In this document: piece after piece, positions 1 through 64,000 of the stretch | Numbering within the stretch: the stretch's first letter is position 1 | Layout: every line of letters starts with the position of its first letter | Source: Mogibacterium sp. | Lineage (GTDB): Bacteria > Bacillota > Clostridia > Peptostreptococcales > Anaerovoracaceae | Assembly (NCBI GenBank): GCA_017433975.1 | Contig: JAFRGD010000025.1 | Span: forward strand, 1 to 64,000 | Length of the DNA: 64,000 nucleotides | Direction: 5' to 3' | The notes under the pieces: generated by a model | Database searches by the model: none | The model's input: only the letters and a program-made list of their open reading frames with translations | Told to the model about the DNA's origin: nothing | Translations under genes and position numbers: made by a program

Positions 1-3000
1 ACGTTGTCGGTGTGTCCGCTTACCAGGCCTTCGTCTTCGCCTTCGCTCGGTGTTACTCCCGTCAGCTCGATCTCGGACCCTGTGTATTCCTTCGTCGCGG
101 TCTCGCCCGTGAATGTTACCGGACGCTTCTTGATCGTCAGCGGTCCCGCCGTCGTCGTTACATAATAATACCCAGTAACATCTGTTTCACCACTCTTGAC
201 CGTAATGGTTGCATTTGTAAAGCTTCCATTATTGTACGTACCAACGTTTGTTCCCGTGGATGGAATGTAACCGGAAATTGTCAGCACCTGACCATTAGCA
301 AGTCCCTCGATTACATACTCGTCGGTTTCGATTTTCGAACCGGTACCGGTTACTGATGCAGGTGCAGCATAACCGTTCTGGGCGCTACCATCGTAAGTTG
401 AAGACTTACCATTGATCGTAATTCTCAGAGTAGCCTGCGTAACTTCAAGGGTTCCAAGGGTGTCGGATACTGTATAGTTGCCTTCCAGAGCAGTATATGT
501 ATTGCCCTCGCCACCCCATGTAATAGTGTAGTTATTCTTGCTGGATCCTACCTCCGTCTGAGAGCCTGTTACCTCAAAGCCGTATGTCTCGCCAGAAACG
601 ATTCCTTCTACGATATATTCATCGGTTTTCGTCAGCGGCGTGCCGTCGTATGGCTTGGTATCGCTGGCGGTCGTTACTGTGATTTCCTTAGGCAGGATCT
701 GCAGACGGCCAGGACGGACATACAGACTTACGCTGTAGTTGCCGCCCCCATCAGGCATATCCTCTGAATCGAGATCGAGCTCATACTCCTCGTCAAAAAC
801 ATCCTTTTGCGATAAAACATAGTAATGCAGGCCTGGTGTGCTCGCATCATATGTCACATTGTCAAGATGAGTGACCATGCCCCAAATCACATCACGGTAC
901 TGTCTTTTATATCCATCATGGCTGATCATGACATAGTCATCGATGCCTTTGGAACCATTTGTGAAGCCAGTCTTCTTGAAAGTTCCATCGTACACGTTTC
1001 CTGTCCAACGGTCAGGCTCGATACGGATCGTGACGTTGATCTTTGTAACCTCGAGAGTACCGCTGATGTAACGGAATACATAGTAGTTTGAAGCAGTATG
1101 TGCTCCGTTCGTCTGTGCATTTTTAGGTGTTACAGTCGCAACGCCCGCATTGATGCGGCCGTCATTGGTGTCATTATCAGTTTTGGTATATGTTAAACCA
1201 ATACTCGTCAAATGTTCACCGTCTGGCAGTCCTTCAACTGTAACCTGTCCATCCAGGTCACCAGGAAGCGTCAGCGCTGTACCATCATACTGCTTGGTAG
1301 CGCTCTTTGCGGTGATGGTCACTTTCTTCCGATAGAAGAGCGTGAACGTAAGGCCGCCCGCGTTTGCAACTTCATTGGTGATCTTATAATCGCTTCCTGC
1401 TTCGTCTCCGCTGTAGCTTGTTCCTACAACGGCTTTGTCGAGCTCCCAGCCAGCGATTGGTGTGCGTGCAAGCGTATAGTTGTTTCCAACCTTCTTTATC
1501 TGTGTATCCGGATTAGCAATCGGATTGCCGTCCATGTCAACGAAATTGACTGTAATCTTGGCATTTTTGAAGCTGGAATAGTAGAATGTGAGTACGTTCG
1601 TTTCAGCATTTGCTGTCAGAACCAACGTCTTCTCTACTTCATCCGGATAGAACTCGATGCCTTGTAATTCTGGTTTTGCCGCATAAAGCGTATCATAATC
1701 TACTGCTTTCGCCAGTTCGATAACGGAAGCCGTGTCACCAGGTACATTTTCGACTGTTTTTCCTTCTGCAACAACCGTTCCTGCACCAGTTTCTCCGTCA
1801 GCAATAACGTATCTGACAGTATAGCTGGTCGTGTTGGATTTTTCACTATAGTAGAAAGTAATCTCGTTACCGCTTTCGGCCAGAACCAACGTCTTGCTGC
1901 TTTCGTCAGGACGGTAACCTGCTATAGCTATGGCAGATTCCTCAATTGTCTGACCAACTGTGAAGTTTGGATTGGTTACAATCTTATCATCGGCAACCGG
2001 TTGAGTTACACCGTCTTTCACTGTCACATAGTGGACGGTGTATCCTAAGGTGTTGCGCGTCCAATGCGCATAGACTGTAGTATCTGCCGTAATTTGAGTA
2101 TTCCAGTCGAAGAGTGTGTCTCCGCTGGCGCTGGTATACCATCCGTCGAAAGTGTAACCAGCCTTAGTTGGGTTGGTCGGCTTGTCAACCTTATTGTTCT
2201 TCGTAACGGTCTGACTATCCGCCAACTGCGTCGTGCCATCCTGGTCAACAAAATTAACCGTAAAGGTCGGCGCGATCCATTTAGCATAGACCACTACGTT
2301 GTTGCCCGGCATTTTATCGAAGACGAATATATTTTGGAGACCAGAATCCGCATACCATCCACCCCACGTGTAGTCTTCCTTACCTGCCGGCTTGTTAGGA
2401 GTGTAGTTGTATGTTGCGCCGGAGATATCCGCTTCGAAGTAAATCGAATCGGTAGTTCTCAGCGTCGTACCGCCATCCTTGTAAGTGATGGTGTATTGAG
2501 CGCGGTCATAGTAGAAACGGTAGGTGTAAATCTGTTGAGTCTCATAGTGACCTTCGACATGTCTACTCAACGTATAGTAGTAGTCATACCAATCCCAACG
2601 TCCGCCATTTCTTTTTGCGGTAATCGTGTAGGTGTTACCATTATAAGTAATGGTTTGTCCAACACTGTAATTAGTATTGGATCCATAGTTTTCAACAACC
2701 TCATCATGTTCGTCTACCCACACCTGTGTAGCGGTATTTCCAGAACCGGAATACCCGCTCGGCGTTCCGTTGTGCTTAGAGTAACCGTCGATATCTTTTG
2801 CACTAAGGTTGGTAGTGTTCAAGCCAATCTGTGTGTATTCGTCCGCAACTGCATACGTACCATCTGGCTGCTGGAGCCAATACTCTGCGTTACGATTCGC
2901 CGAGGAAGTGCTCCACGTCGCCGTAAACGTCATCTCATGATCGCTATTGGCTCTGCTAACATTATCCCAAACGAGCTCATAACGCTTCGTTATATATGTT

Positions 3001-5567
3001 GAACCAGCACCCGTCCAGCCATCGAAATAGCGGTCCGAAGCATAGACTTCACTTGCAGTCGCCGGCCACATGGACGACACATCCTGACCAAGAACTACAT
3101 TCTCGATTCTGTAATTCGAACCGGAATAGGTCTGCCCGTCCATGGTGATACGCCCAGTATCACGATTCAGGTTAAATATTAGCGTGTAACGGATGAGGTC
3201 ATAGCGTACAACCAGAACGGAACTGCCATCAGCGGCAATCGTTACGCTTGCCCCTTCATAGGTCGTGTCAGTAGAACGCTGGTAACCATTCAAAGAGATG
3301 CCAGGAGCAGACGCGGCGGTTACCGTCGTGCCAACTTCTCCAGTTCCATTACCGCTGTTCTCATAGACATATGATGTAGTACCAGTACTGTTATCGTACT
3401 GCTCCTTCATGTATACGATTGAATAGCCTACAGTGTTTCCGGTCCACTTTGCATACAGAGTGGTGTCGGCATTCACGGTAACCGATCCGGTCACCTGCTG
3501 AGTCAGTGCAGCATCACTATACCAGCCAGCGAAGGTATACCCCTGGCGGGTTGGATTATTGCTAGGGAGGTTGACAGTTGTTCCATAAGGCACAGTCGAA
3601 CCGGCAACATAAGTACCGCCATTTGTCTCATAGGTCAGCTGGAAATTTTTACGGTTATAATAAACTGGCAGCTCTTGTTTTGGCTCCCCATCCAATCCTG
3701 TTGTCTCGATAATAGCTCCTTCAGCCAGTTCAAGTACCGCATAGTCATAGGTTTTGACCGTCGGTGTCACATAGCTGTTTAAGACGCCCTCAACATCCTG
3801 TACTCTTTCTATCTCTGTGTAACCATTTCCATCGAGGTCTTTCAGATAGTAAACAAAGTCATATATTGCGGTGAATGGGACATATTTAATTCTGACAGTG
3901 CATTCTTTATCGTCGTTGAAGTCAGATTTTTTGACCACAACTTGCGGTGTCTCCGGATAATAAATCGGAGCGCCGGCTACCTCGTCAGGATCTGTCTTTG
4001 TACTGTCAGGAGCTGTAATTGTATATGGAAGCTCATGCTCCTCAGCCTGAAGGAGGTCGGTGTTGAAAACGACTTCTTTTCCTGGTGTTGTTGTGCTTTC
4101 GTAGTAGTACTCAGTGGTAATATTATAGATCGTGACCGTGCGGAACACCGCTACAACAGTCATATTGCCAGTTACACGAGTGTCAGCTGTAACCTCGGTT
4201 TCGGTTCCCTGAACAACCCACTTTTCAAACACTTTGCCGGCAACGAACGGGTTCTGCGGCATGGTTCCGATTGGCTCTCCGGTCGAACGGTAGTACTGGG
4301 AGAGTTTCTCGGATACTGTACCGTCATCATTCAAAATGACGAATTCGACCTTGTACTGCTCTGTAAAGCGCGCAGAAATCGTGAGGTCGGATGTAACAGG
4401 TTCACCGCCTTCATACTCATCCTCGCCTACAAACCAACCAACAAAGTCTTTTCCCTCAACAACAGGATCGGCAGGCAATTCAAGGGTTTCACCCTTGTTG
4501 TACTCGTCGGATGCATAGTTACTGCCGTCGACTAAGAATGTGACGTCAAAAACGTTCTGTTCGTATTCCGGCCAGACTTTGAGTGTTCTGCTTTCGCCCG
4601 AAACGTTCTTTACGTTGACGTTGTTCGTAAAGTCTCCGCCACTGTAAACCCACTTACCTAAAGATCCTTCAACCGCTGGGACCGCCGGGACATCGTTCAG
4701 ACAATACGTGGTGTCAGCGGTGACAGTTTTGGTCGTGTATGGTTCAGTATCAGTTTCTTTTTCGTAGAATTCAACTGTACATTCGATCTTGGCATAATCA
4801 GGGACAACAACTATGTCCGCAGAAGGGACATAAGTTGCATCGATCCTCGGTCCAAGAACATGAATCTCTTGTCCCTGGCCTCCTTGAACGATTTCACCTA
4901 TTGCCCAGTACGCATCGTAGTCTTCACGCTCGATGGTATCCGGAAACTGATCGCCGATAGCTTCACCCTTTGAAACATTCACAACAACATGCTCTTCGGC
5001 GTCTCTGTTGTAGAAGGTGACAATCCAGGTTTCCACCTCTCTGCTCGGCTCTTCCGGTTCGTCCTCGCCCTTCTCGCCGTCAACCGCAGCATCCGGATCC
5101 TCGGTGTCCGGATTTTTGGCGCCCGAAACCTCGTCGTCGGACGGTTCTCCATCCGCTGGCGTCGTATCTGTGCCATCGTCATCGCCGACAACCGCGCCAC
5201 CGTCGGCCGGTTCACCGCCAGGCTCGCCTGCGTCATCACCGGCAACCACGTCGCCGTCGGCCGATCCGTCGGACGGCTCGCCCGGTTCCTCGGCCACGTC
5301 GGCAGGCGCCGGGTCGTCGTCCGGGTCCGGGGCCACCTCCGGGGCCGGTTCCGCGGCAGGCGCCGGGGCCGGATCGTCGGCCGGCTCAACCTCTGCAGGT
5401 GCAGCCTTGTCCGGGGTTTCGGCAGGCGCCGGCGTCTCTACTGTCTCGGTGACAGCAGGCGTGTCGGTCTCCTCCGCGAGCGTTGCAATGACATTGATTG
5501 GCATCATAGTGATAGTCAAAGCTATCGACAAGATGCAGACAAACAATTTCTTTCTTGCAGCTTTCAT
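1..5567 (-). CDS. Giant secreted surface protein with InlB-type and MBG/YDG-type repeats (C-terminus off the left edge)
   Basis: The frame is open from an ATG at 5567 to the left edge, so at least 1,855 residues are present and the C-terminus is missing. AAGGAG sits 7 bases before the ATG. The first ~30 residues form a signal peptide (MKAARKK, then a hydrophobic core). Residues ~31-185 are a Pro/Ala/Asp/Glu-rich linker. Further on come Listeria-Bacteroides (Flg_new/InlB B-type) repeats, recognisable by GYTFAGWY and GYTFDGWY followed by TLYAKW or TVYAHW (around residues 680 and 1060-1140), MucBP-like stretches (VNFVDMDGNPI), and at least four MBG/YDG-type repeats in the last 450 residues (KQYDGTALT, KPYDGTPLT, STYDGSAQ, KEYTGSEIELTG). 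These families occur in cell-wall adhesins of gut Firmicutes. An anchoring signal is expected beyond the window. Adhesin is a class call; the ligand cannot be told. Confidence 0.85.
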   Translation of the reverse strand, partial: MKAARKKLFVCILSIALTITMMPINVIATLAEETDTPAVTETVETPAPAETPDKAAPAEVEPADDPAPAPAAEPAPEVAPDPDDDPAPADVAEEPGEPSDGSADGDVVAGDDAGEPGGEPADGGAVVGDDDGTDTTPADGEPSDDEVSGAKNPDTEDPDAAVDGEKGEDEPEEPSREVETWIVTFYNRDAEEHVVVNVSKGEAIGDQFPDTIEREDYDAYWAIGEIVQGGQGQEIHVLGPRIDATYVPSADIVVVPDYAKIECTVEFYEKETDTEPYTTKTVTADTTYCLNDVPAVPAVEGSLGKWVYSGGDFTNNVNVKNVSGESRTLKVWPEYEQNVFDVTFLVDGSNYASDEYNKGETLELPADPVVEGKDFVGWFVGEDEYEGGEPVTSDLTISARFTEQYKVEFVILNDDGTVSEKLSQYYRSTGEPIGTMPQNPFVAGKVFEKWVVQGTETEVTADTRVTGNMTVVAVFRTVTIYNITTEYYYESTTTPGKEVVFNTDLLQAEEHELPYTITAPDSTKTDPDEVAGAPIYYPETPQVVVKKSDFNDDKECTVRIKYVPFTAIYDFVYYLKDLDGNGYTEIERVQDVEGVLNSYVTPTVKTYDYAVLELAEGAIIETTGLDGEPKQELPVYYNRKNFQLTYETNGGTYVAGSTVPYGTTVNLPSNNPTRQGYTFAGWYSDAALTQQVTGSVTVNADTTLYAKWTGNTVGYSIVYMKEQYDNSTGTTSYVYENSGNGTGEVGTTVTAASAPGISLNGYQRSTDTTYEGASVTIAADGSSVLVVRYDLIRYTLIFNLNRDTGRITMDGQTYSGSNYRIENVVLGQDVSSMWPATASEVYASDRYFDGWTGAGSTYITKRYELVWDNVSRANSDHEMTFTATWSTSSANRNAEYWLQQPDGTYAVADEYTQIGLNTTNLSAKDIDGYSKHNGTPSGYSGSGNTATQVWVDEHDEVVENYGSNTNYSVGQTITYNGNTYTITAKRNGGRWDWYDYYYTLSRHVEGHYETQQIYTYRFYYDRAQYTITYKDGGTTLRTTDSIYFEADISGATYNYTPNKPAGKEDYTWGGWYADSGLQNIFVFDKMPGNNVVVYAKWIAPTFTVNFVDQDGTTQLADSQTVTKNNKVDKPTNPTKAGYTFDGWYTSASGDTLFDWNTQITADTTVYAHWTRNTLGYTVHYVTVKDGVTQPVADDKIVTNPNFTVGQTIEESAIAIAGYRPDESSKTLVLAESGNEITFYYSEKSNTTSYTVRYVIADGETGAGTVVAEGKTVENVPGDTASVIELAKAVDYDTLYAAKPELQGIEFYPDEVEKTLVLTANAETNVLTFYYSSFKNAKITVNFVDMDGNPIANPDTQIKKVGNNYTLARTPIAGWELDKAVVGTSYSGDEAGSDYKITNEVANAGGLTFTLFYRKKVTITAKSATKQYDGTALTLPGDLDGQVTVEGLPDGEHLTSIGLTYTKTDNDTNDGRINAGVATVTPKNAQTNGAHTASNYYVFRYISGTLEVTKINVTIRIEPDRWTGNVYDGTFKKTGFTNGSKGIDDYVMISHDGYKRQYRDVIWGMVTHLDNVTYDASTPGLHYYVLSQKDVFDEEYELDLDSEDMPDGGGNYSVSLYVRPGRLQILPKEITVTTASDTKPYDGTPLTKTDEYIVEGIVSGETYGFEVTGSQTEVGSSKNNYTITWGGEGNTYTALEGNYTVSDTLGTLEVTQATLRITINGKSSTYDGSAQNGYAAPASVTGTGSKIETDEYVIEGLANGQVLTISGYIPSTGTNVGTYNNGSFTNATITVKSGETDVTGYYYVTTTAGPLTIKKRPVTFTGETATKEYTGSEIELTGVTPSEGEDEGLVSGHTDN

Positions 5568-5874
5568 TTTCAACTCCTTATGCTTTCTTTTATGCTTTTC
5601 AGCTTATGTTTAATGCGCGAACTGCATTAATTGCGCACGGAAAATATGCTGGTTGCCCAGCACACCAACAATATTATACCTGTTCTCGGAGTGCAAACAT
5701 AGTGAAACATGTGTAGAAACGCTGAAATACTTATTCGTTTTTTGAGTGTTTCCGTTGTGTTTTCGACAAAACGTAAACCCTTGCACAATATATGGACACG
5801 GGCCGTCCCGCGACCGCAAGCCGCGGTTTTCGCGGCCGCAGGCACCACTGCTCGTGCAACCGAACCAAAGCAAA

Positions 5875-5903
5875 GATGAAAACCGGAACCGACCCGATTT
5901 CAC
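5875..5903. repeat. Copy 1 of a dispersed intergenic repeat
   Basis: Seventeen bases (GATGAAAACCGGAACCG, 5875-5891) are identical to 58373-58389, and the flanks are similar (GACCCGATTTCACC against TCCCTGTTTTCACC). Confidence 0.5.
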
Positions 5904-5918
5904 CGGAAAGCCGCGTGC

Positions 5919-5950
5919 AACAAAACAGGGAGCCGATTGCTCGGCTCCCT
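5919..5950 (-). terminator. Terminator of the VWA/isopeptide surface-protein gene
   Basis: Arms AGGGAGCC (5927-5934) and GGCTCCCT (5943-5950) form an 8-bp stem. On the minus strand the stem is followed by GTTTTGTTG, a weak U tract. It lies 80 bases past the stop codon at 6030. Confidence 0.65.
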
Positions 5951-6029
5951 GCGTTGTTTTGTTGTCGTCAGCGCGTTGTGTGCGCTGCCTCATTTTGCGT
6001 TGTGCGTGTTACCGCACGGAGATCACAAA

Positions 6030-9000
6030 CTATTTCTGCTTGTCTCTTTTCTTCTTGCCGACATAGGCTCCAGCCAGGCAAGCACCTGCCGCGAGGAACG
6101 TGACGATCGTGCGGGTCGCTCCCGGATCGCCGGTTGGCGGTCCTGGCGGATTGTCTTTGTACTCGTTGGTGAAGATGAACCGCGCTACGCTGATCGCCTC
6201 ATCATCCTTGTAGTACTTGCACTTGACACTCAGTTCGTACTTGTCGTTCTCGGTTACGATCGCCTCGACCGTGTAGACCGATCCGTCGTACTGGCAGTCA
6301 GGGTTGGATCCCGGAACTTCGCTGACCTTGTACGTGTAGGTGCCTGGCTCTGTGAACTCGATCACGCCGAATTCCTTCGTGCCTGCGCCGGTGATGTCCA
6401 TCGTCATCGAGCTTTCACCGTTGGCAGCCTCTGGCATCGGGAAGGACGGATCTTGCGCCTCGAGGATGAACGTGTAAGTCTCGTTCGGGTTCGGGCCCTT
6501 GACAACCTTCTCAACCGGAGGGTCGATCGTGACAACGTCATCCCATGGGTTGACGAAGGTGATCTCTTCGCCGTCCTCGTAGACCCACTCGACCTCCATC
6601 TCTTCTCCGTCGTAGTTGTTCGTAACGACAGCCGTTACGGTGTAGACATTGGCGTCATAGTCGATGGCGCTGCTGTCGCCGGTAACCTCTTTTACTTTGT
6701 AAGTATAGCTGCCTTCCTTGACGAAGGTAATCGGGTCGAATACGACATTACCGGTCTCGTCATTCGTGGCGGTCATGAGGACCTTTCCGTCCTTATCCAG
6801 GAGCTGGAATGTGAAGTCGCCCTTCGCGAGGTCGTGACCAACCAGTTCTTTGATGACCGGAATCTGATCCGTTACCGAGGAATCCTTCGGCGGCGTGTTA
6901 TACAGGTTGGTGAACGTGAAGTGCGGAGTCTCCTCCTGCGGGCTCGTAACCGTAGCTACGAGCTGTCCCTCGCCGTCATCTGTAACTGTTACAACGACTA
7001 CCTTTGGATCATCTTTGTCGTTTTCAACGAGTGGCATGCTTCCGGACTCGGTGATCTCATACGTGTAGACACCGGCCTTTTCGAATGTGATCGCGCTGTA
7101 TGCAACGATTCCATTCTCATCATTCTGTACGGTTGCGCCGTCCACTGGGAGCGGTGCCTCGATCGTTACCTTCTCAGCTGCTGTTACAACTGGCTCAGCG
7201 ACGTCTTCAACGATTGGCTCGGCCGGAGCTGGCTCTGCAGCCGGCTCTGCAACTTCTTCAGCCTCATCAGCCTCTTCGGCAGCTTCCGCAGCCTCAGCAG
7301 CCTCAACCTTGGCTTCCTCAGCAGCTTCCGCAGCCTCGTTCGCCTCAGCCTGTGCAGCCTCAGCAGCTTCCGCAGCCTCTGCAGCCTCAGCCTGTGCAGC
7401 CTCAGCAGCAGCCTTGGCCTCTTCCGCCTCTTCGGTGCCTTCCTCAGCGGCGTCAGCAGCCTGCTGTGCTTCTTCAGCGGCAGCAGCCTTTACCTCAGCC
7501 TCTGCAGCGGCTTCCTCAGCAGCTTCAGCCTTTTCCTCTGCCTCAGCAGCGGCTTCCTCAGCAGCCTCAGCCTTTTCCTCTGCCTCAGCCTGTGCAGCCT
7601 CGGCTTCTTCGCTCGGTGCTTCGGACTGTGGAACCGTTGGCTCAGCATCGATCTCCGGTGGAACATCAGATTCATCCGGAGTAATGGTCGGGCTGTTTGT
7701 TGGAGGCTCCTCGGTAGGAGTTTCTTCTTCGTCCTTTTCGACTACGCCTGTGCCGCTGATCTCGAAGCTGAACTCGCCACCCTTCAGAGGAATTACATAA
7801 CCACTGACTTTGTCTTTCAGTACTTTCTTACCGGCGATGATAACCGTCGTCGAATTTGGTTTGTACGTGTTGACGAAGTTCGCGCCGCTTACGGTTATTC
7901 CGTCTTTTTCCAGTGTCAGACCCGAGACCGACGAAATAATGAGCTGGCCCTCACCGTTGTTGCTGACAGTGACGGTCACGTTGTACACCGTGGAGTCTCC
8001 TGTGACACCCTTCGGAAGGACTGATTCACCGCTCTCATCTTTGAGCTGTTCCTCGATCGTGTACTCGTACTCGCCGACATTGTCCAGGGAGATGGCATTG
8101 AATTTGAAGTTGCCGTTCGCGTCGTTTGTTACGGTTCCGACGACTCCACCTTGTGAATTCTTCAGGATGAACGTGAACTCACCCGCCTGGAGCGGCTTGG
8201 TATCGCGGCCCTTCAGCGTCTTGGTTCCGCTGAACTGTACGCTCGTCGGATCCAGCTTCTTGTTGGTGATTGTGGTGGTTCCATTCTCCGTGACAGCGCT
8301 GTCAAACGCATAGCACGTTGTCAGGAGCTGACTTTCATCTTCTGTCCAGCTGTACTTAATTGCTTTTCCACTCTTGTACTTCGGCAGTCCTGTTACTGTC
8401 GCAGTCCAGTAGTTGCTGGCGCTGAGCGTGGCTGTCTTATCTGTCTCGACGCCGTCCGCCAGCAGGGTTACTGTCAGAGAAGCTGGACGCTTGCTCGCAT
8501 CAGCCTCACCGGCATCATCCCAATCCTTCAGGACCGTTGATCCGGTCTGCTCCGGAGTATGCGTATTCGTGACGGTGTAGCCGGATTCTGCAGTACCAGA
8601 TACCTCGTCTATGTACGTGCCAGGGCCGTCTGTACCGGTGATGACACTGGTATGGGTCTCAACGACTGTGTACTCGATTGCGGTACCGCCGTTTTTGTTC
8701 TTTGGCAGTCCAGTCCAAGTGTACGTCCAGCTATTGCTCGAATCAAGCGTTACACTGCCGGCGTTCTCGCCGTCCGCCTTGAGCGTGACGGTGACGCTGG
8801 TCGGACGAATACCATCCTGGTTATCCGCATCGCTCCACACCTTATTGACCGAAACGCTGGTCTCTTCCGGTGTGTGCGCATTGGTGACCGTCAGGTTGTT
8901 GTTGCTGTACGTCGCCTTATAAGTGGCTTCGCCATTCTTATCATTCAGTGTACCGCCATCCTCGACAGCCGTGGAGCCATTCATCTCCTTGATGGAGTAA

Positions 9001-12000
9001 GTGACCTCATTGCCATCTTCGTACGCCGGCAGGTTTTCAAACGTTGTCGACCAGGTATTACTAGTGCCGCTCAGGGTTGCAGTCTTGCCTTCGACGGCGA
9101 CTGGATCCGCAGAGCCGACCTTCTTGTAGAGCTGGAATGTGACGCTCGTCGGACGGACGCCGTCCTGGTCGTTGTTGTCGTCCCAAACCTTCGACGCATT
9201 GATGTTAACGAGTGTTGGCGGGTTCTCAACCGTCAGCGTGCTGGTCTCCGCATCGAAGTCCGGACTCGCGGACACGATCAGGTTGTAGAGCCACTCCCAA
9301 ACGCTGTCCGTGTTCAGTTTGATGCTAATCAGTTCTTCATTGACCGTAATTGTGTAGGTCTGAGTAGAAGCGGTGTAACCGGTCGGAGCCGTAGTCTCTT
9401 TCAGAGTGTACGTGCTCGTCTTGGCAACCGCAACATCCTCGTCGGTCTCGTAACCGTCGAACGAAATCGTCACAGTACCGTCAGAACCGGTCGTGTAAGT
9501 CTTTTCCTCGCCCGTGGTCTTGTCGGTCAGCGTGAAGACCGCGCCGGCAAGTCCAGCACCGGTATCCGTATTAGCATCGACCTTCTTGATTGTCAGAGTG
9601 GCATCGTCATCCTCAACGACCTTGGTCTCGTCTGGCGTGTTTATTACATTGCCGTCCTCGTCAACCACACCTGTGAAACCGTCCAGATCACCTTCAGTGA
9701 CGGTGTAAGTGATTGGCGTGGTCGTGCCTGCGTACTTCGGCAGGTTGACGAACTTGAATTCCCAAGCAGCGGACTCGTAGCCAGCAGGCTCTGTGCCCGT
9801 CGGTTCGTCATCGGCTGTTCCATCGAGTGTGACGGTATACTTCTTGTCGTCAGATCCAGTCAGAGTAATCGTCACCTCTGGACGCTCGTATTCATTGTCC
9901 TCACCGAGCTCAGAAGCATCGCCTGTGAAGTACTTGTCGTCTTCCCAGATCTTCTTACCGCTGACAGTCGTGACCTCTGGCGTGTAGCTGTTGGTCAGCG
10001 TCGTAACCGTGCCTTCTTTGGACGTATCGGTCAGCTGGTAGCCTTCCGGCATAGTGCCCTCTGTCCATGTGTACTCAATCTCGACACCGTTATTGTACTT
10101 CGGCAGGTTGGTAATCGTATCTGTCCAACTATTACCTTCGTTCAGCGTTACACTGGCGCCGTTGCTCAGCGTCACGGTCAGAGATGTCGGTCTCTTGGCG
10201 TCCTGGTTGTCGGCGTCGTCCCAGACCTTTGTGACGGTCGCTTCGGTCTTTTCAACTTCGTTCGTAAAGGTAACGTCACTTGCTGTCTTGTCCGCTTCCG
10301 CGGTCATGGTACCGTCGCCGTTGTCCTCAACAGTCACAGTAACAATGAAGCCCGTGGCTGCGTTTGAATCATAGGTAACGTTGCCAGTATTGCTCGGAAC
10401 GACCTCGACAATCTTGTAGTAATGTGTTCCAGGTGCTGTGTATTCAATCTTAGTGAACGTCACAGAACCATCGGCTTTGTTCTTAACCGTCTCGGTGTAC
10501 GCATCGGTGATGGCGTTGCCGACAGCGTCAACCTCGGTCAAAGTGAAGCTGAACTGATCCGCCGCGAGCGTCTCTCCCTCGAGGACCTTTGTAGCACCGA
10601 GTTCAATGTCAGTCTTACCTACGTTATACGTGTTGGTGAAAGTGACGCCGTCTTCTGGGCTCACGGTAGCGGTCATGGTGCCATCGCCGTTGTCCTCAAC
10701 AGTCACGGAGACGTCGTAGGAAGCGGTGCCATTGGTAACGCCGTCGACCTCGCCGGATTCGGTCACAGTATAGGTGTATGTACCCGGCTTGGTGTACGTG
10801 AACTCACCAAAGGTAATCGAGGTAGTATCCTGATTTACCGTGCCCTCCATGGTCTCAGCCGCAGGTGCACTGCCGTTAGCGGTTACTGTGATATCATAAC
10901 TCCACTCATCAGGTCCTTCCAGTCCTTCCGGAACCACAAGTTCTTTTTCGACCGGGAATTCGGCTGTGACAGGCTCCGCACTATAAGTGTTGGTAAACGC
11001 GGCTGTAGCAACTGCTGTTGCGCTGATTGTGCCAGTGTCGCCAGTCTTGGTTGTGGCATAACCATCAGCCGCAGTCTCGGTCACGGAGTAACTTGCGCCG
11101 TCCGGGATTTCGGTGATTGCAGCGGTCTCGCCATCGGCCAACTGCAGTGTGCCACCGGAAGAAATCGTGCCCTCCGTCTCAGTGCCGTCAGCAGCAGTGA
11201 TGACGTATGGGAAGCTGCCCGCGACGGTCGTCTCACCCGAGGTGAATGTAACCGTGAAGGTGAATTTCTTGGTCGTGTCCTTCGTAAAGCCCGTAGGAAC
11301 TACGACCGTCTTGGTGATATCCAGTTCACCCGTCTTATAGACGTTGGTGAAGCTGAAGACCGCGCTGTCCGTGGTCGGGGTAACCGTTAAAGCGCCTGCG
11401 CCGTTATCGGTAACGGTGAAGGTCACGGTTTTGCCGGAGGTTGCCGCGGCATCGTTTGTAACGCCGACAACGGATCCGGATTCGGTCACAGTATAGGTGT
11501 ATGTGCCAGGTACAGTGAACTCGATTGCGCCAAACTCATAGTAGCCAGTCTTGCCCTCAACCTCATACGTAGCGCTGTTGGTGATGCTCGTGGTCGTAGG
11601 CATCGGAGCGGTCGTCGGGCTCGTCGCAGCGATTGTGAAGGTGAAGTCGCCGCCATTGTAGAGGTCTTCGTTACCCGTAATATCCTTCTTTACTGACGGG
11701 TTGACGCTAACAGGAGTAGCGCTATAAGTGTTGGTGAATTCAGCCTCAGCGGTCGCGTTCTTTACGATGGTGCCGGTGTCGCCGGTCTTGGTTGTAGTGT
11801 AACCAGCAGCCGCAGTCTCGGTCACCTCGTAGTACGCCCCTTCAGGCAGTTTATCAAAGTGGATCTTTTCGCCATCTTTCAGCTTAAAGGTTCCACCTTC
11901 AGTAATAACATCAGTAGTCTCATTGCCTTCAGCATCCGTTTTTGTAAAGGCGTACTTAAGACCTTCCAGCTCTTTTGTCTTGTCACTGTCTGAATAGAGT

Positions 12001-14711
12001 TTGAAGGTAAACTCGAACTCCTTGCTCGCGTCCTTCGTGAAGCCCTCAGGAACTACAACTGTCTTGGAGACTTCCAAATCGCCATATGTGTATTTATTTG
12101 TTACCTCAGCGTAGGAAGCGGAGTTACCCTGTACGGTATGATCCGGATCCTCCTTACGTTTACTTTGATCGCCCGCATATGCGATTTCATATGTAGTGTC
12201 GACGTATTCATAACCCGTAGGCGCTGTTTCAGTTACGGTATAAATCGTATCATCCTCAACGTTGACCACACGGACGGTATCACCGACATAAAGGGTCACA
12301 TCGAATTCTTGACCGGTTACGTAGATGTGATCGGAACGACCTCCACCAGATGACACATCATAGTTCGGGTTAAGTGGTCCGTAGTAGATACGGTAGTCAA
12401 TATTGAACGTGTCCCCATCGCTGTTTGTCTTATCTGGGAGCGTATTGCCATCAGGGTCCGTCATTGTCACATGTACCGTGAACGGATCTGTGCAGACAAT
12501 CGTCTGATTGTTCTCGTCAACTACCTTTTTGGTGATATTGATACCACCCTTCAGGGTGTTGGTCGCTGAGAGGGTGTCGGTCATATCGATGACATCGATA
12601 ATCTCGCTTTTGTCCTCGGAGAAGATTACGTCCTTGATGACAGGATTGCCGTTGGAGTCGTGTCCCATGATCATCGGGTGGTGAGTGTAGGCGGTCAGCT
12701 CGAAGTGGTAGTTGATGTCACTCTCTTCCCAGACGTAGTCATGGCCGGTCTCGAGGATGGCGTAGGTGACACCGTCCCAAGTGACCTGCGGCGCACTTGC
12801 ATCATAGGCAGGGCTGTCCTCGGTCACCATGATGCCAGGAGCGATGGCAAGGTAGTCGGTTTCGGTCCAGTTAGAGGCCTCAGTAAGGGTGACGCCCATC
12901 GGGTCGCCGTTCTCGTCGACAGAGTAGTAGTGGCCGTCAACCATGAGGTACAGCGTGACAGATGTTCCGACTTCCTCACGCTGAGACGGATCCATCGTGT
13001 CCTCCCACTCCTTCTTCGCGTTGAGGGGCTCCTCAGCAAGGCCAACTGGTTCAGGCTGGGCGATTGTGTCTGTCTTAGGTTCCGACACAACCGTGGTAGT
13101 CTCGCCGTTAACAGTGGTAGTGGTGACCGTGCTATAGGTGATTGTCGGGTAGTCGACGTTGGTCTTGAGGGAGTAGTGACCGCCACTGACAACAATCTGT
13201 GACTTTTCGTCATCAGTCAAGCTGTTATAACTCTTAACGCCATTGTTGAGGTCGGCAACGAGGTCGAGTGAATCCTGGCTAGGCCATACAGTGAAAGTAA
13301 TCGTGTAGGTAACGTTGTTCTCAAGGACAATGTTGCCAAGATCCCAGTCGACCTCCCCGTTATCATTAATCGTAGCAGGCGGTGCGCCATCAGGATTACT
13401 TGAAGTCTTAACCGGCCATTCTTCTCCAAGACCATCATTAGCGGTAGTACTATAACTGCCTCCGCTGCGATAGTACTTGACACCAGTAACCTCGCCACCG
13501 GCAGTCACCTTCACGCTAGAGGTGGTCATCTCTGTGACGGCGTCGGTCATCTCAACGTTGGTATAACCAACACTATTGGTGATGTCCTGGATGGCCTGCT
13601 CGAGGGCGGCGATAACCGCGGCAGTGTCAGTTGCATTGGTGAAATACTTGGCATAGTCAGAGCTGAGCGTGCTATCGGAGGTACCAGAGCCGGTATAAGC
13701 GTACTGAACCAAACTGGACAAGTAGTGGCTGCTGGTTCCAGAACCCCATGTGAAAATGGCATAGAACGTGTACCCGTTTGTCACGATATCACGGGCTTCA
13801 TCGCTAGCATAGCCCCATTCTGTGGCGTAGTTGGTGTTGACATTGTGCCTTACGTTCGCAGCGCGTGTTTCGTCTGTCGTAGGCTCACCGTCGGTCAGGA
13901 AGATGATGTAAGTCGGATCAGGGGTAGCACCGCCAGCACTTTCAGCAGTCTTCTTAGCATTTGCCAGGTCAAGCGCGATGTCAAGAGCACCTTCCCAGTT
14001 GGTACCTGTTGAAGTCGTAAGGCCGTTGATGGTGGATTTCAGGCTATCGCCGTCGGTAGACCACGAGGAAGCCAGATGACCTTCAGTGCCGAAATTGACA
14101 ACCGCAACCTCGATGATATCGGACTTTTGCGAATCACCAGGAACGTTCTGTTCCAACAGCTTGTCGATGATGCCATCGTTCTTGGTCAGGGCGTCCTTCT
14201 CAGCCTCGATACGGGAAATACTCTGACCACCCGAACGGGTGTAGACAGTGCCGGTGTATTGCGTCCCGTTGCTATTGTTGGAAAGGCGCCAATTTGAAGT
14301 ACCGGCAGCAACATTGTTACGCCAATACACGCGCACGTAATCTCCGTCTTCGTCGACACCCCAGTACTCAGAACCCTGAGTTCCGTTACCAGTAAACTCG
14401 GTGTACGTGTAAGGAGAGGTCTCTCCGCTGCTGTTGTTCATAGAGTTCGACGTGTCAACAACAAGGATGACGTTGGCCTTGGTGACCTCCGTCGTGGTAC
14501 TGGTTTCTGTCGCACCAGTTACACTGAGCGCTAGGGTGTAAGTACCGTCGCCGTTGTCAATCAGCCTCTTGCTGTTGGCTGGCGCATCTGACACCGCAGC
14601 ATAGGCGGTCGAAGCGAACAAGCTCGGTATCATTGTCACAACCATGGCGAAGGTCATGAACAATGCCAACCAGGAGAACTTGCGCTTCGTTCCAGTTTGA
14701 TTGTTCTTCAT
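6030..14711 (-). CDS. Giant VWA-headed, isopeptide-domain surface protein with PPTG-type sortase signal
   Basis: 2,893 residues. AAGGAAGAG lies just before the ATG. The order is: signal peptide (1-39, ending AYAA); a VWA domain from ~78 with MIDAS motif DTSNS; then a stalk of repeated pilin-type domains. The stalk mixes Spy0128/FctA-like modules (F-T-F...PGTYTYTVTESG), Cna_B modules (KVWDDADNQD..RPTS) and one SpaA-like module (~1710, KKVDANTDTGAGLAGAVFTL). These families form Lys-Asn isopeptide bonds that stiffen adhesins and pilus tips. The C-terminus carries PPTGD (2858-2862), a hydrophobic segment (~2868-2885) and KKKRDKQK, a cell-wall sorting signal. An Ala/Glu-rich stretch of ~180 residues (~2330-2510) interrupts one of the last modules. 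A class B sortase is encoded 1.8 kb away. Probable adhesin; ligand unknown. Confidence 0.9.
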   Translation of the reverse strand: MKNNQTGTKRKFSWLALFMTFAMVVTMIPSLFASTAYAAVSDAPANSKRLIDNGDGTYTLALSVTGATETSTTTEVTKANVILVVDTSNSMNNSSGETSPYTYTEFTGNGTQGSEYWGVDEDGDYVRVYWRNNVAAGTSNWRLSNNSNGTQYTGTVYTRSGGQSISRIEAEKDALTKNDGIIDKLLEQNVPGDSQKSDIIEVAVVNFGTEGHLASSWSTDGDSLKSTINGLTTSTGTNWEGALDIALDLANAKKTAESAGGATPDPTYIIFLTDGEPTTDETRAANVRHNVNTNYATEWGYASDEARDIVTNGYTFYAIFTWGSGTSSHYLSSLVQYAYTGSGTSDSTLSSDYAKYFTNATDTAAVIAALEQAIQDITNSVGYTNVEMTDAVTEMTTSSVKVTAGGEVTGVKYYRSGGSYSTTANDGLGEEWPVKTSSNPDGAPPATINDNGEVDWDLGNIVLENNVTYTITFTVWPSQDSLDLVADLNNGVKSYNSLTDDEKSQIVVSGGHYSLKTNVDYPTITYSTVTTTTVNGETTTVVSEPKTDTIAQPEPVGLAEEPLNAKKEWEDTMDPSQREEVGTSVTLYLMVDGHYYSVDENGDPMGVTLTEASNWTETDYLAIAPGIMVTEDSPAYDASAPQVTWDGVTYAILETGHDYVWEESDINYHFELTAYTHHPMIMGHDSNGNPVIKDVIFSEDKSEIIDVIDMTDTLSATNTLKGGINITKKVVDENNQTIVCTDPFTVHVTMTDPDGNTLPDKTNSDGDTFNIDYRIYYGPLNPNYDVSSGGGRSDHIYVTGQEFDVTLYVGDTVRVVNVEDDTIYTVTETAPTGYEYVDTTYEIAYAGDQSKRKEDPDHTVQGNSASYAEVTNKYTYGDLEVSKTVVVPEGFTKDASKEFEFTFKLYSDSDKTKELEGLKYAFTKTDAEGNETTDVITEGGTFKLKDGEKIHFDKLPEGAYYEVTETAAAGYTTTKTGDTGTIVKNATAEAEFTNTYSATPVSVNPSVKKDITGNEDLYNGGDFTFTIAATSPTTAPMPTTTSITNSATYEVEGKTGYYEFGAIEFTVPGTYTYTVTESGSVVGVTNDAAATSGKTVTFTVTDNGAGALTVTPTTDSAVFSFTNVYKTGELDITKTVVVPTGFTKDTTKKFTFTVTFTSGETTVAGSFPYVITAADGTETEGTISSGGTLQLADGETAAITEIPDGASYSVTETAADGYATTKTGDTGTISATAVATAAFTNTYSAEPVTAEFPVEKELVVPEGLEGPDEWSYDITVTANGSAPAAETMEGTVNQDTTSITFGEFTYTKPGTYTYTVTESGEVDGVTNGTASYDVSVTVEDNGDGTMTATVSPEDGVTFTNTYNVGKTDIELGATKVLEGETLAADQFSFTLTEVDAVGNAITDAYTETVKNKADGSVTFTKIEYTAPGTHYYKIVEVVPSNTGNVTYDSNAATGFIVTVTVEDNGDGTMTAEADKTASDVTFTNEVEKTEATVTKVWDDADNQDAKRPTSLTVTLSNGASVTLNEGNSWTDTITNLPKYNNGVEIEYTWTEGTMPEGYQLTDTSKEGTVTTLTNSYTPEVTTVSGKKIWEDDKYFTGDASELGEDNEYERPEVTITLTGSDDKKYTVTLDGTADDEPTGTEPAGYESAAWEFKFVNLPKYAGTTTPITYTVTEGDLDGFTGVVDEDGNVINTPDETKVVEDDDATLTIKKVDANTDTGAGLAGAVFTLTDKTTGEEKTYTTGSDGTVTISFDGYETDEDVAVAKTSTYTLKETTAPTGYTASTQTYTITVNEELISIKLNTDSVWEWLYNLIVSASPDFDAETSTLTVENPPTLVNINASKVWDDNNDQDGVRPTSVTFQLYKKVGSADPVAVEGKTATLSGTSNTWSTTFENLPAYEDGNEVTYSIKEMNGSTAVEDGGTLNDKNGEATYKATYSNNNLTVTNAHTPEETSVSVNKVWSDADNQDGIRPTSVTVTLKADGENAGSVTLDSSNSWTYTWTGLPKNKNGGTAIEYTVVETHTSVITGTDGPGTYIDEVSGTAESGYTVTNTHTPEQTGSTVLKDWDDAGEADASKRPASLTVTLLADGVETDKTATLSASNYWTATVTGLPKYKSGKAIKYSWTEDESQLLTTCYAFDSAVTENGTTTITNKKLDPTSVQFSGTKTLKGRDTKPLQAGEFTFILKNSQGGVVGTVTNDANGNFKFNAISLDNVGEYEYTIEEQLKDESGESVLPKGVTGDSTVYNVTVTVSNNGEGQLIISSVSGLTLEKDGITVSGANFVNTYKPNSTTVIIAGKKVLKDKVSGYVIPLKGGEFSFEISGTGVVEKDEEETPTEEPPTNSPTITPDESDVPPEIDAEPTVPQSEAPSEEAEAAQAEAEEKAEAAEEAAAEAEEKAEAAEEAAAEAEVKAAAAEEAQQAADAAEEGTEEAEEAKAAAEAAQAEAAEAAEAAEAAQAEANEAAEAAEEAKVEAAEAAEAAEEADEAEEVAEPAAEPAPAEPIVEDVAEPVVTAAEKVTIEAPLPVDGATVQNDENGIVAYSAITFEKAGVYTYEITESGSMPLVENDKDDPKVVVVTVTDDGEGQLVATVTSPQEETPHFTFTNLYNTPPKDSSVTDQIPVIKELVGHDLAKGDFTFQLLDKDGKVLMTATNDETGNVVFDPITFVKEGSYTYKVKEVTGDSSAIDYDANVYTVTAVVTNNYDGEEMEVEWVYEDGEEITFVNPWDDVVTIDPPVEKVVKGPNPNETYTFILEAQDPSFPMPEAANGESSMTMDITGAGTKEFGVIEFTEPGTYTYKVSEVPGSNPDCQYDGSVYTVEAIVTENDKYELSVKCKYYKDDEAISVARFIFTNEYKDNPPGPPTGDPGATRTIVTFLAAGACLAGAYVGKKKRDKQK

Positions 14712-14930
14712 ACTTCTCTTCCTTTTTATGAAACTATAGAAATACGTTACGTTCAGGTGCCGGTTGCAATGCTCAAAAGGGCACCTGGTTGTTGGGTTTC
14801 CCCCGTCATTTCAGGCCGTTTCTGGCGCCCGGATTCCGGTGAAAGAGTACCGAATTTCGACGGTCTTTGGTACTTTTGAAACGGCTCCGTAGTGAAATGG
14901 GCGCAGACTAACCCAACCTATTTTTATAGA
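14712..14930 (-). promoter_or_regulatory. Long, strongly folded 5' leader of the giant surface-protein gene
   Basis: The transcript predicted from the promoter at 14937-14965 has a leader of about 220 bases with nested helices: an outer pair 14893-14899/14807-14813 (CATTTCA with TGAAATG), an inner pair 14878-14885/14815-14822 (GCCGTTTC with GAAACGGC), an internal hairpin 14869-14874/14846-14851 (AGTACC with GGTACT), and a separate hairpin 14780-14787/14754-14761 (CAGGTGCC with GGCACCTG) before the ribosome site. The pairing is seen by eye. I did not recognise a known riboswitch class. Confidence 0.45.
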
Positions 14931-14936
14931 TACCAT

Positions 14937-14965
14937 ATTGTAACAAATTCGGTTGTAAAGTTCAA
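14937..14965 (-). promoter_or_regulatory. Sigma-A type promoter for the giant surface-protein gene
   Basis: Read on the minus strand: -35 TTGAAC (14960-14965), a 17-base spacer, -10 TACAAT (14937-14942). Spacing is optimal and both boxes are one base off consensus or close to it. Confidence 0.7.
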
Positions 14966-15153
14966 GGATTCATTGGCACTTAAAATATTATATTATTTTA
15001 TTTTCAAAAAATATGCGGTTTTGTACCCTCTTCATTACCCGCACAACAACACGTGGTGTGATTGGCTACCGCGCGGCGCTATCGGTGGACGGAAAAAACC
15101 GCACTGCAGCCACATCATTCGTCGCCCCGGCAGTCCGGCGCAGCCGTTTTTTA

Positions 15154-15182
15154 TTGCAATCGGGCCGCGGCGGTTATATAAT
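15154..15182 (+). promoter_or_regulatory. Sigma-A type promoter for the phosphoribosyltransferase gene
   Basis: -35 TTGCAA (15154-15159), a 17-base spacer, -10 TATAAT (15177-15182). It lies about 85 bases before the chosen start codon. Confidence 0.75.
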
Positions 15183-15267
15183 AATAAAGTCCCCGCGGGC
15201 GACCGAGCCCCGCGGGAGACACGAATGCAGTCGATCTCAGAGGACGATACGTCGGAAAGGATGTACT

Positions 15268-15819
15268 ATGGATTATGTAATGAATATCGCGGGTCTCGAC
15301 AGATCTCTTCACCTGTGCAAAGTAACAGATGACCTGTATATCGCCGGCTTTATCATGTTCAACGACGTTGAACTGACGATCGCGGTGGCGAGGGACCTGC
15401 TCGCCAAGGCGCCGGACTTCGACGTCATCGTCACGGCCGAGTCCAAGGGAATTCCTCTGGCGTACGAGATGTCCCGCCAGTCCGGCAAGCCTTACATCGT
15501 TGCGCGCAAGGGCGGCAAGCTCTACATGCAGGACATCGTCTCGATCTCGGTCAATTCGATCACGACGGACCACCTGCAGGTCCTCTGCCTCGGCAAGGAC
15601 GAGCGCGACGTCATTTTCGGCAAGCGCGTTCTCATCGTGGACGACGTCATCAGCACGGGCAGCTCGCTCGAGACGCTCGAGAAGCTCGTCGACGAGGTCG
15701 GCGGCGACATCGTCGGCAAGATGACGGTCCTCGCGGAGGGCAACGCGGCCGAGAGGGATGACATCATCTTCCTCGAGGTACTGCCGCTGTTCAACTCGGA
15801 CGGCTCGATCAAGCTGTAA
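15268..15819 (+). CDS. Purine phosphoribosyltransferase-family protein
   Basis: 183 residues. I chose the ATG at 15268 because GGAAAGGA lies 6 bases before it; the frame is open further upstream but without a ribosome site, and the promoter at 15154-15182 also favours this start. The fold is recognised from the PRPP-binding loop VLIVDDVISTGSS and the earlier TAESKGIPLAYEMS segment, as in adenine/xanthine phosphoribosyltransferases and the PurR C-terminal domain. Such enzymes attach a purine base to PRPP in the cytoplasm. There is no N-terminal winged helix, so it is not a full PurR repressor. Which base it uses cannot be decided by eye. It is monocistronic, with its own promoter and terminator. 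Confidence 0.8.
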   Translation: MDYVMNIAGLDRSLHLCKVTDDLYIAGFIMFNDVELTIAVARDLLAKAPDFDVIVTAESKGIPLAYEMSRQSGKPYIVARKGGKLYMQDIVSISVNSITTDHLQVLCLGKDERDVIFGKRVLIVDDVISTGSSLETLEKLVDEVGGDIVGKMTVLAEGNAAERDDIIFLEVLPLFNSDGSIKL

Positions 15820-15837
15820 CATTTTCGACAATATCAA

Positions 15838-15864
15838 AGGGAGCCCGCTAGGGCTCCCTGTTTT
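15838..15864 (+). terminator. Terminator of the phosphoribosyltransferase gene
   Basis: Arms AGGGAGCCC (15838-15846) and GGGCTCCCT (15851-15859), loop of four, followed by GTTTTGTTGC. It is nearly the same in sequence as the terminator at 5919-5950. Confidence 0.75.
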
Positions 15865-15923
15865 GTTGCGTTATTTTGTTGCGGCGGACGCCGCAAACTG
15901 CCGCGGCGGACGCCGCTCCGATA

Positions 15924-16427
15924 TCAGCGCTGGCTCTTTGCCCAGGCGACGACTTTGTCCAGGCGCTCGCGCGACACGACGCTGTAGCCCTCAGTGACCA
16001 TGCGGTAAACCGGGTTCGCTTGTTTTTCCGCCTCGGACTGGCCCTCAAAGCGGCCGAGGATCTCTTTCTGCTTGAGCGACATGATGGCTTTGAACGGGCC
16101 TTTCAGCTTGTTGAAGTCGTAGCCGCCCTGCAGGTAGAAGACCGGCATGGCTGGCGGGAACTTGCCTTTCTCGCGCAGGCGCTGCTCGATCTCGTCGTCC
16201 TCCGGCGACATGCCGACGCCCACCACGCAGCGGACGTTGCACGCGGCCTTCGCTTTCTTGTACCCCATGATGTTCTCGGCCATCAACCAGCCGAAGAAGA
16301 TGGCGTCGCTGCCGCGATAGAAGCCCGGGATCTTGTCGACCGGAACCGCGGAGACGTTCAGTTCCTTAGCGAGCATTTCCGCGTACTGTTTGGTGTGGCC
16401 CGTGTTGGATGCGTAAACAACGATCAT
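15924..16427 (-). CDS. Flavodoxin-like protein
   Basis: 167 residues. A purine-rich AAGGAAAGAAAGG stretch precedes the ATG. The N-terminus MIVVYASNTGHTKQYAEML is the FMN phosphate-binding loop of the flavodoxin fold ((S/T)xTGxT type). Later parts (FFGWLMAENIMGYKKA, VVGVGMSPEDDEI) fit a flavodoxin-domain protein of the kind linked to HemG-like proteins or multimeric flavodoxins. It is probably a cytoplasmic FMN redox protein; the partner is unknown. It follows the sortase gene by 39 bases on the same strand and may be cotranscribed with it. Confidence 0.75.
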   Translation of the reverse strand: MIVVYASNTGHTKQYAEMLAKELNVSAVPVDKIPGFYRGSDAIFFGWLMAENIMGYKKAKAACNVRCVVGVGMSPEDDEIEQRLREKGKFPPAMPVFYLQGGYDFNKLKGPFKAIMSLKQKEILGRFEGQSEAEKQANPVYRMVTEGYSVVSRERLDKVVAWAKSQR

Positions 16428-16466
16428 TTTTCTTTCCTTTCTTTCCTTAAATATAAAAGTTGCGTA

Positions 16467-17255
16467 TCAGTTCCACGGGACCATCTTGCAGATGACCACG
16501 TAGCGTGCGGTGCCCTCGGCGTCGACGCAGGTGCTCAGCGTCACGATGTGGTCGTCCGGGCCGACCGTGACGTCCGTCGACAGGTAATTATAGGAAAACA
16601 GGCGGTCGAGGTGCGCCTGCCGCTGGCTATCATTCGAAAAGTGCTGGTTGTACACGTCGCTGGAGGCATCGGTCACGAACGCCGCGAACACCTGCAGGTG
16701 GTACTGCCCGTCCGGCGTAAAGAGCTCGAACTGTTTGTGCCCCTCGTAGTAGCTCGGGTCCGTGATGAATTTCTGCAGCGGTGCGAACATGCTGCCGTCC
16801 TTCATGTGATGGCCGTAGACCACGGTGTTGAAGCCCTCGAAATTCGGGAGCGAGCTGCAGTCCACAAAGATCGTCCCGGAAAAGTTGTACGAACCGTCGA
16901 TCAGGTGGTGCAGATACTTGTCGTTGTTGTCCGTCTGCGCGACCGGGTAGTTGATGATCGAGTCGCCGAGGAGAAGCCACGCGCAGACCTCCGGATTGAT
17001 TTCGTGGAGCGCCTCCCAGTCGACGTTGACCGTCAGCATGTCCGGGTCGAAGTCCGCGAGCTCACCGACTTTCTTGTACTCCTGCCGCGCGGTGTAGTAA
17101 CCGTAGTACGTCTTGGCCACTCGAAAGCCGCTGACCGCCATGACGGCGAGCAGCGCCACGACGACGATCCGGTAAACGACGCCTCCCGCGGTCAGTTTTT
17201 TCTTCTTCTTATTATTATTGTTATTGGTGTCCGCGCCGGACTCGATTTCTGCCAT
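16467..17255 (-). CDS. srtB: Class B sortase
   Basis: 262 residues from the ATG at 17255, which has AAAGGAG 9 bases upstream; the frame stays open for 29 more codons with no ribosome site, and that extension overlaps the predicted promoter. An Asn/Lys-rich cytoplasmic start is followed by one TM segment (VVYRIVVVALLAVMAVSGF) and an outside transpeptidase domain. Catalytic residues are visible: His in VVYGHHM, Cys in LSTC and Arg in GTARYVVIC near the end. Sortases cleave a sorting motif and join the protein to peptidoglycan or pilins. The PPTG-type signal of the giant protein at 6030-14711 fits the [S/P]PxTG preference described for Clostridioides difficile SrtB, so that protein is a likely substrate. 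Confidence 0.9.
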   Translation of the reverse strand: MAEIESGADTNNNNNKKKKKLTAGGVVYRIVVVALLAVMAVSGFRVAKTYYGYYTARQEYKKVGELADFDPDMLTVNVDWEALHEINPEVCAWLLLGDSIINYPVAQTDNNDKYLHHLIDGSYNFSGTIFVDCSSLPNFEGFNTVVYGHHMKDGSMFAPLQKFITDPSYYEGHKQFELFTPDGQYHLQVFAAFVTDASSDVYNQHFSNDSQRQAHLDRLFSYNYLSTDVTVGPDDHIVTLSTCVDAEGTARYVVICKMVPWN

Positions 17256-17340
17256 AAATCCGTTCTCCTTTGCCGTGCTTGTCGCAGGCTCCACGGTCGG
17301 TCGGACCGATTGCCGCGCTGTCAACGCAGTCTGCAAGAGC

Positions 17341-17369
17341 ATTATACCACCACGCCGCCCGGCTCACAA
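17341..17369 (-). promoter_or_regulatory. Sigma-A type promoter for the sortase gene
   Basis: Minus strand: -35 TTGTGA (17364-17369), 17-base spacer, -10 TATAAT (17341-17346), about 80 bases before the sortase ATG. Confidence 0.7.
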
Positions 17370-17510
17370 ACAAAAAACGTGTCCGTATCCACTAAGTCAC
17401 TATCAGTTAATCGCATCCGGCCGCATGGTGAACGAGCGATTGGCCGCATGTTGAACGGGCAACCGACTGTATGGTTTACCGTTATGCTACTTCCACCAAA
17501 AGACCTCATT

Positions 17511-17672
17511 TAGCATCAACGAACTGATGCTAGAGCGGTCAATAGTTGTTTTTTAGCATCAGTGCCAGACCTTGAAAATGATGCGAAAAAGTGTTGTATC
17601 GATGATTTAACATCATGTTGATGATGCTAAAAAGCACGTTTTTTCAAAAGCAGCATCATCCATACAGCATCA
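17511..17672. repeat. Cluster of TAGCATCA / TGATGCTA inverted motifs
   Basis: TAGCATCA (17511-17518) and TGATGCTA (17525-17532) form a perfect 8-bp inverted repeat with a 6-base gap. TTTTTAGCATCA (17550-17561) pairs perfectly with TGATGCTAAAAA (17622-17633). Several partial GATGAT/CATCA copies lie between and after. It sits upstream of the hexose-phosphate mutase gene. It could be an operator array or a folded RNA. Confidence 0.6.
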
Positions 17673-17775
17673 CGGGGAGAAAACTATGACGATAGTGCTG
17701 TCCGCGTTACAATCCCGGTTCCGACAGGAAGGCCATCGCCCGGATTTGCAATTCCCATTCCTGCGCAAAGTGTGA

Positions 17776-17781
17776 TACAAT
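17776..17781 (+). promoter_or_regulatory. Extended -10 element for the mutase operon
   Basis: TGA followed by TACAAT (17773-17781) gives an extended -10 element about 95 bases before the mutase ATG. No good -35 is seen at 17 bases. Confidence 0.45.
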
Positions 17782-17876
17782 GCAAGCAGAACCGCGCGCA
17801 CCGCGCCACCCCTTGGCGGGCCGTCGGCTCACTATCGGCGAACCGCGCGTTCAACAAAAAAACATCGGAGGGTACT

Positions 17877-19430
17877 ATGGCAAGAGATTTCAGCAAACTG
17901 CAGAACGGAAGCGACATCCGGGGCGTCGCCATCGAGGGCGTACCGGGAGAACCGGTCAACCTGACCGAGGAGTTCGCTGCCGCTGTCGGCGCCGCTTTCA
18001 CATATTGGCTGGCCCAGCGGGTCCGCAAGAACGTCTTTGACCTCAAGATCTGCGTCGGCAGCGATCCGCGGCTCTCCGCGGACACGCTCAAACAGGGCCT
18101 GGCCAAGGGCGTCTGCTACCTCGGCTCGCGCGTTTACGACGCGGGCACCGCGAGCACGCCGGCCATGTTCATGTCGACCGTCATGCCGTACTATGACTTC
18201 GACGGCGCGGTCATGATCACCGCGAGCCACCTGCCGTACAACCGGAACGGCTTCAAATTCTTCACCGCCGGGGGCGGTCTCGACAAAGAAGACATCAAGG
18301 CGATCCTCGACAAGGCCGCGACGCTTTACATCATGCCGGAATACTACGAGATGGAGCCGGTCAACGTCATGGACATGTACGCGGCGCACCTCCGCATGCT
18401 CCTGTCCGCCAAGGGCGGCGGGGACCTCCGCGGGCTCAAGGTGGTCGTCGACGCAGGCAATGGCGCGGGAGGCTTCTTCGCAAAAGACGTGCTCGCCAGA
18501 CTCGGTGCGGACGTCTCCGGCAGCCAGTTCCTCGAGCCGGACGGCTCGTTCCCGAACCACCAGCCGAACCCGGAGAACAAAGACGCCATGGCCGCGATCA
18601 CAAGCCGCGTCCTCGAGACCGGCGCGGACCTCGGCATCATCTTTGACACCGACGTCGACCGGAGCGCCGCCGTCGCGCCGGACGGCAAGCCGATCAGCCG
18701 GAACGAGATCGTCGCGCTCGCCGCAGCCCTCGTCGCCGCCGACCACCCGGGTGGAACGGTCGTCACCGACAGTATCACGTCGACCGAACTCGCCGCCTTT
18801 CTCAAGGACGAGCTCGGGCTCAAGCACCTCCGCTACCGGCGCGGCTACCGCAACGTCATCAACAAAGCCATGGAGCTCGCGGCCGAAGGCGAAGACGCCT
18901 TCCTCGCGATCGAGACGAGCGGCCACGCGGCTTATGCGGACAACTATTATCTCGACGACGGCGCCTACCTCGCGGTCCTCATCGTGGCCGCCGCGGCGCG
19001 CCTCAAGCGCGAGGGCAAGACCGTCGGCGACCTGATCAGCGGGCTCGGCTCCCCGGCCGAAGCCATCGAATACCGCATGGACATCCTCGCGGAAGACTTC
19101 GGCTCCGTCGGCGACCGCGTCCTCGGCGGCCTACCGGACTATATTAAGGAAATGAACGGCCGCAGCATCCGCTTCGGCGACGTGACCAAAAAATACCGCC
19201 TCGACCTCTCCCTCGAGGAGCCGAACTACGAAGGCGTCCGCGTCAACTACCGGATCGTCGAGCTTTCGAACGAGGCCGAGTCCTACAGCGGCTGGTTCCT
19301 GCTCCGCAAATCACTGCATGACCCGGTCCTGCCGCTCAACATCGAGTCCAGCACCCTGCACGGCGCGGCCATGATCGCGCCGGTCATCCGGCTTTACATG
19401 AGAAAATTCCCGGAGGTCACCGAGTTCTGA
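17877..19430 (+). CDS. Phosphoglucomutase/phosphomannomutase-family enzyme
   Basis: 517 residues from the ATG at 17877, preceded by GGAGGG. The alpha-D-phosphohexomutase family is clear: the phosphoserine loop ITASHLPYNRNG (Ser117), the metal loop DTDVDR (257-262) and a sugar-binding ETSGHA loop. It should interconvert hexose 1- and 6-phosphates in the cytoplasm, supplying sugar nucleotides for wall or surface polysaccharide. The preferred sugar cannot be told, and the sugar loop reads ETSGH rather than the more usual EESGH. The MurE-like ligase follows after 24 bases, so a cell-envelope operon is likely. Confidence 0.85.
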   Translation: MARDFSKLQNGSDIRGVAIEGVPGEPVNLTEEFAAAVGAAFTYWLAQRVRKNVFDLKICVGSDPRLSADTLKQGLAKGVCYLGSRVYDAGTASTPAMFMSTVMPYYDFDGAVMITASHLPYNRNGFKFFTAGGGLDKEDIKAILDKAATLYIMPEYYEMEPVNVMDMYAAHLRMLLSAKGGGDLRGLKVVVDAGNGAGGFFAKDVLARLGADVSGSQFLEPDGSFPNHQPNPENKDAMAAITSRVLETGADLGIIFDTDVDRSAAVAPDGKPISRNEIVALAAALVAADHPGGTVVTDSITSTELAAFLKDELGLKHLRYRRGYRNVINKAMELAAEGEDAFLAIETSGHAAYADNYYLDDGAYLAVLIVAAAARLKREGKTVGDLISGLGSPAEAIEYRMDILAEDFGSVGDRVLGGLPDYIKEMNGRSIRFGDVTKKYRLDLSLEEPNYEGVRVNYRIVELSNEAESYSGWFLLRKSLHDPVLPLNIESSTLHGAAMIAPVIRLYMRKFPEVTEF

Positions 19431-19454
19431 AAGTTCACAGGAGATGACCCTTTC

Positions 19455-21260
19455 ATGCAAAAGTACTTATTGAAAGATTATATTGCGCTGCTCGCCGGGC
19501 GGGGCCTGCTGGTCGAAGCGCAGGGCGTGGAAGCCCTCGCGGACCGTGAGGTCGCTTTGCTGTCCTACAATTCCGCGGACGTCGTCCAGGACACGCTTTT
19601 TGTGGCCAAGGGCGCGGCGTTCCGGGCGAAGTACCTGCGCGACGCGGTGGACCGCGGCGCCTTCGCGTACGTCGCCGACCGCGAATTGTTGGACCGGCTG
19701 GCAGCTGGAACAGCTGATGTCATTCAGGCGATTGCGCGCGACGACCATCCAGTCGACGCGCCGTGCATCGTCGTGACCGACATCCGGCTCGCCCTGTCCT
19801 GCCTGGCCGCCTTTTATTTTGGTGAGCCGGCCCGCGACCTCACCGTCGTCGGCATCGGCGGGACCAAAGGCAAGTCCACGACCACATTCTTCCTCGAGCA
19901 CATCCTCGCGGCCTACAACGCGACCGTTGGGCGGCCGTCGCCGGCATACCTCTCGACCCTCGAGACCTACGACGGCGTCTCCCGCGCGGTCTCGCACATC
20001 ACGACGCCGGAGTCCTACGAGATCCACCGGCACTTCCGAAACGCCGTGGACAGCGGCATCCGCGAGGTGATCATGGAAGTCTCTTCGCAGGCCTTCAAGG
20101 TGAAGCGCGTCCCGGACGTCCGCTTTGACATCGGAATCTTCACCAACATCAGCGAAGACCACATCAGCCCGATCGAGCACCCGGACTTCGACGACTACTT
20201 CCGCTGCAAAATGGAGATGTTCGCGCAGACGGAGACCGCGCTCGTCAACTGCGGCATGGACCTGGCGGAGGACGTCCTCGCCATCGCCCGCCGCGACAGC
20301 GGCCGCATTTTGACCTATGGGGTGAACGCCGACTCAGTTGCAGGCAGCCTGGGCAGCGACGCCGACAGCCCGTCGACGGCCACCGGTTCATCGATCGCCG
20401 CCGGCGCTTCCGCTGTACCGACGGAAAAGCCGGACTATTACGCCTTCGACGTCCGCAAGGACGGCTTCGCCACGCGGTTCCGCGTGCACCTGCCGGACGC
20501 CGACGTGCCGGCCGGGACCGTCCGGACTCTCCCGGCCACCGAGCCGGAGTTCGTGCTCAACATGCCGGGGCTCTTCAACGTAGAGAACGCCGTCGCCGCA
20601 ATCGCTGCGGCGCACCTGCTCGGCGTACCGGTGCTCGTCATCCAGCACGCCCTCCGCACCGCCTGCGTCCCGGGCCGCATGGAGCTCTTCCACACCGCCG
20701 ACGAGCGGATCATCGCCGTCGTCGACTACGCGCACAACAAACTCAGCTTTGAAAAGCTGTTCGAATCCGTCCGCGAGGAATTCCCGGGCAAACCGGTTTT
20801 CGTCGTCTTCGGCGCGACGGGCGGCAAAGGCGTGAACCGCCGCCACGACCTCGGCTACGCGGCCGGGCTTCTCGCGGACTACGCCGTCGTCACCAGCGAC
20901 GACCCGGGTCCGGAGCCGTTCGCGGACATCGCCGCCGGCATCGTCAAAGCGTTCGGGCAGGGCTTCGCGGAGCGCCAGACCGCTCAAATCGCCGGTGCAA
21001 CCGGTATCACGACAGCCAGCCCGGCCGATGCAACCGGTACCGAGGCAGCCGCAGACCACTACGCGGTCACCGAGGACCGCCGGACCGCCATCCAGGCCGC
21101 CTTCGCCGCCGCAAAACTCCTCGGCGGCGCCGTGATCCTCGCGACCGGCCGCGGGCACGAAAAGACAATCAAAATAGGCACGGAATATCTTCCGTACCCA
21201 TCCGACGTGGAATGCATCTCCGAGTGCATCGCACAATATAACGCTGACACGGCCCGGTAA
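19455..21260 (+). CDS. murE: MurE-like UDP-N-acetylmuramyl-peptide ligase
   Basis: 601 residues. AGGAGATGA lies 9 or more bases before the ATG. Mur ligase architecture: a short N-terminal UDP-binding domain, the ATP loop GIGGTKGKSTT (133-143, with Lys where Asn is usual), a central domain (MEVSSQAFKVKRV, FTNISEDHISPIEH) and a C-terminal domain (VVDYAHNKLSFEKLF, VVFGATGGKGVNRR, TSDDPGPEPF, ATGRGHEK). MurE adds the third residue of the peptidoglycan stem peptide. The DNPR motif typical of diaminopimelate-specific enzymes reads DDPG here, so the amino acid added is uncertain. Two Ala/Gly/Ser/Thr-rich insertions (~295-320 and ~512-535) make it longer than the usual ~490 residues. Confidence 0.8.
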   Translation: MQKYLLKDYIALLAGRGLLVEAQGVEALADREVALLSYNSADVVQDTLFVAKGAAFRAKYLRDAVDRGAFAYVADRELLDRLAAGTADVIQAIARDDHPVDAPCIVVTDIRLALSCLAAFYFGEPARDLTVVGIGGTKGKSTTTFFLEHILAAYNATVGRPSPAYLSTLETYDGVSRAVSHITTPESYEIHRHFRNAVDSGIREVIMEVSSQAFKVKRVPDVRFDIGIFTNISEDHISPIEHPDFDDYFRCKMEMFAQTETALVNCGMDLAEDVLAIARRDSGRILTYGVNADSVAGSLGSDADSPSTATGSSIAAGASAVPTEKPDYYAFDVRKDGFATRFRVHLPDADVPAGTVRTLPATEPEFVLNMPGLFNVENAVAAIAAAHLLGVPVLVIQHALRTACVPGRMELFHTADERIIAVVDYAHNKLSFEKLFESVREEFPGKPVFVVFGATGGKGVNRRHDLGYAAGLLADYAVVTSDDPGPEPFADIAAGIVKAFGQGFAERQTAQIAGATGITTASPADATGTEAAADHYAVTEDRRTAIQAAFAAAKLLGGAVILATGRGHEKTIKIGTEYLPYPSDVECISECIAQYNADTAR

Positions 21261-21277
21261 ACCCGGGCCGTTTTTTT
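21250..21277 (+). terminator. Terminator overlapping the murE stop codon
   Basis: CGGCCCGG and CCGGGCCG flank a short loop that contains the TAA stop (21258-21260), followed by seven T. It separates the ligase gene from the convergent gene ending at 21281. Confidence 0.8.
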
Positions 21278-21280
21278 ATC

Positions 21281-22159
21281 TTATCCGAAGAGCCGGTCCG
21301 AAAACGCAGCCGCAGCGGCCAGCAAAGACTGCGCGCCGCGGATCGGTTCCGCCATGTCTTCGACGACGCCCCGCCGCTTGGCGAGCGCACAGTATAAGGC
21401 ACCCGTAACCGCGCCGGTCGTCTCCGCGTCTCCGCCCAGGTTCACGACGCCGACGATCGCTTCCCGGTAATTCTCCGTGTTCGCCAGGCACCAGACCGCG
21501 CATTCCAGGATGTCGACGACCGAAAAAGAGCTCTGGACGTCCGCAATCGGCAGATCACAGAACGCTCGGTCGAGGAGGCACCGGAAAGTCGTCCCCGCAA
21601 ACTCGGAAAATTCCGAATGATCCAGGTTCTGCACTTCTGCAAAAGTCTCCCGGAACATCTTCGGCGACGCGTACTCTGCGTCCGGATTTCCCGCAAGCAG
21701 CCGGATCAGATACTGCACATAAATGCAACAGCCCATAATCACGACTTCGTCGGTCGACTCCTGCCCCACCGTCTGACGGACCGCCTGGATCACAGCGGCC
21801 TGGTCCCGGACGCCCCGGGCGAACAGCGCCAGCGCGACCGGCGGCATGAGGGCCAGCGCGGTTTTCACCCCGCCGCTTTCCGCGAGGTCATGCACTCCGG
21901 CCAGGTCTCTTCGAATCGCACCGTCCAGCGCGGCCGCCGAAGCGACCTCCGCAGCGTCCCGCGGTCCCGACTGCATCGCCGCAGCCGTCACCTGCGGACT
22001 GACCGAGCAGGCCGCCCCCCGCTTCAGCTTAAGGACCGGTTTTTTATACAGGTCTTCCCTCTTCCGTCCGCTTGCGGCGTTTCCATACGCCCCGCCGACG
22101 ATCTCCCCGAGAAGCACCATAGCCGCGAGCTCCGTAAATGCATTTTTATCCATTGTCAT
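21281..22159 (-). CDS. ADP-ribosylglycohydrolase (DraG)-like protein, active site degenerate
   Basis: 292 residues from the ATG at 22159, favoured because GGGGG lies 6 bases before it; an ATG two codons upstream is too close to that run. The fold is recognised from the N-terminal LLGEIVGGAYGNA and the C-terminal VNLGGDAETTGAVTGALYCA, which match DraG/ARH family ends. Family members remove ADP-ribose from proteins using two magnesium ions held by a TDDT-type motif near the N-terminus and by GGDTDT near the C-terminus. Here the first site reads SPQVT and the second GGDAET, so key metal ligands are lost. It may bind ADP-ribose-like ligands without hydrolysis, or act on something else. It stands alone, convergent to murE. 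Confidence 0.7.
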   Translation of the reverse strand: MTMDKNAFTELAAMVLLGEIVGGAYGNAASGRKREDLYKKPVLKLKRGAACSVSPQVTAAAMQSGPRDAAEVASAAALDGAIRRDLAGVHDLAESGGVKTALALMPPVALALFARGVRDQAAVIQAVRQTVGQESTDEVVIMGCCIYVQYLIRLLAGNPDAEYASPKMFRETFAEVQNLDHSEFSEFAGTTFRCLLDRAFCDLPIADVQSSFSVVDILECAVWCLANTENYREAIVGVVNLGGDAETTGAVTGALYCALAKRRGVVEDMAEPIRGAQSLLAAAAAFSDRLFG

Positions 22160-22193
22160 AAACATCCCCCGATCTGCAGTTTAACACATAATT

Positions 22194-22374
22194 ACGGTTA
22201 CGCACCAAGTCGCTTACAGGTACACCCGCTCCTAGTCCGCTACAGGTACGACCGCACCAGATCCGCTTATAGGTACGCCCGCACCAGGTCCGCTTACAGG
22301 TACGACCGCACCAAGTTCGCGTATAGGTACGACCGCACCAAGTCCGCTTATAGGTACGACCGCACCAGGTCCGC
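22194..22374 (-). repeat. 27-bp tandem repeat copying the 3' end of the isocitrate dehydrogenase gene
   Basis: Six or so 27-bp units begin with the last nine codons of the dehydrogenase gene and continue past its stop. On the minus strand the units read ADLVRSYL-stop, ADLVRSYLY, ANLVRSYL-stop, ADLVRAYL-stop, ADLVRSYL-stop, then two degenerate, out-of-frame copies. Most differences between the in-frame units are synonymous (GAC/GAT, TTG/CTG, CTA/CTG). Confidence 0.85.
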
Positions 22375-23670
22375 GAACTCCCGGCAAGTCGCGCCGCCCG
22401 GCAGGCCGGTCATGCGCGCGCCGAGTTCCGCGTCCGCCTTCGCGAGGGCGGTTTCGAGGCGCGCCGCCTGCTCCGTGCAGCCGATGTGCGAAAGCATCAT
22501 GGCGGACGCCTTCAGCAGGCTCGCCGGGTTCGCGAGGTGGCCGATGCCCTCCTCGATCATCCGTGGTGCGCTTCCGTGAATCGCTTCAAAAATCGCATAC
22601 TCCGTTCCGATGTTGGCCGAGCCGGCCGTCCCGACGCCGCCCTGGATCTGGGCCGCTTCGTCGGTGATGATGTCCCCGTACAGGTTCGGCAGCACGAACA
22701 CCTGGAACTGGCTCCGGATGTCCTCGTTCACAAGGTTCGCCGCCATGATGTCGATGAACCAGCTGTCGATCTCGAGCTCCGGGTACTCCTCCGATGCGAT
22801 CTTCCGGCAGATTTCGAGGAAGTCGCCGTCGGTTTTTTTCATGATGTTCGCCTTGGTCACGATTGAGACGCGCTTCTTGCCCGTGGCGCGGGCGTGGTCC
22901 ATCGCCGCGCGGGCGATCCGCATCGTCCCCTCGCGCGTCGTGACCTTGAAGTCCACCGCCAGGCTGTCCCCGACCCGGACGCCGCGGCTCCCGAGCGCGT
23001 ACTCGCCCTCCGTGTTCTCGCGGAAGAAGCTCCAGTCGATGTTCTTCTCCGGAATCACGACCGGGCGGACGTTGGCGAAGAGGTCAAACGCCTTGCGAAG
23101 AAAGACGTTCGCGCTCTCGAGGTTGACCGTGTTCATCGAAGCGTTCGGGGTCGTGGTCGGCCCCTTGAGAAGCGCGCTGCACTCCTTCATCGCGGCCATC
23201 ACGTCGTCCGGCACGGTCTTGCCGGCCGCGAGCCGGTGCTCCAGCGTGAAGTTGTCGATCGGCCGGAGCGCGATGCGGCCGGCCGCGATCTCGTCCGCCA
23301 GCAGCCGCTCGAGGACGTCGCGCGCCTCCCGCATGATGATCGGGCCGATGCCGTCGCCGCCGGCCAGGCCGATGACGAGCTTCCCGTCGGTTGGTGTTGC
23401 AGCGGCTGCGTCGGTCGCGGTGGCGCCGGTATCTTCGGCAGTCGCGACGACAGCACCGATTGCCGCAGCAGTCGCGGCATTGGCTGCGGCTTCGGTTGCC
23501 TCGGTGGTTGCGCCGGTTGCCACGGCGGTTGCCGCGGCAATCGTACCGCCGGCCTCGCGGGCCGCCTGGATGCGCGCGTTCCGGACGTACTGCTCGCGCA
23601 GCATCGCTTCGAACGCGGCGGTCGCCTCCCGGATGTCCCGTTCGATGTTTTCGTCAAAAGATTCGTTCAT
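22348..23670 (-). CDS. icd: Isocitrate dehydrogenase with an Ala/Thr-rich insertion
   Basis: 440 residues. The isocitrate/isopropylmalate dehydrogenase family is clear from GLAGGDGIGP, LKGPTTTPN, ESANVFLRKAFDLFANVRPV, FFRENTEGEYALG, VLPNLYGDIITDEAA, GTAGSANIG and FEAIHGSAPRM. It decarboxylates isocitrate to 2-oxoglutarate. Residues ~1-43 match the short N-terminal extension of clostridial homologues as I know them. A stretch of ~50 residues rich in Ala and Thr (~44-94) then interrupts it before the first beta strand. It is the last gene of the citrate operon, downstream of aconitase across a 437-base gap. The coding 3' end is the first unit of a 27-bp tandem repeat. The coenzyme (NAD or NADP) is not decided. 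Confidence 0.88.
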   Translation of the reverse strand: MNESFDENIERDIREATAAFEAMLREQYVRNARIQAAREAGGTIAAATAVATGATTEATEAAANAATAAAIGAVVATAEDTGATATDAAAATPTDGKLVIGLAGGDGIGPIIMREARDVLERLLADEIAAGRIALRPIDNFTLEHRLAAGKTVPDDVMAAMKECSALLKGPTTTPNASMNTVNLESANVFLRKAFDLFANVRPVVIPEKNIDWSFFRENTEGEYALGSRGVRVGDSLAVDFKVTTREGTMRIARAAMDHARATGKKRVSIVTKANIMKKTDGDFLEICRKIASEEYPELEIDSWFIDIMAANLVNEDIRSQFQVFVLPNLYGDIITDEAAQIQGGVGTAGSANIGTEYAIFEAIHGSAPRMIEEGIGHLANPASLLKASAMMLSHIGCTEQAARLETALAKADAELGARMTGLPGGATCREFADLVRSYL

Positions 23671-24107
23671 TTTTATCCCGTCCTGATTTCTTTTTATACC
23701 GACTTTCTTGTTCGATAAGGTCGTGTCGTCCTTTTTCGTTTTTACTCACTACGAAGCCATTTTGTTACTATTGTAAGTAAAACTTGTTCCAATTCTCCGA
23801 AACAATAAAGCTCACCCTCATGAAACTCCGCTCAAATCTTTCCATTTCGCGATATTTTGCGATAAGGCGAACCCCTGATTGCTCACAACCTACTGATAAA
23901 ACCTTCATTGTATGTAAAAGGGTTTGTTCTCATTTCTGATTTTACGTACATTTGGTCAAGAAGAAGCAGATCGTCAGTAAAAATGATGTTTGATATGTGC
24001 TTCGCAGCGATTCAGTTCGCGCCGGTCATGGCCGCGTACTTGTATTTTCCAGTCACGGGTTCTGCAGCTTCCGCCAGTCGCTTCAGCGGTCCGCGCCGGT
24101 CGTGGGT
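23671..24107. other. Gap between aconitase and isocitrate dehydrogenase genes
   Basis: This 437-base AT-richer gap has no convincing gene. It begins, next to aconitase, with two diverged copies of the aconitase 3' end (24083-24106 and 24012-24041). The remainder has a GCGATA direct repeat near 23850 and possible weak promoter elements for icd, none well enough spaced to call. Confidence 0.5.
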
Positions 24108-24140
24108 TCAGCGGTTTGCGCCGGTCATGGCCGCGTATTT
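24012..24140 (-). repeat. Reiterated 3' end of the aconitase gene
   Basis: The last codons of aconitase (YAAMTGANR-stop, 24108-24140) recur downstream. A full copy at 24012-24041 reads YAAMTGAN-stop in the same frame, 96 bases further on. A degenerate copy at 24083-24106 keeps GACCGGCGC and CCGCTGA. The third copy differs from the first by few bases. Confidence 0.75.
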
Positions 24141-26099
24141 CAGCAGGCCGCCTGCGAGGAGGATGTCCTTCTGCCGGCCGGCGAGCTGCATCACGAGCGG
24201 GACCTCGCACTTGAAGACGGCGCTGGTCTCCACGCTCCCGGCAAAGTCCGAGCCGGTTGTCTCTATCGGTTGCATGACCGTCATGACGATCCGGCCGTCC
24301 GCGAGGCCGCCGTGCACGTTGCGGAGGGCGAGCATGTCGCCCTGGCAAATTTTGTCGTAGTCCGCCGGGTCTTCAAAGGTAAGCGGTAGGATGCCCGCGT
24401 TGACCAGGTTGGCCGCGTGAATCCGCGCGAAGCTCTTCGCGACGACGGCTTTGATCCCGAGGTACAGCGGGGCGAGCGCCGCGTGCTCGCGCGACGACCC
24501 CTGGCCGTAGTTCTGCCCGCCGATGATGATGCCGGCGCCGGCCTCCTTCGCGCGGTTTGCGAACGTCGGGTCGACGACTTCAAAGCAAAACTCCGAGATC
24601 TTTGGTATGTTGGACCGGTACGGCAGCACCTTGGCGCCGGCCGGCATGATGTGGTCAGTGGTGATGTTGTCCCCGACCTTGAGGATGGCCTCCGCGTAGA
24701 TGTCCTTCGCGAGCGGCCGCGTCTCCGGGAACGGTTTGATATTCGGTCCGCGGAGGACCGGCGCCGCCGCGGCCTCCGAAGCCGGGAGCGGCGGAATCAC
24801 GCCGCTGTCGTTGATGCGGAACTTCTCTGGAATATCGACGTGGCCGGCGGCCGGCAGGGTCGTCGGGTCGGTGAAGTATCCCGTCAGGGCCGACGCCGCA
24901 GCCGCCTCCGGGCTGACGAGGTAGACCTGGCCGTCCTTGGTTCCGGACCGGCCGAGGAAGTTCCGGTTGAAGGTCCGGAGGCTCAAGCCGCCGGCCTTCG
25001 GGGAGAAGCCCATGCCGATGCACGGCCCGCATGTGCACTCGAGGATGCGGGCGCCCGCGTCGATCAGGTCGGTCAGCGCGCCGGACTCCGCCAGCATCGA
25101 GAAGACCTGCCGCGACCCCGGGGAGATCGAGAGGCTCACGCCGTCCGCGATCCGCTTGCCCTTCAGCATCCGCGCAACCTTGACCATGTCGGACAAAGAA
25201 GAGTTCGTGCAGGAGCCGATGCAGACCTGGTCGACCTTGATGTCCGCGAGGTCGCGGACCGGCCGGACGTTGTCCGGGCTATGCGGGCAGGCCGCGAGCG
25301 GCTCGAGCTCGCTTAAGTTAATCGTGTAGCGCTCGGCGTATTCCGCGTCCGGGTCGCTCTCCAGCGGCACCCAGTCGCCTTCGCGGCCCTCGGCGGCGAG
25401 GAACGACCTCGTCGCTTCATCGGACGGAAAGATCGAGGTCGTTGCCCCGAGCTCTGCACCCATGTTGGTGATCGTGCAGCGCTCGGGCACGGTCAGGCCC
25501 CTGGCCCCCTCGCCACCGTACTCCACGATCGCGCCGACGCCGCCCTTGACGGACAGCATCTCCAGCACTTTCAAAATGATATCTTTTGCGGAGACGTTGT
25601 CGCGCAGCGCCCCCGTGAGTTCCACAAAGATCATCCGCGGCATCGGGATGTAATACGCGCCGCCGCCCATCGCGACCGCGACGTCCATGCCGCCGGCGCC
25701 GATCGCCAGCATGCCGAGGCCGCCGCCCGTCGGCGTGTGCGAGTCGGACCCGATCAGCGTCTTGCCCGGCACGCCGAAGCGCTCGTAGTGCACCTGATGG
25801 CAGATGCCGTTGCCCGGCCGCGAGAAATAGATTCCGTGCTTCGCGCACACGCTCTGGATGTACCGGTGGTCGTCCGCGTTCTCAAAGCCCGACTGCAGCG
25901 TGTTGTGGTCGATGTAAGCCAGCGACCGCTCCGTCCGCACGCGCGGCACGCCCATCGCTTCGAACTCGAGGTACGCCATCGTCCCCGTCGCGTCCTGCGT
26001 CAGGGTCTGGTCGATCCGCAGCCCGATCTCGTGCCCGGTGATCATCTCCCCGTCCACCAGATGCGCCGCGATGATTTTTTCCGCAATTGTCTGTCCCAT
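24108..26099 (-). CDS. Aconitate hydratase
   Basis: 663 residues. AGGAGG precedes the ATG. The aconitase/IPM isomerase superfamily is clear: IGSDSHTPTGGGLGMLAIGAGG, the cluster cysteines in CIGSCTNSS and LECTCGPCIGMG, and the swivel domain VGDNITTDHIMPAG with QNYGQGSSREHAA near the C-terminus. It isomerises citrate to isocitrate with a [4Fe-4S] cluster. The length and single-chain arrangement fit the ~640-residue aconitases of clostridia and other anaerobes. It lies between (Re)-citrate synthase (72 bases upstream) and isocitrate dehydrogenase, so the three make 2-oxoglutarate. Its 3' end is copied downstream of the stop codon. Confidence 0.92.
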   Translation of the reverse strand: MGQTIAEKIIAAHLVDGEMITGHEIGLRIDQTLTQDATGTMAYLEFEAMGVPRVRTERSLAYIDHNTLQSGFENADDHRYIQSVCAKHGIYFSRPGNGICHQVHYERFGVPGKTLIGSDSHTPTGGGLGMLAIGAGGMDVAVAMGGGAYYIPMPRMIFVELTGALRDNVSAKDIILKVLEMLSVKGGVGAIVEYGGEGARGLTVPERCTITNMGAELGATTSIFPSDEATRSFLAAEGREGDWVPLESDPDAEYAERYTINLSELEPLAACPHSPDNVRPVRDLADIKVDQVCIGSCTNSSLSDMVKVARMLKGKRIADGVSLSISPGSRQVFSMLAESGALTDLIDAGARILECTCGPCIGMGFSPKAGGLSLRTFNRNFLGRSGTKDGQVYLVSPEAAAASALTGYFTDPTTLPAAGHVDIPEKFRINDSGVIPPLPASEAAAAPVLRGPNIKPFPETRPLAKDIYAEAILKVGDNITTDHIMPAGAKVLPYRSNIPKISEFCFEVVDPTFANRAKEAGAGIIIGGQNYGQGSSREHAALAPLYLGIKAVVAKSFARIHAANLVNAGILPLTFEDPADYDKICQGDMLALRNVHGGLADGRIVMTVMQPIETTGSDFAGSVETSAVFKCEVPLVMQLAGRQKDILLAGGLLKYAAMTGANR

Positions 26100-26171
26100 G
26101 TTGTTTCCTCCTGGTTCTGCCTTCCCGGTCCGCCGCTATTAGCGGGTAATCGCACGATTCCGTCCCCTGTC

Positions 26172-27566
26172 CTACCAGTTCCCGCCGTCGTCTTCTTCGG
26201 TCACGAAGCGGTTGACCAGGTTCTTGATCTCTTCGCCGGCGATGACCGACATGCGGCCGTTCGCGTACTGGTCGTCGATCCATTTCTTGATGTACTTGAC
26301 GACGTTGCTGTGCTTGCTGACCCGGCGGTCGCCTTCGAGGCCGTAGGTGTCGTTCAGCCAGACCGCGATGCCGGCCGCGCCGGAGTTCTGGTTGATCGAG
26401 ACCAGCGGCGGCCGCTTGAGGAATTTCTTGGTATCGAAAATATTGTAAATCTCTTCGTTCTTGAGCAGTCCGTCCGCGTGAATGCCCGCCCGGGTGACGT
26501 TGAAGTTCTCCCCGACGAACGGTGTCTGCGGCGGGATCTTGTAGCCGATGACGTCCTCGTAATACCGCGCGAGGTCGGTGATCACCGTCGTGTCCATCCC
26601 GTCCAGCGTCCCGCGGAGCTGCGCGTACTCGAAGACCATCGCTTCGATCGGGGTGTTGCCCGTCCGCTCCCCGATGCCGAAGAGCGTCCCGTTGACCGCG
26701 CAGGCCCCGTACAGCCAGGCCGTCGAGGCGTTTGGAACCGCTTTATAAAAGTCATTGTGGCCGTGCCACTCGAGCATCTCGCTCGGGACCCCGGCGAACT
26801 GCTGCAGGCCGTAGATGATGCCCGAGACGCTCCGCGGCAGAACCGTGCCGTTGTACGGGACACCGTAGCCCAGCGTGTCGCACGCGCGGAACTTGACCGG
26901 GATGCCGGCCTGCTCGGAGAGCTTCTGGACTTCCTTCACGAAAGGGACGACGTAGCCGTAGAAGTCCGACCGCGTGATGTCCTCGAGGTGGCAGCGCGGG
27001 ATGACGCCCGCTTCGAACGCGTCGCTGATGACGGAGAGGTAGTGCTCCATCGCCTGGCGGCGGTTCATGCTGAGCTTGGTAAAGATATGATAATCCGAGC
27101 AGCTGACCAGGATGCCCGTCTCCTTGACGCCGATGTCCGCGACCAGTTTGAAGTCGTTCTTGTTCGCGCGGATCCACGTCGTGATCTCCGGGAACCGAAG
27201 GTCCTGCTCCCGGCACTTGTAGATCGCCTCGCGGTCCCGGTCGCTGTATACGAAGAACTCCGACTGCCGGATGATTCCGTTCGGCCCGGAGAGTTGGGAC
27301 AGCATCTTGTAGATGTCGACGATCTGCTTGACCGTGTACGGTTCGCGGGACTGCTGCCCGTCGCGGAACGTCGTGTCCGTGATCCAGATCTCGGCCGGCA
27401 TCCCGAACGGGCTCCGGCGGAAGTTGAACGAAACCCGCGGAATCTCGGTGTACTCATAGAGCTCGCGGATCAGGTTCGGCTCGTCAACGTCCTGCAGCTC
27501 GTAGTGCAACGGCTCCGCCTCGAGCAGGTGCGTCTTCGGATTCATTTTGATTTCGGTATTGATCAT
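26172..27566 (-). CDS. (Re)-citrate synthase (DRE-TIM family)
   Basis: 464 residues. AAAGGG precedes the ATG. The HMGL-like TIM barrel is seen in ITDTTFRDGQQSREPYTV (catalytic Arg-Asp and a metal-binding Asp), CDTLGYGVP and the EWHGHNDF metal site. Relatives include homocitrate synthase, isopropylmalate synthase and the (Re)-citrate synthase known from Clostridium kluyveri. The position ahead of aconitase and isocitrate dehydrogenase, with no lysine or leucine gene nearby, argues for citrate formation from oxaloacetate and acetyl-CoA with Re stereochemistry. This half-cycle feeds glutamate synthesis in anaerobes. A consensus promoter lies upstream. A homocitrate synthase role is the main alternative. 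Confidence 0.82.
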   Translation of the reverse strand: MINTEIKMNPKTHLLEAEPLHYELQDVDEPNLIRELYEYTEIPRVSFNFRRSPFGMPAEIWITDTTFRDGQQSREPYTVKQIVDIYKMLSQLSGPNGIIRQSEFFVYSDRDREAIYKCREQDLRFPEITTWIRANKNDFKLVADIGVKETGILVSCSDYHIFTKLSMNRRQAMEHYLSVISDAFEAGVIPRCHLEDITRSDFYGYVVPFVKEVQKLSEQAGIPVKFRACDTLGYGVPYNGTVLPRSVSGIIYGLQQFAGVPSEMLEWHGHNDFYKAVPNASTAWLYGACAVNGTLFGIGERTGNTPIEAMVFEYAQLRGTLDGMDTTVITDLARYYEDVIGYKIPPQTPFVGENFNVTRAGIHADGLLKNEEIYNIFDTKKFLKRPPLVSINQNSGAAGIAVWLNDTYGLEGDRRVSKHSNVVKYIKKWIDDQYANGRMSVIAGEEIKNLVNRFVTEEDDGGNW

Positions 27567-27600
27567 GACTATTTACCCTTTTTCATCCCAATAACCCCGG

Positions 27601-27627
27601 TACAATATTGTATAATTGTATACATGT
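27601..27627. promoter_or_regulatory. Overlapping palindromes just downstream of the citrate-operon promoter
   Basis: TACAATATTGTA (27601-27612) is a perfect palindrome; TGTATACA (27617-27624) and TACATGTA (27621-27628) overlap next to it. They lie between the -10 box and the start codon, where a repressor would block transcription. The regulator is not identified. Confidence 0.5.
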
Positions 27628-27656
27628 ATTTTAGTACATCGGCTAGTGCTTGTCAA
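27628..27656 (-). promoter_or_regulatory. Sigma-A consensus promoter of the citrate operon
   Basis: Minus strand: -35 TTGACA (27651-27656), exactly 17 bases, -10 TAAAAT (27628-27633). It abuts the terminator of the upstream sensor-kinase gene. Confidence 0.8.
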
Positions 27657-27657
27657 C

Positions 27658-27696
27658 GAAAAAAGAGACGGCTTCGTTCCCCTGAGCGAAACCGTC
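27658..27696 (-). terminator. Terminator of the two-component operon
   Basis: A long imperfect stem (GACGGTTTCGCTC with GAACGAAGCCGTC on the minus strand) is followed by TCTTTTTTC. It lies about 30 bases after the sensor-kinase stop. Confidence 0.75.
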
Positions 27697-27728
27697 CCTA
27701 TTATCTTATGTTACTTTACCGATTCTAT

Positions 27729-29585
27729 CTATACCGCCGGCAGCGTGACGAGGGCCTTGAAGAGATCGCCGTCGATGCGGATGTCGAACGTCCCGTCCAT
27801 CATGTTGGTCAGGTCGCGCGCGATGGCGAGGCCGAGGCCGCTGCCCTCCGTGTTGCGCGACTCGTCGCCGCGCTTGAAGCGCTCCATCAGCTCCATCGCG
27901 TCGATGTTGAGCTGCTCGGCCGAGACGTTTTTGATCTCGAGCGTCACCTTGCCGCCGCCGTCGCGGATGTCCGCGTACGCCCGGCTGCCCGGCATCGCGT
28001 GCTTGCCGACGTTGACGAGCAGGTTTTCGATGACGCGCCAGAGGAGCCGCCCGTCCGCCTTGACCAGCGTGCGGTCCGCCCGCACCGTCGTGATCAGCTG
28101 AATGTTCTGCTTCTCCAGGACTTCGCCGACCTCCGCGGACGCCTGCGCCAGGATCTGCCGCATGTCGATGGTCTCTATGTTGACCGGGATGTCCCCGCTC
28201 GAGGCCTTGGCCGCCTCAAAGAGGTCGTCCGTCAGGTGCTTGAGCCGGCTGGTCTTCTGTTCGAGGATCTCGAGGTACTCTGGGGCGTTTTCGCTGTCCA
28301 GCCCCTCGGTCTTGAGCAGGTCCACGTAAGAGATGATCGACGTCAACGGGGTCCGGAGGTCGTGCGACACGTTGGAGATCAGCTCCGTCTTGAGGCGCTG
28401 CGTCCGGAGCTCCTGCTGGATCGCGCGCTTGTTCGCGCCGGCGATCTCGTTCACGTTGGTCGCGAGCTGACCGAATTCGCCCCGGCCGTCCGTCCCGATC
28501 TTGTAGTCGAAGTCCCCGTCCCGCACGTGCTGGATGCCCGTCCGGACGTCCGCGTATTTGCGGAACTTGCCCGGAACGGTGATGACCGCCACTAGCGCGA
28601 GGACGAACGCCATGGCCAGGACACTTTCCGGGCCCCACCCCCTGCCGATCAGGACCCCGGCAATGGCCGCCAGGCCGATGATGAGGAAGATCTGCAGCAG
28701 CAACTTAATGAGGGTCAGGCCGCCTTTGTAGAACGCGTCGTAGATCCGGTCCCGAAGCCCGCGGAGGAATTTGCAGACGCCGAGAACGACCGCCTTTATA
28801 ACCTTCCACGCCGTCGTCGCGATGATGACCAGCGCCTTCCAGGCGTAGGTCACGACGAGGCGGAGGAATTTATACAACAGCACGCAGACCTTTGCGGTCA
28901 GGAAACTGTCCTTCATCGTGTGCGCCTTGCACTTCCGTGCGATGGAATGGATGACGGCCAGCACGATCGCGGACCCCGCTGCGATCAGCAGCAAGCTGAT
29001 CGCGAGGAGCACGTGCCGCGGCACCAGTTCATAGAAACCGTCCCAGAACATGTGCACTTCGTTCATGCTGCGCACGTTTGCGATGTGCCTCGCCGCCTGT
29101 ATATCGTTCGCCGTGAGCGCTTTCAAAAATGCGTCCGCCCACGTACCGCTGCCGAGCCAGTTCCAGAAGAGCACCGCCGCAGGCGCCGCGAGCGCCGCTC
29201 CGAACGCCGCCAGGATGACCTGGATCTCCGTGAACACCTTGTCAAAGCCGCGCAGCATCACGTTCCCGTTCGCGTCCCGCCGGCCCGCTGCCTTTGTCGA
29301 AACAACCAGAAGGACCACCGCGGCGATCGCGAGGCCGATGACCGCCGCCCAGTTCGGATACAGGTATTTGTTTCCGGCGTCCTTGACGACTGTCGTGTAA
29401 TTGCTGAGATTTGCCTGGAGCAGCGTCAGATAGAGGAGCCGCCCCACAAAGAAGAACAATCCCGTGCACGCCGCGACAAACCCGACGAACGAGAAGCCGT
29501 AGGCCACCGACCGCGAACCGGCCGGTTCTTCCATGAATTCTTCGTCTTCGATTTCAATATCTTCTGTTATGATCTCTTCCGTCAT
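27729..29585 (-). CDS. Membrane sensor histidine kinase
   Basis: 618 residues. After an acidic start (to ~20) the N-terminal half holds about six or seven hydrophobic segments. Next come a HAMP-like linker, a HisKA domain with SNVSHDLRTPLTS (phospho-His near residue 410) and an ATPase domain with an N box (VIENLLVNVGKHA) and a G box (EGSGLGLAIARDL). The kinase senses an unknown signal at the membrane and phosphorylates its partner. Its start overlaps the stop of the response-regulator gene by 4 bases, so translation is coupled. It lies divergent to the VTC/DUF4956 cluster, the likely target. Confidence 0.9.
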   Translation of the reverse strand: MTEEIITEDIEIEDEEFMEEPAGSRSVAYGFSFVGFVAACTGLFFFVGRLLYLTLLQANLSNYTTVVKDAGNKYLYPNWAAVIGLAIAAVVLLVVSTKAAGRRDANGNVMLRGFDKVFTEIQVILAAFGAALAAPAAVLFWNWLGSGTWADAFLKALTANDIQAARHIANVRSMNEVHMFWDGFYELVPRHVLLAISLLLIAAGSAIVLAVIHSIARKCKAHTMKDSFLTAKVCVLLYKFLRLVVTYAWKALVIIATTAWKVIKAVVLGVCKFLRGLRDRIYDAFYKGGLTLIKLLLQIFLIIGLAAIAGVLIGRGWGPESVLAMAFVLALVAVITVPGKFRKYADVRTGIQHVRDGDFDYKIGTDGRGEFGQLATNVNEIAGANKRAIQQELRTQRLKTELISNVSHDLRTPLTSIISYVDLLKTEGLDSENAPEYLEILEQKTSRLKHLTDDLFEAAKASSGDIPVNIETIDMRQILAQASAEVGEVLEKQNIQLITTVRADRTLVKADGRLLWRVIENLLVNVGKHAMPGSRAYADIRDGGGKVTLEIKNVSAEQLNIDAMELMERFKRGDESRNTEGSGLGLAIARDLTNMMDGTFDIRIDGDLFKALVTLPAV

Positions 29586-30277
29586 GACCCGATCCTTTCC
29601 GCCTTGTACCCGATGCCCCAGACCACTTTGATGTACCGTGGATTCTTAGGGTCGATTTCGATTTTTTCCCTGATGTGCCGGATGTGCACCGCCACCGTGT
29701 TCTCCGGGTTGAAAGCGGGCTCGTTCCAGACGAGTTCGTAGATCTGCTCCATGCTGTACACGCGGCCTGCGTTCTGCACCAGCAGCTTGACGATTCCGTA
29801 CTCCGTCGGGGTGAGCGACACCTCGCGGCCGTCGACCGTGACGGATTTCTGCGCGTCGTCGATGACCAGGCCACCCGTCCGGTAGACGGTGCCGCTGCCG
29901 GCCTTCTCGCTGCCGAGGTCCGTGTACCGCCGGAGGCAGGCCCGGACCCGCGCCACGAGCTCCATCGGGTTGAACGGCTTGGTGATGTAGTCGTCCGCGC
30001 CGACGTTGAGGCCGTTGATCTTGTCATAGTCCTCCGACTTGGCCGAAAGCATGATGATCGGGATGTTCCGGCTCTCCCGGATACCCATCGTCGCCCGGAT
30101 CCCGTCCATCCGCGGCATCATGATGTCCATGATCACCAGTTTGACCTCCGGGTCGCGGATCGCGTCGAGCGCCTCGATCCCGTCGTACGCCGTCACCACT
30201 TCGTAGCCCTCGTTCCCGAGATATATTCCGATCGCCTTCGCGATCTCTCTGTCGTCGTCACACACCAGAATTTTCAT
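29582..30277 (-). CDS. OmpR-family response regulator
   Basis: 231 residues. Receiver domain: CDDD near the start, phospho-acceptor MDIMMPRMDG (Asp51), MLSAKSED and the Lys of KPFNPMELVARV. The C-terminal winged helix is of OmpR/PhoB type (LTPTEYGIVKLLVQNAGRV, VHIRHIREKIE, YIKVVWGIGYKAE). It is first in the operon with the sensor kinase, and its gene is divergent from the VTC cluster. A 10-bp-period direct repeat TTAAGTT in the shared promoter region is a good candidate for its binding site. Confidence 0.93.
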   Translation of the reverse strand: MKILVCDDDREIAKAIGIYLGNEGYEVVTAYDGIEALDAIRDPEVKLVIMDIMMPRMDGIRATMGIRESRNIPIIMLSAKSEDYDKINGLNVGADDYITKPFNPMELVARVRACLRRYTDLGSEKAGSGTVYRTGGLVIDDAQKSVTVDGREVSLTPTEYGIVKLLVQNAGRVYSMEQIYELVWNEPAFNPENTVAVHIRHIREKIEIDPKNPRYIKVVWGIGYKAERIGS

Positions 30278-30387
30278 CGTAATCTCCTTTCGCCTCTAAA
30301 TATATAGGTCAAATCTTAGCAAAAGATTGTTGCAGTCCTTAGGATTTCCTTAATTATAGCAAATTTTACCACAGTTTTTTCCCGGAT

Positions 30388-30404
30388 TTAAGTTCGATTA
30401 AGTT
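30388..30404 (+). promoter_or_regulatory. Candidate response-regulator binding site (TTAAGTT direct repeat)
   Basis: TTAAGTT at 30388-30394 and again at 30398-30404, one helical turn apart, is the usual form of an OmpR/PhoB-family site. A second direct repeat, TCCTTA at 30336-30341 and 30347-30352, lies upstream. Both lie between the response-regulator gene and the VTC gene. Confidence 0.5.
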
Positions 30405-30473
30405 TCACGGGGTATCATCCGCATTGTAAACAGGAACCATGACCCGCAAGGGCAGCACATAAAGGAGCACGTG

Positions 30474-31295
30474 ATGAAAAGTTACCAGAAGACATTTCAG
30501 CGGACCGAAAAGAAGTATTTCGCGACCGCGGAACAATACCGGGAGCTCGTCCGCGCGCTGGACGGGTTGGTCGCGCCGGACGAATACGGGCAGACGGAGA
30601 TCCTCAATATCTACTATGATACGCCGGACTTCCGCCTGATCCGCCGGTCACTGGAAAAGCCATTATATAAAGAAAAACTCCGGCTCCGCAGCTACGGCCT
30701 GCCGACGCTCACCGGGACCGCGTTCATCGAGCTGAAAAAGAAATACAAAGGCGTCGTCTACAAGCGGCGGATCGGCCTGCCGTACCGGGACGCGCTCCGG
30801 TACCTGAACACCGGCGTATACCTGCAGCCGCTTCCGACCGCCGGCGCCGGTAACGAGCGTCAGATCTTCAAGGAGATCGACTACTTCCGGGCCGTCTATC
30901 CGGACCTCGGTCCCGCCATGGTCATCGCCTACGACCGGCTCGCGGTGAACTGGATCGACGCGCCGAGCGTCCGGATCACGGCGGACACCAACGTCCGTTA
31001 TCGCCTGAACCGCTTCGACCTGCGGTGCGGCGGCGACGGCGCGCTGCTCTTCACACCGGGCACGCGGCTCCTCGAAGTCAAATTCCAGGGCAGCATGCCG
31101 GTCGAACTGGCGCACGCCCTGAGCGAATTCGAAATCTTCCCGACCTCGGTTTCAAAGTACGGGCGGGCTTATCAGACCATCACACGGCAGACGTCCACCG
31201 AAGGATTCACCAAAGCAGTCAGCACCTTTGGCCAACCGGCCGGCGCACTTGCCCACGCGGCCGGCGCCTTACGGACCGCGGTTGCGGCATACTGA
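30474..31295 (+). CDS. VTC-domain protein (polyphosphate polymerase-like)
   Basis: 273 residues from the ATG at 30474, with AAAGGAG 6 bases upstream (a GTG one codon earlier is too close). The VTC domain is seen in QRTEKKYFATAEQYREL, IYYDTPDFRLIRRSLEKPLYKEKLRLRSYG, FIELKKKYKGVVYKRR and LLEVKFQGSMP. In yeast VTC4 the same basic tunnel makes polyphosphate from ATP; bacterial members are usually annotated polyphosphate polymerase-domain proteins. It is followed 23 bases later by a DUF4956 membrane protein, a common pair in Firmicutes, often near CotH and carbohydrate-binding proteins. The real product in bacteria is not settled. Confidence 0.85.
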   Translation: MKSYQKTFQRTEKKYFATAEQYRELVRALDGLVAPDEYGQTEILNIYYDTPDFRLIRRSLEKPLYKEKLRLRSYGLPTLTGTAFIELKKKYKGVVYKRRIGLPYRDALRYLNTGVYLQPLPTAGAGNERQIFKEIDYFRAVYPDLGPAMVIAYDRLAVNWIDAPSVRITADTNVRYRLNRFDLRCGGDGALLFTPGTRLLEVKFQGSMPVELAHALSEFEIFPTSVSKYGRAYQTITRQTSTEGFTKAVSTFGQPAGALAHAAGALRTAVAAY

Positions 31296-31318
31296 TGCAC
31301 ACGAAAGGAGATATTACA

Positions 31319-31996
31319 ATGAACAGCATTTTATTCAATACGATTCTGACGAACGGAACGGTAACGGCAGGGAGCTTCCTCGCGGCGACCCTTTGCTCGG
31401 TGGCGCTCGGCCTCCTGCTCGCCCTCCTCTTCCGCCAGAAGAAAGGCTTCAGCCAGAGCTACCTCACGACCCTCGTCATCCTGCCGGCGGCCGTCCAGAT
31501 GATCATCATGCTGGTCAACGGCAACATCGGCGCCGGCGTCGCGACCGCCGGGGCGTTCAGCCTCGTCCGCTTCCGGTCCGCGCCGGGCAGCAGCCAGGAA
31601 ATCACCGGCATCTTCATCACGATGGCGGTCGGCATCGCGACCGGCATGGGCTACCTCGGCATCGCCGCGCTCTTCGCGGCCGGCATGGGTCTCCTCTTCC
31701 TCGCGCTCTCCAAGATCGGCTTCGGCAGCGACGGAGACGAGCGCATCCTCAAGATCACCATCCCGGAAACCCTGGACTACGACGGGGTCTTTGACGAGGT
31801 CTTCGACCGTTACACCAAAAAATACGAGCTCGAAGAAGTCCGGACTACCGACATGGGCAGCCTATACAAACTCACCTATAAACTGAAAATGAAACACGAA
31901 AGCGCCGTCAAGGCCATGATCGACGAACTCCGGGTGCGCAACGGGAACCTCGAGATCTCGTGCGGCCGCCCGGTCCTCAAAGCGGACGACCTCTAA
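31319..31996 (+). CDS. DUF4956 membrane protein
   Basis: 225 residues from the ATG at 31319, preceded by AAAGGAG. About four TM segments fill residues ~15-140 (SFLAATLCSVALGLLLALLF, YLTTLVILPAAVQMIIMLV, GIFITMAVGIATGMGYLGIAALFAAGMGLLFLAL, shown in parts), with the conserved GAGVATAGAFSLVRFRSAPGSSQEI between. The soluble C-terminal ~80 residues resemble the family's cytoplasmic tail. The function is unknown; pairing with a VTC protein suggests a joint role in making or exporting a polymer. Confidence 0.85.
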   Translation: MNSILFNTILTNGTVTAGSFLAATLCSVALGLLLALLFRQKKGFSQSYLTTLVILPAAVQMIIMLVNGNIGAGVATAGAFSLVRFRSAPGSSQEITGIFITMAVGIATGMGYLGIAALFAAGMGLLFLALSKIGFGSDGDERILKITIPETLDYDGVFDEVFDRYTKKYELEEVRTTDMGSLYKLTYKLKMKHESAVKAMIDELRVRNGNLEISCGRPVLKADDL

Positions 31997-32024
31997 ACCG
32001 CCGCAATAGAAAGGAGCACGACCA

Positions 32025-34085
<2,061 letters not shown>

Positions 34086-34115
34086 TGCCTGTGACTGAAC
34101 GGAAAGACAAATCCG

Positions 34116-36311
34116 ATGAAACAAATCCTATTAATTCCGGCGCTTGAGCCGGACGCAAAGTTAATCACGCTGGTGCGCGAACTGCTGGCGCGCGGCTTCG
34201 GCCGGATCGTCGTGGTCGACGACGGGTCGGGTGAACGGTCGCAGTGCGTCTTCGACGTACTTGAAGTTCTCGCCGGCCCACATGACACGGACCGGGCTTC
34301 CGCCGTGACCGTCGTCCATCACGATTACAACATGGGCAAAGGCGCGGCCATCAAGACCGGCCTCTCCGCAGCGATCGACCTTTACGACAGGGATGTCGGT
34401 GTCATCACCGCGGACGCGGACGGCCAGCACCGGCCGGACGACATCGTACGCATCGCGGCGGCGATGGACGCGCACCCGAACGACCTGATCCTCGGGACCA
34501 GAGACTTCTCGCAGAGTAACGTCCCGACGAAAAGCCGGCTCGGGAACCGGATCACGTCGTTTTTCTTCCGGCTGACCACAGGCGTCCGTTGCAGCGACAC
34601 GCAGACCGGCCTCCGCGGCATCCCGTCCAACCTGCTCGGGCTCGCGCTCCGCGAGAGCGGCGACCGATACGAATACGAAATGAACTTTCTGCAAGACGCA
34701 GTCGAAGCGGCGGCCATTACGTCGGTCCCGATTGCGACCGTCTATGAGGACAACAACCGCGGGTCCCACTTCCGCCCCGTCCGCGACTCGCTGCGGGTCT
34801 ACGGCCGGCTGCTCCGCTTTCTCGCGTCGTCCCTGATCGGCGCGGCGACGGACTACGTTCTGTTCCTCCTCCTACTCGCGGCGCTCGGCGAAACGGCTTC
34901 CGGCGCTGCAGCAGGTACCTGGTCGCAGCTGTTCACTACAGGCGCGGTTATCTCGTCCGGAATTTTGCTCGCGACCGTCCTCGCCCGCATCTGCTCCGGC
35001 ACGGTCAACTTCCTGCTGAATAAATACTGGAGTTTTGAGAGCCGGCAGCGCACCGCCCGGGAAGCCGCGCGGTACCTCGCCCTCTTCCTCACCCTGATGC
35101 TGCTCTCGGCGGCGGGCGTGTCGCTCCTCTTACACGTCATCCCGACCGCCCTCGCGAAACTCCTCGTCGACACGGTGCTCTTCTTCGCGAGCTACACCGT
35201 CCAGAAGCGCTGGGTCTTCCGAAAGGACACAACCATGAAACAACACAAGAAACGCCGGCTCCGCTGGGCGCCGGTCTACGGGGTCGTCCTCACCCTCTAC
35301 GCGGCGTTCACGCTGACGTACACATTTCTCATCCCGCAGGACGTCGTTGCCATCGACGAGATGGAAGAAGCTCCCGTCGTAGCGGAAAACGACGGGACGG
35401 ATTTTGCGGCCAGCGAACCTGCCGACGCTTCGACGGACGCGCTGACCTCGGGGTCGGGCACCGCCGCAGAAGCGGCCGACGATGCCTCCCAGACCATCGA
35501 TGCGTCCCATGACGAAGACGCTTCCTATGACGACAACGCTTCTCATAAAGACGACACTTCCCCGACCGGCGAAGTCATCATCACAGACACGACGTACGAG
35601 AGCGACCGCCTCTCCGTCACGATCACGCAGACGCGCATCGCGGACACCGACGTCTACATCGCCGACGTCGTCCTCAAAGACGGGAACACGCTGCAGTCCG
35701 GCCTCGCGTACAACAGCTTCGGCCGCAATCTCAACGCGAAGACCTCCGAGATCGCCGAAGACTCCGGCGCGGTCCTCGCCATCAACGGGGACTACTACGG
35801 CTTCCGCGACACCGGCTACGTCATGCGGAACGGCTACCTCTACCGCACCACCCCGTCCGGCGGCGAAGACCTCGTCGTCTATGCGGACGGCTCCATGGAA
35901 GTCATCAACGAGTACGACGTCACCGCGGAGGAGCTGCAGGCCAGCGGCGCCGTGCAAATCTACTCGTTCGGCCCGGGGCTGGTCGTCGACGGTGAAGTCG
36001 CGGTCAGCTACGGCGAAGAAGTCGGTCAGTCCATGCGGTCCAACCCGCGGACAGCCATCGGCATGATCGACGAAACGCACTACGTCTTTGTCGTCTCGGA
36101 CGGCCGTACGTCCGCCAGCGCCGGCCTCGACCTCTACGACCTGGCCTGCCTCATGCAGGACCTCGGCTGCAAGACCGCCTACAACCTCGACGGCGGCGGC
36201 TCCACCACCATGTGGTTCAACGGCCGCATCGTCAACAACCCGACCGGCGGCCACGCCGGGCACGGCTCGAGCGAGCGGAGCGTCAGCGACATCGTCTACG
36301 TCGGCGAATAA
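34116..36311 (+). CDS. Fusion of glycosyltransferase, GtrA-like membrane domain and phosphodiester glycosidase
   Basis: 731 residues, start preceded by GGAAAG. Residues 1-~225 are a GT-A (DPM1-like) glycosyltransferase: VVDDGSGE, ITADADGQHRPDD, QTGLRGIP. Residues ~226-373 are a GtrA-like four-TM domain (SGTVNFLLNKYWSF, YTVQKRWVFRK). Residues 374-731 start anew with MKQHKKRRLRW, one TM segment, an acidic linker with DASYDD-type repeats, and an outside NAGPA-type phosphodiester glycosidase domain (AINGDYYGFRDTGYV, NLDGGGSTTMWFNG). Such a fusion could transfer a lipid-linked sugar and trim a sugar-1-phosphate modification. A ribosome-site-like AAAGGA lies 7 bases before the internal ATG at 35235, so the C-terminal part may also be made alone. 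Confidence 0.82.
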   Translation: MKQILLIPALEPDAKLITLVRELLARGFGRIVVVDDGSGERSQCVFDVLEVLAGPHDTDRASAVTVVHHDYNMGKGAAIKTGLSAAIDLYDRDVGVITADADGQHRPDDIVRIAAAMDAHPNDLILGTRDFSQSNVPTKSRLGNRITSFFFRLTTGVRCSDTQTGLRGIPSNLLGLALRESGDRYEYEMNFLQDAVEAAAITSVPIATVYEDNNRGSHFRPVRDSLRVYGRLLRFLASSLIGAATDYVLFLLLLAALGETASGAAAGTWSQLFTTGAVISSGILLATVLARICSGTVNFLLNKYWSFESRQRTAREAARYLALFLTLMLLSAAGVSLLLHVIPTALAKLLVDTVLFFASYTVQKRWVFRKDTTMKQHKKRRLRWAPVYGVVLTLYAAFTLTYTFLIPQDVVAIDEMEEAPVVAENDGTDFAASEPADASTDALTSGSGTAAEAADDASQTIDASHDEDASYDDNASHKDDTSPTGEVIITDTTYESDRLSVTITQTRIADTDVYIADVVLKDGNTLQSGLAYNSFGRNLNAKTSEIAEDSGAVLAINGDYYGFRDTGYVMRNGYLYRTTPSGGEDLVVYADGSMEVINEYDVTAEELQASGAVQIYSFGPGLVVDGEVAVSYGEEVGQSMRSNPRTAIGMIDETHYVFVVSDGRTSASAGLDLYDLACLMQDLGCKTAYNLDGGGSTTMWFNGRIVNNPTGGHAGHGSSERSVSDIVYVGE

Positions 36312-36328
36312 CGAACAGGGAGGCTCCC

Positions 36329-36841
36329 ATGATGAACACTTACGAACAAAAAATCCCTGCCTTGTATGACGCAAGGCAGGATTATCAGGATGAAAACATG
36401 GAACTGGACAAGAAATACTGTGAAGTATCGGTCGAGCGGCGCGCCGCGATCGCTTATGCAGCCATCACGATCTTTTGTTTCGTCTTCGCGAAGGTCTACC
36501 TGCGGTTCTCGCACGGTGTCACTTCGCCGTACATGACGTACCTCTTCATAGCGCCGCTGGCACTCGGCTGGCTGCCGTCGCTCGCGATGTGGCTGGCGCC
36601 GCGGCTGCGGCGCGGTGTCCGCGGTGCAAGCGCAGACGAAAGCGCGGCGGACCACATGGACCACAACAGCCCGGTTTGCCGGAACGCCTGGCACTCCGGC
36701 GTCGCCGCGGTTACCGTAAGCGCGTTGCTCCGCGGCATCTTTGAAATCGCCGGGACCGCTTCCCCGCTCCAGAGCTACCTGATGGGCGCCGGAATCGCGA
36801 TGCTCCTCGTCGGCGCCGCCGCGTATCTTCTCAGAAAATAA
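36329..36841 (+). CDS. Small membrane protein, unknown
   Basis: 170 residues; CAGGGAGG lies just upstream of the paired ATG codons at 36329/36332. I do not recognise the family. The N-terminal ~37 residues are charged and probably cytoplasmic. Four hydrophobic segments follow: ~39-60 (AIAYAAITIFCFVFAKVYL), ~70-90 (YLFIAPLALGWLPSLAMWL), ~120-138 and ~150-167. A polar loop (~95-120) contains His and Asp. It is the last gene of the VTC cluster, 17 bases after the fused glycosyltransferase gene, and a terminator follows. Confidence 0.7.
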   Translation: MMNTYEQKIPALYDARQDYQDENMELDKKYCEVSVERRAAIAYAAITIFCFVFAKVYLRFSHGVTSPYMTYLFIAPLALGWLPSLAMWLAPRLRRGVRGASADESAADHMDHNSPVCRNAWHSGVAAVTVSALLRGIFEIAGTASPLQSYLMGAGIAMLLVGAAAYLLRK

Positions 36842-36851
36842 CCGATAAAAG

Positions 36852-36888
36852 AACGGCCCGCCGCACGGCGGGTCGTTTTCTGTTTTTT
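36852..36888 (+). terminator. Terminator of the VTC/glycosyltransferase operon
   Basis: CCCGCCG (36857-36863) and CGGCGGG (36866-36872) form the stem core, extended by AACG/CGTT, followed by TTTTCTGTTTTTTT. The convergent TIR-LRR gene ends at 36892, so it may serve both. Confidence 0.75.
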
Positions 36889-36891
36889 TGT

Positions 36892-39003
36892 TTACGCTGT
36901 TTTGTTATACATCGCGGCCTGGTAGCTGAAGTCTTCTCTCAGCGGATACGCCAGGTCGTCTTTTACCAAGATGTCGTACATTTCACCGTACGTTACCAGA
37001 TGCAGGCGGGTCTTACCGATCCCGTTCTCGACGTTGAGCTGCTGGTCTGCCGGGACGCCGACAATGTATACTTCTGTGAACCGTTCCTTGCTGGTTACGA
37101 GTGCGCCCTGTTCGATGCCTTCGTACCAATCGCAGAAGACCTGCCACCCGCCGACGCCGTCCGGCAGCGAAGCGATCACGTCCGGGTCGTTTCCGCAGAG
37201 CATCACCGCACGGTATTTGCCGGCTTTTAGCGGAGAAAGGTCGCTGACCTCGTTGAACGACAGGTCGATGACGACGTCCACGGACGGCTCGACGGCCGAG
37301 AGCGCGGAAATGTCCGAAATCTTGTTAAAACTGAGCAGGACCGTCTTCAGTTTGGTGCAGTCCTTGAGGCCGGAGAGGTCCGAAATGCCGCACCCGTCGG
37401 CGGCGATCCATTCGAGGTCCGCATGACCGGCGCAGAACGACAGATCGTCGAGCGGGATTCCCCGGATGTTCAGCCGTTTGAGAGCGGTGCACTTGCTGAG
37501 GAATGACACATCGTCGGCGTCAAGGCCGGTGCCCGCCAGATTGACAACCTTAAGCGACGAGTAATTCTGCGCGTTCAGCCAGTCGAGGTCGGTCATTCCG
37601 TCATTGCCGCTGACGTCGAGCTCCGTCAGGACGGTGCAGTCGCTGAACGTACTGAAGTCGGTCCGGTTGCAGTCCGCGAGGTACAGCTTGCTCAGGCTGA
37701 GAGCAGTCACCTGGGAGGCGTCCCCGCTCAGGTCGCAGCCGCTGAGGTTGAGCTCTGTCAGCCCTGGGAAGCCGGCGACGTCTGCCAGGTCGACCTTGGT
37801 AGAAGACGCGTTTAATATCTTGAGGGATTTTTTGTCATTCAACGCGGATAAGTCGCTCACGGCCGTTCCGCTGATGTTCACGTTCTGAATATTCTCAGCG
37901 GCATCAAGCGGTGAAAGGTCTGCCACGCCGGTCCCGCTCACGTTGAGCGTTTCGATTGGCGCCGCGTTCAGTACGCCCAGGTCCCGGAATGATGGGTCTC
38001 CGACGACGGATAGTTGCTTCAGGTTCATTCCGCTAAGAAAACTGTAATCGCTGATCCCGGTGCAATTGACGAACTCCAGTTTATGCACCTTGTCCGACTT
38101 GTAGTTCAGCGCGCCGAAGTCGCAGCCCGACAGGTCGCAGTCTTCGAATTGCATCGCGTAGAGTTCCTTGGACTGCGCAATTTTAGTCAGGTCGTCCTGC
38201 GTCACCGTTTGCTCCCGGACGCTAAAACTCTGGACCTTGGCAGAGACTTCGTCGCCCCAGGACATCGTTATCTTTTTGTTTGATTGTGAAAAAAGAAGAA
38301 CGATGAGCAGGACCGCGGCGAGGAGCACCCCGCCGATGATCTTTAACGCACCGGACTTTTTCTTTGGCGCCGGCGCGTCCGAAGCGGCGGCCTTGACCGG
38401 CTTCTCGCGGACTTTTTTCTCTCTTTTGGCCTTGCGTTCGACAGCTACAGGCGCTGCAACCGATGCGGAGACCGCCGGCGCCGGTGTCGGTACCGCCGGT
38501 GCAGGTGTTGCCGGTGCGGAAACCGCCGGGGCCTGCGCAGGCGCCGCCGCGTGCGGCATGCGGTCCTCCGGCTCCCTGCGGCACGGCTTGATGGCCGGGC
38601 ACATCTTGATCTTTCGGATGAACCCCTCCCACGTATCGTAATTGTACCGGATCACGCTCTGCTGCGCAGAGAGCTGCATCTCCAGCCCCGGCGACATCTC
38701 GGTCCGCTCTATGAGGACGGACAGAAACGGCTTGTTTTTGGACAGGGAGAAGTTGATCTCCCGCCGGCAGTTCGAGGACGCGACGGCGTTCGGCGTAATG
38801 AAAGCGATCACGGCCTCCGCGTTGCTGAGGTGCATCGCGATGTCCTCCGGCCACTCGCTGCCCGGCGCGATCCCGTCGTCGTACCAGAAGCGGTACCCGT
38901 CCGCCTCCAGTTCGCGCAGCACTTCAAAGACCGCATCCTTGTCCTTATGCGCGTAGCTGATGAAGATGTACTTCTCGTTTCCTTCGTATGCGGTTGGTTT
39001 CAT
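36892..39003 (-). CDS. Membrane-anchored TIR protein with leucine-rich repeats
   Basis: 703 residues; AGGAGTG precedes the ATG. An N-terminal TIR domain (~10-135) has KYIFISYAHKDKD, FWYDDGIAPGSEW and SNCRREI with the putative NADase Glu82. A Pro/Ala-rich linker (~150-185), a Lys/Arg-rich stretch (~188-220) and one TM segment (~219-238) follow. The remainder is leucine-rich: repeats such as LTELNLSGCDLSG, LSKLYLADCN, LTELDVSGNDG, LKRLNIRGI and DLSFNEVSDLSPL run to ~600. By the positive-inside rule the TIR is in the cytoplasm and the LRR outside, the same sidedness as an animal Toll-like receptor but in reverse chain order. It follows tldE by 30 bases. The last ~100 residues are not recognised. 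Confidence 0.87.
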   Translation of the reverse strand: MKPTAYEGNEKYIFISYAHKDKDAVFEVLRELEADGYRFWYDDGIAPGSEWPEDIAMHLSNAEAVIAFITPNAVASSNCRREINFSLSKNKPFLSVLIERTEMSPGLEMQLSAQQSVIRYNYDTWEGFIRKIKMCPAIKPCRREPEDRMPHAAAPAQAPAVSAPATPAPAVPTPAPAVSASVAAPVAVERKAKREKKVREKPVKAAASDAPAPKKKSGALKIIGGVLLAAVLLIVLLFSQSNKKITMSWGDEVSAKVQSFSVREQTVTQDDLTKIAQSKELYAMQFEDCDLSGCDFGALNYKSDKVHKLEFVNCTGISDYSFLSGMNLKQLSVVGDPSFRDLGVLNAAPIETLNVSGTGVADLSPLDAAENIQNVNISGTAVSDLSALNDKKSLKILNASSTKVDLADVAGFPGLTELNLSGCDLSGDASQVTALSLSKLYLADCNRTDFSTFSDCTVLTELDVSGNDGMTDLDWLNAQNYSSLKVVNLAGTGLDADDVSFLSKCTALKRLNIRGIPLDDLSFCAGHADLEWIAADGCGISDLSGLKDCTKLKTVLLSFNKISDISALSAVEPSVDVVIDLSFNEVSDLSPLKAGKYRAVMLCGNDPDVIASLPDGVGGWQVFCDWYEGIEQGALVTSKERFTEVYIVGVPADQQLNVENGIGKTRLHLVTYGEMYDILVKDDLAYPLREDFSYQAAMYNKTA

Positions 39004-39033
39004 GACATCACTCCTGAAACGGGTTCGGTTGGG

Positions 39034-40353
39034 TTATTCTACGCCGGTGATCCGGAGGTCCCGGAGCATCGTCACCGATGGGATCTCGTAATTGTCGTAC
39101 TGCACGGTTTCTTTGGAGAAGACCATGTCGCGCACCGCGTCCACCATCGAGCCGGACACCGACCCGCCCGTGACGACCGTCACCTTGCCGCCGCGGTGAA
39201 GGTATCCGAGCCGGACCTCGCCCGCGATGTCGCCGCTGATCGAGTCGACCTGGAAGTCCGAAAACTCGACGACTTCGAGGTAGTCCGGGTCGGTCTCGCC
39301 CGTCGTACCGGTCCGGATCGCTTCCTCCGTGAAGCGGCCGCCGGCCACGCGGACGTTCGTGAGGAGCGAACTCTCCGCGAGCCCGAGGTACTGGGAGAAC
39401 TGCCGCGAACCGCAGTACTGCTCCGCGACGCCGTCCCGGATCAGGTACCGGTCGCGGATGACGTTGCCCTCGCGGTCGACCGGGAAGTTCATCGAAGAGT
39501 TCGGCAGCGACGAGACCGCCTCCAGCGTCACGCGGTCACCGATCATCTCCGGCGCGACCGGCTTGCCGATCTCCCAGTCGCTCATCTTGCGGACGATGAA
39601 GTCCGCGTACATGTGGTCTTCAAAATACCGGTAAATCTCCAGCGCGTCCTGCGTCGAGAACACCACGTCGCCGCCCCGGAGCTTTGGCATCGGCTCCGCG
39701 CGCAGGCGGTCCTCGCCGTAGCTCATGACGCGGGAGATGTCCTTTGCGAGCGCCGCGCGGTCGCAGGTCCCCGAGTGGTACATCCGGTAAAGCTCGATCT
39801 CGTGCGCCTCATCCCGGGCGTTTACGACGACCTCGACCATCGACGACGGATACGTGCATGTGTATTCCACGCCCTTCGAGTTCAGGAAGTGGCGCGTCAT
39901 CTCGCTCACGAAAATCTCATACGAATTCAAGCTGCGCGAAGCGGTCTCCGGAATCGCCGCGAGCGCTTCGATGTAGTCGCGCGCGATGGCGGCGACGTCG
40001 ACCGCACCGCTACGGTTCCGGAGTTCCTCCGGGATCGGCGCGTCCGTCAGCGTATAGTACGGGTTGCGGACCAGGCCGGCCTGATAAAGCAGGCGGGCCA
40101 GCGCAGCGTCGGCCTCCTCATCGCTCGCCGTCGGCGCGATCACGCCGGACGCGCTGCCGAGGAACGCCTCGCCGTCCTCCCCTTCGATCTTCTTATATAC
40201 TTTGACCGTCGCCTCATGGATGACCGCCGAGCGGTTCTGGTCGAGCTTGTGCCCGATATAATAGAATTCCCACCGGGTCTCCGCGGTGTCGGTCAGCTCC
40301 CACGCCTCGCACGGAAGCGCCTGTAATTTTTCTCTTAATCTGTCAAAATCCAT
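39034..40353 (-). CDS. tldE: TldE/PmbA-family metalloprotease subunit
   Basis: 439 residues from the ATG at 40353, with GGAGGTGA upstream; the frame is open 20 codons further without a ribosome site. It belongs to the TldD/PmbA family by its C-terminal half (LPNSSMNFPVDREGNVIRD in part, GGSVSGSMVDAVRDM, VPSVTMLRDLRITG-like ending) and by pairing with tldD. In other bacteria TldD and TldE form a heterodimer that cuts unfolded peptides, for example in microcin B17 maturation and CcdA turnover; TldE lacks the zinc motif, and none is seen here. It lies 13 bases after tldD. Confidence 0.85.
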   Translation of the reverse strand: MDFDRLREKLQALPCEAWELTDTAETRWEFYYIGHKLDQNRSAVIHEATVKVYKKIEGEDGEAFLGSASGVIAPTASDEEADAALARLLYQAGLVRNPYYTLTDAPIPEELRNRSGAVDVAAIARDYIEALAAIPETASRSLNSYEIFVSEMTRHFLNSKGVEYTCTYPSSMVEVVVNARDEAHEIELYRMYHSGTCDRAALAKDISRVMSYGEDRLRAEPMPKLRGGDVVFSTQDALEIYRYFEDHMYADFIVRKMSDWEIGKPVAPEMIGDRVTLEAVSSLPNSSMNFPVDREGNVIRDRYLIRDGVAEQYCGSRQFSQYLGLAESSLLTNVRVAGGRFTEEAIRTGTTGETDPDYLEVVEFSDFQVDSISGDIAGEVRLGYLHRGGKVTVVTGGSVSGSMVDAVRDMVFSKETVQYDNYEIPSVTMLRDLRITGVE

Positions 40354-40366
40354 CTCGTCACCTCCG

Positions 40367-41803
40367 TTAACCCAGCCGCGCGCGCATCTTGAGATACGGG
40401 CCGCCGTCCGCAACCTTGGCCCATTCCTTGGTCCCCTTGCCGCAGCCGCCGCTTCCGTAGACGATGCGGTCCGGGCTCGCCATGCTGACCGAGCGGAGGA
40501 CGTCCGGGACGTACCCCGTCATGATGACCGGCGAAACCACCTTGCCGGTGAGTTTCCCGTCGATGATCTCGTAGCCACGGTTGATGATGCACTGGATGCC
40601 CCAATGCTTTGGGTCCTCCATGCCGCTTTCGACGCCAGCCAGGAGATAACCCTTGTCGATGCTGGCGATCATGTCCTCGAGGCTGTCGGTGCCGGAGTCG
40701 AAGACCGTGTTGGTCATTCTTGTATATACCTTGTGCGCGTAGTTCTCGCGCTTGCCGTTGCCCGTAGGAACCGTTCCGAGCCGCGCCGCCGCAAGGGCGT
40801 CGCAGATGCCGGTCCGCAGAATGCCGCGGTCAATCTCGATCACGTCGCCGGCGAGGGTTCCTTCGTCGTCAAAGGCGTACGCGGTGACGCTCTCCTCGCA
40901 GAGCGCGCCTTCGTGCATGGTCACGTTGTCGGAGCCGACGCGCTGTCCGATGTACTGTGCGCCGAGGGCGCGGTCCTTGACGAACATGTCCATCTCGACG
41001 CCGTGGCCGAAGGCCTCGTGCGCGATCAGCCCGGTCACGTCCGGCGAAGTGATGACGTCGTAGTCGTCCGGTACGACGGCTTCTGCGGTGAGCACGTCCC
41101 GCATCACCTGCGGAAGCCGCTCGAGTTTGACGCCGAGCCTGCGGAGGATCTCCGGGCCGCGGCAGTCGGAGACCGAATCATAGATGAAGCGGACCTCTCC
41201 CTTCTCGTTCGGGGCGTAGGAGGCCGCCATCGCCTCAGTGTAGACGTAGCTCTGCCGGAGGTCGCGGTTCGCGGTTAAGAAAATCTTACTGATATGCGTC
41301 GACTGCGCGTTCACGATCACGTCGAGCGCGCCCGGAATCGTCTCCATGCCGCGGTCGGAATACTCCGACATCAGGTCCACCAGGGCCGCGGTGTCCACGG
41401 TCTCCGGGAGCTGTTCTGTTTCTTTCTCAACAAAGAGCGTCTGCGGCTCGTCGGAGAGCGCCGCCGTCTCGTAAATCTCGCTGCCGGTGGCCGAGAGCAC
41501 GGCGAGCTGCGCGTCCAGGACGCGCCGGACCTCCGCCGCCTTGCCCGCGACATCCGCCGGGTCAAACTCGTTGAACGCGGCTTCACTGTAACGGCCGTCC
41601 CGGCACACGCGGACCACGGTGCCGCGCTCGGTCGTCATGTTCTGGTCCGAGACGGATTTGCTGCTCTGCGAGATCGCAATCCGAAAGCCGATGGAGTCCG
41701 TCGAGAGCACGCTCACGTAGTCATAGTCCGCGTTGAGCGCCGCGACGAGGTCCTTGAGCGCCGGTGCGATTCCGGTCAGATACTTCGAAAATGGTGCTTT
41801 CAT
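40367..41803 (-). CDS. tldD: TldD-family metalloprotease, catalytic subunit
   Basis: 478 residues; AAAGGAAAC precedes the ATG. The zinc-binding motif HEAFGHGVE (HExxxH) is intact in the middle, and the C-terminal glycine-rich GSGGCGKGTKEWAKVADGGPYL is typical of TldD. It is the active half of a cytoplasmic TldD-TldE peptidase. In E. coli these process peptide antibiotics and degrade an antitoxin. Here the pair is followed directly by a TIR-LRR gene on the same strand, which is unusual context for the family. Confidence 0.9.
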   Translation of the reverse strand: MKAPFSKYLTGIAPALKDLVAALNADYDYVSVLSTDSIGFRIAISQSSKSVSDQNMTTERGTVVRVCRDGRYSEAAFNEFDPADVAGKAAEVRRVLDAQLAVLSATGSEIYETAALSDEPQTLFVEKETEQLPETVDTAALVDLMSEYSDRGMETIPGALDVIVNAQSTHISKIFLTANRDLRQSYVYTEAMAASYAPNEKGEVRFIYDSVSDCRGPEILRRLGVKLERLPQVMRDVLTAEAVVPDDYDVITSPDVTGLIAHEAFGHGVEMDMFVKDRALGAQYIGQRVGSDNVTMHEGALCEESVTAYAFDDEGTLAGDVIEIDRGILRTGICDALAAARLGTVPTGNGKRENYAHKVYTRMTNTVFDSGTDSLEDMIASIDKGYLLAGVESGMEDPKHWGIQCIINRGYEIIDGKLTGKVVSPVIMTGYVPDVLRSVSMASPDRIVYGSGGCGKGTKEWAKVADGGPYLKMRARLG

Positions 41804-41859
41804 AAAACTGTCGTTTCCTTTCTGCCGGCGGTTTCCCGCCGAATATTCATTATTGTTGG

Positions 41860-42729
41860 TTAGTACTTCAAAATGTCCCTGTATTGCAGAAGCAGGTCCC
41901 CGTAGTCGTGGTGCGACATCTCCGGGAACGCCCGGAGCAGCCGCCCGGTCCCGAAGTGCCGGGTCTTCCGGAGGTCTTCCTCCAGCGCCATCCGCTTCTG
42001 TTCAAAGGCCTCGCGCTTCTGGTCGAATGCCGCGCGCGCCTCGTCGAAGTCCTCGATCAGGTCTTCGCGCGCAAGCGCCGCCTGCACCCGCGCCTCGTCC
42101 ACGGAACCGGCCGCTTCGAGGGCGCCCTCCCCGAGCGCCGCGGTCAGCTTGTCGCTCACGATGCGCATGTCGCTCCGCATGGTCTCGAGCTCGGACAGTT
42201 TCTTGTTCAGTCCGATCATGAACATCACTGACAGGACGACGTCCGCCAGGTACACCAGATACAACACGCCCATGAGGATCCATCCGGCCTTCACCGGGAC
42301 GCGCCCCGCGAGGTCCGCGATCATCGGATGGACGCCTCGCACCACGAGCAGGATGCCGGCGCCCCAGAACAGGCTGAAGCGGAGGCAGATGTACCCGTGG
42401 AAGTTGAACGGTTCTTTGCTGTAGTCCCACCAGCGCGCGTGGAAGAGTTTATCCAGCGCCCAGCCGCCGAACAGTTCGATTATCGTCGCGAGGACCACAC
42501 CGCCGACAAACACCCCGAGGGCGTTCACTTCGTGCATCTCCCGCTCGCTCGCGAGGTTGAGCAGGCCGAAGATCGCGATCACGCCGAAGCCGTAGATCGG
42601 GCACACCGGACCGTTCAGAAAGCCGCGGTTCACTACGATCCCCTTGGAGACCGCGTGGTATACCACCTCGAGGCACCAGCCGAGGAAGGAGTAGATTAAG
42701 AAAAACTGGAAAATCTGATATACCGTCAT
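41860..42729 (-). CDS. Membrane protein of the putative ABC-transporter type IV family (PF06541-like)
   Basis: 289 residues from the ATG at 42729; the frame stays open 30 codons further, into the divergent promoter. Five hydrophobic segments fill ~1-175 (FQFFLIYSFLGWCLEVVYHA, RGFLNGPVCPIYGFGVIAIFGLL, VFVGGVVLATIIELFGGWALDKLF in parts). The GWxxE, NRGFLNGPxCPIYG and WWDYS signatures are those of this family. A long charged helix (~190-265, many Ala/Glu/Arg) probably forms a coiled coil, and the end reads DYGDLLLQYRDILKY. Despite the family name, transport activity is not shown. It is 56 bases upstream of tldD and could be the first gene of that operon. Confidence 0.75.
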   Translation of the reverse strand: MTVYQIFQFFLIYSFLGWCLEVVYHAVSKGIVVNRGFLNGPVCPIYGFGVIAIFGLLNLASEREMHEVNALGVFVGGVVLATIIELFGGWALDKLFHARWWDYSKEPFNFHGYICLRFSLFWGAGILLVVRGVHPMIADLAGRVPVKAGWILMGVLYLVYLADVVLSVMFMIGLNKKLSELETMRSDMRIVSDKLTAALGEGALEAAGSVDEARVQAALAREDLIEDFDEARAAFDQKREAFEQKRMALEEDLRKTRHFGTGRLLRAFPEMSHHDYGDLLLQYRDILKY

Positions 42730-42797
42730 TTGTCCGGATTCCGTCGTGCGATGCAGTTGCGCTTTTTTCTGAACGGGTTTCGTACTATAATAGGTGC

Positions 42798-43673
42798 ATG
42801 GAACAAATGTCCAACGCATTGATTATAATACGAAATGTGTCCGCTTGGAAGATGCAACCACCCGCAATGTACGGGTCTTTTCACATTCTCGCGGTGATCG
42901 TGATGTCCGCGCTCGCGGTTTGGGGCGCCCGGCTCGTCCGGAAACGCGGCTGGAACGTGACGCGGGTGCTCGCGGTGACCGGCTGGGCGCTCATCGTACT
43001 GGAGATATTCAAGCAGCTTTTCCTGTGCTACGTCGTCAACGGCGGCGCGTACGATTACTGGTTCTTCCCGTTCCAGCTGTGCTCCGTCCCGATGTACCTC
43101 TGCGTCCTGCTGCCGCGGCTCGGCCGCGGCGGACAACGCGCCGGCGACCGAACTGCTGTGCAGCAGACCGGCGGGCAGGGCGGCCTGCGTGCCGCGGTCC
43201 TCACGTTTCTGGCCAGCTACACGTTCGTGAGCGCCGTCGCGACATTCGTCTACCCGGAAGACCTGCTCCGCTCCTACGCGGCGCTCACCGTACACGGCTT
43301 CCTCTGGCACGGTCTGCTCCTGTTCCTCAGCCTGACCGTCGTCCTGACGGCCGCGGCAGACCTCACCGTTCGCGGCTTCGCGCGCGCGACGGCCCTGTAC
43401 CTCGCGCTCTGCTGCGTCGCCGTCGCGCTCAACGTCGCGCTCGAGCCGCTCGCGGCGGCCCGCATGGCCGGACCGCTTGCGCACGCGTACCCGAACATGT
43501 TTTACCTAAGCCCGTACCACTTCTCCGGCCAGCCGCTGATCGGTACGGTGCAACGGGCCGCCGGCATCCCGGCCGGCCTCGCCCTGTACATCGCCGCGAC
43601 CGTCGCGTTCTCCGCCGGCGCCGCCGCGGCTTTCGCCCGGGGCTTTCATCATTCAAAGGAAGGTGTCAAATGA
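42798..43673 (+). CDS. YwaF/TIGR02206-like integral membrane protein
   Basis: 291 residues as drawn, but the start is uncertain: a TATAAT at 42786-42791 would place the transcript start at about this ATG, and an ATG at 42852 is an alternative. Seven or so TM segments are visible. YDYWFFPFQLCSVPMYLC and YNMFYLSPYHFSGQP-like motifs (here YPNMFYLSPYHFSG) match the YwaF/TMEM164 group of Firmicutes membrane proteins. A Gly/Gln/Arg-rich loop (GRGGQRAGDRTAVQQTGG) separates two of the segments. Its stop overlaps the next start by 4 bases. Function unknown. Confidence 0.72.
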   Translation: MEQMSNALIIIRNVSAWKMQPPAMYGSFHILAVIVMSALAVWGARLVRKRGWNVTRVLAVTGWALIVLEIFKQLFLCYVVNGGAYDYWFFPFQLCSVPMYLCVLLPRLGRGGQRAGDRTAVQQTGGQGGLRAAVLTFLASYTFVSAVATFVYPEDLLRSYAALTVHGFLWHGLLLFLSLTVVLTAAADLTVRGFARATALYLALCCVAVALNVALEPLAAARMAGPLAHAYPNMFYLSPYHFSGQPLIGTVQRAAGIPAGLALYIAATVAFSAGAAAAFARGFHHSKEGVK

Positions 43674-44215
43674 AATACAACAAAACAATCACGCTCAAAG
43701 ATGGCCGGACGGCCGTGCTCCGGAACGGCGACGCGTCTGACGGCGCCGCTGTGTACGAGCATTTTACCGCGACCCACGGAGAGACCGATTTTCTGCTCGC
43801 CTATCCCGACGAAAACAGCTTTCCGCTGGAACAGGAAGCGGACTTCCTGGCGGGAAAGGCCGCCAGCGACAACGAAATCATGCTGCTCGCCCTCGTCGAC
43901 GGAACCGTCGTCGGGACCGCCTCGGTCATGTCGCTCGGGGCAAAATACAAGGTGAAGCACCGCGCCGACTTCGGGATCAGCGTTTCAAAAGAGTACTGGG
44001 GGCTCGGGATCGGCAAGGCCCTGACCAAGGCCTGCATTCAGTGCGCAAAGGACGCCGGCTACACGCAGCTGGAGTTGTCCGTCGTCGCCGACAACGCGCG
44101 GGCCGTCGCTTTATATCGCGCCCTCGGGTTCCGGGACTTCGGCCTGAACCCAAAGGGCTTCAACTCCCGGACGGCCGGCTACCAGGAACTGCTTTACATG
44201 CTGTTGGAACTGTAG
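43670..44215 (+). CDS. GNAT-family N-acetyltransferase
   Basis: 181 residues; AAGGAAGGTG precedes the ATG, which overlaps the upstream stop (ATGA). The acetyl-CoA loop is seen in SKEYWGLGIGKALTKACIQCA, and the C-terminal LSVVADNARAVALYRALGFRDFG is the classic GNAT end. It transfers an acetyl group to an unknown amine. A cytoplasmic enzyme, in an operon with a YwaF-like membrane protein and an unknown protein. Confidence 0.88.
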   Translation: MKYNKTITLKDGRTAVLRNGDASDGAAVYEHFTATHGETDFLLAYPDENSFPLEQEADFLAGKAASDNEIMLLALVDGTVVGTASVMSLGAKYKVKHRADFGISVSKEYWGLGIGKALTKACIQCAKDAGYTQLELSVVADNARAVALYRALGFRDFGLNPKGFNSRTAGYQELLYMLLEL

Positions 44216-44224
44216 GAGTTTAAC

Positions 44225-44857
44225 ATGAAATTGTTCGGTTTCAAATCAAAAGACCGCGACGGCGGTCAGAAAAAAACGTCCGAGAGAGCGGGCGGCAACG
44301 AAGAACTTCTCCGCGTTCTCAAAGACGGTTCGTATTACGAGGCGGCCGCGGCGGCCGAAAAACTGGTCTCGCTCAAGGACTACAGCGGCATGAACCTCAT
44401 GATCACCCGTATGAACAACGACCGGATGGCGGTTCCGCTGAGCCGGATTCCGGACGAGGCGGTCGTCCTGCCGCTCATCCTCGCAATCAGCGAATACGCG
44501 ATTCTCAATCTGAACGTCTCCACCGGGAGCGAGCGGTTTTCCGCGCGGTCCGCGGCGGATATCTTCCGGAACCTCCTCTGGAACGTCCCGGACAAGGCGA
44601 TCGCGTACATCGCCGAGATTGCGGACTACCATTTCTTCTTCATGAAAGACGGCGAGCTGCTGTACACCGTGGGGCAGAAGGCCTTCGGCGCGCACCTCGA
44701 CCGGCCGGACCTGATCGCAAGCGCCGCCAGAGATGCGCTGGCCAAGGTGCCGGAGGAACAGCGCCGCGCATCGCTCGACCGCGAGAAGCCGAACTACCGG
44801 AAGGTCGACAACCGGGTCACCAAGCAGGAGATCCGGAACCTGCTCTACCAGAAATAA
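44225..44857 (+). CDS. Unknown conserved-looking protein
   Basis: 210 residues; GTAGGAG lies just before the ATG. I do not recognise it. The first ~25 residues are Lys/Asp/Gly-rich and probably disordered. The rest looks like an all-alpha soluble protein: regular hydrophobic spacing in YYEAAAAAEKLVSLKDYSG, AVVLPLILAISEYAILNLN, AADIFRNLLWNVPDKAIAYIAEIADYHF and a charged end RKVDNRVTKQEIRNLLYQK. No signal peptide or TM segment is evident. It is the third gene of a plus-strand operon that converges on the TIR/channel cassette, and the two share a terminator. Confidence 0.65.
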   Translation: MKLFGFKSKDRDGGQKKTSERAGGNEELLRVLKDGSYYEAAAAAEKLVSLKDYSGMNLMITRMNNDRMAVPLSRIPDEAVVLPLILAISEYAILNLNVSTGSERFSARSAADIFRNLLWNVPDKAIAYIAEIADYHFFFMKDGELLYTVGQKAFGAHLDRPDLIASAARDALAKVPEEQRRASLDREKPNYRKVDNRVTKQEIRNLLYQK

Positions 44858-44866
44858 CTCTGCCAG

Positions 44867-44909
44867 AATAAAACCAAAGGGGACTGCGCATGCAGTCCCC
44901 TCTTTTTCT
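44867..44909. terminator. Bidirectional terminator between the plus operon and the TIR/channel cassette
   Basis: GGGGACTGC (44879-44887), loop GCAT, GCAGTCCCC (44892-44900). On the plus strand TCTTTTTCTT follows; on the minus strand TTTGGTTTTATT follows. It closes both convergent units. Confidence 0.8.
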
Positions 44910-44969
44910 TATTTGTGAATGGTGAAAACACTGTTGAACGCGCCGGCAGCCTATTCTCCGTCGGGCCGT

Positions 44970-47033
44970 TTACTCTCCGCCGAGCCGCGCCAGGATCTCG
45001 TCGCGGTGCTCGCTTTCGAGGCCGGCGGCCTTTTGGGCGATGAAGTCGCGGCGGATCGTCTCGACCTGCCCCTCGCCCTGCGCGGCGATGAGGTCCAGCA
45101 GGGCGTCGCTTTCCTCGGTCCGTCCATAATACAACAGCGCGTACGCGTAGTTCATGTTGGTCAGGATGTTGTCCGGCTGCAGGCGGACCGCCGTTTCTCC
45201 GGCGATCACCGCCCGGGCCGGGTTTCTTTCGTGAATGAGTTCATAGTAGGACAGCCACGCGTAATACTGGGCCGTGTCGTAGGTCCCGAGATTTTGCGCG
45301 ACCGCCTCGTAAAGCGCGAGGCCCTGTTCAAAGAGTGCCCGGGAGCGCTCGTAATCCCCCGCCTTGAAGGCGTTCTCGCCGGTGTTCAGCAGGCTGAGCG
45401 CGTAAGACGCCTGGTCGGCTGCCGTGCCCGTCTGCCCGCTGACGTTGCCGTAGATGTCCGTCGCCTTGGTGTAGTATTCGTCCGCGCGGTCGTAATCGCC
45501 CTGGATGTTGAACGCCAGGCCGCGGTTGTTGTAAAGCTCCGCCAGCATCAGCTGGTACTCTTTGTTTTCGTCGTCCTTGGCCAGCTCCTCCGCCATCGCA
45601 ATCGACTCGGTATAGTACATGTCGGCTTCCGCAAAATTGCCCGAATCCATCAGGCAGGCGGCGAGCATGGACCCGGCCTGTACGACGCTCGCGCGGTTCA
45701 GGAGCGAGTCCGTCCGTTGTTGCAGCTGCTGATACAGTTCCAGCGCTTTCTTCAACCGCACCGACGCGTCCTGGAACATGCCGGAGCGGTACAGCAGAAT
45801 TCCGTAGTTGTACTCGATGAGCGCCTTGCTCTCGAGAACCTCGTCGGTCTCCTCCATCGGCTCGATCAGCGTGAGGCTCTTTTCGAAGAACTCCGCCGCC
45901 CGCGCCCCGTCCCCGAGGTTGACCGCGTTCGCGCCCGCGTTATAGTACGTCCGCGCGAAGATCAGCGGGTCCGGTTCCGCCATCGTCTCCTGTTTCGCGA
46001 TGGCTTCCGTATAAGTGGCGTCCGCTTCGTCGTAGCGGCCGGCCGCGGTCAGGAGGCTCGCCTTATTGTTGTACGCGGACGCGAGCCCCTGCTCTCCGCG
46101 TTCGTAATGTTTGTCCGCAAGCCCCTGGAACAGGCCGATCGCAGTCTCTTCCGACGCGAGCGCGTCGTCGTACATGCCGAGCACGCTCTCCGCGTTGGCC
46201 AGTTTTTCGTAGTTCGCAGCCGCCTCGTAAGTGGCCTTCTCTTTGTTCCGCGAAAGGCTCAGAATCTGGTTGATGTCTTCGGTGTTGTCGTGCAGGATGT
46301 CTTTGATCTTTCCGTAGGACCCCGGGACGTTGGTCAGGTGGTCCGGAAGGTCGTACGTCAGCTCCTTGAGGATCCGCATCGAAGCCTCTTCGCGCTGCAT
46401 GGCCGTGTCGCGGAACGCCCGCGCCTCCAGCATCAATCCGAGCGAGACCGCTCCGATCAGCAGGAAGGCTGTCGCTGCGGCGATCGCCTTCGACCGGAAC
46501 TGGCGGTTCTTGCGGAGGGAGTGCTCGCGCGCGAGGTCGCTCTCGTTACAACCGGTGATGCCCGCGATGACTTTGAGGAGCTCCGTGTCCGCCTTGGCCA
46601 TCATCTGCTTGACCGGGTTACCCGGGACGCGGATGTCCATCGTTCGCTCCGCGATGTCCGGAATCAGCTTGAGCGACGGCGGGAAAGACACCTCCGGGTC
46701 GCCGCTGATGAGCAGCGGATAGATGTGGTCCGCCCGGCCGAGTTCGATGAAGACCGCGACCTCACGGTCGACCCACGCCGAAGACGGCGCGTCCGTCGAG
46801 CAGATCACGACCAGGCAGTTGGTGGAGTGCAGCGCCTTGTCGATGGTCTCCGTCAGGATGCTGCTGACGGCGAGCTCTTCGGTATCGCGGAACGCCCGCT
46901 TAATATTCTCGTACCCCTCCGCCTGGATCGACTTCGGCAGTTTGTAGTTCTCGAGGTGGTTGAAGACCCGCTCGGTGATCGCGCTGTCCAGAGGCCGGTG
47001 GCGGTAGCTTATGAAGACGTCATAATCAAACAT
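44970..47033 (-). CDS. TIR-TM-TPR membrane protein (catalytic Glu present)
   Basis: 687 residues; GGAGGCGGAG precedes the ATG, and the start overlaps the upstream gene by 8 bases. The TIR domain (~1-140) begins YDVFISYRH, has FRDTEELAVSS, and contains SSAWVDREV with Glu91 in the place of the NADase Glu of known TIR enzymes. After basic LRKNRQFRSK comes one TM segment (~183-202). The rest (~210-680) is alpha-helical with tetratricopeptide repeats (YNNKASLLTAAGRYDEADATYTEAI, YNNRGLAFNIQGDYDRADEYYTKA in parts). The positive-inside rule puts the TIR in the cytoplasm and the repeats outside. It is the last gene of a four-gene overlapping operon with a TIR-like protein, a potassium channel and a Rossmann/RyR-like protein. 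Confidence 0.88.
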   Translation of the reverse strand: MFDYDVFISYRHRPLDSAITERVFNHLENYKLPKSIQAEGYENIKRAFRDTEELAVSSILTETIDKALHSTNCLVVICSTDAPSSAWVDREVAVFIELGRADHIYPLLISGDPEVSFPPSLKLIPDIAERTMDIRVPGNPVKQMMAKADTELLKVIAGITGCNESDLAREHSLRKNRQFRSKAIAAATAFLLIGAVSLGLMLEARAFRDTAMQREEASMRILKELTYDLPDHLTNVPGSYGKIKDILHDNTEDINQILSLSRNKEKATYEAAANYEKLANAESVLGMYDDALASEETAIGLFQGLADKHYERGEQGLASAYNNKASLLTAAGRYDEADATYTEAIAKQETMAEPDPLIFARTYYNAGANAVNLGDGARAAEFFEKSLTLIEPMEETDEVLESKALIEYNYGILLYRSGMFQDASVRLKKALELYQQLQQRTDSLLNRASVVQAGSMLAACLMDSGNFAEADMYYTESIAMAEELAKDDENKEYQLMLAELYNNRGLAFNIQGDYDRADEYYTKATDIYGNVSGQTGTAADQASYALSLLNTGENAFKAGDYERSRALFEQGLALYEAVAQNLGTYDTAQYYAWLSYYELIHERNPARAVIAGETAVRLQPDNILTNMNYAYALLYYGRTEESDALLDLIAAQGEGQVETIRRDFIAQKAAGLESEHRDEILARLGGE

Positions 47034-47880
47034 CTCCGCCTCCGTTCTCCCCGGACGGGGCCTCCAGAAGATATCCTAAACCGAGCTCGTCCAGCTCGTC
47101 GTGTGCTTTCTGATTCGCCTCTTCGATGTACGCCAGCGCCTCTTCGTTGCCCGCAAAGGCCGCCGGCAGTTCCTCCATGGTCCGCCGCGCGATCGCAACG
47201 CTGAGCTTGGTTTGCTTTTCCGCGATTTCGCCCTCCCGCCGGGCCACATAGCCCAGGTAGAGGAACAGCCCGGTCGCAAAGATGCAGACCGACGCGATGA
47301 CGGACACGATCGCCGTGATCGCCCGCCGGTGTCGCCGGCGGTGGCGCTGCTCGAGTTCGTCCGGGTGGATTCCGAGAATCGACGCGGTGACGCGGACGGT
47401 CTCGTACCGCAGCCGGTCTTTGTACTGGCTCGGCGTGTCCGCGCGGAGGTCCGAGGCGACCGGTTCGATCGTATCCTCGCGCTCCGCGATCGTCATGTCC
47501 GGACGGATGTAAGAGACGATTTTTTTCTCAACAAAACCCTCCGGGAACACGTCCATCGGTTCTCCCCGGAGGATGACTGCGATGATATTGCTGCCCGGTT
47601 TGTGCTCCCGGAAGTATTTCAGGCAGGTCGAAATCGCCGGGACGTTTTGCGTGTCCGGCGAGCAAAGCACGCCCAGGCAGCGGCTGTGCTCCAGAAGCTC
47701 CTCGGTCGCCTCGTCAAACGGCCGGCCGTCGGCTTCGATGTGGATGCGCCGATAGTCGATCGACGGGCCCGGAAGCGTTACTCCGGACGGGAGTTTGTAC
47801 TGGCGGATGCAATCGGCCAGTTTGACGGCTTCTGCCCGGTCCTCCGGCGCCGCGATGAAACAGATATCATACTCCTTCAC
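47026..47880 (-). CDS. TIR-like membrane protein with a lost catalytic Glu
   Basis: 284 residues from a GTG at 47880, chosen because GAGGAG lies 8 bases upstream; a TTG at 47901 is badly spaced. It aligns by eye with the TIR of the next gene: YDICFIA for YDVFISY, QYKLPSGV for NYKLPKSI, GVLCSPDTQNVPAISTCLKYF for VVICSTDAPSSAWVDREVAVF, AVILRGEPMDVFPEGF for PLLISGDPEVSFPPSL. The Trp and the Glu of SxxWxxxE are replaced by Ala and Cys (Cys86), so NADase activity is unlikely. A basic stretch EQRHRRRHRR precedes one TM segment (~187-211), with a ~70-residue tail outside. It overlaps its upstream neighbour by 14 bases and its downstream one by 8. Possibly a regulatory partner of the active TIR. Confidence 0.75.
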   Translation of the reverse strand: MKEYDICFIAAPEDRAEAVKLADCIRQYKLPSGVTLPGPSIDYRRIHIEADGRPFDEATEELLEHSRCLGVLCSPDTQNVPAISTCLKYFREHKPGSNIIAVILRGEPMDVFPEGFVEKKIVSYIRPDMTIAEREDTIEPVASDLRADTPSQYKDRLRYETVRVTASILGIHPDELEQRHRRRHRRAITAIVSVIASVCIFATGLFLYLGYVARREGEIAEKQTKLSVAIARRTMEELPAAFAGNEEALAYIEEANQKAHDELDELGLGYLLEAPSGENGGGDV

Positions 47881-49423
47881 GGCCGCTTCTCCTCTCCGCA
47901 ATGCTTCCCAACAGCTCCCACGCGTAGTCGTCTTTCTTTTGCTCCGCCTCGCTCAGCCGGTCATACGGGACCATGGACACGTGCAGCCGCAATGCGTCGT
48001 TGCGCTTGTCCGCGAGCCGCCAGTTGTACATCTGATAGAAGCGCAGCCAGCGCCGGTGCTCCATCTCTCGGCAGATTTCGCGCTGCGCCGGGTCCAGCCC
48101 GCAGAAGACGTCGTATGCCTGCTGACACTGTTCCGGCGTGATGTCCCGGACGTCCTCGCCGAGCAGCCACCGCACCTTGACCGGCAGGTGGTCCGCCGCC
48201 GCGATGTTCGACTGCCGGAAAAACTCGCCGAGGTCGCGCCAGGCGACCGGGTGGTCGGAATTCTCGTTATATAAATCGTTGATCAGGATCGCCATGTGAT
48301 TGACCGCGTCCTTCATGACGAACTCCGGCGTCAGGCTGTCCTCGCGGGAGCCGAAACTGTCGACCCCCGGAACTTCCGCGAAGAGCCGCACGTGAACCTT
48401 GCCCGGCACCGCAAACCACTGGCGGAGCTGGCTGTGGATCGTCAGGTTCTCCGGGTCCGTGTCCGCGCAGAGGATGATCCGGTCCGCCCGCGCGAGGAGG
48501 TCCGGCGCCGCCGTCCAGGCTTCGTCGTGGAAGATCAGGCTGTCCTCGTAAGGATGTCCCGGTGCGAGGGCCGCGACGATCTCCGGGTGCAGGGACGCGA
48601 AACCCTGCGCGCTGCCGAACACGTGGTATTCGAGCACGTGGGTCTTTTCAAAGATGTTCGTGAGAAGCGCTCTGGTGAGAAGCGCGCTGCCCGTCTCCTC
48701 GCAGCCGATGAAGATCACGCACCGCTCCTGCTCCCCGATCGGGTGCTTCTTCCAATAGCTCCGGCTCAGGACCTCGGACGGGCTGAAGAACTGGACGTTC
48801 TCCGGCAGGTTGTCCGCCGCGCAGTCGGTCAGGCTGTAGACCGGCACACCGAGGTCTCCAGCTCCGACCGCCGCCGCCGCGTTGTGCCAGCGGTCCTCGC
48901 CCGCATAAAAGAGCGAAAGGCCGTCCGGCTTCTCCCGGGTCCGGAGCAGCTCCGCCGGGTCCGCGTCGGTCCGCAGGACGCCCGGCTCCTTGCCCGGGTT
49001 GCCGTCGCCGCGCGGAAAGACCACGAGGCTGTCCGGGTCTTCCTGTTGGATGGCCTTTGCGAGCGCCGTAGAGTCCGCGTTCTCCTCGCTGAACCAGTAC
49101 CAGTTCCGGCTCCGCGCATGCCGCAGCCGGAACCGCGGCGCCTCCCCGCCGATCAGGCTCACGCCGAGGCTGATCAGCGCGGTCAACAGGCCGATGCTGC
49201 AGAGCGCAAAGACGAGGCCGAGGACTCTGCCGAAAGGCGTCACCGGCGCCATGTCTCCGTAGCCGACCGTCGTAATCGTAATGATCGAATACCAAAGCGC
49301 GTCCCAGATACTATGGATCGAGGACCCCGGCGCCTTGGACTCCACCGCGGTCAGGACGATCAGCAGCAGGACATACACGATCAGGCCGCATATGATGATT
49401 CGTATACTCTTCTTATTCTTCAA
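47867..49423 (-). CDS. Two-TM potassium channel protein with RyR-like C-terminus
   Basis: 518 residues. TM1 (~8-26), pore helix and filter TTVGYGD (51-57), TM2 (~66-92): the standard K+ channel pore. The cytoplasmic part (~95-430) resembles a Rossmann-type RCK/TrkA region in places (CVIFIGCEETGSALLTRALL, DRIILCADTDPENL). Around ~380-420 it has AWRDLGEFFRQSN, and it ends (~450-505) with MEHRRWLRFYQMYNW and VSMVPYDRLSEAEQKKDD, which match the bacterial RyR domain (PF02026-type) as I know it: EHxRW, then hxxxVPYDxLS. It should be a ligand-gated potassium channel in the plasma membrane. Its start overlaps the upstream stop by 4 bases (ATGA). Confidence 0.82.
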   Translation of the reverse strand: MKNKKSIRIIICGLIVYVLLLIVLTAVESKAPGSSIHSIWDALWYSIITITTVGYGDMAPVTPFGRVLGLVFALCSIGLLTALISLGVSLIGGEAPRFRLRHARSRNWYWFSEENADSTALAKAIQQEDPDSLVVFPRGDGNPGKEPGVLRTDADPAELLRTREKPDGLSLFYAGEDRWHNAAAAVGAGDLGVPVYSLTDCAADNLPENVQFFSPSEVLSRSYWKKHPIGEQERCVIFIGCEETGSALLTRALLTNIFEKTHVLEYHVFGSAQGFASLHPEIVAALAPGHPYEDSLIFHDEAWTAAPDLLARADRIILCADTDPENLTIHSQLRQWFAVPGKVHVRLFAEVPGVDSFGSREDSLTPEFVMKDAVNHMAILINDLYNENSDHPVAWRDLGEFFRQSNIAAADHLPVKVRWLLGEDVRDITPEQCQQAYDVFCGLDPAQREICREMEHRRWLRFYQMYNWRLADKRNDALRLHVSMVPYDRLSEAEQKKDDYAWELLGSIAERRSGREGV

Positions 49424-51297
49424 TTGGTCGCGCCTTTCTCTGCCCGGAGGAGTTCCGGCAACGCCAGAACGTTGTTAATATCTACCTGTTTGTAGTCGAT
49501 GACCCGCCCGGTGACCTCGTGCTCGCGCGCGGACAGCTCGTCCAGCGCGTCCCACGGAATCAGGCAGGCGTGGGTGCGTGCGATCGTATCCTTTGTGATC
49601 CGGATGTCGCACGGGAGCCCCTGCTCCTTGCGGCGCTTCCATTCGGCCGCGTTCGCTTCAAAGACTTCCTGCGGCATGGTCGAGTACCCCATGACGAAGT
49701 GGAAGGCGTTCCAGCGGAGGTGTTCGGTCTTACCGAGCACTTCCAGCATCTCCGGACTCGGGTTCCACTCTCCGGCGGTCATCTGCTCGCGGCTGATGCC
49801 CGAAGCCTTGAGGAACGCCGGCGAGAAGTCCGCGGAGCACCGCGACGACATCTTGCTGAACGTGTCGCAGGCGACCCATTTGTCCCAGTTGCTCCGGTCG
49901 GATGTGTCGTACATCGCGTTCAGCAGGATCGCTGCCCGGTCCGCCCGCTCCGCCGACAGGAGGTCGAGCGTGTAGATGTCCGTGCGGATGATCGGGCTGC
50001 CGACCGTCTCCTGATACCGGACGCCGTTCTTACCGCACTGGATCACGCAGATGTGCTCCGCGTTCCGGCGCTTCAGGTACAACATCAGGCTGTTCGAAAT
50101 CTCCCGGTTGGTGACCTCGTTCCCGGTGCAGACCACGATCATCTTGAGCGTCTTGATCCGCTTCGCGACATAGTCGTAAAACTCACGGCTGCCGCCGCTG
50201 GCCGTAAAGCTCTTGATATCATACTGTTTGAGCATCTCCGGGCTGACCGCGTAGATGTAGCCGGACTCCTCCGGAAACCGCGGTGAAAAGACCGCCGCGC
50301 GGAAATGGCTCCCCTCGAACTGGCCGTTCATCACGAGCTGCTTGAGCGCGGCCTGGCCGTGGCTGCCGAAGCCGACGACGACGCACTCGAAGTCCTCCGT
50401 CGCGCGCCCGTTCTCGTCAAAATGAATGAAATCCCACGGCGGGCAGGTGCGGATCAGCGCCCGCGCCGAGAGCTCACTCTCGTCATACACGTGCACGTAG
50501 CCAAAGCCATACCCGTCCTTGGACACCTGCAGCATGGACGTGATGATGTCTTCTGCGCCCGGTAACGTCAGGCGGGTATTCTCCGGCGGAACGTTAAGCT
50601 CCGACAGCCCGCTCTTGAGCTTGAGCGCGTAGAACAGGTCTTCGTCGGCGTCTTCGCCCAGCGCGTAAACCGTCAGTTTGCGACGGTCCGCGTGGAGCCT
50701 GCGGAGGACCTTTGGATCCGAATTGACCGCCTCCGACCCCGTGACCACGGACATCCCCTGGTTGTTCAGGTCGCCGATCAGTGCGGAGTCCGCGTTCTCA
50801 GCGATGAACACGACCGCGTTCCCGCCCTGCCTGACGCACTCCCGGCCGACCGCGATGCTGTTCTCGTTGATTCCGTAGATCAATGTGAGGTCGCCGCGCC
50901 GCGACAGCAGCAGCCGCAGATACCGGAGCGCCTCCGCGCCGAGCGTGAACATGACCGCGCTCGCCATCGAGTAGAACGCGAGCAGGTGCAGAATCCAGAA
51001 GCAGATCAGGCCGGTCATCGTCGACACGAAGGAGGACGCCGCGATAGACGCGTAGTCGTTGATGCCGACGAACATCTTGAAGACGCAGAAGAGCGTCCGG
51101 ATGATGCTGAGCGGGATGTTCCCCGTGACCTCCGCAAAGCCCGTCCCGTAGATCAGCAGCCCACCGACCAGCGAGATGAGCATGCAGCCGGTCGTCAGCT
51201 TCGCCGAGAAGGACGGCTTGAGCGCCAGGTTGAGCACCATGGCGAGCAACAGTGCGGCTGACAGGACAGCGACGGAGATGACCGAGATACTGGACAT
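49420..51297 (-). CDS. Membrane protein with Rossmann-like regions and RyR-like C-terminus
   Basis: 625 residues; AAAGGAGG precedes the ATG. About four TM segments lie in ~1-130. No TVGYGD filter is present. Two Rossmann-type starts follow: DLTLIYGINENSIAVGRE (~137) and FECVVVGFGSHGQAALKQL (~305), as in TrkA-N modules. The C-terminal part has DTFSKMSSRCSADF and TEHLRWNAFHFVMGYS, then ARTHACLIPWDALDELS, which fits a RyR-type domain with an insertion. It is the first gene of the four-gene cassette, directly behind the promoter at 51372-51400. It probably binds a nucleotide and may act as a regulatory subunit of the neighbouring channel. Function not known. Confidence 0.75.
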   Translation of the reverse strand: MSSISVISVAVLSAALLLAMVLNLALKPSFSAKLTTGCMLISLVGGLLIYGTGFAEVTGNIPLSIIRTLFCVFKMFVGINDYASIAASSFVSTMTGLICFWILHLLAFYSMASAVMFTLGAEALRYLRLLLSRRGDLTLIYGINENSIAVGRECVRQGGNAVVFIAENADSALIGDLNNQGMSVVTGSEAVNSDPKVLRRLHADRRKLTVYALGEDADEDLFYALKLKSGLSELNVPPENTRLTLPGAEDIITSMLQVSKDGYGFGYVHVYDESELSARALIRTCPPWDFIHFDENGRATEDFECVVVGFGSHGQAALKQLVMNGQFEGSHFRAAVFSPRFPEESGYIYAVSPEMLKQYDIKSFTASGGSREFYDYVAKRIKTLKMIVVCTGNEVTNREISNSLMLYLKRRNAEHICVIQCGKNGVRYQETVGSPIIRTDIYTLDLLSAERADRAAILLNAMYDTSDRSNWDKWVACDTFSKMSSRCSADFSPAFLKASGISREQMTAGEWNPSPEMLEVLGKTEHLRWNAFHFVMGYSTMPQEVFEANAAEWKRRKEQGLPCDIRITKDTIARTHACLIPWDALDELSAREHEVTGRVIDYKQVDINNVLALPELLRAEKGATN

Positions 51298-51323
51298 TGG
51301 AGTCCTCCTTTATTCCATGAATT

Positions 51324-51342
51324 CTCGTGCAGGGTGCACGAG
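51324..51342 (-). promoter_or_regulatory. Perfect hairpin/operator in the leader of the TIR/channel cassette
   Basis: CTCGTGCA (51324-51331), three bases, TGCACGAG (51335-51342). It lies between the -10 box and the ribosome site of the first cassette gene, so it could be an operator or an RNA hairpin. Confidence 0.6.
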
Positions 51343-51371
51343 CCGATAGATGTGCAGACTTTTACAAATAT

Positions 51372-51400
51372 ACTATACTACTCCCGTGCGGAATGTTCAA
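51372..51400 (-). promoter_or_regulatory. Sigma-A type promoter of the TIR/channel cassette
   Basis: Minus strand: -35 TTGAAC (51395-51400), 17-base spacer, -10 TATAGT (51372-51377). It begins right after the terminator of the MFS gene, so the cassette is an independent transcription unit. Confidence 0.75.
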
Positions 51401-51401
51401 T

Positions 51402-51435
51402 CAAAAAGACACCGCCGCGCAGGACGCGCGGCGGT
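51402..51435 (-). terminator. Terminator of the MerR-MFS operon
   Basis: ACCGCCGCGC (51411-51420), loop AGGAC, GCGCGGCGGT (51426-51435), then TCTTTTTG on the minus strand. Confidence 0.85.
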
Positions 51436-51482
51436 TTGTAACTGTCCGATGAGATGAACCGGCCGAAGCCTCATTCCGAGGA

Positions 51483-52685
51483 TTATACCTCTTTGAACTT
51501 GACGGCCTTCTTCGGGTCGATAAAGGCGTACAGGACGCCGACCAGGATCATGATGCAGGCGGCCAGCATGAAGCGGTCGCTCGGCAGTTCGCCGAAGATC
51601 AGGGCGGCAAGAGGCGTCGCGATGATCGGGGAGATCGCCTGGCCGAGGTTCATGGCCGTGGACATCATCGAGAGGCCGATGCCGCGATTTGCTGGCTCGG
51701 TCGTTCCGAAGATGAGTATTCTGGCCTCCGCAAGGATGTAGCCCCAGCCGATACCGGAGATGAACTGCGCAGCCATCATCATGCCCGTGCTGGTCGCGTT
51801 CGCCGCGATGATCAGACCGCAGCCCATGATGATCGGGCCGATCGTGAAGTTCCAACGGGCGGTCTTCCTGGTGATCTTGCCGTAGAAGAAGCCGATGACG
51901 CAAGCCGCAGCGTTGTTGACCATCATCGCGATTCCGATGGTCGCGGAAGTACCCAGCCCGCGCTGTACCATGTGCATCGCAACGTTGGAGGACAGGATGC
52001 CGGTGCAGATGAAGCAGAGCATGATCAGGAACACAGACCACCAAAAGCCCCAGTTGAATTTAGCCTTTGGCTTCGGGCCGTCCTGTGGTCCCAGCTGCGC
52101 TTGCTGGGCTGCCACTCTCTCTTCCATTTCCGCCTTGCCCGGCAATGTCGCTCTAATTATGAAAACTGCCGGCACGCAGAGGACGACGTAGATCCAGTAG
52201 GACGCTCTCCAGCCAAAAATGCTTGAAATCATGCCGGAAGTGACGGCGAAAAGAATACCCAGCGCATTGCTGCCAAAGGACGTATAACCGGCGATGGCCC
52301 GCCGCTCTTCGGGTTTGAAAAGCGCGGACTGGAAAAACAGGCCGCATGCGGTGAAGCCTACCGCGATGCCGTTGACAGCGCGCCAGAACAGGATCGCAGT
52401 TATGCTATGAGAAAAGATGACGCCGAGCGCGGTGATCGCATATAGTGCCAGTGAGATCATTCCGACGGTCCTTGCGCCGATCTTTTTGGCAATAGCGCTT
52501 GTAAGCAGTGCGGCCGGGATTGCGAGCAGTGTCGGCAATACCGTAATGTATTGGATTGCCATTGATGACGCATCAGGAAAGTCCCGGGCGGTCAGCTCGA
52601 TTGTCGGGCTGACAATCATGACTGCCAGGGTCATCAGTGAGGAGATGCAATAGATACCTAAAAGGTGTTTTGTTCTTTCTTTCAT
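51483..52685 (-). CDS. MFS transporter
   Basis: 400 residues. Twelve TM segments are consistent with the hydrophobic pattern. The loop after TM2 (SAIAKKIGARTVGMISLALY) matches the MFS loop 2-3 signature in shortened form, and FKPEERRAIAGYTSFGSNALG fits the loop after TM4. A soluble loop (~185-210, Glu/Gln-rich) divides the two halves. It is probably a drug/proton antiporter-type or organic-anion carrier; the substrate is unknown. Its start overlaps the stop of the merR gene (ATGA), so the regulator and transporter are coupled. The FAD oxidoreductase pair lies upstream on the same strand. Confidence 0.87.
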   Translation of the reverse strand: MKERTKHLLGIYCISSLMTLAVMIVSPTIELTARDFPDASSMAIQYITVLPTLLAIPAALLTSAIAKKIGARTVGMISLALYAITALGVIFSHSITAILFWRAVNGIAVGFTACGLFFQSALFKPEERRAIAGYTSFGSNALGILFAVTSGMISSIFGWRASYWIYVVLCVPAVFIIRATLPGKAEMEERVAAQQAQLGPQDGPKPKAKFNWGFWWSVFLIMLCFICTGILSSNVAMHMVQRGLGTSATIGIAMMVNNAAACVIGFFYGKITRKTARWNFTIGPIIMGCGLIIAANATSTGMMMAAQFISGIGWGYILAEARILIFGTTEPANRGIGLSMMSTAMNLGQAISPIIATPLAALIFGELPSDRFMLAACIMILVGVLYAFIDPKKAVKFKEV

Positions 52686-53506
52686 TTTAGTTGCCCTCCA
52701 AAAATATGGATTTGAAGTTGATAATACAGGTCGGAAACCGTCAGTGCCGTCAGGTCGAGCAGCGCATATTCATAGATCAGCGGTCCGGTGACTGAATAGC
52801 CGTTTGCATTGATGAAATCTCTGAATATGTGATAGGCGTTCCTGCGGAGATCCTTCTCATTCTTAAATGAAATCACTGCGTAAGAACCCGCCGGAAGTAC
52901 GCATGGAACGATTTCAGGATCATCCGGAGGCCGGAAATCCGTCCCACCGATATAGTCACGCCAGAAAAACTCAAGACTTTCGATGGAGATGTCGTCCTTT
53001 AGTACATAGAGTTTGTGCTTGTCGACCTCCTGTGAGGCGCTCGCGATCTGCCGGATGTCGACCATGGCCTGATCGATCGTGTCGGCCGTGTGAGCGCGGG
53101 TATAGATCGTGCGCTCCGGAAATTGTACGACCGACGGCACGAGCAGACTCGTCATTTCCTTGCGGATCGCGAGATCCAGCTTGTCGTTGAGCAGAGCCCG
53201 CCGTTCGAGAAGCCGCTCGATCTCAGCGTCGATCTCGCGCTCCTGCTGCAACAGATACTCTTTCAGAAGTTTCGGATCAGAGTTGTTCTCCATATATTCC
53301 CCAATCGTCCGGAGCGGCATGCCGAGGACACGACCGAGGCAGCGGATCATGTCAAGTTTTATGACGTCGTCCACGGAATAATGGCGATAGCCGCTGTCCG
53401 GGTTCGTCTCGGACGGTGAACACAAACCAATCTCGTCGTAATACCGAATCGTTTTGACAGGCATGGCCAGCATGGCAGAAACCTGGCCGATGGAGAAGAA
53501 CTTCAT
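52682..53506 (-). CDS. MerR-family regulator with effector-binding domain
   Basis: 274 residues from the ATG at 53506, with AAGGAGTG upstream; the frame stays open 23 codons further with no ribosome site. The winged helix starts MKFFSIGQVSAMLAMPVKTIRYYDEIGLCSPS, typical MerR (as in BmrR/TipA), with GYRHYSVDDVIKLDMIRCLG next. A coiled-coil dimer helix (~80-115) is followed by a C-terminal domain (~120-274) that looks like the GyrI/BmrR effector-binding fold (YAVISFKNEKDL, PLIYEYALLDLTALTVSDLYYQLQI). It likely binds a small hydrophobic compound and activates a long-spacer promoter, such as that at 56496-56526. Confidence 0.9.
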   Translation of the reverse strand: MKFFSIGQVSAMLAMPVKTIRYYDEIGLCSPSETNPDSGYRHYSVDDVIKLDMIRCLGRVLGMPLRTIGEYMENNSDPKLLKEYLLQQEREIDAEIERLLERRALLNDKLDLAIRKEMTSLLVPSVVQFPERTIYTRAHTADTIDQAMVDIRQIASASQEVDKHKLYVLKDDISIESLEFFWRDYIGGTDFRPPDDPEIVPCVLPAGSYAVISFKNEKDLRRNAYHIFRDFINANGYSVTGPLIYEYALLDLTALTVSDLYYQLQIHIFGGQLK

Positions 53507-53677
53507 AACAGGCACTCCTTGTCGCAATGCTCCACCAGGTGGAGAGTTGTGACTTGATCCGGGCTGCGCAAGCACAGCCGCGGATCATTTCTATATTACT
53601 AACAAAGAGTGTAACAAATTGCCCGGATAAAAACAATACTCCGAAACAAACGGCCTGCTGTTTCCTCAGCTCATGCG

Positions 53678-54880
53678 TTACAGGTATTCAAACGGCACCT
53701 CGATCACCATGTCGGAGCATGGGAACGTGCAGCACGGATGGATGTATCTGTGCTTCTTGTCTGCCCAACGACGGAAATCGCTGACCTCAGGTACGAAGAA
53801 GAATCCGCCGGTGACCTTGGAACGGCACCAGCCGCACTCACCGGATCTGCAACGGGACGGCGCCTTGATACCGGCGCGCTCCATCGCGACCAGCAGCGGC
53901 TCGTTGCAGACGGCGTCGATGACGTACTCGTTCGGGCCCTGCTTGACGGTGACCTTGTAGGTCTGACCTTTCGAAGCATCCGGGAAGTCCTGATCCTCTT
54001 CGACCTTTTTGGTGATCGGCTTTGCCTCGTAGCGGACGTTCTTTCTTTCCAGACCGAGCTTCGGGAGCTCCTTCTCGAGGAATTTGTAGAACGCCTCCGG
54101 GCCGCAGGCGAAGATGCTGCAGTCGCCGTCCATGTACTTCTTGACCAGGTCCGCCGAGATGAAGCCGTGCTCATAGCCTTCCTTTTCCTCGTCGGAGAGG
54201 ACGTGGATGACTTTGATCTTGTCGCACTTGGCGAGTTCGTCGAACTCATCCTTGAACAGGATCTGCTCCTCGGTACGGCTGCCGAAGATGATCGTCAGGT
54301 TGAAGTCCTCGGTGCCCTCAGCGATCGCGCGCGCCATGGACAGGAACGGTGTGATGCCGCTGCCGCCGGCGAGGCCGATGATGTTGTAAGGGTCGCGGAG
54401 GTCTTCATAGTAGAAGAAGCCCTGTGGCGAGGACGATCTGAACTTGTCTCCTACCTTGACGTTCGCCAGCAGATAGTCCGCCGCGAAGCCGGTCGGGTTG
54501 GTACGGATCGTGATCTCATACTTGCCCGCGAGCGCTTCCTTTGGCGAGGAGTTAAGCGAATACGGCCTGGACAGGAAACTGTCGCCGATCTGCATCTTGA
54601 GCGAGATGTACTGGCCAGCGCGGAAGTACGGCAGCGGGCCGCCGTCTTCGGCGTTGAATACGTACGTCTTGGACGCTGCGCCCGGGTGATCGATGATGTC
54701 AGCCACGACGAGCGTGATGACGTCCGGATGCATCGCCTTTGCGAGCTGGTTGATCGGGTAGTCAGCAGTAACTTCTTTTGCAGGTGCTGCCTGAATGGTC
54801 GCTTCGCGGTATGAAATCATATTCGCGAATAAACTCGGATCGAGCTTTTGATACAGCTCAGGAATCAATTTGTATGCCAT
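53678..54880 (-). CDS. Ferredoxin-type FAD/NAD(P)H reductase with [2Fe-2S] domain
   Basis: 400 residues. Residues ~1-50 are a short N-terminal stretch; then a ferredoxin-reductase FAD domain (RPYSLNSSPKEA), an NAD(P) domain (GGSGITPFLSMARAI, FGSRTEEQILFKDEF, FACGPEAFYKFLEKEL) and a C-terminal plant-type [2Fe-2S] domain (CRSGECGWC, then a fourth Cys in HPCCTFPC). It passes electrons from NAD(P)H to a partner. The start codon shares one base with the stop of the FAD oxidoreductase gene (TAATG), so the two are tightly coupled and the oxidoreductase is the natural partner. Confidence 0.9.
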   Translation of the reverse strand: MAYKLIPELYQKLDPSLFANMISYREATIQAAPAKEVTADYPINQLAKAMHPDVITLVVADIIDHPGAASKTYVFNAEDGGPLPYFRAGQYISLKMQIGDSFLSRPYSLNSSPKEALAGKYEITIRTNPTGFAADYLLANVKVGDKFRSSSPQGFFYYEDLRDPYNIIGLAGGSGITPFLSMARAIAEGTEDFNLTIIFGSRTEEQILFKDEFDELAKCDKIKVIHVLSDEEKEGYEHGFISADLVKKYMDGDCSIFACGPEAFYKFLEKELPKLGLERKNVRYEAKPITKKVEEDQDFPDASKGQTYKVTVKQGPNEYVIDAVCNEPLLVAMERAGIKAPSRCRSGECGWCRSKVTGGFFFVPEVSDFRRWADKKHRYIHPCCTFPCSDMVIEVPFEYL

Positions 54881-56418
54881 TACTGCGCACCTCCTTCCTC
54901 AGCAAGTCTTTTCAAAGCAAGTTTGGCGATCATCCTTCCGGTTACATAAGCGGAGCTGTAGCCGTCGCCGCGCGGGCCGGCCGCGCCAATCGGGCACAGA
55001 CCCTTGATTGGATAGTCGGTGTCGACCATCGCCATGCGGGCGCTCATCGCGTCCCAATCTCTCGTCTCATAACCATAGACCGCGCCTTCCGGCGTTCCGA
55101 TGTAACGAGCAAAGGTCCAAGGCGTCGCGACGCAGACTTCCTCGATGTACGGACCGATGTCGATGCCGCAGAGCTCTTTGGTCTTTTCGATGTAGTACTT
55201 GGCGTATCTGTTCTTGAGCTTCATGTACTCCTCAGGCGTGACGTTGCTCCACTCCTCCGGACCGTGCATGGTGGTGAAGAAGCCGACGGCGGTTCCCTTT
55301 GGCGAAGCTTCGGAGCTCGCCAGGTTGCCGCAGAGGAATACGACGGACTTGGTCTTGTCTTCGAACGGCTCGAAGACCTTGGCGTATTCTGTGCGGGAGT
55401 CCGAGGTGTTGTTGACGTCGATGCAGTACTCCTTGATGCCGAGTTCTTCCGCCGACTTGTTCAGGCCGAAGTACACGGTGAAGCATCTCGCGCTGTATTT
55501 CCTATCACGGGCCGCGGAGAGCTTCTTTTCTCTCTCAGGAACGAGTTCCTTTGGCATCATCTTTCCGTAGATGATATCCGGGTTGATGTTGGCGAGGACG
55601 TAGTCGCATGGGATCACGCCGGCTGTCGTCTTGACACCGCACAGGCGGTCGCCGTTGAAGAGGAACTCCTCCGCGCGGCAGTTGAACCATACTTCGCCGC
55701 CCATCTCGCGGAAGCGCTCGATCATCGCGCAGCTGATCTCGTGCGAGGTATGCGCCGGGATGTAGGAACGTTTCTTAATCAGGTGGTAGAGCATGTTGGA
55801 GTAGTGGCTGAACGCCAGCTTGTCCAGCGAGACGCCGAGATAACCCCAGTAAGCGCCCATGAGGTCCTGCGCGTTCTGCGGAACGCCGAGCGCGTTCCAG
55901 ACGTCTTCGGTCGGGGCGGCGGCGACTGCGGCGAAGTTCGGGAACTGCTGCATGAGTTCCTGCGGTTTCAGTTTGCCGAGCATTCTGGTGCCGTTGGCGA
56001 CCTCAGCCATGAGGTCGAAGCACTTGGTGACCGACTCTCTGCAGCCCGGAACCGCTTCCTCCATCGCATCGATGAAGTCATCTGTTCCGACCGGCATGGT
56101 CGCGTCGAGCGGCGAGCCGTCCGAGAACGTACCGACAGCGCGGAAGCACTCCGGAACTTGACGCCAGTCGACGTCGACGTGGTATGACCGCATCAGATCG
56201 CCGATCTCACCCCAAGTATTTGTGTTGCCGACATCGACGAGCTCGTGCAGTGCCGGTTCAAACTCGAACCGTCCGCGTACGAAGCTGGTAGCGCAGCCTC
56301 CCGGGAGGTTGTGCTGCTCGATCAGCAGGGTTTTTTTGCCTGCCTTCGCACACTCCAGAGCAGCTACCATACCGGCGTTTCCTGCGCCGACAACTACAAT
56401 ATCGTACTTTTGAATCAT
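54880..56418 (-). CDS. Phytoene-desaturase-like FAD oxidoreductase
   Basis: 512 residues from the ATG at 56418, with GGAGGTG upstream; the frame is open 16 codons further but without a ribosome site. The dinucleotide fold VVVGAGNAGMVAALECAKAGKKTLLIE and the GGCATSF segment mark the phytoene dehydrogenase/retinol saturase/amine oxidase group. The C-terminal GLCPIGAAGPRGDGYSSAYVTGRMIA is the second FAD motif. With the coupled [2Fe-2S] reductase it could saturate, desaturate or isomerise a hydrophobic substrate. No carotenoid-pathway gene is nearby, and the MerR/MFS pair suggests a foreign or dietary compound; that is inference. Confidence 0.85.
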   Translation of the reverse strand: MIQKYDIVVVGAGNAGMVAALECAKAGKKTLLIEQHNLPGGCATSFVRGRFEFEPALHELVDVGNTNTWGEIGDLMRSYHVDVDWRQVPECFRAVGTFSDGSPLDATMPVGTDDFIDAMEEAVPGCRESVTKCFDLMAEVANGTRMLGKLKPQELMQQFPNFAAVAAAPTEDVWNALGVPQNAQDLMGAYWGYLGVSLDKLAFSHYSNMLYHLIKKRSYIPAHTSHEISCAMIERFREMGGEVWFNCRAEEFLFNGDRLCGVKTTAGVIPCDYVLANINPDIIYGKMMPKELVPEREKKLSAARDRKYSARCFTVYFGLNKSAEELGIKEYCIDVNNTSDSRTEYAKVFEPFEDKTKSVVFLCGNLASSEASPKGTAVGFFTTMHGPEEWSNVTPEEYMKLKNRYAKYYIEKTKELCGIDIGPYIEEVCVATPWTFARYIGTPEGAVYGYETRDWDAMSARMAMVDTDYPIKGLCPIGAAGPRGDGYSSAYVTGRMIAKLALKRLAEEGGAQ

Positions 56419-56470
56419 TACGGGTAACACCTCCTTATGGAAAAATTTATTTATTGCTGTAAGCAAAAGT

Positions 56471-56485
56471 AGGTGAAATACACCT
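56471..56485. promoter_or_regulatory. AGGTG-N5-CACCT dyad downstream of the MerR-type promoter
   Basis: A perfect 5-bp inverted repeat lies about 10 bases past the predicted -10 box of the FAD-oxidoreductase operon, within the leader. Confidence 0.4.
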
Positions 56486-56495
56486 TTCTGTTATG

Positions 56496-56526
56496 AGGAT
56501 AAATGCTACAGTTAGGGGAGAGTCAA
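56496..56526 (-). promoter_or_regulatory. Long-spacer (19 bp) promoter of the FAD-oxidoreductase operon
   Basis: Minus strand: -35 TTGACT (56521-56526), 19-base spacer, -10 TATCCT (56496-56501). A 19-bp spacer is the hallmark of MerR-activated promoters, and the spacer carries an imperfect dyad centred on CTAAC. The merR gene lies 3 kb downstream on the same strand. Confidence 0.6.
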
Positions 56527-56550
56527 GGGAAACATTCCGATTTTTCGGGC

Positions 56551-56577
56551 AAAAAAAGCCGGGCCGGTACGGCCCGG
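56551..56577 (-). terminator. Terminator of the symporter gene
   Basis: CCGGGCC (56559-56565) and GGCCCGG (56571-56577), followed by seven T on the minus strand, about 45 bases after the symporter stop. Confidence 0.85.
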
Positions 56578-56623
56578 AGGTGGTGTTATTATCGTGTGTT
56601 GTCGCACGGTGCCGGAAAACGGC

Positions 56624-58225
56624 TCATTCCTTTTGGAGCTTCTGCAGGTTGAGGACGCCCATGCGGCCCGCCTGCAGCACGAGCTCGAGCTGCAGCACCG
56701 CCTGGTTGGCCGCCGCCGCGAAGACTCCAATCAGCAGGTCGAAGAGCATCGCTTCAATCAGCGCGTCGCCCGGAATGTTGAGGGAGGCGAAAATCGCCAT
56801 GTACGTGAGCATGCCTGCGCCCGGCACCGGCGGCGCCGCGGCGGACAAGGTGACCGCCAGCACGACCGCGGTGAAGCACCAGAGCGGCGAAAGGGTGATC
56901 TCATATGTCTTACTGATGTACATTGTGAAGATGACGGTTCCAATCGTCGAAATCGGCATGTACAAAATCAATCCGTGGGGCAGGCTGAGCATGGTAAAGT
57001 GCCGGTCAATCCCGAGTTTTTCGACGCAGGACTGCTCTGCCTGGCCGAACGATTCGTCAAGTGAGCCTTTGCGGACCGACGTCAGAAACGGAGGGAGGAC
57101 CTTGCGCGCGAGCATCCCCGGGGAGACTTTCTTGTATCCCGCGATGATGAAGACGACGACCATGCAATATATGGCGGCGAGAATCAGCGTAATCAGGAAC
57201 GGCTTCCAGATTCCGACCAGCGTGACAGTCTGCCGCATTTCGATTTTGGCCGCGACCAGTACGACTACGAAAACCGGCATGAGTCTGCTGACCCAGTCCG
57301 CGATAATCAGTCCGACCGTGTTGGTCTGCTTGACGAACCGCGCCACCGCGCTGACGCGGTCTCCCAATACGATCATCGCGTTGCCGATAATCACGGCGAT
57401 CAGGATGAGCTGCGCGGTGTTCACCTCGATGATCGGGTCGATCAGGTTCTCCGGCACAATGCTGAAAATCATCTCCAGAAAGCCTTGGGCGCTCTCGCTG
57501 GAGATGTTGTCGCCGGTCATGTCCAGACGGAAGACGAGCAACGCGACGGCAAGCGCGGCCGCAGCGGCAAAGACGCTCAGCAGGAGGTACCTGACGACGA
57601 TCTTCCAGCCGCTCGCCCCCTGTTCGTTCAGCCGCGCGGCGTTCAGCATGGTCGTCAATACCATCAGGAAGATGATCGGTCCGCTGATGACCGTCAGCAG
57701 CCGGTTCAGGAGGAAGTACGTCGGGGTATATAACACGTCGCGCGAAACCGCGCTGAATATGCCCGGCAGAACGATGACGCCGACCGTGCCGAGCAGGGCG
57801 CCCAGCGCGATGGCGATGAACGCTTTGAGAAACGGATTGAGGCCGCGCACCGGGAGCGACAGTTTCAGGACGTTCCGGTTGCCCGCCCGCGAATACTGCG
57901 GGCTGAGGCCGACGCCCGTCAGCAGTGAGGCGCTCCAGTCCTCGAGCTCCAGGTCCTTCTTGCTGAGCGGGTTGTAGATGTCGCCCTCGTGCTCGAGGCG
58001 GATGGAGGACCGGCCGAGAAAGCTGCCCGTGTAGAGTGTAACCTTGTCCTTCTCCCCGAAACGGTCGCGGAGGCGCAGCATCGCCTCCTCCAGCGACAGC
58101 CGGATGCGGAGGCGGTTCTGCCGCTCCGTGCCCATCTCGGTGAGCAGCTCGTCGACCGTCCCCGCGAAGCGGTCGATCTCCGGGCCTGCCAAAGTATATG
58201 TGCTTGTTGTGTTCCGAATCTTCAT
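56624..58225 (-). CDS. Dicarboxylate/amino-acid:cation symporter fused to an ATPase-like N-terminal domain
   Basis: 533 residues from the ATG at 58225; the frame is open 30 more codons, but those would cross the inverted repeat at 58292-58321. The C-terminal ~400 residues are a DAACS-type (GltP/SstT) symporter: eight TM segments, a SGPIIFLMVL segment, PHGLILYMPISTIGTVIF and the APPVPGAGMLTYMAIF loop. Residues ~1-130 are soluble; RIRLSLEEAMLRLRDRF and SIRLEHEGDIYNPL resemble the N box and G-box region of small GHKL/anti-sigma (RsbW-like) ATPases. The domain may sense nucleotides or bind a partner to control transport. The substrate is probably a dicarboxylate or an acidic or neutral amino acid. 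Confidence 0.8.
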   Translation of the reverse strand: MKIRNTTSTYTLAGPEIDRFAGTVDELLTEMGTERQNRLRIRLSLEEAMLRLRDRFGEKDKVTLYTGSFLGRSSIRLEHEGDIYNPLSKKDLELEDWSASLLTGVGLSPQYSRAGNRNVLKLSLPVRGLNPFLKAFIAIALGALLGTVGVIVLPGIFSAVSRDVLYTPTYFLLNRLLTVISGPIIFLMVLTTMLNAARLNEQGASGWKIVVRYLLLSVFAAAAALAVALLVFRLDMTGDNISSESAQGFLEMIFSIVPENLIDPIIEVNTAQLILIAVIIGNAMIVLGDRVSAVARFVKQTNTVGLIIADWVSRLMPVFVVVLVAAKIEMRQTVTLVGIWKPFLITLILAAIYCMVVVFIIAGYKKVSPGMLARKVLPPFLTSVRKGSLDESFGQAEQSCVEKLGIDRHFTMLSLPHGLILYMPISTIGTVIFTMYISKTYEITLSPLWCFTAVVLAVTLSAAAPPVPGAGMLTYMAIFASLNIPGDALIEAMLFDLLIGVFAAAANQAVLQLELVLQAGRMGVLNLQKLQKE

Positions 58226-58291
58226 GATTTGCCTAATGAATGAAAAAAGTGTGATGCCGGGGCCGTCCGGCGGTTTCCGGCCGGAAAAAGA

Positions 58292-58321
58292 CCCTCTATG
58301 GTAGTAGTATACCATAGAGGG
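58292..58321. promoter_or_regulatory. Perfect 12-bp inverted repeat upstream of the symporter gene
   Basis: CCCTCTATGGTA (58292-58303) and TACCATAGAGGG (58310-58321), 6-base loop. On the minus strand TCTTTTTCC follows, so it could be an attenuator/terminator 65 bases before the symporter start. The loop region also reads TATACT, a possible -10 box. Confidence 0.6.
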
Positions 58322-58372
58322 CGCCTTTTGTTAGTATAAAATTGTGCCTGCCGCAGGGTCAGTTTCGGCGGA

Positions 58373-58403
58373 GATGAAAACCGGAACCGTCCCTGTTTTC
58401 ACC
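58373..58403. repeat. Copy 2 of a dispersed intergenic repeat
   Basis: GATGAAAAC and GTTTTCACC form an imperfect inverted repeat around CGGAACCGTCCCT. It abuts the stop codon of the VWA gene and matches the site at 5875-5891. Confidence 0.5.
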
Positions 58404-59077
58404 TATCTCTTGCGGCCTTTGCCGCCTTTGCGGGCCTCGTAGTCCTCCTCGATGCGGGACTTCCACTTGCCGCCGACTTCGGACATCTTTGGGGCGGCGC
58501 GCATCTCGCAGACGGTGTCCGCGAGGACTTCGTAGTTGAGCGCCGTGCCGGCGGTGTCGCTGTGGTACCGGACGGCCCGGTCCGCCCGGATGCCGAAGCG
58601 GCCCGCGACTTCGACCGCGTCGATGTTGGCGCCGAGGAACAGGAACTCCCAGCCGGCGGCTTCCTTCTGCTGCTCGATCATTTTCTTGAGCGTCGCGTAA
58701 TCGTATTTGCGGCTCGCGTTCTCCATGCCGTCGGTCGTGATGACGAAGATCGTCTTCTCCGGTACGTCCTCCTCGCGGGCGTATTTGTGAATCGTGCGGA
58801 TGTGCTCCACCGCGTTGCCGACCGCGTCGAGCAGGGCCGTGCAGCCGCGTACATAATACTCCTTGTCCGTGATCGGCTTGACTTCCGCAATCGGTACGCG
58901 GTCGTGGATCGTCTCCGCGCGGTCGTCGAACAGGATGGTCGTGACCAGCACGTCGCCCTCCGCCTTGCGCTGCTTGTCCAGCATGGAGTTGTAGCCGCCG
59001 ATCGTGTCGGTCTCGAGGCCGCCCATCGAGCCGCTCCGGTCCAGGATCATGACAAGTTCTGTTAAATTCTTTTTCAT
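58403..59077 (-). CDS. VWA-domain protein (cytoplasmic)
   Basis: 224 residues; AAGGAGGACACGG precedes the ATG. The VWA fold has a complete MIDAS: LVMILDRSGSMGG, a Thr in GCTALLDAV and TTDGMENAS. There is no signal peptide or TM segment. The C-terminus is basic (ARKGGKGRKR). Small cytoplasmic VWA proteins of this kind occur in Firmicutes alongside TerD-like or macrodomain proteins, often with an HTH-like partner such as the next gene; the role is unknown. A 10-bp inverted repeat lies in its promoter region. Confidence 0.85.
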   Translation of the reverse strand: MKKNLTELVMILDRSGSMGGLETDTIGGYNSMLDKQRKAEGDVLVTTILFDDRAETIHDRVPIAEVKPITDKEYYVRGCTALLDAVGNAVEHIRTIHKYAREEDVPEKTIFVITTDGMENASRKYDYATLKKMIEQQKEAAGWEFLFLGANIDAVEVAGRFGIRADRAVRYHSDTAGTALNYEVLADTVCEMRAAPKMSEVGGKWKSRIEEDYEARKGGKGRKR

Positions 59078-59095
59078 TTCCGTGTCCTCCTTAAT

Positions 59096-59141
59096 TATAT
59101 TGTAATCTGGTGATGAATTAACTCTTCATGGTTACAATATA
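59096..59141. promoter_or_regulatory. Spaced inverted repeat upstream of the VWA gene
   Basis: TATATTGTAA (59096-59105) and TTACAATATA (59132-59141) are exact complements 26 bases apart. They flank the predicted leader of the VWA gene and may be paired operators or a -10 region. Confidence 0.45.
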
Positions 59142-59153
59142 AACAATTGGACA

Positions 59154-59185
59154 AACAAAAAGGTCGCCTGGCAGGCGACTTTTTG
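59154..59185. terminator. Terminator between the HTH-like gene and the VWA gene
   Basis: GTCGCC (59163-59168), loop TGGCA, GGCGAC (59174-59179), with T runs on both sides in the respective orientation (CTTTTTGTCC on plus, CCTTTTTGTTTG on minus). The minus-strand gene ends at 59217. Confidence 0.75.
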
Positions 59186-59216
59186 TCCTTGAAAAAGTGG
59201 AAGATTGCAGCGGCGG

Positions 59217-60008
59217 TTAGCCCAGTCTGCCGCCCAGCGCCGGCTGGTCGTAGTTGTAGAGCAGCGCGTTGACGTCCGCGAGGTCGTACATCCCGTGCTC
59301 GATGCAGTACTGCACGATCAGGTCCGAAACGCTGCTCGGCGAAAGCGCGTAGCCCGCGCGGCTGATCAGGTCGACCGCCTCGTCCAGGTTGAGCTTGAGC
59401 GCCAGCGCGAGTGCGAGAGCGGTCTGCTTGCGCGGCTGATAGTCCATATTACTACGGATTTTGGAGAAGAGCCTGCGGTCCACATCCGCCCGCTTGTAAA
59501 TGTCCGCGTCCTTGTACCCCTTGGCGTCGATCTGCCGGAGCAGCGACTGCGTGAAGGTCTCGCCCGCGCGGTCGATGATGGCGTCCAGGCCGCCGCCGCT
59601 CATCATCGGGCTTTGCGCGGAAGCCGGCCGTTTGAACACGTCGAGCGGCTCGTGCACGGTCTGTTTCGGCTCGGTTCCGAGGTGCTTCATCGCGTTGTAA
59701 TAGGTCTGCGCGTCCATTACAACGGTATCGCCGAAGTCCTCTTCATACAACGGAAGTTCCTTTTCGAGTGCCTCGGCAAACTCCGCCGCGGCGTCTTCCG
59801 CCTCGGAAACCTCTTCCGACGCCTCCGGCGCTTCAGTCCCGGTCGCCTCCTCCATCGGCAGTACCAGCCCGTCCATCGCGAGCAGTTCGTCGATGTCCGG
59901 CGCCGCGTCGACGGCCTCCTCCTCCGGAACGTACCGCTCCTTCAGATATTGCTCGACGTCAGCCAACAGTCTCCTCGTCAGCCGCGAATTCTTGCTTTTG
60001 TTAAACAT
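59217..60008 (-). CDS. Protein with acidic middle and HTH-like C-terminal domain (paralogue A)
   Basis: 263 residues; AGGGGAC precedes the ATG. Residues ~1-30 are basic, ~30-110 strongly acidic (Glu/Ala/Asp) and probably disordered. The C-terminal ~115 residues are well ordered: FTQSLLRQIDAKGYKDADIYKRADVDRRLFSKIRSN (shown only in part as motif YKRADV-RRLFSKIRS), then ALALALKLNLDEAVDLISRAGYALSPSS and LLYNYDQPALG. From memory the same module ends many Firmicutes macrodomain proteins and resembles an XRE helix-turn-helix. A second copy is encoded at 63477-64000. It lies upstream of the VWA gene on the same strand, but a terminator separates them. Confidence 0.75.
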   Translation of the reverse strand: MFNKSKNSRLTRRLLADVEQYLKERYVPEEEAVDAAPDIDELLAMDGLVLPMEEATGTEAPEASEEVSEAEDAAAEFAEALEKELPLYEEDFGDTVVMDAQTYYNAMKHLGTEPKQTVHEPLDVFKRPASAQSPMMSGGGLDAIIDRAGETFTQSLLRQIDAKGYKDADIYKRADVDRRLFSKIRSNMDYQPRKQTALALALALKLNLDEAVDLISRAGYALSPSSVSDLIVQYCIEHGMYDLADVNALLYNYDQPALGGRLG

Positions 60009-60066
60009 TTTTTGTCCCCTACCTTCCTGCTAAATTTATGTTCATGGCCATGACGGCCGTCTCATG

Positions 60067-60537
60067 CTAGATCAGAATCGACTCGAGTTCCTCGTCCGAC
60101 ACCTTGCCGCGGAAGACCTTGCCCTCGATGACCTCCGTCGTTTTTGCGACGCTGTCCCGGAGGTTCAGGATCGCCTTGCCGAAGTTGCTCCCGCCGGACG
60201 TCGCGAACAGGACGATCTTCTTGCCGGTGAAGTCGTATTTCTCGAGGAACGTGTTCACGATGGTCGGCGCGACGTACCACCAGATCGGGAAGCCGAGATA
60301 GATAATACTATAGTCCGCGATGTGCGCGTCCGTGTTGACAATCGCCGGCCGGGAGGACCGGTCGTTCATCTCGACGCTGGACCGGGATTTCTTGTTCATG
60401 TAGTTCAGGTCCGCCGAAGTGTACTTGACCTCAGGCACGATCTCGTAGAGGTCCGCGCCCGCGATGCGCGCCAGCCGCTCCGCGACCGTACGCGTCCTGC
60501 CGCTCGCGCTGAAATAAACTACCAAGCTCTTTTCCAT
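60067..60537 (-). CDS. Flavodoxin
   Basis: 156 residues; AAGGAGG precedes the ATG. The FMN loop SLVVYFSASGRTRTVAERLA and the later FPIWWYVAPTIVNTFLE and LFATSGGSNFGKA mark a short-chain flavodoxin of the type annotated flavodoxin/NAD(P)H-dependent reductase. It should be a soluble FMN electron carrier or quinone/azo-type reductase. It follows the VOC gene by 15 bases on the same strand, so the two are probably cotranscribed. Confidence 0.9.
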   Translation of the reverse strand: MEKSLVVYFSASGRTRTVAERLARIAGADLYEIVPEVKYTSADLNYMNKKSRSSVEMNDRSSRPAIVNTDAHIADYSIIYLGFPIWWYVAPTIVNTFLEKYDFTGKKIVLFATSGGSNFGKAILNLRDSVAKTTEVIEGKVFRGKVSDEELESILI

Positions 60538-60552
60538 GGCATCCTCCTTATC

Positions 60553-60924
60553 CTATTTGCGCGTCGGGATGATCTCCAGCCAGTAGCCGTCCGGGTCCTG
60601 GATGAAGTAAATCCCCATGTGAGGGTTCTCGAAGCAGATGCAGCCCATCTCCTCGTGCAGCGCGTGCGCCGCCTCAAAGTCGTCCGTGCGGAACGCGAGG
60701 TGGAACTCCTCCTCGCCGATGTCGTATTTGAACGGGTGCTCCGCGAGCCAGGTCAGTTCGAGTTCAAAATCCGCCTCTTCGTTCCCGATGTAGACGATGA
60801 TGAACGACCCGTCAGCGGCCTCCTTGCGGCGCAGTTCCTTAAGACCGAGCGCCTTCTCATAAAACGCCAGCGAAACGCCGAGATCCGCAACGTTGTAGTT
60901 CTCGTGGATCATTTTAAATTTCAT
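60553..60924 (-). CDS. VOC-family (glyoxalase I-like) protein
   Basis: 123 residues; AGGGAGGGAC precedes the ATG. One vicinal-oxygen-chelate module pair: FKMIHENYNVADLGVSLAFYEKALG at the start, HLAFRTDDFEAAHALHEEMG in the middle and YFIQDPDGYWLEIIP at the end. Metal ligands His (near the start), Glu/His (HLAF) and Glu (WLEI) are in the usual places for lactoylglutathione lyase-type proteins. The substrate may be methylglyoxal or a resistance-type compound. It is cytoplasmic. Confidence 0.9.
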   Translation of the reverse strand: MKFKMIHENYNVADLGVSLAFYEKALGLKELRRKEAADGSFIIVYIGNEEADFELELTWLAEHPFKYDIGEEEFHLAFRTDDFEAAHALHEEMGCICFENPHMGIYFIQDPDGYWLEIIPTRK

Positions 60925-60969
60925 CTCTAGTCCCTCCCTATTATTCTATCCTAAAACTATCCTGCATTG

Positions 60970-63375
60970 CTATCCGTTCAGCCGGTCGATCACGTGCAGC
61001 AGCCACTCCGCGTTTTGGATCAACTGATCGCGCGTCACCGTTCCGTCCCCGAGGCCCTCCAGAAGCTGCTGGTAGTCCCCTTTGCGGCCCGGCATGAAGA
61101 GGCTACAGCCCGCCGCCGCGACCCGGGCCGTGTTCGGTACGCCGTATTTTGAATCCTTATACAGCAGGAGATTCCCGCCGACGACCCAGTCCGTCATGAT
61201 CAGGCCGTCAAAGCCGAACTCTTCCCGCAGAATCTCCGTCAACGCCGCGCTTTCGGACGTATGCGTTCCGTTCTGCAGGTTGTAGGACGTCATGACCGCC
61301 ATCGGGTCCGCATCGCGCACGCAGATTCCGAAGCCCTTGAGGTAGATCTCGCGGAGCGCCCGCTCGCTCACGAGGCTGTTATTCGCGTAGCGGTTGGTCT
61401 CCTGGTTGTTGGCGGCGTAATGTTTGATCGTCACGCCGCAGCCGCGGTGCCGCTGCACCCCGCGCGAGATCGCCGCGGCGACCTGCCCGCTGACGACCGG
61501 GTCCTCGGAATAGTACTCGAAGTTCCGCCCGCAGAGGACGTTCCGGTGGATGTTGAGCGCCGGCGCGAGCCAGAGGTCGACGCCGAAGATCTGCATCTCG
61601 CCGCCGACGATGTCCCCGCAGAGCTCCGCAAACGAGAGGTCGAAGCTCTGGGCGATCGCGGTTGCGATCGGAATCGCCGTCGTGTACTGCTCCTTGATTA
61701 TGACCCCTTTCCGCTGGCGCGGTGTGCGGGAAAGTACTTTCTTTACCGGCTTCGGCAGCATCTCGGTCATGCTCTCCGGGAGCACCGGTCCGATCGCATG
61801 CGCGCCGTGTTTGTCTTCGTAATATTCACGGGAAAGCCGCACTCCCGCCGGTCCGTCGGCCAGGATGATCGACCGGATTCCCTTGTCCTTGAGGCGGTAG
61901 GTCGACTGGCCGGCCGCCCCGGCGACGCTCATCGCAGAGTCGCCGATGATGCTGGAGATGCCGCCCCGCGGATCGAAGCCGCCGATATTGAGGAGCGCGA
62001 GTTCTTTATCTGAAAGTGTATTTAATACATTATGGGAAGGGTTCCCGGCGCGCTTTACAGGTGCCGGCATGTCAAACGCAAGCGTCTGTACCGGAAGCCC
62101 GGTCAGATCGTACGCCCTTGCCCGGTGATTCCGGTAATCCGCGAACGGGATCTCACCAAAGAGGTTACTTGTCCGCCGCACGACGACGTCCTCCGCGAGC
62201 TCGAACACGCCCGCCGGAACGACGTCGCGGCTGTTGTTCCCGACCAGGACGATGTATTGTCCGGCTTCGAGGAGATATCCCGGGGTCGCCGCGTCATAGC
62301 TCGCGAAGTCGCAGAGGTCAAAGCGGACCGTGAGGTCTTCGCTCTCTCCCGGCGCGAGTTCACGCGTCTTGGCGAAGCCGGCGAGGCTCTTGACCTCCTT
62401 GTCCAGTCTGCCCGCCGGGCAGGACAGGTAGACCTGAGCGACTTCTTTGCCCTTGTATCCGCCGGTGTTCTCCACGCGGACCGTTACCGCAATCTTGCTG
62501 CCCTCGGCGGCAACCGACACCGTGTCCATCCGGAAAGTCGTGTAACCGAGGCCGTAACCGAACGGGAACAGCGGCGCCGCCCCGGACGCGTCAAACCAGC
62601 GGTAACCGACGTAGATGCCTTCGCGGTACTTGACGTCGTCGATCAGGCCGAATTCGCCGAGGCGACAGTAGGCCTCGTACCGGCTCCAGGTCGTCGCCAG
62701 GCGGCCGGACGGGCAGCGTTTGCCGAGCAGAATGTCCGCGAGCGCGTTTCCGGTCTCGACGCCGAGCTGTGAAAGCACCAGGATGTTGCCGACCCCGAGG
62801 ACCGGTGTCAGGTCAACCGGTCCGCCGGCGTTGATGACCAGCATGAAGCGTTCATAAGCCGCGTCCAGCGCGAGGATGTCGCGCACCTCGCTGTCGGTCA
62901 GGCGGAAGTCGCCCTTGTCCGGGATGCGGTCGTTGCCCTCGCCCGAGATGCGGGACACCACGTAGATCGCGGCATCCGCGCCGCAGTCCAGCGGAATCCG
63001 GTAGTCCGGCTGCTTCATCACCGCGCCCATGGACGCCTGAATGATGTTAAGACCGTTGCGTCTTGCGGTGCGGCGGACGTCACCGTAGAATTGCTCCCGC
63101 GCCGCGGCCTCGACCTCCGCGTACTCCTCCGGCCACAGTTTGTTGACCAAGTGGAAGCCGGCGGACTCGAGTCCGTCTTCGATGTTCACAAAATACCGGG
63201 AGTTGACCTCGCCGGACCCGGTACCACCCTTGACGGTATACCGTACGCCGGCGCCGACGGCCTCCAGCCGGCACGGCTCCCGGAGCGGAAACGCCCCGTT
63301 ATATTTGAGCAGCACGGCGCAGTCCGCCAGATACGGTCTGAGCCTGCTGATATTAACCTCTTCATATTTGTTCAT
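60970..63375 (-). CDS. GH3 beta-glucosidase-type enzyme with permuted domain order
   Basis: 801 residues; GAGGG precedes the ATG. GH3 motifs are clear but the order is reversed. The alpha/beta-sandwich part with DAAIYVVSRISGEGNDR lies at ~120-260 and the FnIII-like part with VRVENTGGYKGKEVAQVYLS at ~290-390. The TIM-barrel part follows, with SIILADGPAGVR, LNIHRNVLCGRNFEYYSEDP, IKHYAANNQETNR and GLIMTDWVVGG (nucleophile Asp near 729). No signal peptide, so probably cytoplasmic and acting on imported oligosaccharides. Permuted GH3 enzymes are known from ruminal and gut clostridia. The sugar specificity is not decided. Confidence 0.9.
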   Translation of the reverse strand: MNKYEEVNISRLRPYLADCAVLLKYNGAFPLREPCRLEAVGAGVRYTVKGGTGSGEVNSRYFVNIEDGLESAGFHLVNKLWPEEYAEVEAAAREQFYGDVRRTARRNGLNIIQASMGAVMKQPDYRIPLDCGADAAIYVVSRISGEGNDRIPDKGDFRLTDSEVRDILALDAAYERFMLVINAGGPVDLTPVLGVGNILVLSQLGVETGNALADILLGKRCPSGRLATTWSRYEAYCRLGEFGLIDDVKYREGIYVGYRWFDASGAAPLFPFGYGLGYTTFRMDTVSVAAEGSKIAVTVRVENTGGYKGKEVAQVYLSCPAGRLDKEVKSLAGFAKTRELAPGESEDLTVRFDLCDFASYDAATPGYLLEAGQYIVLVGNNSRDVVPAGVFELAEDVVVRRTSNLFGEIPFADYRNHRARAYDLTGLPVQTLAFDMPAPVKRAGNPSHNVLNTLSDKELALLNIGGFDPRGGISSIIGDSAMSVAGAAGQSTYRLKDKGIRSIILADGPAGVRLSREYYEDKHGAHAIGPVLPESMTEMLPKPVKKVLSRTPRQRKGVIIKEQYTTAIPIATAIAQSFDLSFAELCGDIVGGEMQIFGVDLWLAPALNIHRNVLCGRNFEYYSEDPVVSGQVAAAISRGVQRHRGCGVTIKHYAANNQETNRYANNSLVSERALREIYLKGFGICVRDADPMAVMTSYNLQNGTHTSESAALTEILREEFGFDGLIMTDWVVGGNLLLYKDSKYGVPNTARVAAAGCSLFMPGRKGDYQQLLEGLGDGTVTRDQLIQNAEWLLHVIDRLNG

Positions 63376-63426
63376 GCAGCTACCCTCTCATCAGTATATT
63401 TACATTATTTTATCATATTTGCTCGG

Positions 63427-63468
63427 AAAAAGAAAATCTCCCGGCCGCCGCAATTGCAGTCGGCCGGG
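63427..63468 (-). terminator. Terminator of the HTH-like paralogue B gene
   Basis: CCCGGCCG (63440-63447) and CGGCCGGG (63461-63468) pair around a 13-base loop; ATTTTCTTTTT follows on the minus strand. Confidence 0.75.
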
Positions 63469-63476
63469 TGCGTCCG

Positions 63477-64000
63477 TCAAAGCGTCCCGAGCAGCTCCAG
63501 CCCATGGTCGAACAGTACGATGTTGTCCTGCGTGATATCGTATTTCTTGTTCTCCAGGAAGTACTGCACCGCCAGGTCGAACCTGCTGCCCGGGCTGAGC
63601 GCATAGCCCGCGCTGGCGAGCAGCGCCTGTGCCTCCGGAAGTGTCAGCCGGAGTGCGAGCGCGAGCGCGCAGACGGTATTCTTCTTTGGTTTGGCGTCCT
63701 TATCGGCCATTATTTTGGAGAAATGCTGCTTGGTGATGTTGGCGTTCCGATAGACCTCAGGGTTGCTCATGTCCCGCTCGATGATCAGCCGGCGCAGGTG
63801 CTCCTGGAACGTCTCCTGGGTCTTGTCCACCCAGTCCCCAAAGGACGTCGTGGTCGCCGGCTTGCTGTCTACAGAAGCTTTCTTTGCACTGGCCGGTTTT
63901 TTTCCGCCAGTCGGTGACCCCAGCGGCTTTTCCTTTGCGTCGGCCGCCATGTTCCGCAGGTCCTCATAGTACTGCTGGCTCCGCCGGCCCCGCTGCCGCG
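63477..64000 (-). CDS. Protein with HTH-like C-terminal domain (paralogue B, 5' end off the right edge)
   Basis: The frame is open to the right edge. An ATG at 63950 would give 157 residues, but it has no clear ribosome site, and the 16 codons before it (RQRGRRSQQYYEDLRN) are open, so the gene probably starts outside the window. After a Lys/Pro/Ala-rich linker, the C-terminal ~110 residues match paralogue A (59217-60008): FQEHLRRLIIERDMSNPEVYRNANITKQHFSKIM in motif form (EVYRNAN, HFSKIMADKD), ALALALRLTLPEAQALLASAGYALSPGSRFDL and DNIVLFDHGLELLG. HTH-like; possibly the tail of a larger enzyme such as a macrodomain or VWA protein. Confidence 0.7.
   Translation of the reverse strand, partial: RQRGRRSQQYYEDLRNMAADAKEKPLGSPTGGKKPASAKKASVDSKPATTTSFGDWVDKTQETFQEHLRRLIIERDMSNPEVYRNANITKQHFSKIMADKDAKPKKNTVCALALALRLTLPEAQALLASAGYALSPGSRFDLAVQYFLENKKYDITQDNIVLFDHGLELLGTL

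What the first reader, a model, noticed from the sequence alone, without database searches (positions are those of the whole stretch)
44970..51400. Four-gene TIR / pseudo-TIR / potassium channel / RyR-like cassette
Seen: four genes overlap by 4, 14 and 8 bases, behind one promoter (51372-51400) and between terminators at 51402-51435 and 44867-44909. They encode a Rossmann/RyR-like membrane protein, a TVGYGD potassium channel ending in a RyR-like domain, a TIR-like TM protein without the catalytic Glu, and a TIR-TM-TPR protein with it. Known: many bacterial TIR domains cleave NAD and some make cyclic or variant ADP-ribose signals; RyR-type domains in bacteria have been proposed from comparative genomics to recognise nucleotide-type ligands; potassium channels can depolarise cells. 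Inference: the TIR makes a nucleotide that opens the channel through the RyR-like domains, as a stress, immunity or cell-death circuit. I know of no described system with exactly this set.
Basis: partly seen in the sequence, partly recalled or inferred. Interest (0 to 1): 0.88.

Follow-up and report, generated by a model that had tools for sequence, protein, structure and literature searches.

The report
TIR operon gating a potassium channel
A rumen bacterium carries a four-gene operon that appears to link an immune-type TIR enzyme to a potassium channel bearing the domain found in animal ryanodine receptors, suggesting a bacterial circuit in which a signal made from NAD opens or closes an ion channel.

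Summary
The four genes (51297-44970, minus strand) overlap by 4, 14 and 8 bases and occur in the same order in related genomes. In one related genus genes 1 and 4 are present or absent together: the same 11 of 47 genomes hold both. Gene 2 is a KcsA-type pore plus two RCK domains (closest solved folds GsuK and the CASTOR gating ring) plus a RyR domain. Gene 1 is a divergent paralogue with an odd filter-like motif (KMFVGIND) and its own RyR domain. Gene 4 is a TIR-TM-TPR protein with the catalytic Glu; gene 3 is its catalytically dead paralogue. Across the order, RyR genes outside the cassette lie within 5 kb of TIR or DUF4062 genes in 13 of 41 cases (0.24 expected), in ten genera. A 2026 preprint shows that phage RyR domains bind 2'/3'cADPR through H75, W78, H100 and D117. 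Gene 2 has all four at identical spacing; TIR-less sister channels beside trkH/trkA have lost two. Best reading: TIR makes an ADP-ribose-type signal sensed by the RyR/RCK channel. Activity, ligand, gating and antiphage role are untested. The cassette is not in a defence island here, and most relatives add a secreted surface protein.

The parts
51372..51400 (-). sigma-70-like promoter TTGAAC-17-TATAGT upstream of gene 1
   Evidence: 9 of 12 consensus matches; AAGGAGG ribosome site just upstream of the ATG
51411..51435 (-). intrinsic terminator that closes the upstream MFS transporter gene
   Evidence: z -4.4
49420..51297 (-). gene 1 (P0001, 625 aa): N-terminal TM helices with a filter-like loop KMFVGIND (residues 74-81), two Rossmann/RCK-like domains (about 136-212 and 303-420), RyR-like C-terminus (about 515-588)
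   Evidence: TrkA_N 8e-5, just under its cut-off; hhalign to gene 2, E 5e-7; RyR profile E 1e-8; KMFVGIND invariant in all nine N-termini compared. Model low confidence (pLDDT 53)
47867..49423 (-). gene 2 (P0002, 518 aa): 2TM/P-loop K+ channel (TVGYGD 52-57), tandem RCK domains (about 107-374), RyR domain (about 444-500) with H456, W459, H481, D498
   Evidence: Pfam; model pLDDT 71; PDB matches GsuK E 6e-7 and CASTOR gating ring Z 15; RyR1 repeat structure 6uhi E 3e-15 with the family profile
47026..47880 (-). gene 3 (P0003, 284 aa): catalytically dead TIR-like domain, TM helix (about 191-209), short C-terminal tail
   Evidence: paralogue of the gene 4 N-terminus (24-27% identity); no Glu at the catalytic column in ten orthologues; positive charges before the TM helix
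44970..47033 (-). gene 4 (P0004, 687 aa): TIR domain with E91, TM helix (184-202), TPR region (about 260-660)
   Evidence: TIR_2 1e-7 and ThsB_TIR 1.9e-6, both over their cut-offs, and TPR_12 1e-20; E91 column invariant in nine orthologues
44876..44903 (-). intrinsic terminator after gene 4 (also usable on the + strand by the convergent 210-aa gene 44225-44857)
   Evidence: z -5.2

Best explanation
The operon most likely encodes a membrane-bound TIR signalling module with an ion channel as its output. A cue reaches the TIR-TM-TPR protein (gene 4). Its TIR domain, possibly assembled with the dead TIR of gene 3, converts NAD+ into an ADP-ribose-type signal such as a cyclic ADP-ribose isomer. The RyR domains on the gating ring of the gene 2 channel, and of the paralogous gene 1 subunit, bind that signal and change K+ flux, which stops or protects the cell. 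Shown here: the domains, the conserved operon, the paralogy of the two channel proteins, the conserved ligand-pocket residues of RyR, and the general linkage of RyR with TIR genes. Inferred: TIR catalysis, the nature of the ligand, the direction of gating, a mixed gene 1/gene 2 channel, and the biological purpose.
For: Same four genes, order and strand in all nine loci found; genes 1 and 4 occur in exactly the same 11 of 47 genomes of one genus. Outside the cassette, 13 of 41 RyR loci lie within 5 kb of TIR or DUF4062 genes against 0.24 expected, in ten genera, with TIR-Sel1/TPR, TIR-TM-WD40 and DUF4062-NACHT partners. Gene 2 is a pore plus tandem RCK with RyR. The RyDEP ligand quartet H75/W78/H100/D117 (PMC13232231) maps to H456/W459/H481/D498 with identical spacing; sister channels beside trkH/trkA lose H481 (N or S) and D498 (H). 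GsuK, the nearest solved channel, is activated by ADP and NAD+ (PMC3510474). E91 is conserved in gene 4.
Against: No activity was measured. The RyR part of both models is low confidence. The gene 1 pore motif rests on position and invariance only: N-terminal profile comparison with gene 2 gave probability 0.4 percent. Some RyR genes with the same His have no TIR nearby (L040, L038), so RyR does not imply TIR. TIR-free RyR channels beside trkH/trkA show that this channel type has other uses. Gene 1 lacks the Asp that RyDEP uses for catalysis.
Confidence: 0.55

Rival explanations
1. A K+ or osmotic homeostasis controller: the channel senses ordinary nucleotides (NAD+, ADP, ATP) through its RCK and RyR domains, and the TIR proteins act as scaffolds or sensors without making a special second messenger.
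For: Sister RyR channels (35% identity) sit beside trkH and trkA in several genomes and occur in genomes with no TIR_2 match. GsuK and TrkA respond to common nucleotides (PDB titles).
Against: Those TIR-less sisters have lost H481 and D498, which the TIR-linked channels keep; E91 is conserved in gene 4; RyR-TIR linkage recurs independently in ten genera.
Confidence: 0.2
2. An envelope or cell-contact sensor: gene 4 and gene 3 face outward with their C-terminal parts, sense the secreted surface protein or a neighbour, and the channel changes K+ flux for a developmental or community behaviour and not for immunity.
For: Seven of nine relatives carry one or two secreted proteins of 855-1070 aa with a signal peptide inside the operon or just after it, overlapping gene 3 in most. 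Positive-inside flanks place the gene 3 TIR-like domain in the cytoplasm; a single TM helix then puts the C-terminal part outside. Fixed metabolic neighbours in most relatives.
Against: Charge flanks of gene 4 are balanced, so its topology is not settled by this rule. The surface protein is absent from this window's operon, L002 and L009, so it is not essential.
Confidence: 0.15
3. The RyR domains destroy or buffer the TIR signal, as phage RyDEP and its homologues do, so that the channel protein is an off-switch coupled to K+ state.
For: The catalytic pair of RyDEP (H75, D117) is matched by H456 and D498 in gene 2 in all complete cassette orthologues but one.
Against: Of the RyDEP homologues tested in the preprint only the founding one was an enzyme although sequence conservation was high; gene 1 has no matching Asp; fusion to a gating ring argues for sensing.
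Confidence: 0.08

Closest known systems
Thoeris antiphage defence (ThsB TIR plus ThsA effector)
   Same: TIR protein with catalytic Glu encoded beside an effector that carries a possible ADP-ribose-signal sensor; gene 4 matches ThsB_TIR over its cut-off
   Different: No SIR2-SLOG or Macro ThsA; the candidate effector is a RyR/RCK K+ channel; the TIR protein is membrane-anchored with TPRs and has a dead TIR partner; antiphage activity unknown
Phage RyDEP and the RyR R12 family (Pfam PF02026)
   Same: Same domain family; gene 2 keeps the four ligand-contacting residues at identical spacing
   Different: RyDEP is a phage evasion protein that cleaves or sequesters the signal; here the domain is fused to a host channel and linked to a TIR gene
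GsuK and other dual-RCK K+ channels (CASTOR/DMI1, Slo1)
   Same: KcsA-like pore plus tandem RCK gating ring; GsuK is nucleotide-gated
   Different: From general knowledge none of these has a RyR domain or a TIR partner; here there are two divergent channel-like subunits
Cam1, Cap1 and Csx23 membrane effectors of type III CRISPR
   Same: Logic: a nucleotide second messenger acts on a membrane effector (PMC10808066)
   Different: Cyclic oligoadenylate sensing in place of RyR and a TIR product; non-homologous pores
Animal ryanodine receptor
   Same: Shares the RyR repeat domain; has long been linked to cyclic ADP-ribose
   Different: Ca2+ release channel with an unrelated overall architecture

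Membership tests
Thoeris | TIR protein of ThsB type with catalytic Glu | tested here: met
   ThsB_TIR 28.6 bits against cut-off 21.2; E91 invariant
Thoeris | ThsA effector with SIR2-SLOG, or Macro/TM in later types | tested here: not met
   No Pfam, NCBIfam or PADLOC match of that kind in genes 1-3; hence not filed as Thoeris
Thoeris | Antiphage activity through cADPR isomers | not testable with these tools
   needs experiment
RyR domain family PF02026 (gene 2) | Match to the family model | tested here: met
   All ten orthologues match, best 4e-8; several over the gathering score, e.g. 33.3 bits. The window protein alone is below it (19.6 against 27.4). Independent profile E 1e-14
RyR domain family PF02026 (gene 2) | Ligand residues H75, W78, H100, D117 of RyDEP | tested here: met
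   H456, W459, H481, D498 with equal spacing; compared by position, the RyDEP sequence itself was not aligned
RyR domain family PF02026 (gene 1) | Match to the family | tested here: met
   Not by Pfam itself, but by a profile of RyR domains from outside the cassette, E 1e-8 with decoys at 3.7 or worse
RyR domain family PF02026 (gene 1) | All four ligand residues | tested here: not met
   H526, W529 and H576 present; no Asp at the D117 position
RyR fold in genes 1 and 2 | Predicted three-dimensional RyR fold | tested here: inconclusive
   C-terminal regions have pLDDT about 43-80 (gene 2) and 32-57 (gene 1)
Dual-RCK K+ channel (gene 2) | K+ selectivity filter in a 2TM/P-loop pore | tested here: met
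   TVGYGD in all orthologues; Ion_trans_2
Dual-RCK K+ channel (gene 2) | Two RCK domains forming a gating ring | tested here: met
   Model matches GsuK, CASTOR, Slo1 and TrkA, Z 11-15; ring assembly not modelled
Dual-RCK K+ channel (gene 1) | Canonical selectivity filter | tested here: not met
   FVGIND in place of TVGYGD; pore homology itself unproven
Active TIR NADase (gene 4) | Measured NAD+ cleavage or cyclisation | not testable with these tools
   only conservation of E91 tested

The most novel reading that the evidence does not exclude
A bacterial receptor-to-channel pathway with the topology of a Toll-like receptor: outward-facing TPR sensor, TM helix, cytoplasmic TIR enzyme with a dead TIR partner, an ADP-ribose-type second messenger, and a two-subunit K+ channel gated through RyR domains. 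This would be a prokaryotic counterpart of cADPR/RyR signalling, with the secreted protein of the relatives as ligand or co-receptor.
Probability: 0.25. Interest if true: 0.93.

Novelty: new variant of a known kind. Interest (0 to 1): 0.8.

Why it matters
Whether cyclic ADP-ribose acts directly on ryanodine receptors is a long-open question. A bacterial operon that pairs a TIR enzyme with a RyR-bearing K+ channel would give a small, purifiable system in which a RyR domain gates an ion channel in answer to a TIR product. It would also add an ion channel to the known outputs of bacterial TIR signalling, and would fit the finding that phages carry RyR-domain proteins that destroy or sequester such signals. 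The recurrence of RyR-TIR pairs in ten other genera means that the answer would apply well beyond this one genome.

Tried and rejected
Membership in Thoeris was rejected because no ThsA-type effector is present. A defence-island reading was not supported: flanks in this window are MFS, MerR-type regulator, oxidoreductase and TldD/E-like genes (named from sequence by eye); in most relatives the cassette lies at an indel site between glgA and an aminotransferase gene, which in other genomes holds histidine kinase, EAL/GGDEF or amino-acid transport genes. Carriage by plasmids or phages: no plasmid match; phage matches cover only the generic pore region. A second copy of the cassette in this genome: none. 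Direct pore homology of the gene 1 N-terminus to gene 2 was tested and not shown. The gene 1 structure model was too poor to use for fold search. Positive-inside analysis was clear for gene 3 but not for gene 4. The library does not hold Burroughs et al. 2015 (NAR), which from memory is the comparative-genomic source for nucleotide-centred systems, so what it says on bacterial RyR was not checked. Other literature searches found no description of a TIR/RyR/K+-channel operon.

Full report
What is there. Four genes lie head to tail on the minus strand between two terminators, behind one promoter-like site. The window is contig 25 of a 2.26-Mb draft genome. The closest relatives found are rumen and gut metagenome genomes labelled Mogibacterium sp. 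or uncultured Clostridiales.

The set is a conserved unit. All nine loci found with gene 1 carry genes 1, 2, 3 and 4 in the same order and strand, at 61-65%, 41-45%, 54-59% and 56-59% identity (L005 ends inside gene 4 and gene 1 of L009 is cut by the contig end). In one related genus (g83) genes 1 and 4 were searched separately over 47 genomes and came up in the same 11. Flanks differ: in most relatives the cassette sits between glgA and an aminotransferase gene, in G134 it has glgA on one side only, in G413 and in this window it is elsewhere, and in G359 the glgA/aminotransferase junction is free of it while the cassette sits further along the same contig. So the genes have stayed together while their surroundings changed.

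A fifth component. Seven of the nine loci carry one or two further genes for secreted proteins of 855-1070 aa, between genes 2 and 3 or after gene 4. They have signal peptides (read by eye), low-complexity linkers and no informative Pfam match. In most of these the secreted gene overlaps the start of gene 3. This window's operon, L002 and L009 lack it. The window's genome has about five paralogues on two other contigs.

Gene 2 is a K+ channel with a RyR domain. All orthologues have the TVGYGD filter. The model (pLDDT 71) matches GsuK (E 6e-7) and, on alignment, the CASTOR gating ring, GsuK, Slo1 and TrkA: a KcsA-like pore followed by two RCK domains. The C-terminus of the family matches the RyR1 repeat-domain structure 6uhi at E 3e-15, and all ten members match Pfam RyR, although the window protein alone scores below the curated cut-off.

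Gene 1 is a diverged paralogue. Profile comparison aligns its residues 82-585 with gene 2 (probability 92.5, E 5e-7). A RyR profile built only from sequences outside the cassette finds its C-terminus at E 1e-8. Its N-terminus has TM helices and an invariant KMFVGIND, placed where a filter would be. That this is a pore is a suggestion only: the N-termini alone do not align significantly and the model is poor. Two-subunit RCK rings have a precedent in TM1088A/B (PMC4380455, title and abstract only).

Genes 3 and 4 are paralogous TIR-TM proteins. E91 in WVDREV is invariant in gene 4; gene 3 has no Glu there in any of ten sequences. Both have a single TM helix after the TIR-like domain. The charge bias puts the gene 3 N-terminus inside; for gene 4 it is neutral. 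If the TIR is to reach NAD+, the TPR part should be outside, but this is an inference.

RyR and TIR go together beyond this cassette. RyR occurs in 41 of 394 genomes of the order. Excluding the cassette, 13 of 41 RyR loci lie within 5 kb of a TIR_2 or DUF4062 gene; from the number of such genes per genome 0.24 are expected (Poisson P about 1e-18; related genomes are not independent, but ten genera are represented). Partners are TIR-Sel1/TPR, TIR-TM-WD40, TIR with many TM helices, and DUF4062-NACHT proteins. In two genomes of one genus the RyR/TIR-WD40 pair lies beside a type III-A CRISPR operon (Cas10, Csm2-5, Cas6).

Ligand evidence. A 2026 preprint (PMC13232231) shows that phage RyR-domain proteins bind 2'/3'cADPR and that one cleaves them. 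H75 and D117 are the catalytic pair, W78 braces the adenine and H100 contacts phosphates. Gene 2 has H456, W459, H481 and D498: the offsets 3, 25 and 42 are the same. Sister channels at about 35% identity that stand beside trkH and trkA, or in genomes with no TIR_2 match, keep the first His and Trp but have Asn or Ser for H481 and His for D498. This contrast is what one expects if the TIR-linked channels keep a pocket for an ADP-ribose signal, but it could also be lineage drift. Gene 1 keeps H526, W529 and H576 and lacks the Asp.

Most likely working. Cue to gene 4 (with gene 3), NAD+ to an ADP-ribose-type signal, signal to the RyR/RCK gating ring of gene 2 (with gene 1), change in K+ flux. 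The last step would move the membrane towards the K+ equilibrium potential and change cell K+, so simple depolarisation should not be assumed. The purpose may be defence, envelope stress or cell-surface sensing; the sequence does not decide. I put 0.55 on the core chain and about a half within that on antiphage defence.

Relation to known systems. It works like Thoeris in logic but is not filed as Thoeris, because no ThsA-type effector is present. It works like Cam1 in having a messenger-gated membrane effector (PMC10808066), without homology. Channel architecture is GsuK-like with a domain that GsuK lacks. No paper found describes this set; one likely source on bacterial RyR domains was not held.

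Limits. All evidence is from sequence. The adjacency count uses draft genomes and one order. Identity of the signal, direction of gating, subunit mixing and topology of gene 4 are open.

Noticed in passing
window 36892-39003 (-): 703-aa protein with TIR domain (TIR_2 2e-20), Lys-rich juxtamembrane stretch, one TM helix and a leucine-rich-repeat domain (LRR_4 1e-23): the domain set of a Toll-like receptor in reverse order, 6 kb from the cassette.
   Followed up: partly
L093 6998-11952, L094 8444-13395: TIR-TM-WD40 gene next to a TM-RyR gene, directly beside a type III-A CRISPR operon (Cas10, Csm2-5, Cas6) in two genomes of one genus.
   Followed up: partly
L059 8647-8925, L076 1791-2090, L077 15370-15651, L090 9990-10268, L091 10931-11215, L092 10113-10394: Small stand-alone RyR proteins (92-99 aa, up to 124 bits to Pfam RyR), in several cases beside TIR or DUF4062 genes and larger TM-RyR genes; they could be host signal-degrading or buffering proteins like phage RyDEP.
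   Followed up: no
L058 9837-14282, L062 7217-11607, L084 8744-13129: Solo RyR K+ channels (about 35% identical to gene 2) beside trkH and trkA, with two ligand-pocket residues changed.
   Followed up: partly
L003 11429-14095, L005 11429-16691, L007 7317-9884; own genome contigs C11 and C23: Family of large secreted proteins with repetitive linkers, inside or next to the TIR/RyR operon in relatives and as tandem paralogues elsewhere in this genome.
   Followed up: partly
L075 6538-11385, L074 4823-11143, L077 4560-15651: RyR genes paired with DUF4062-NACHT/STAND proteins, suggesting that DUF4062 plays the TIR role there.
   Followed up: no
L095 10351-13458, L096 4227-5657, L097 8295-10525, L098 7164-8141: This genome has several further TIR-TM proteins with different C-terminal parts and no RyR gene nearby.
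   Followed up: no
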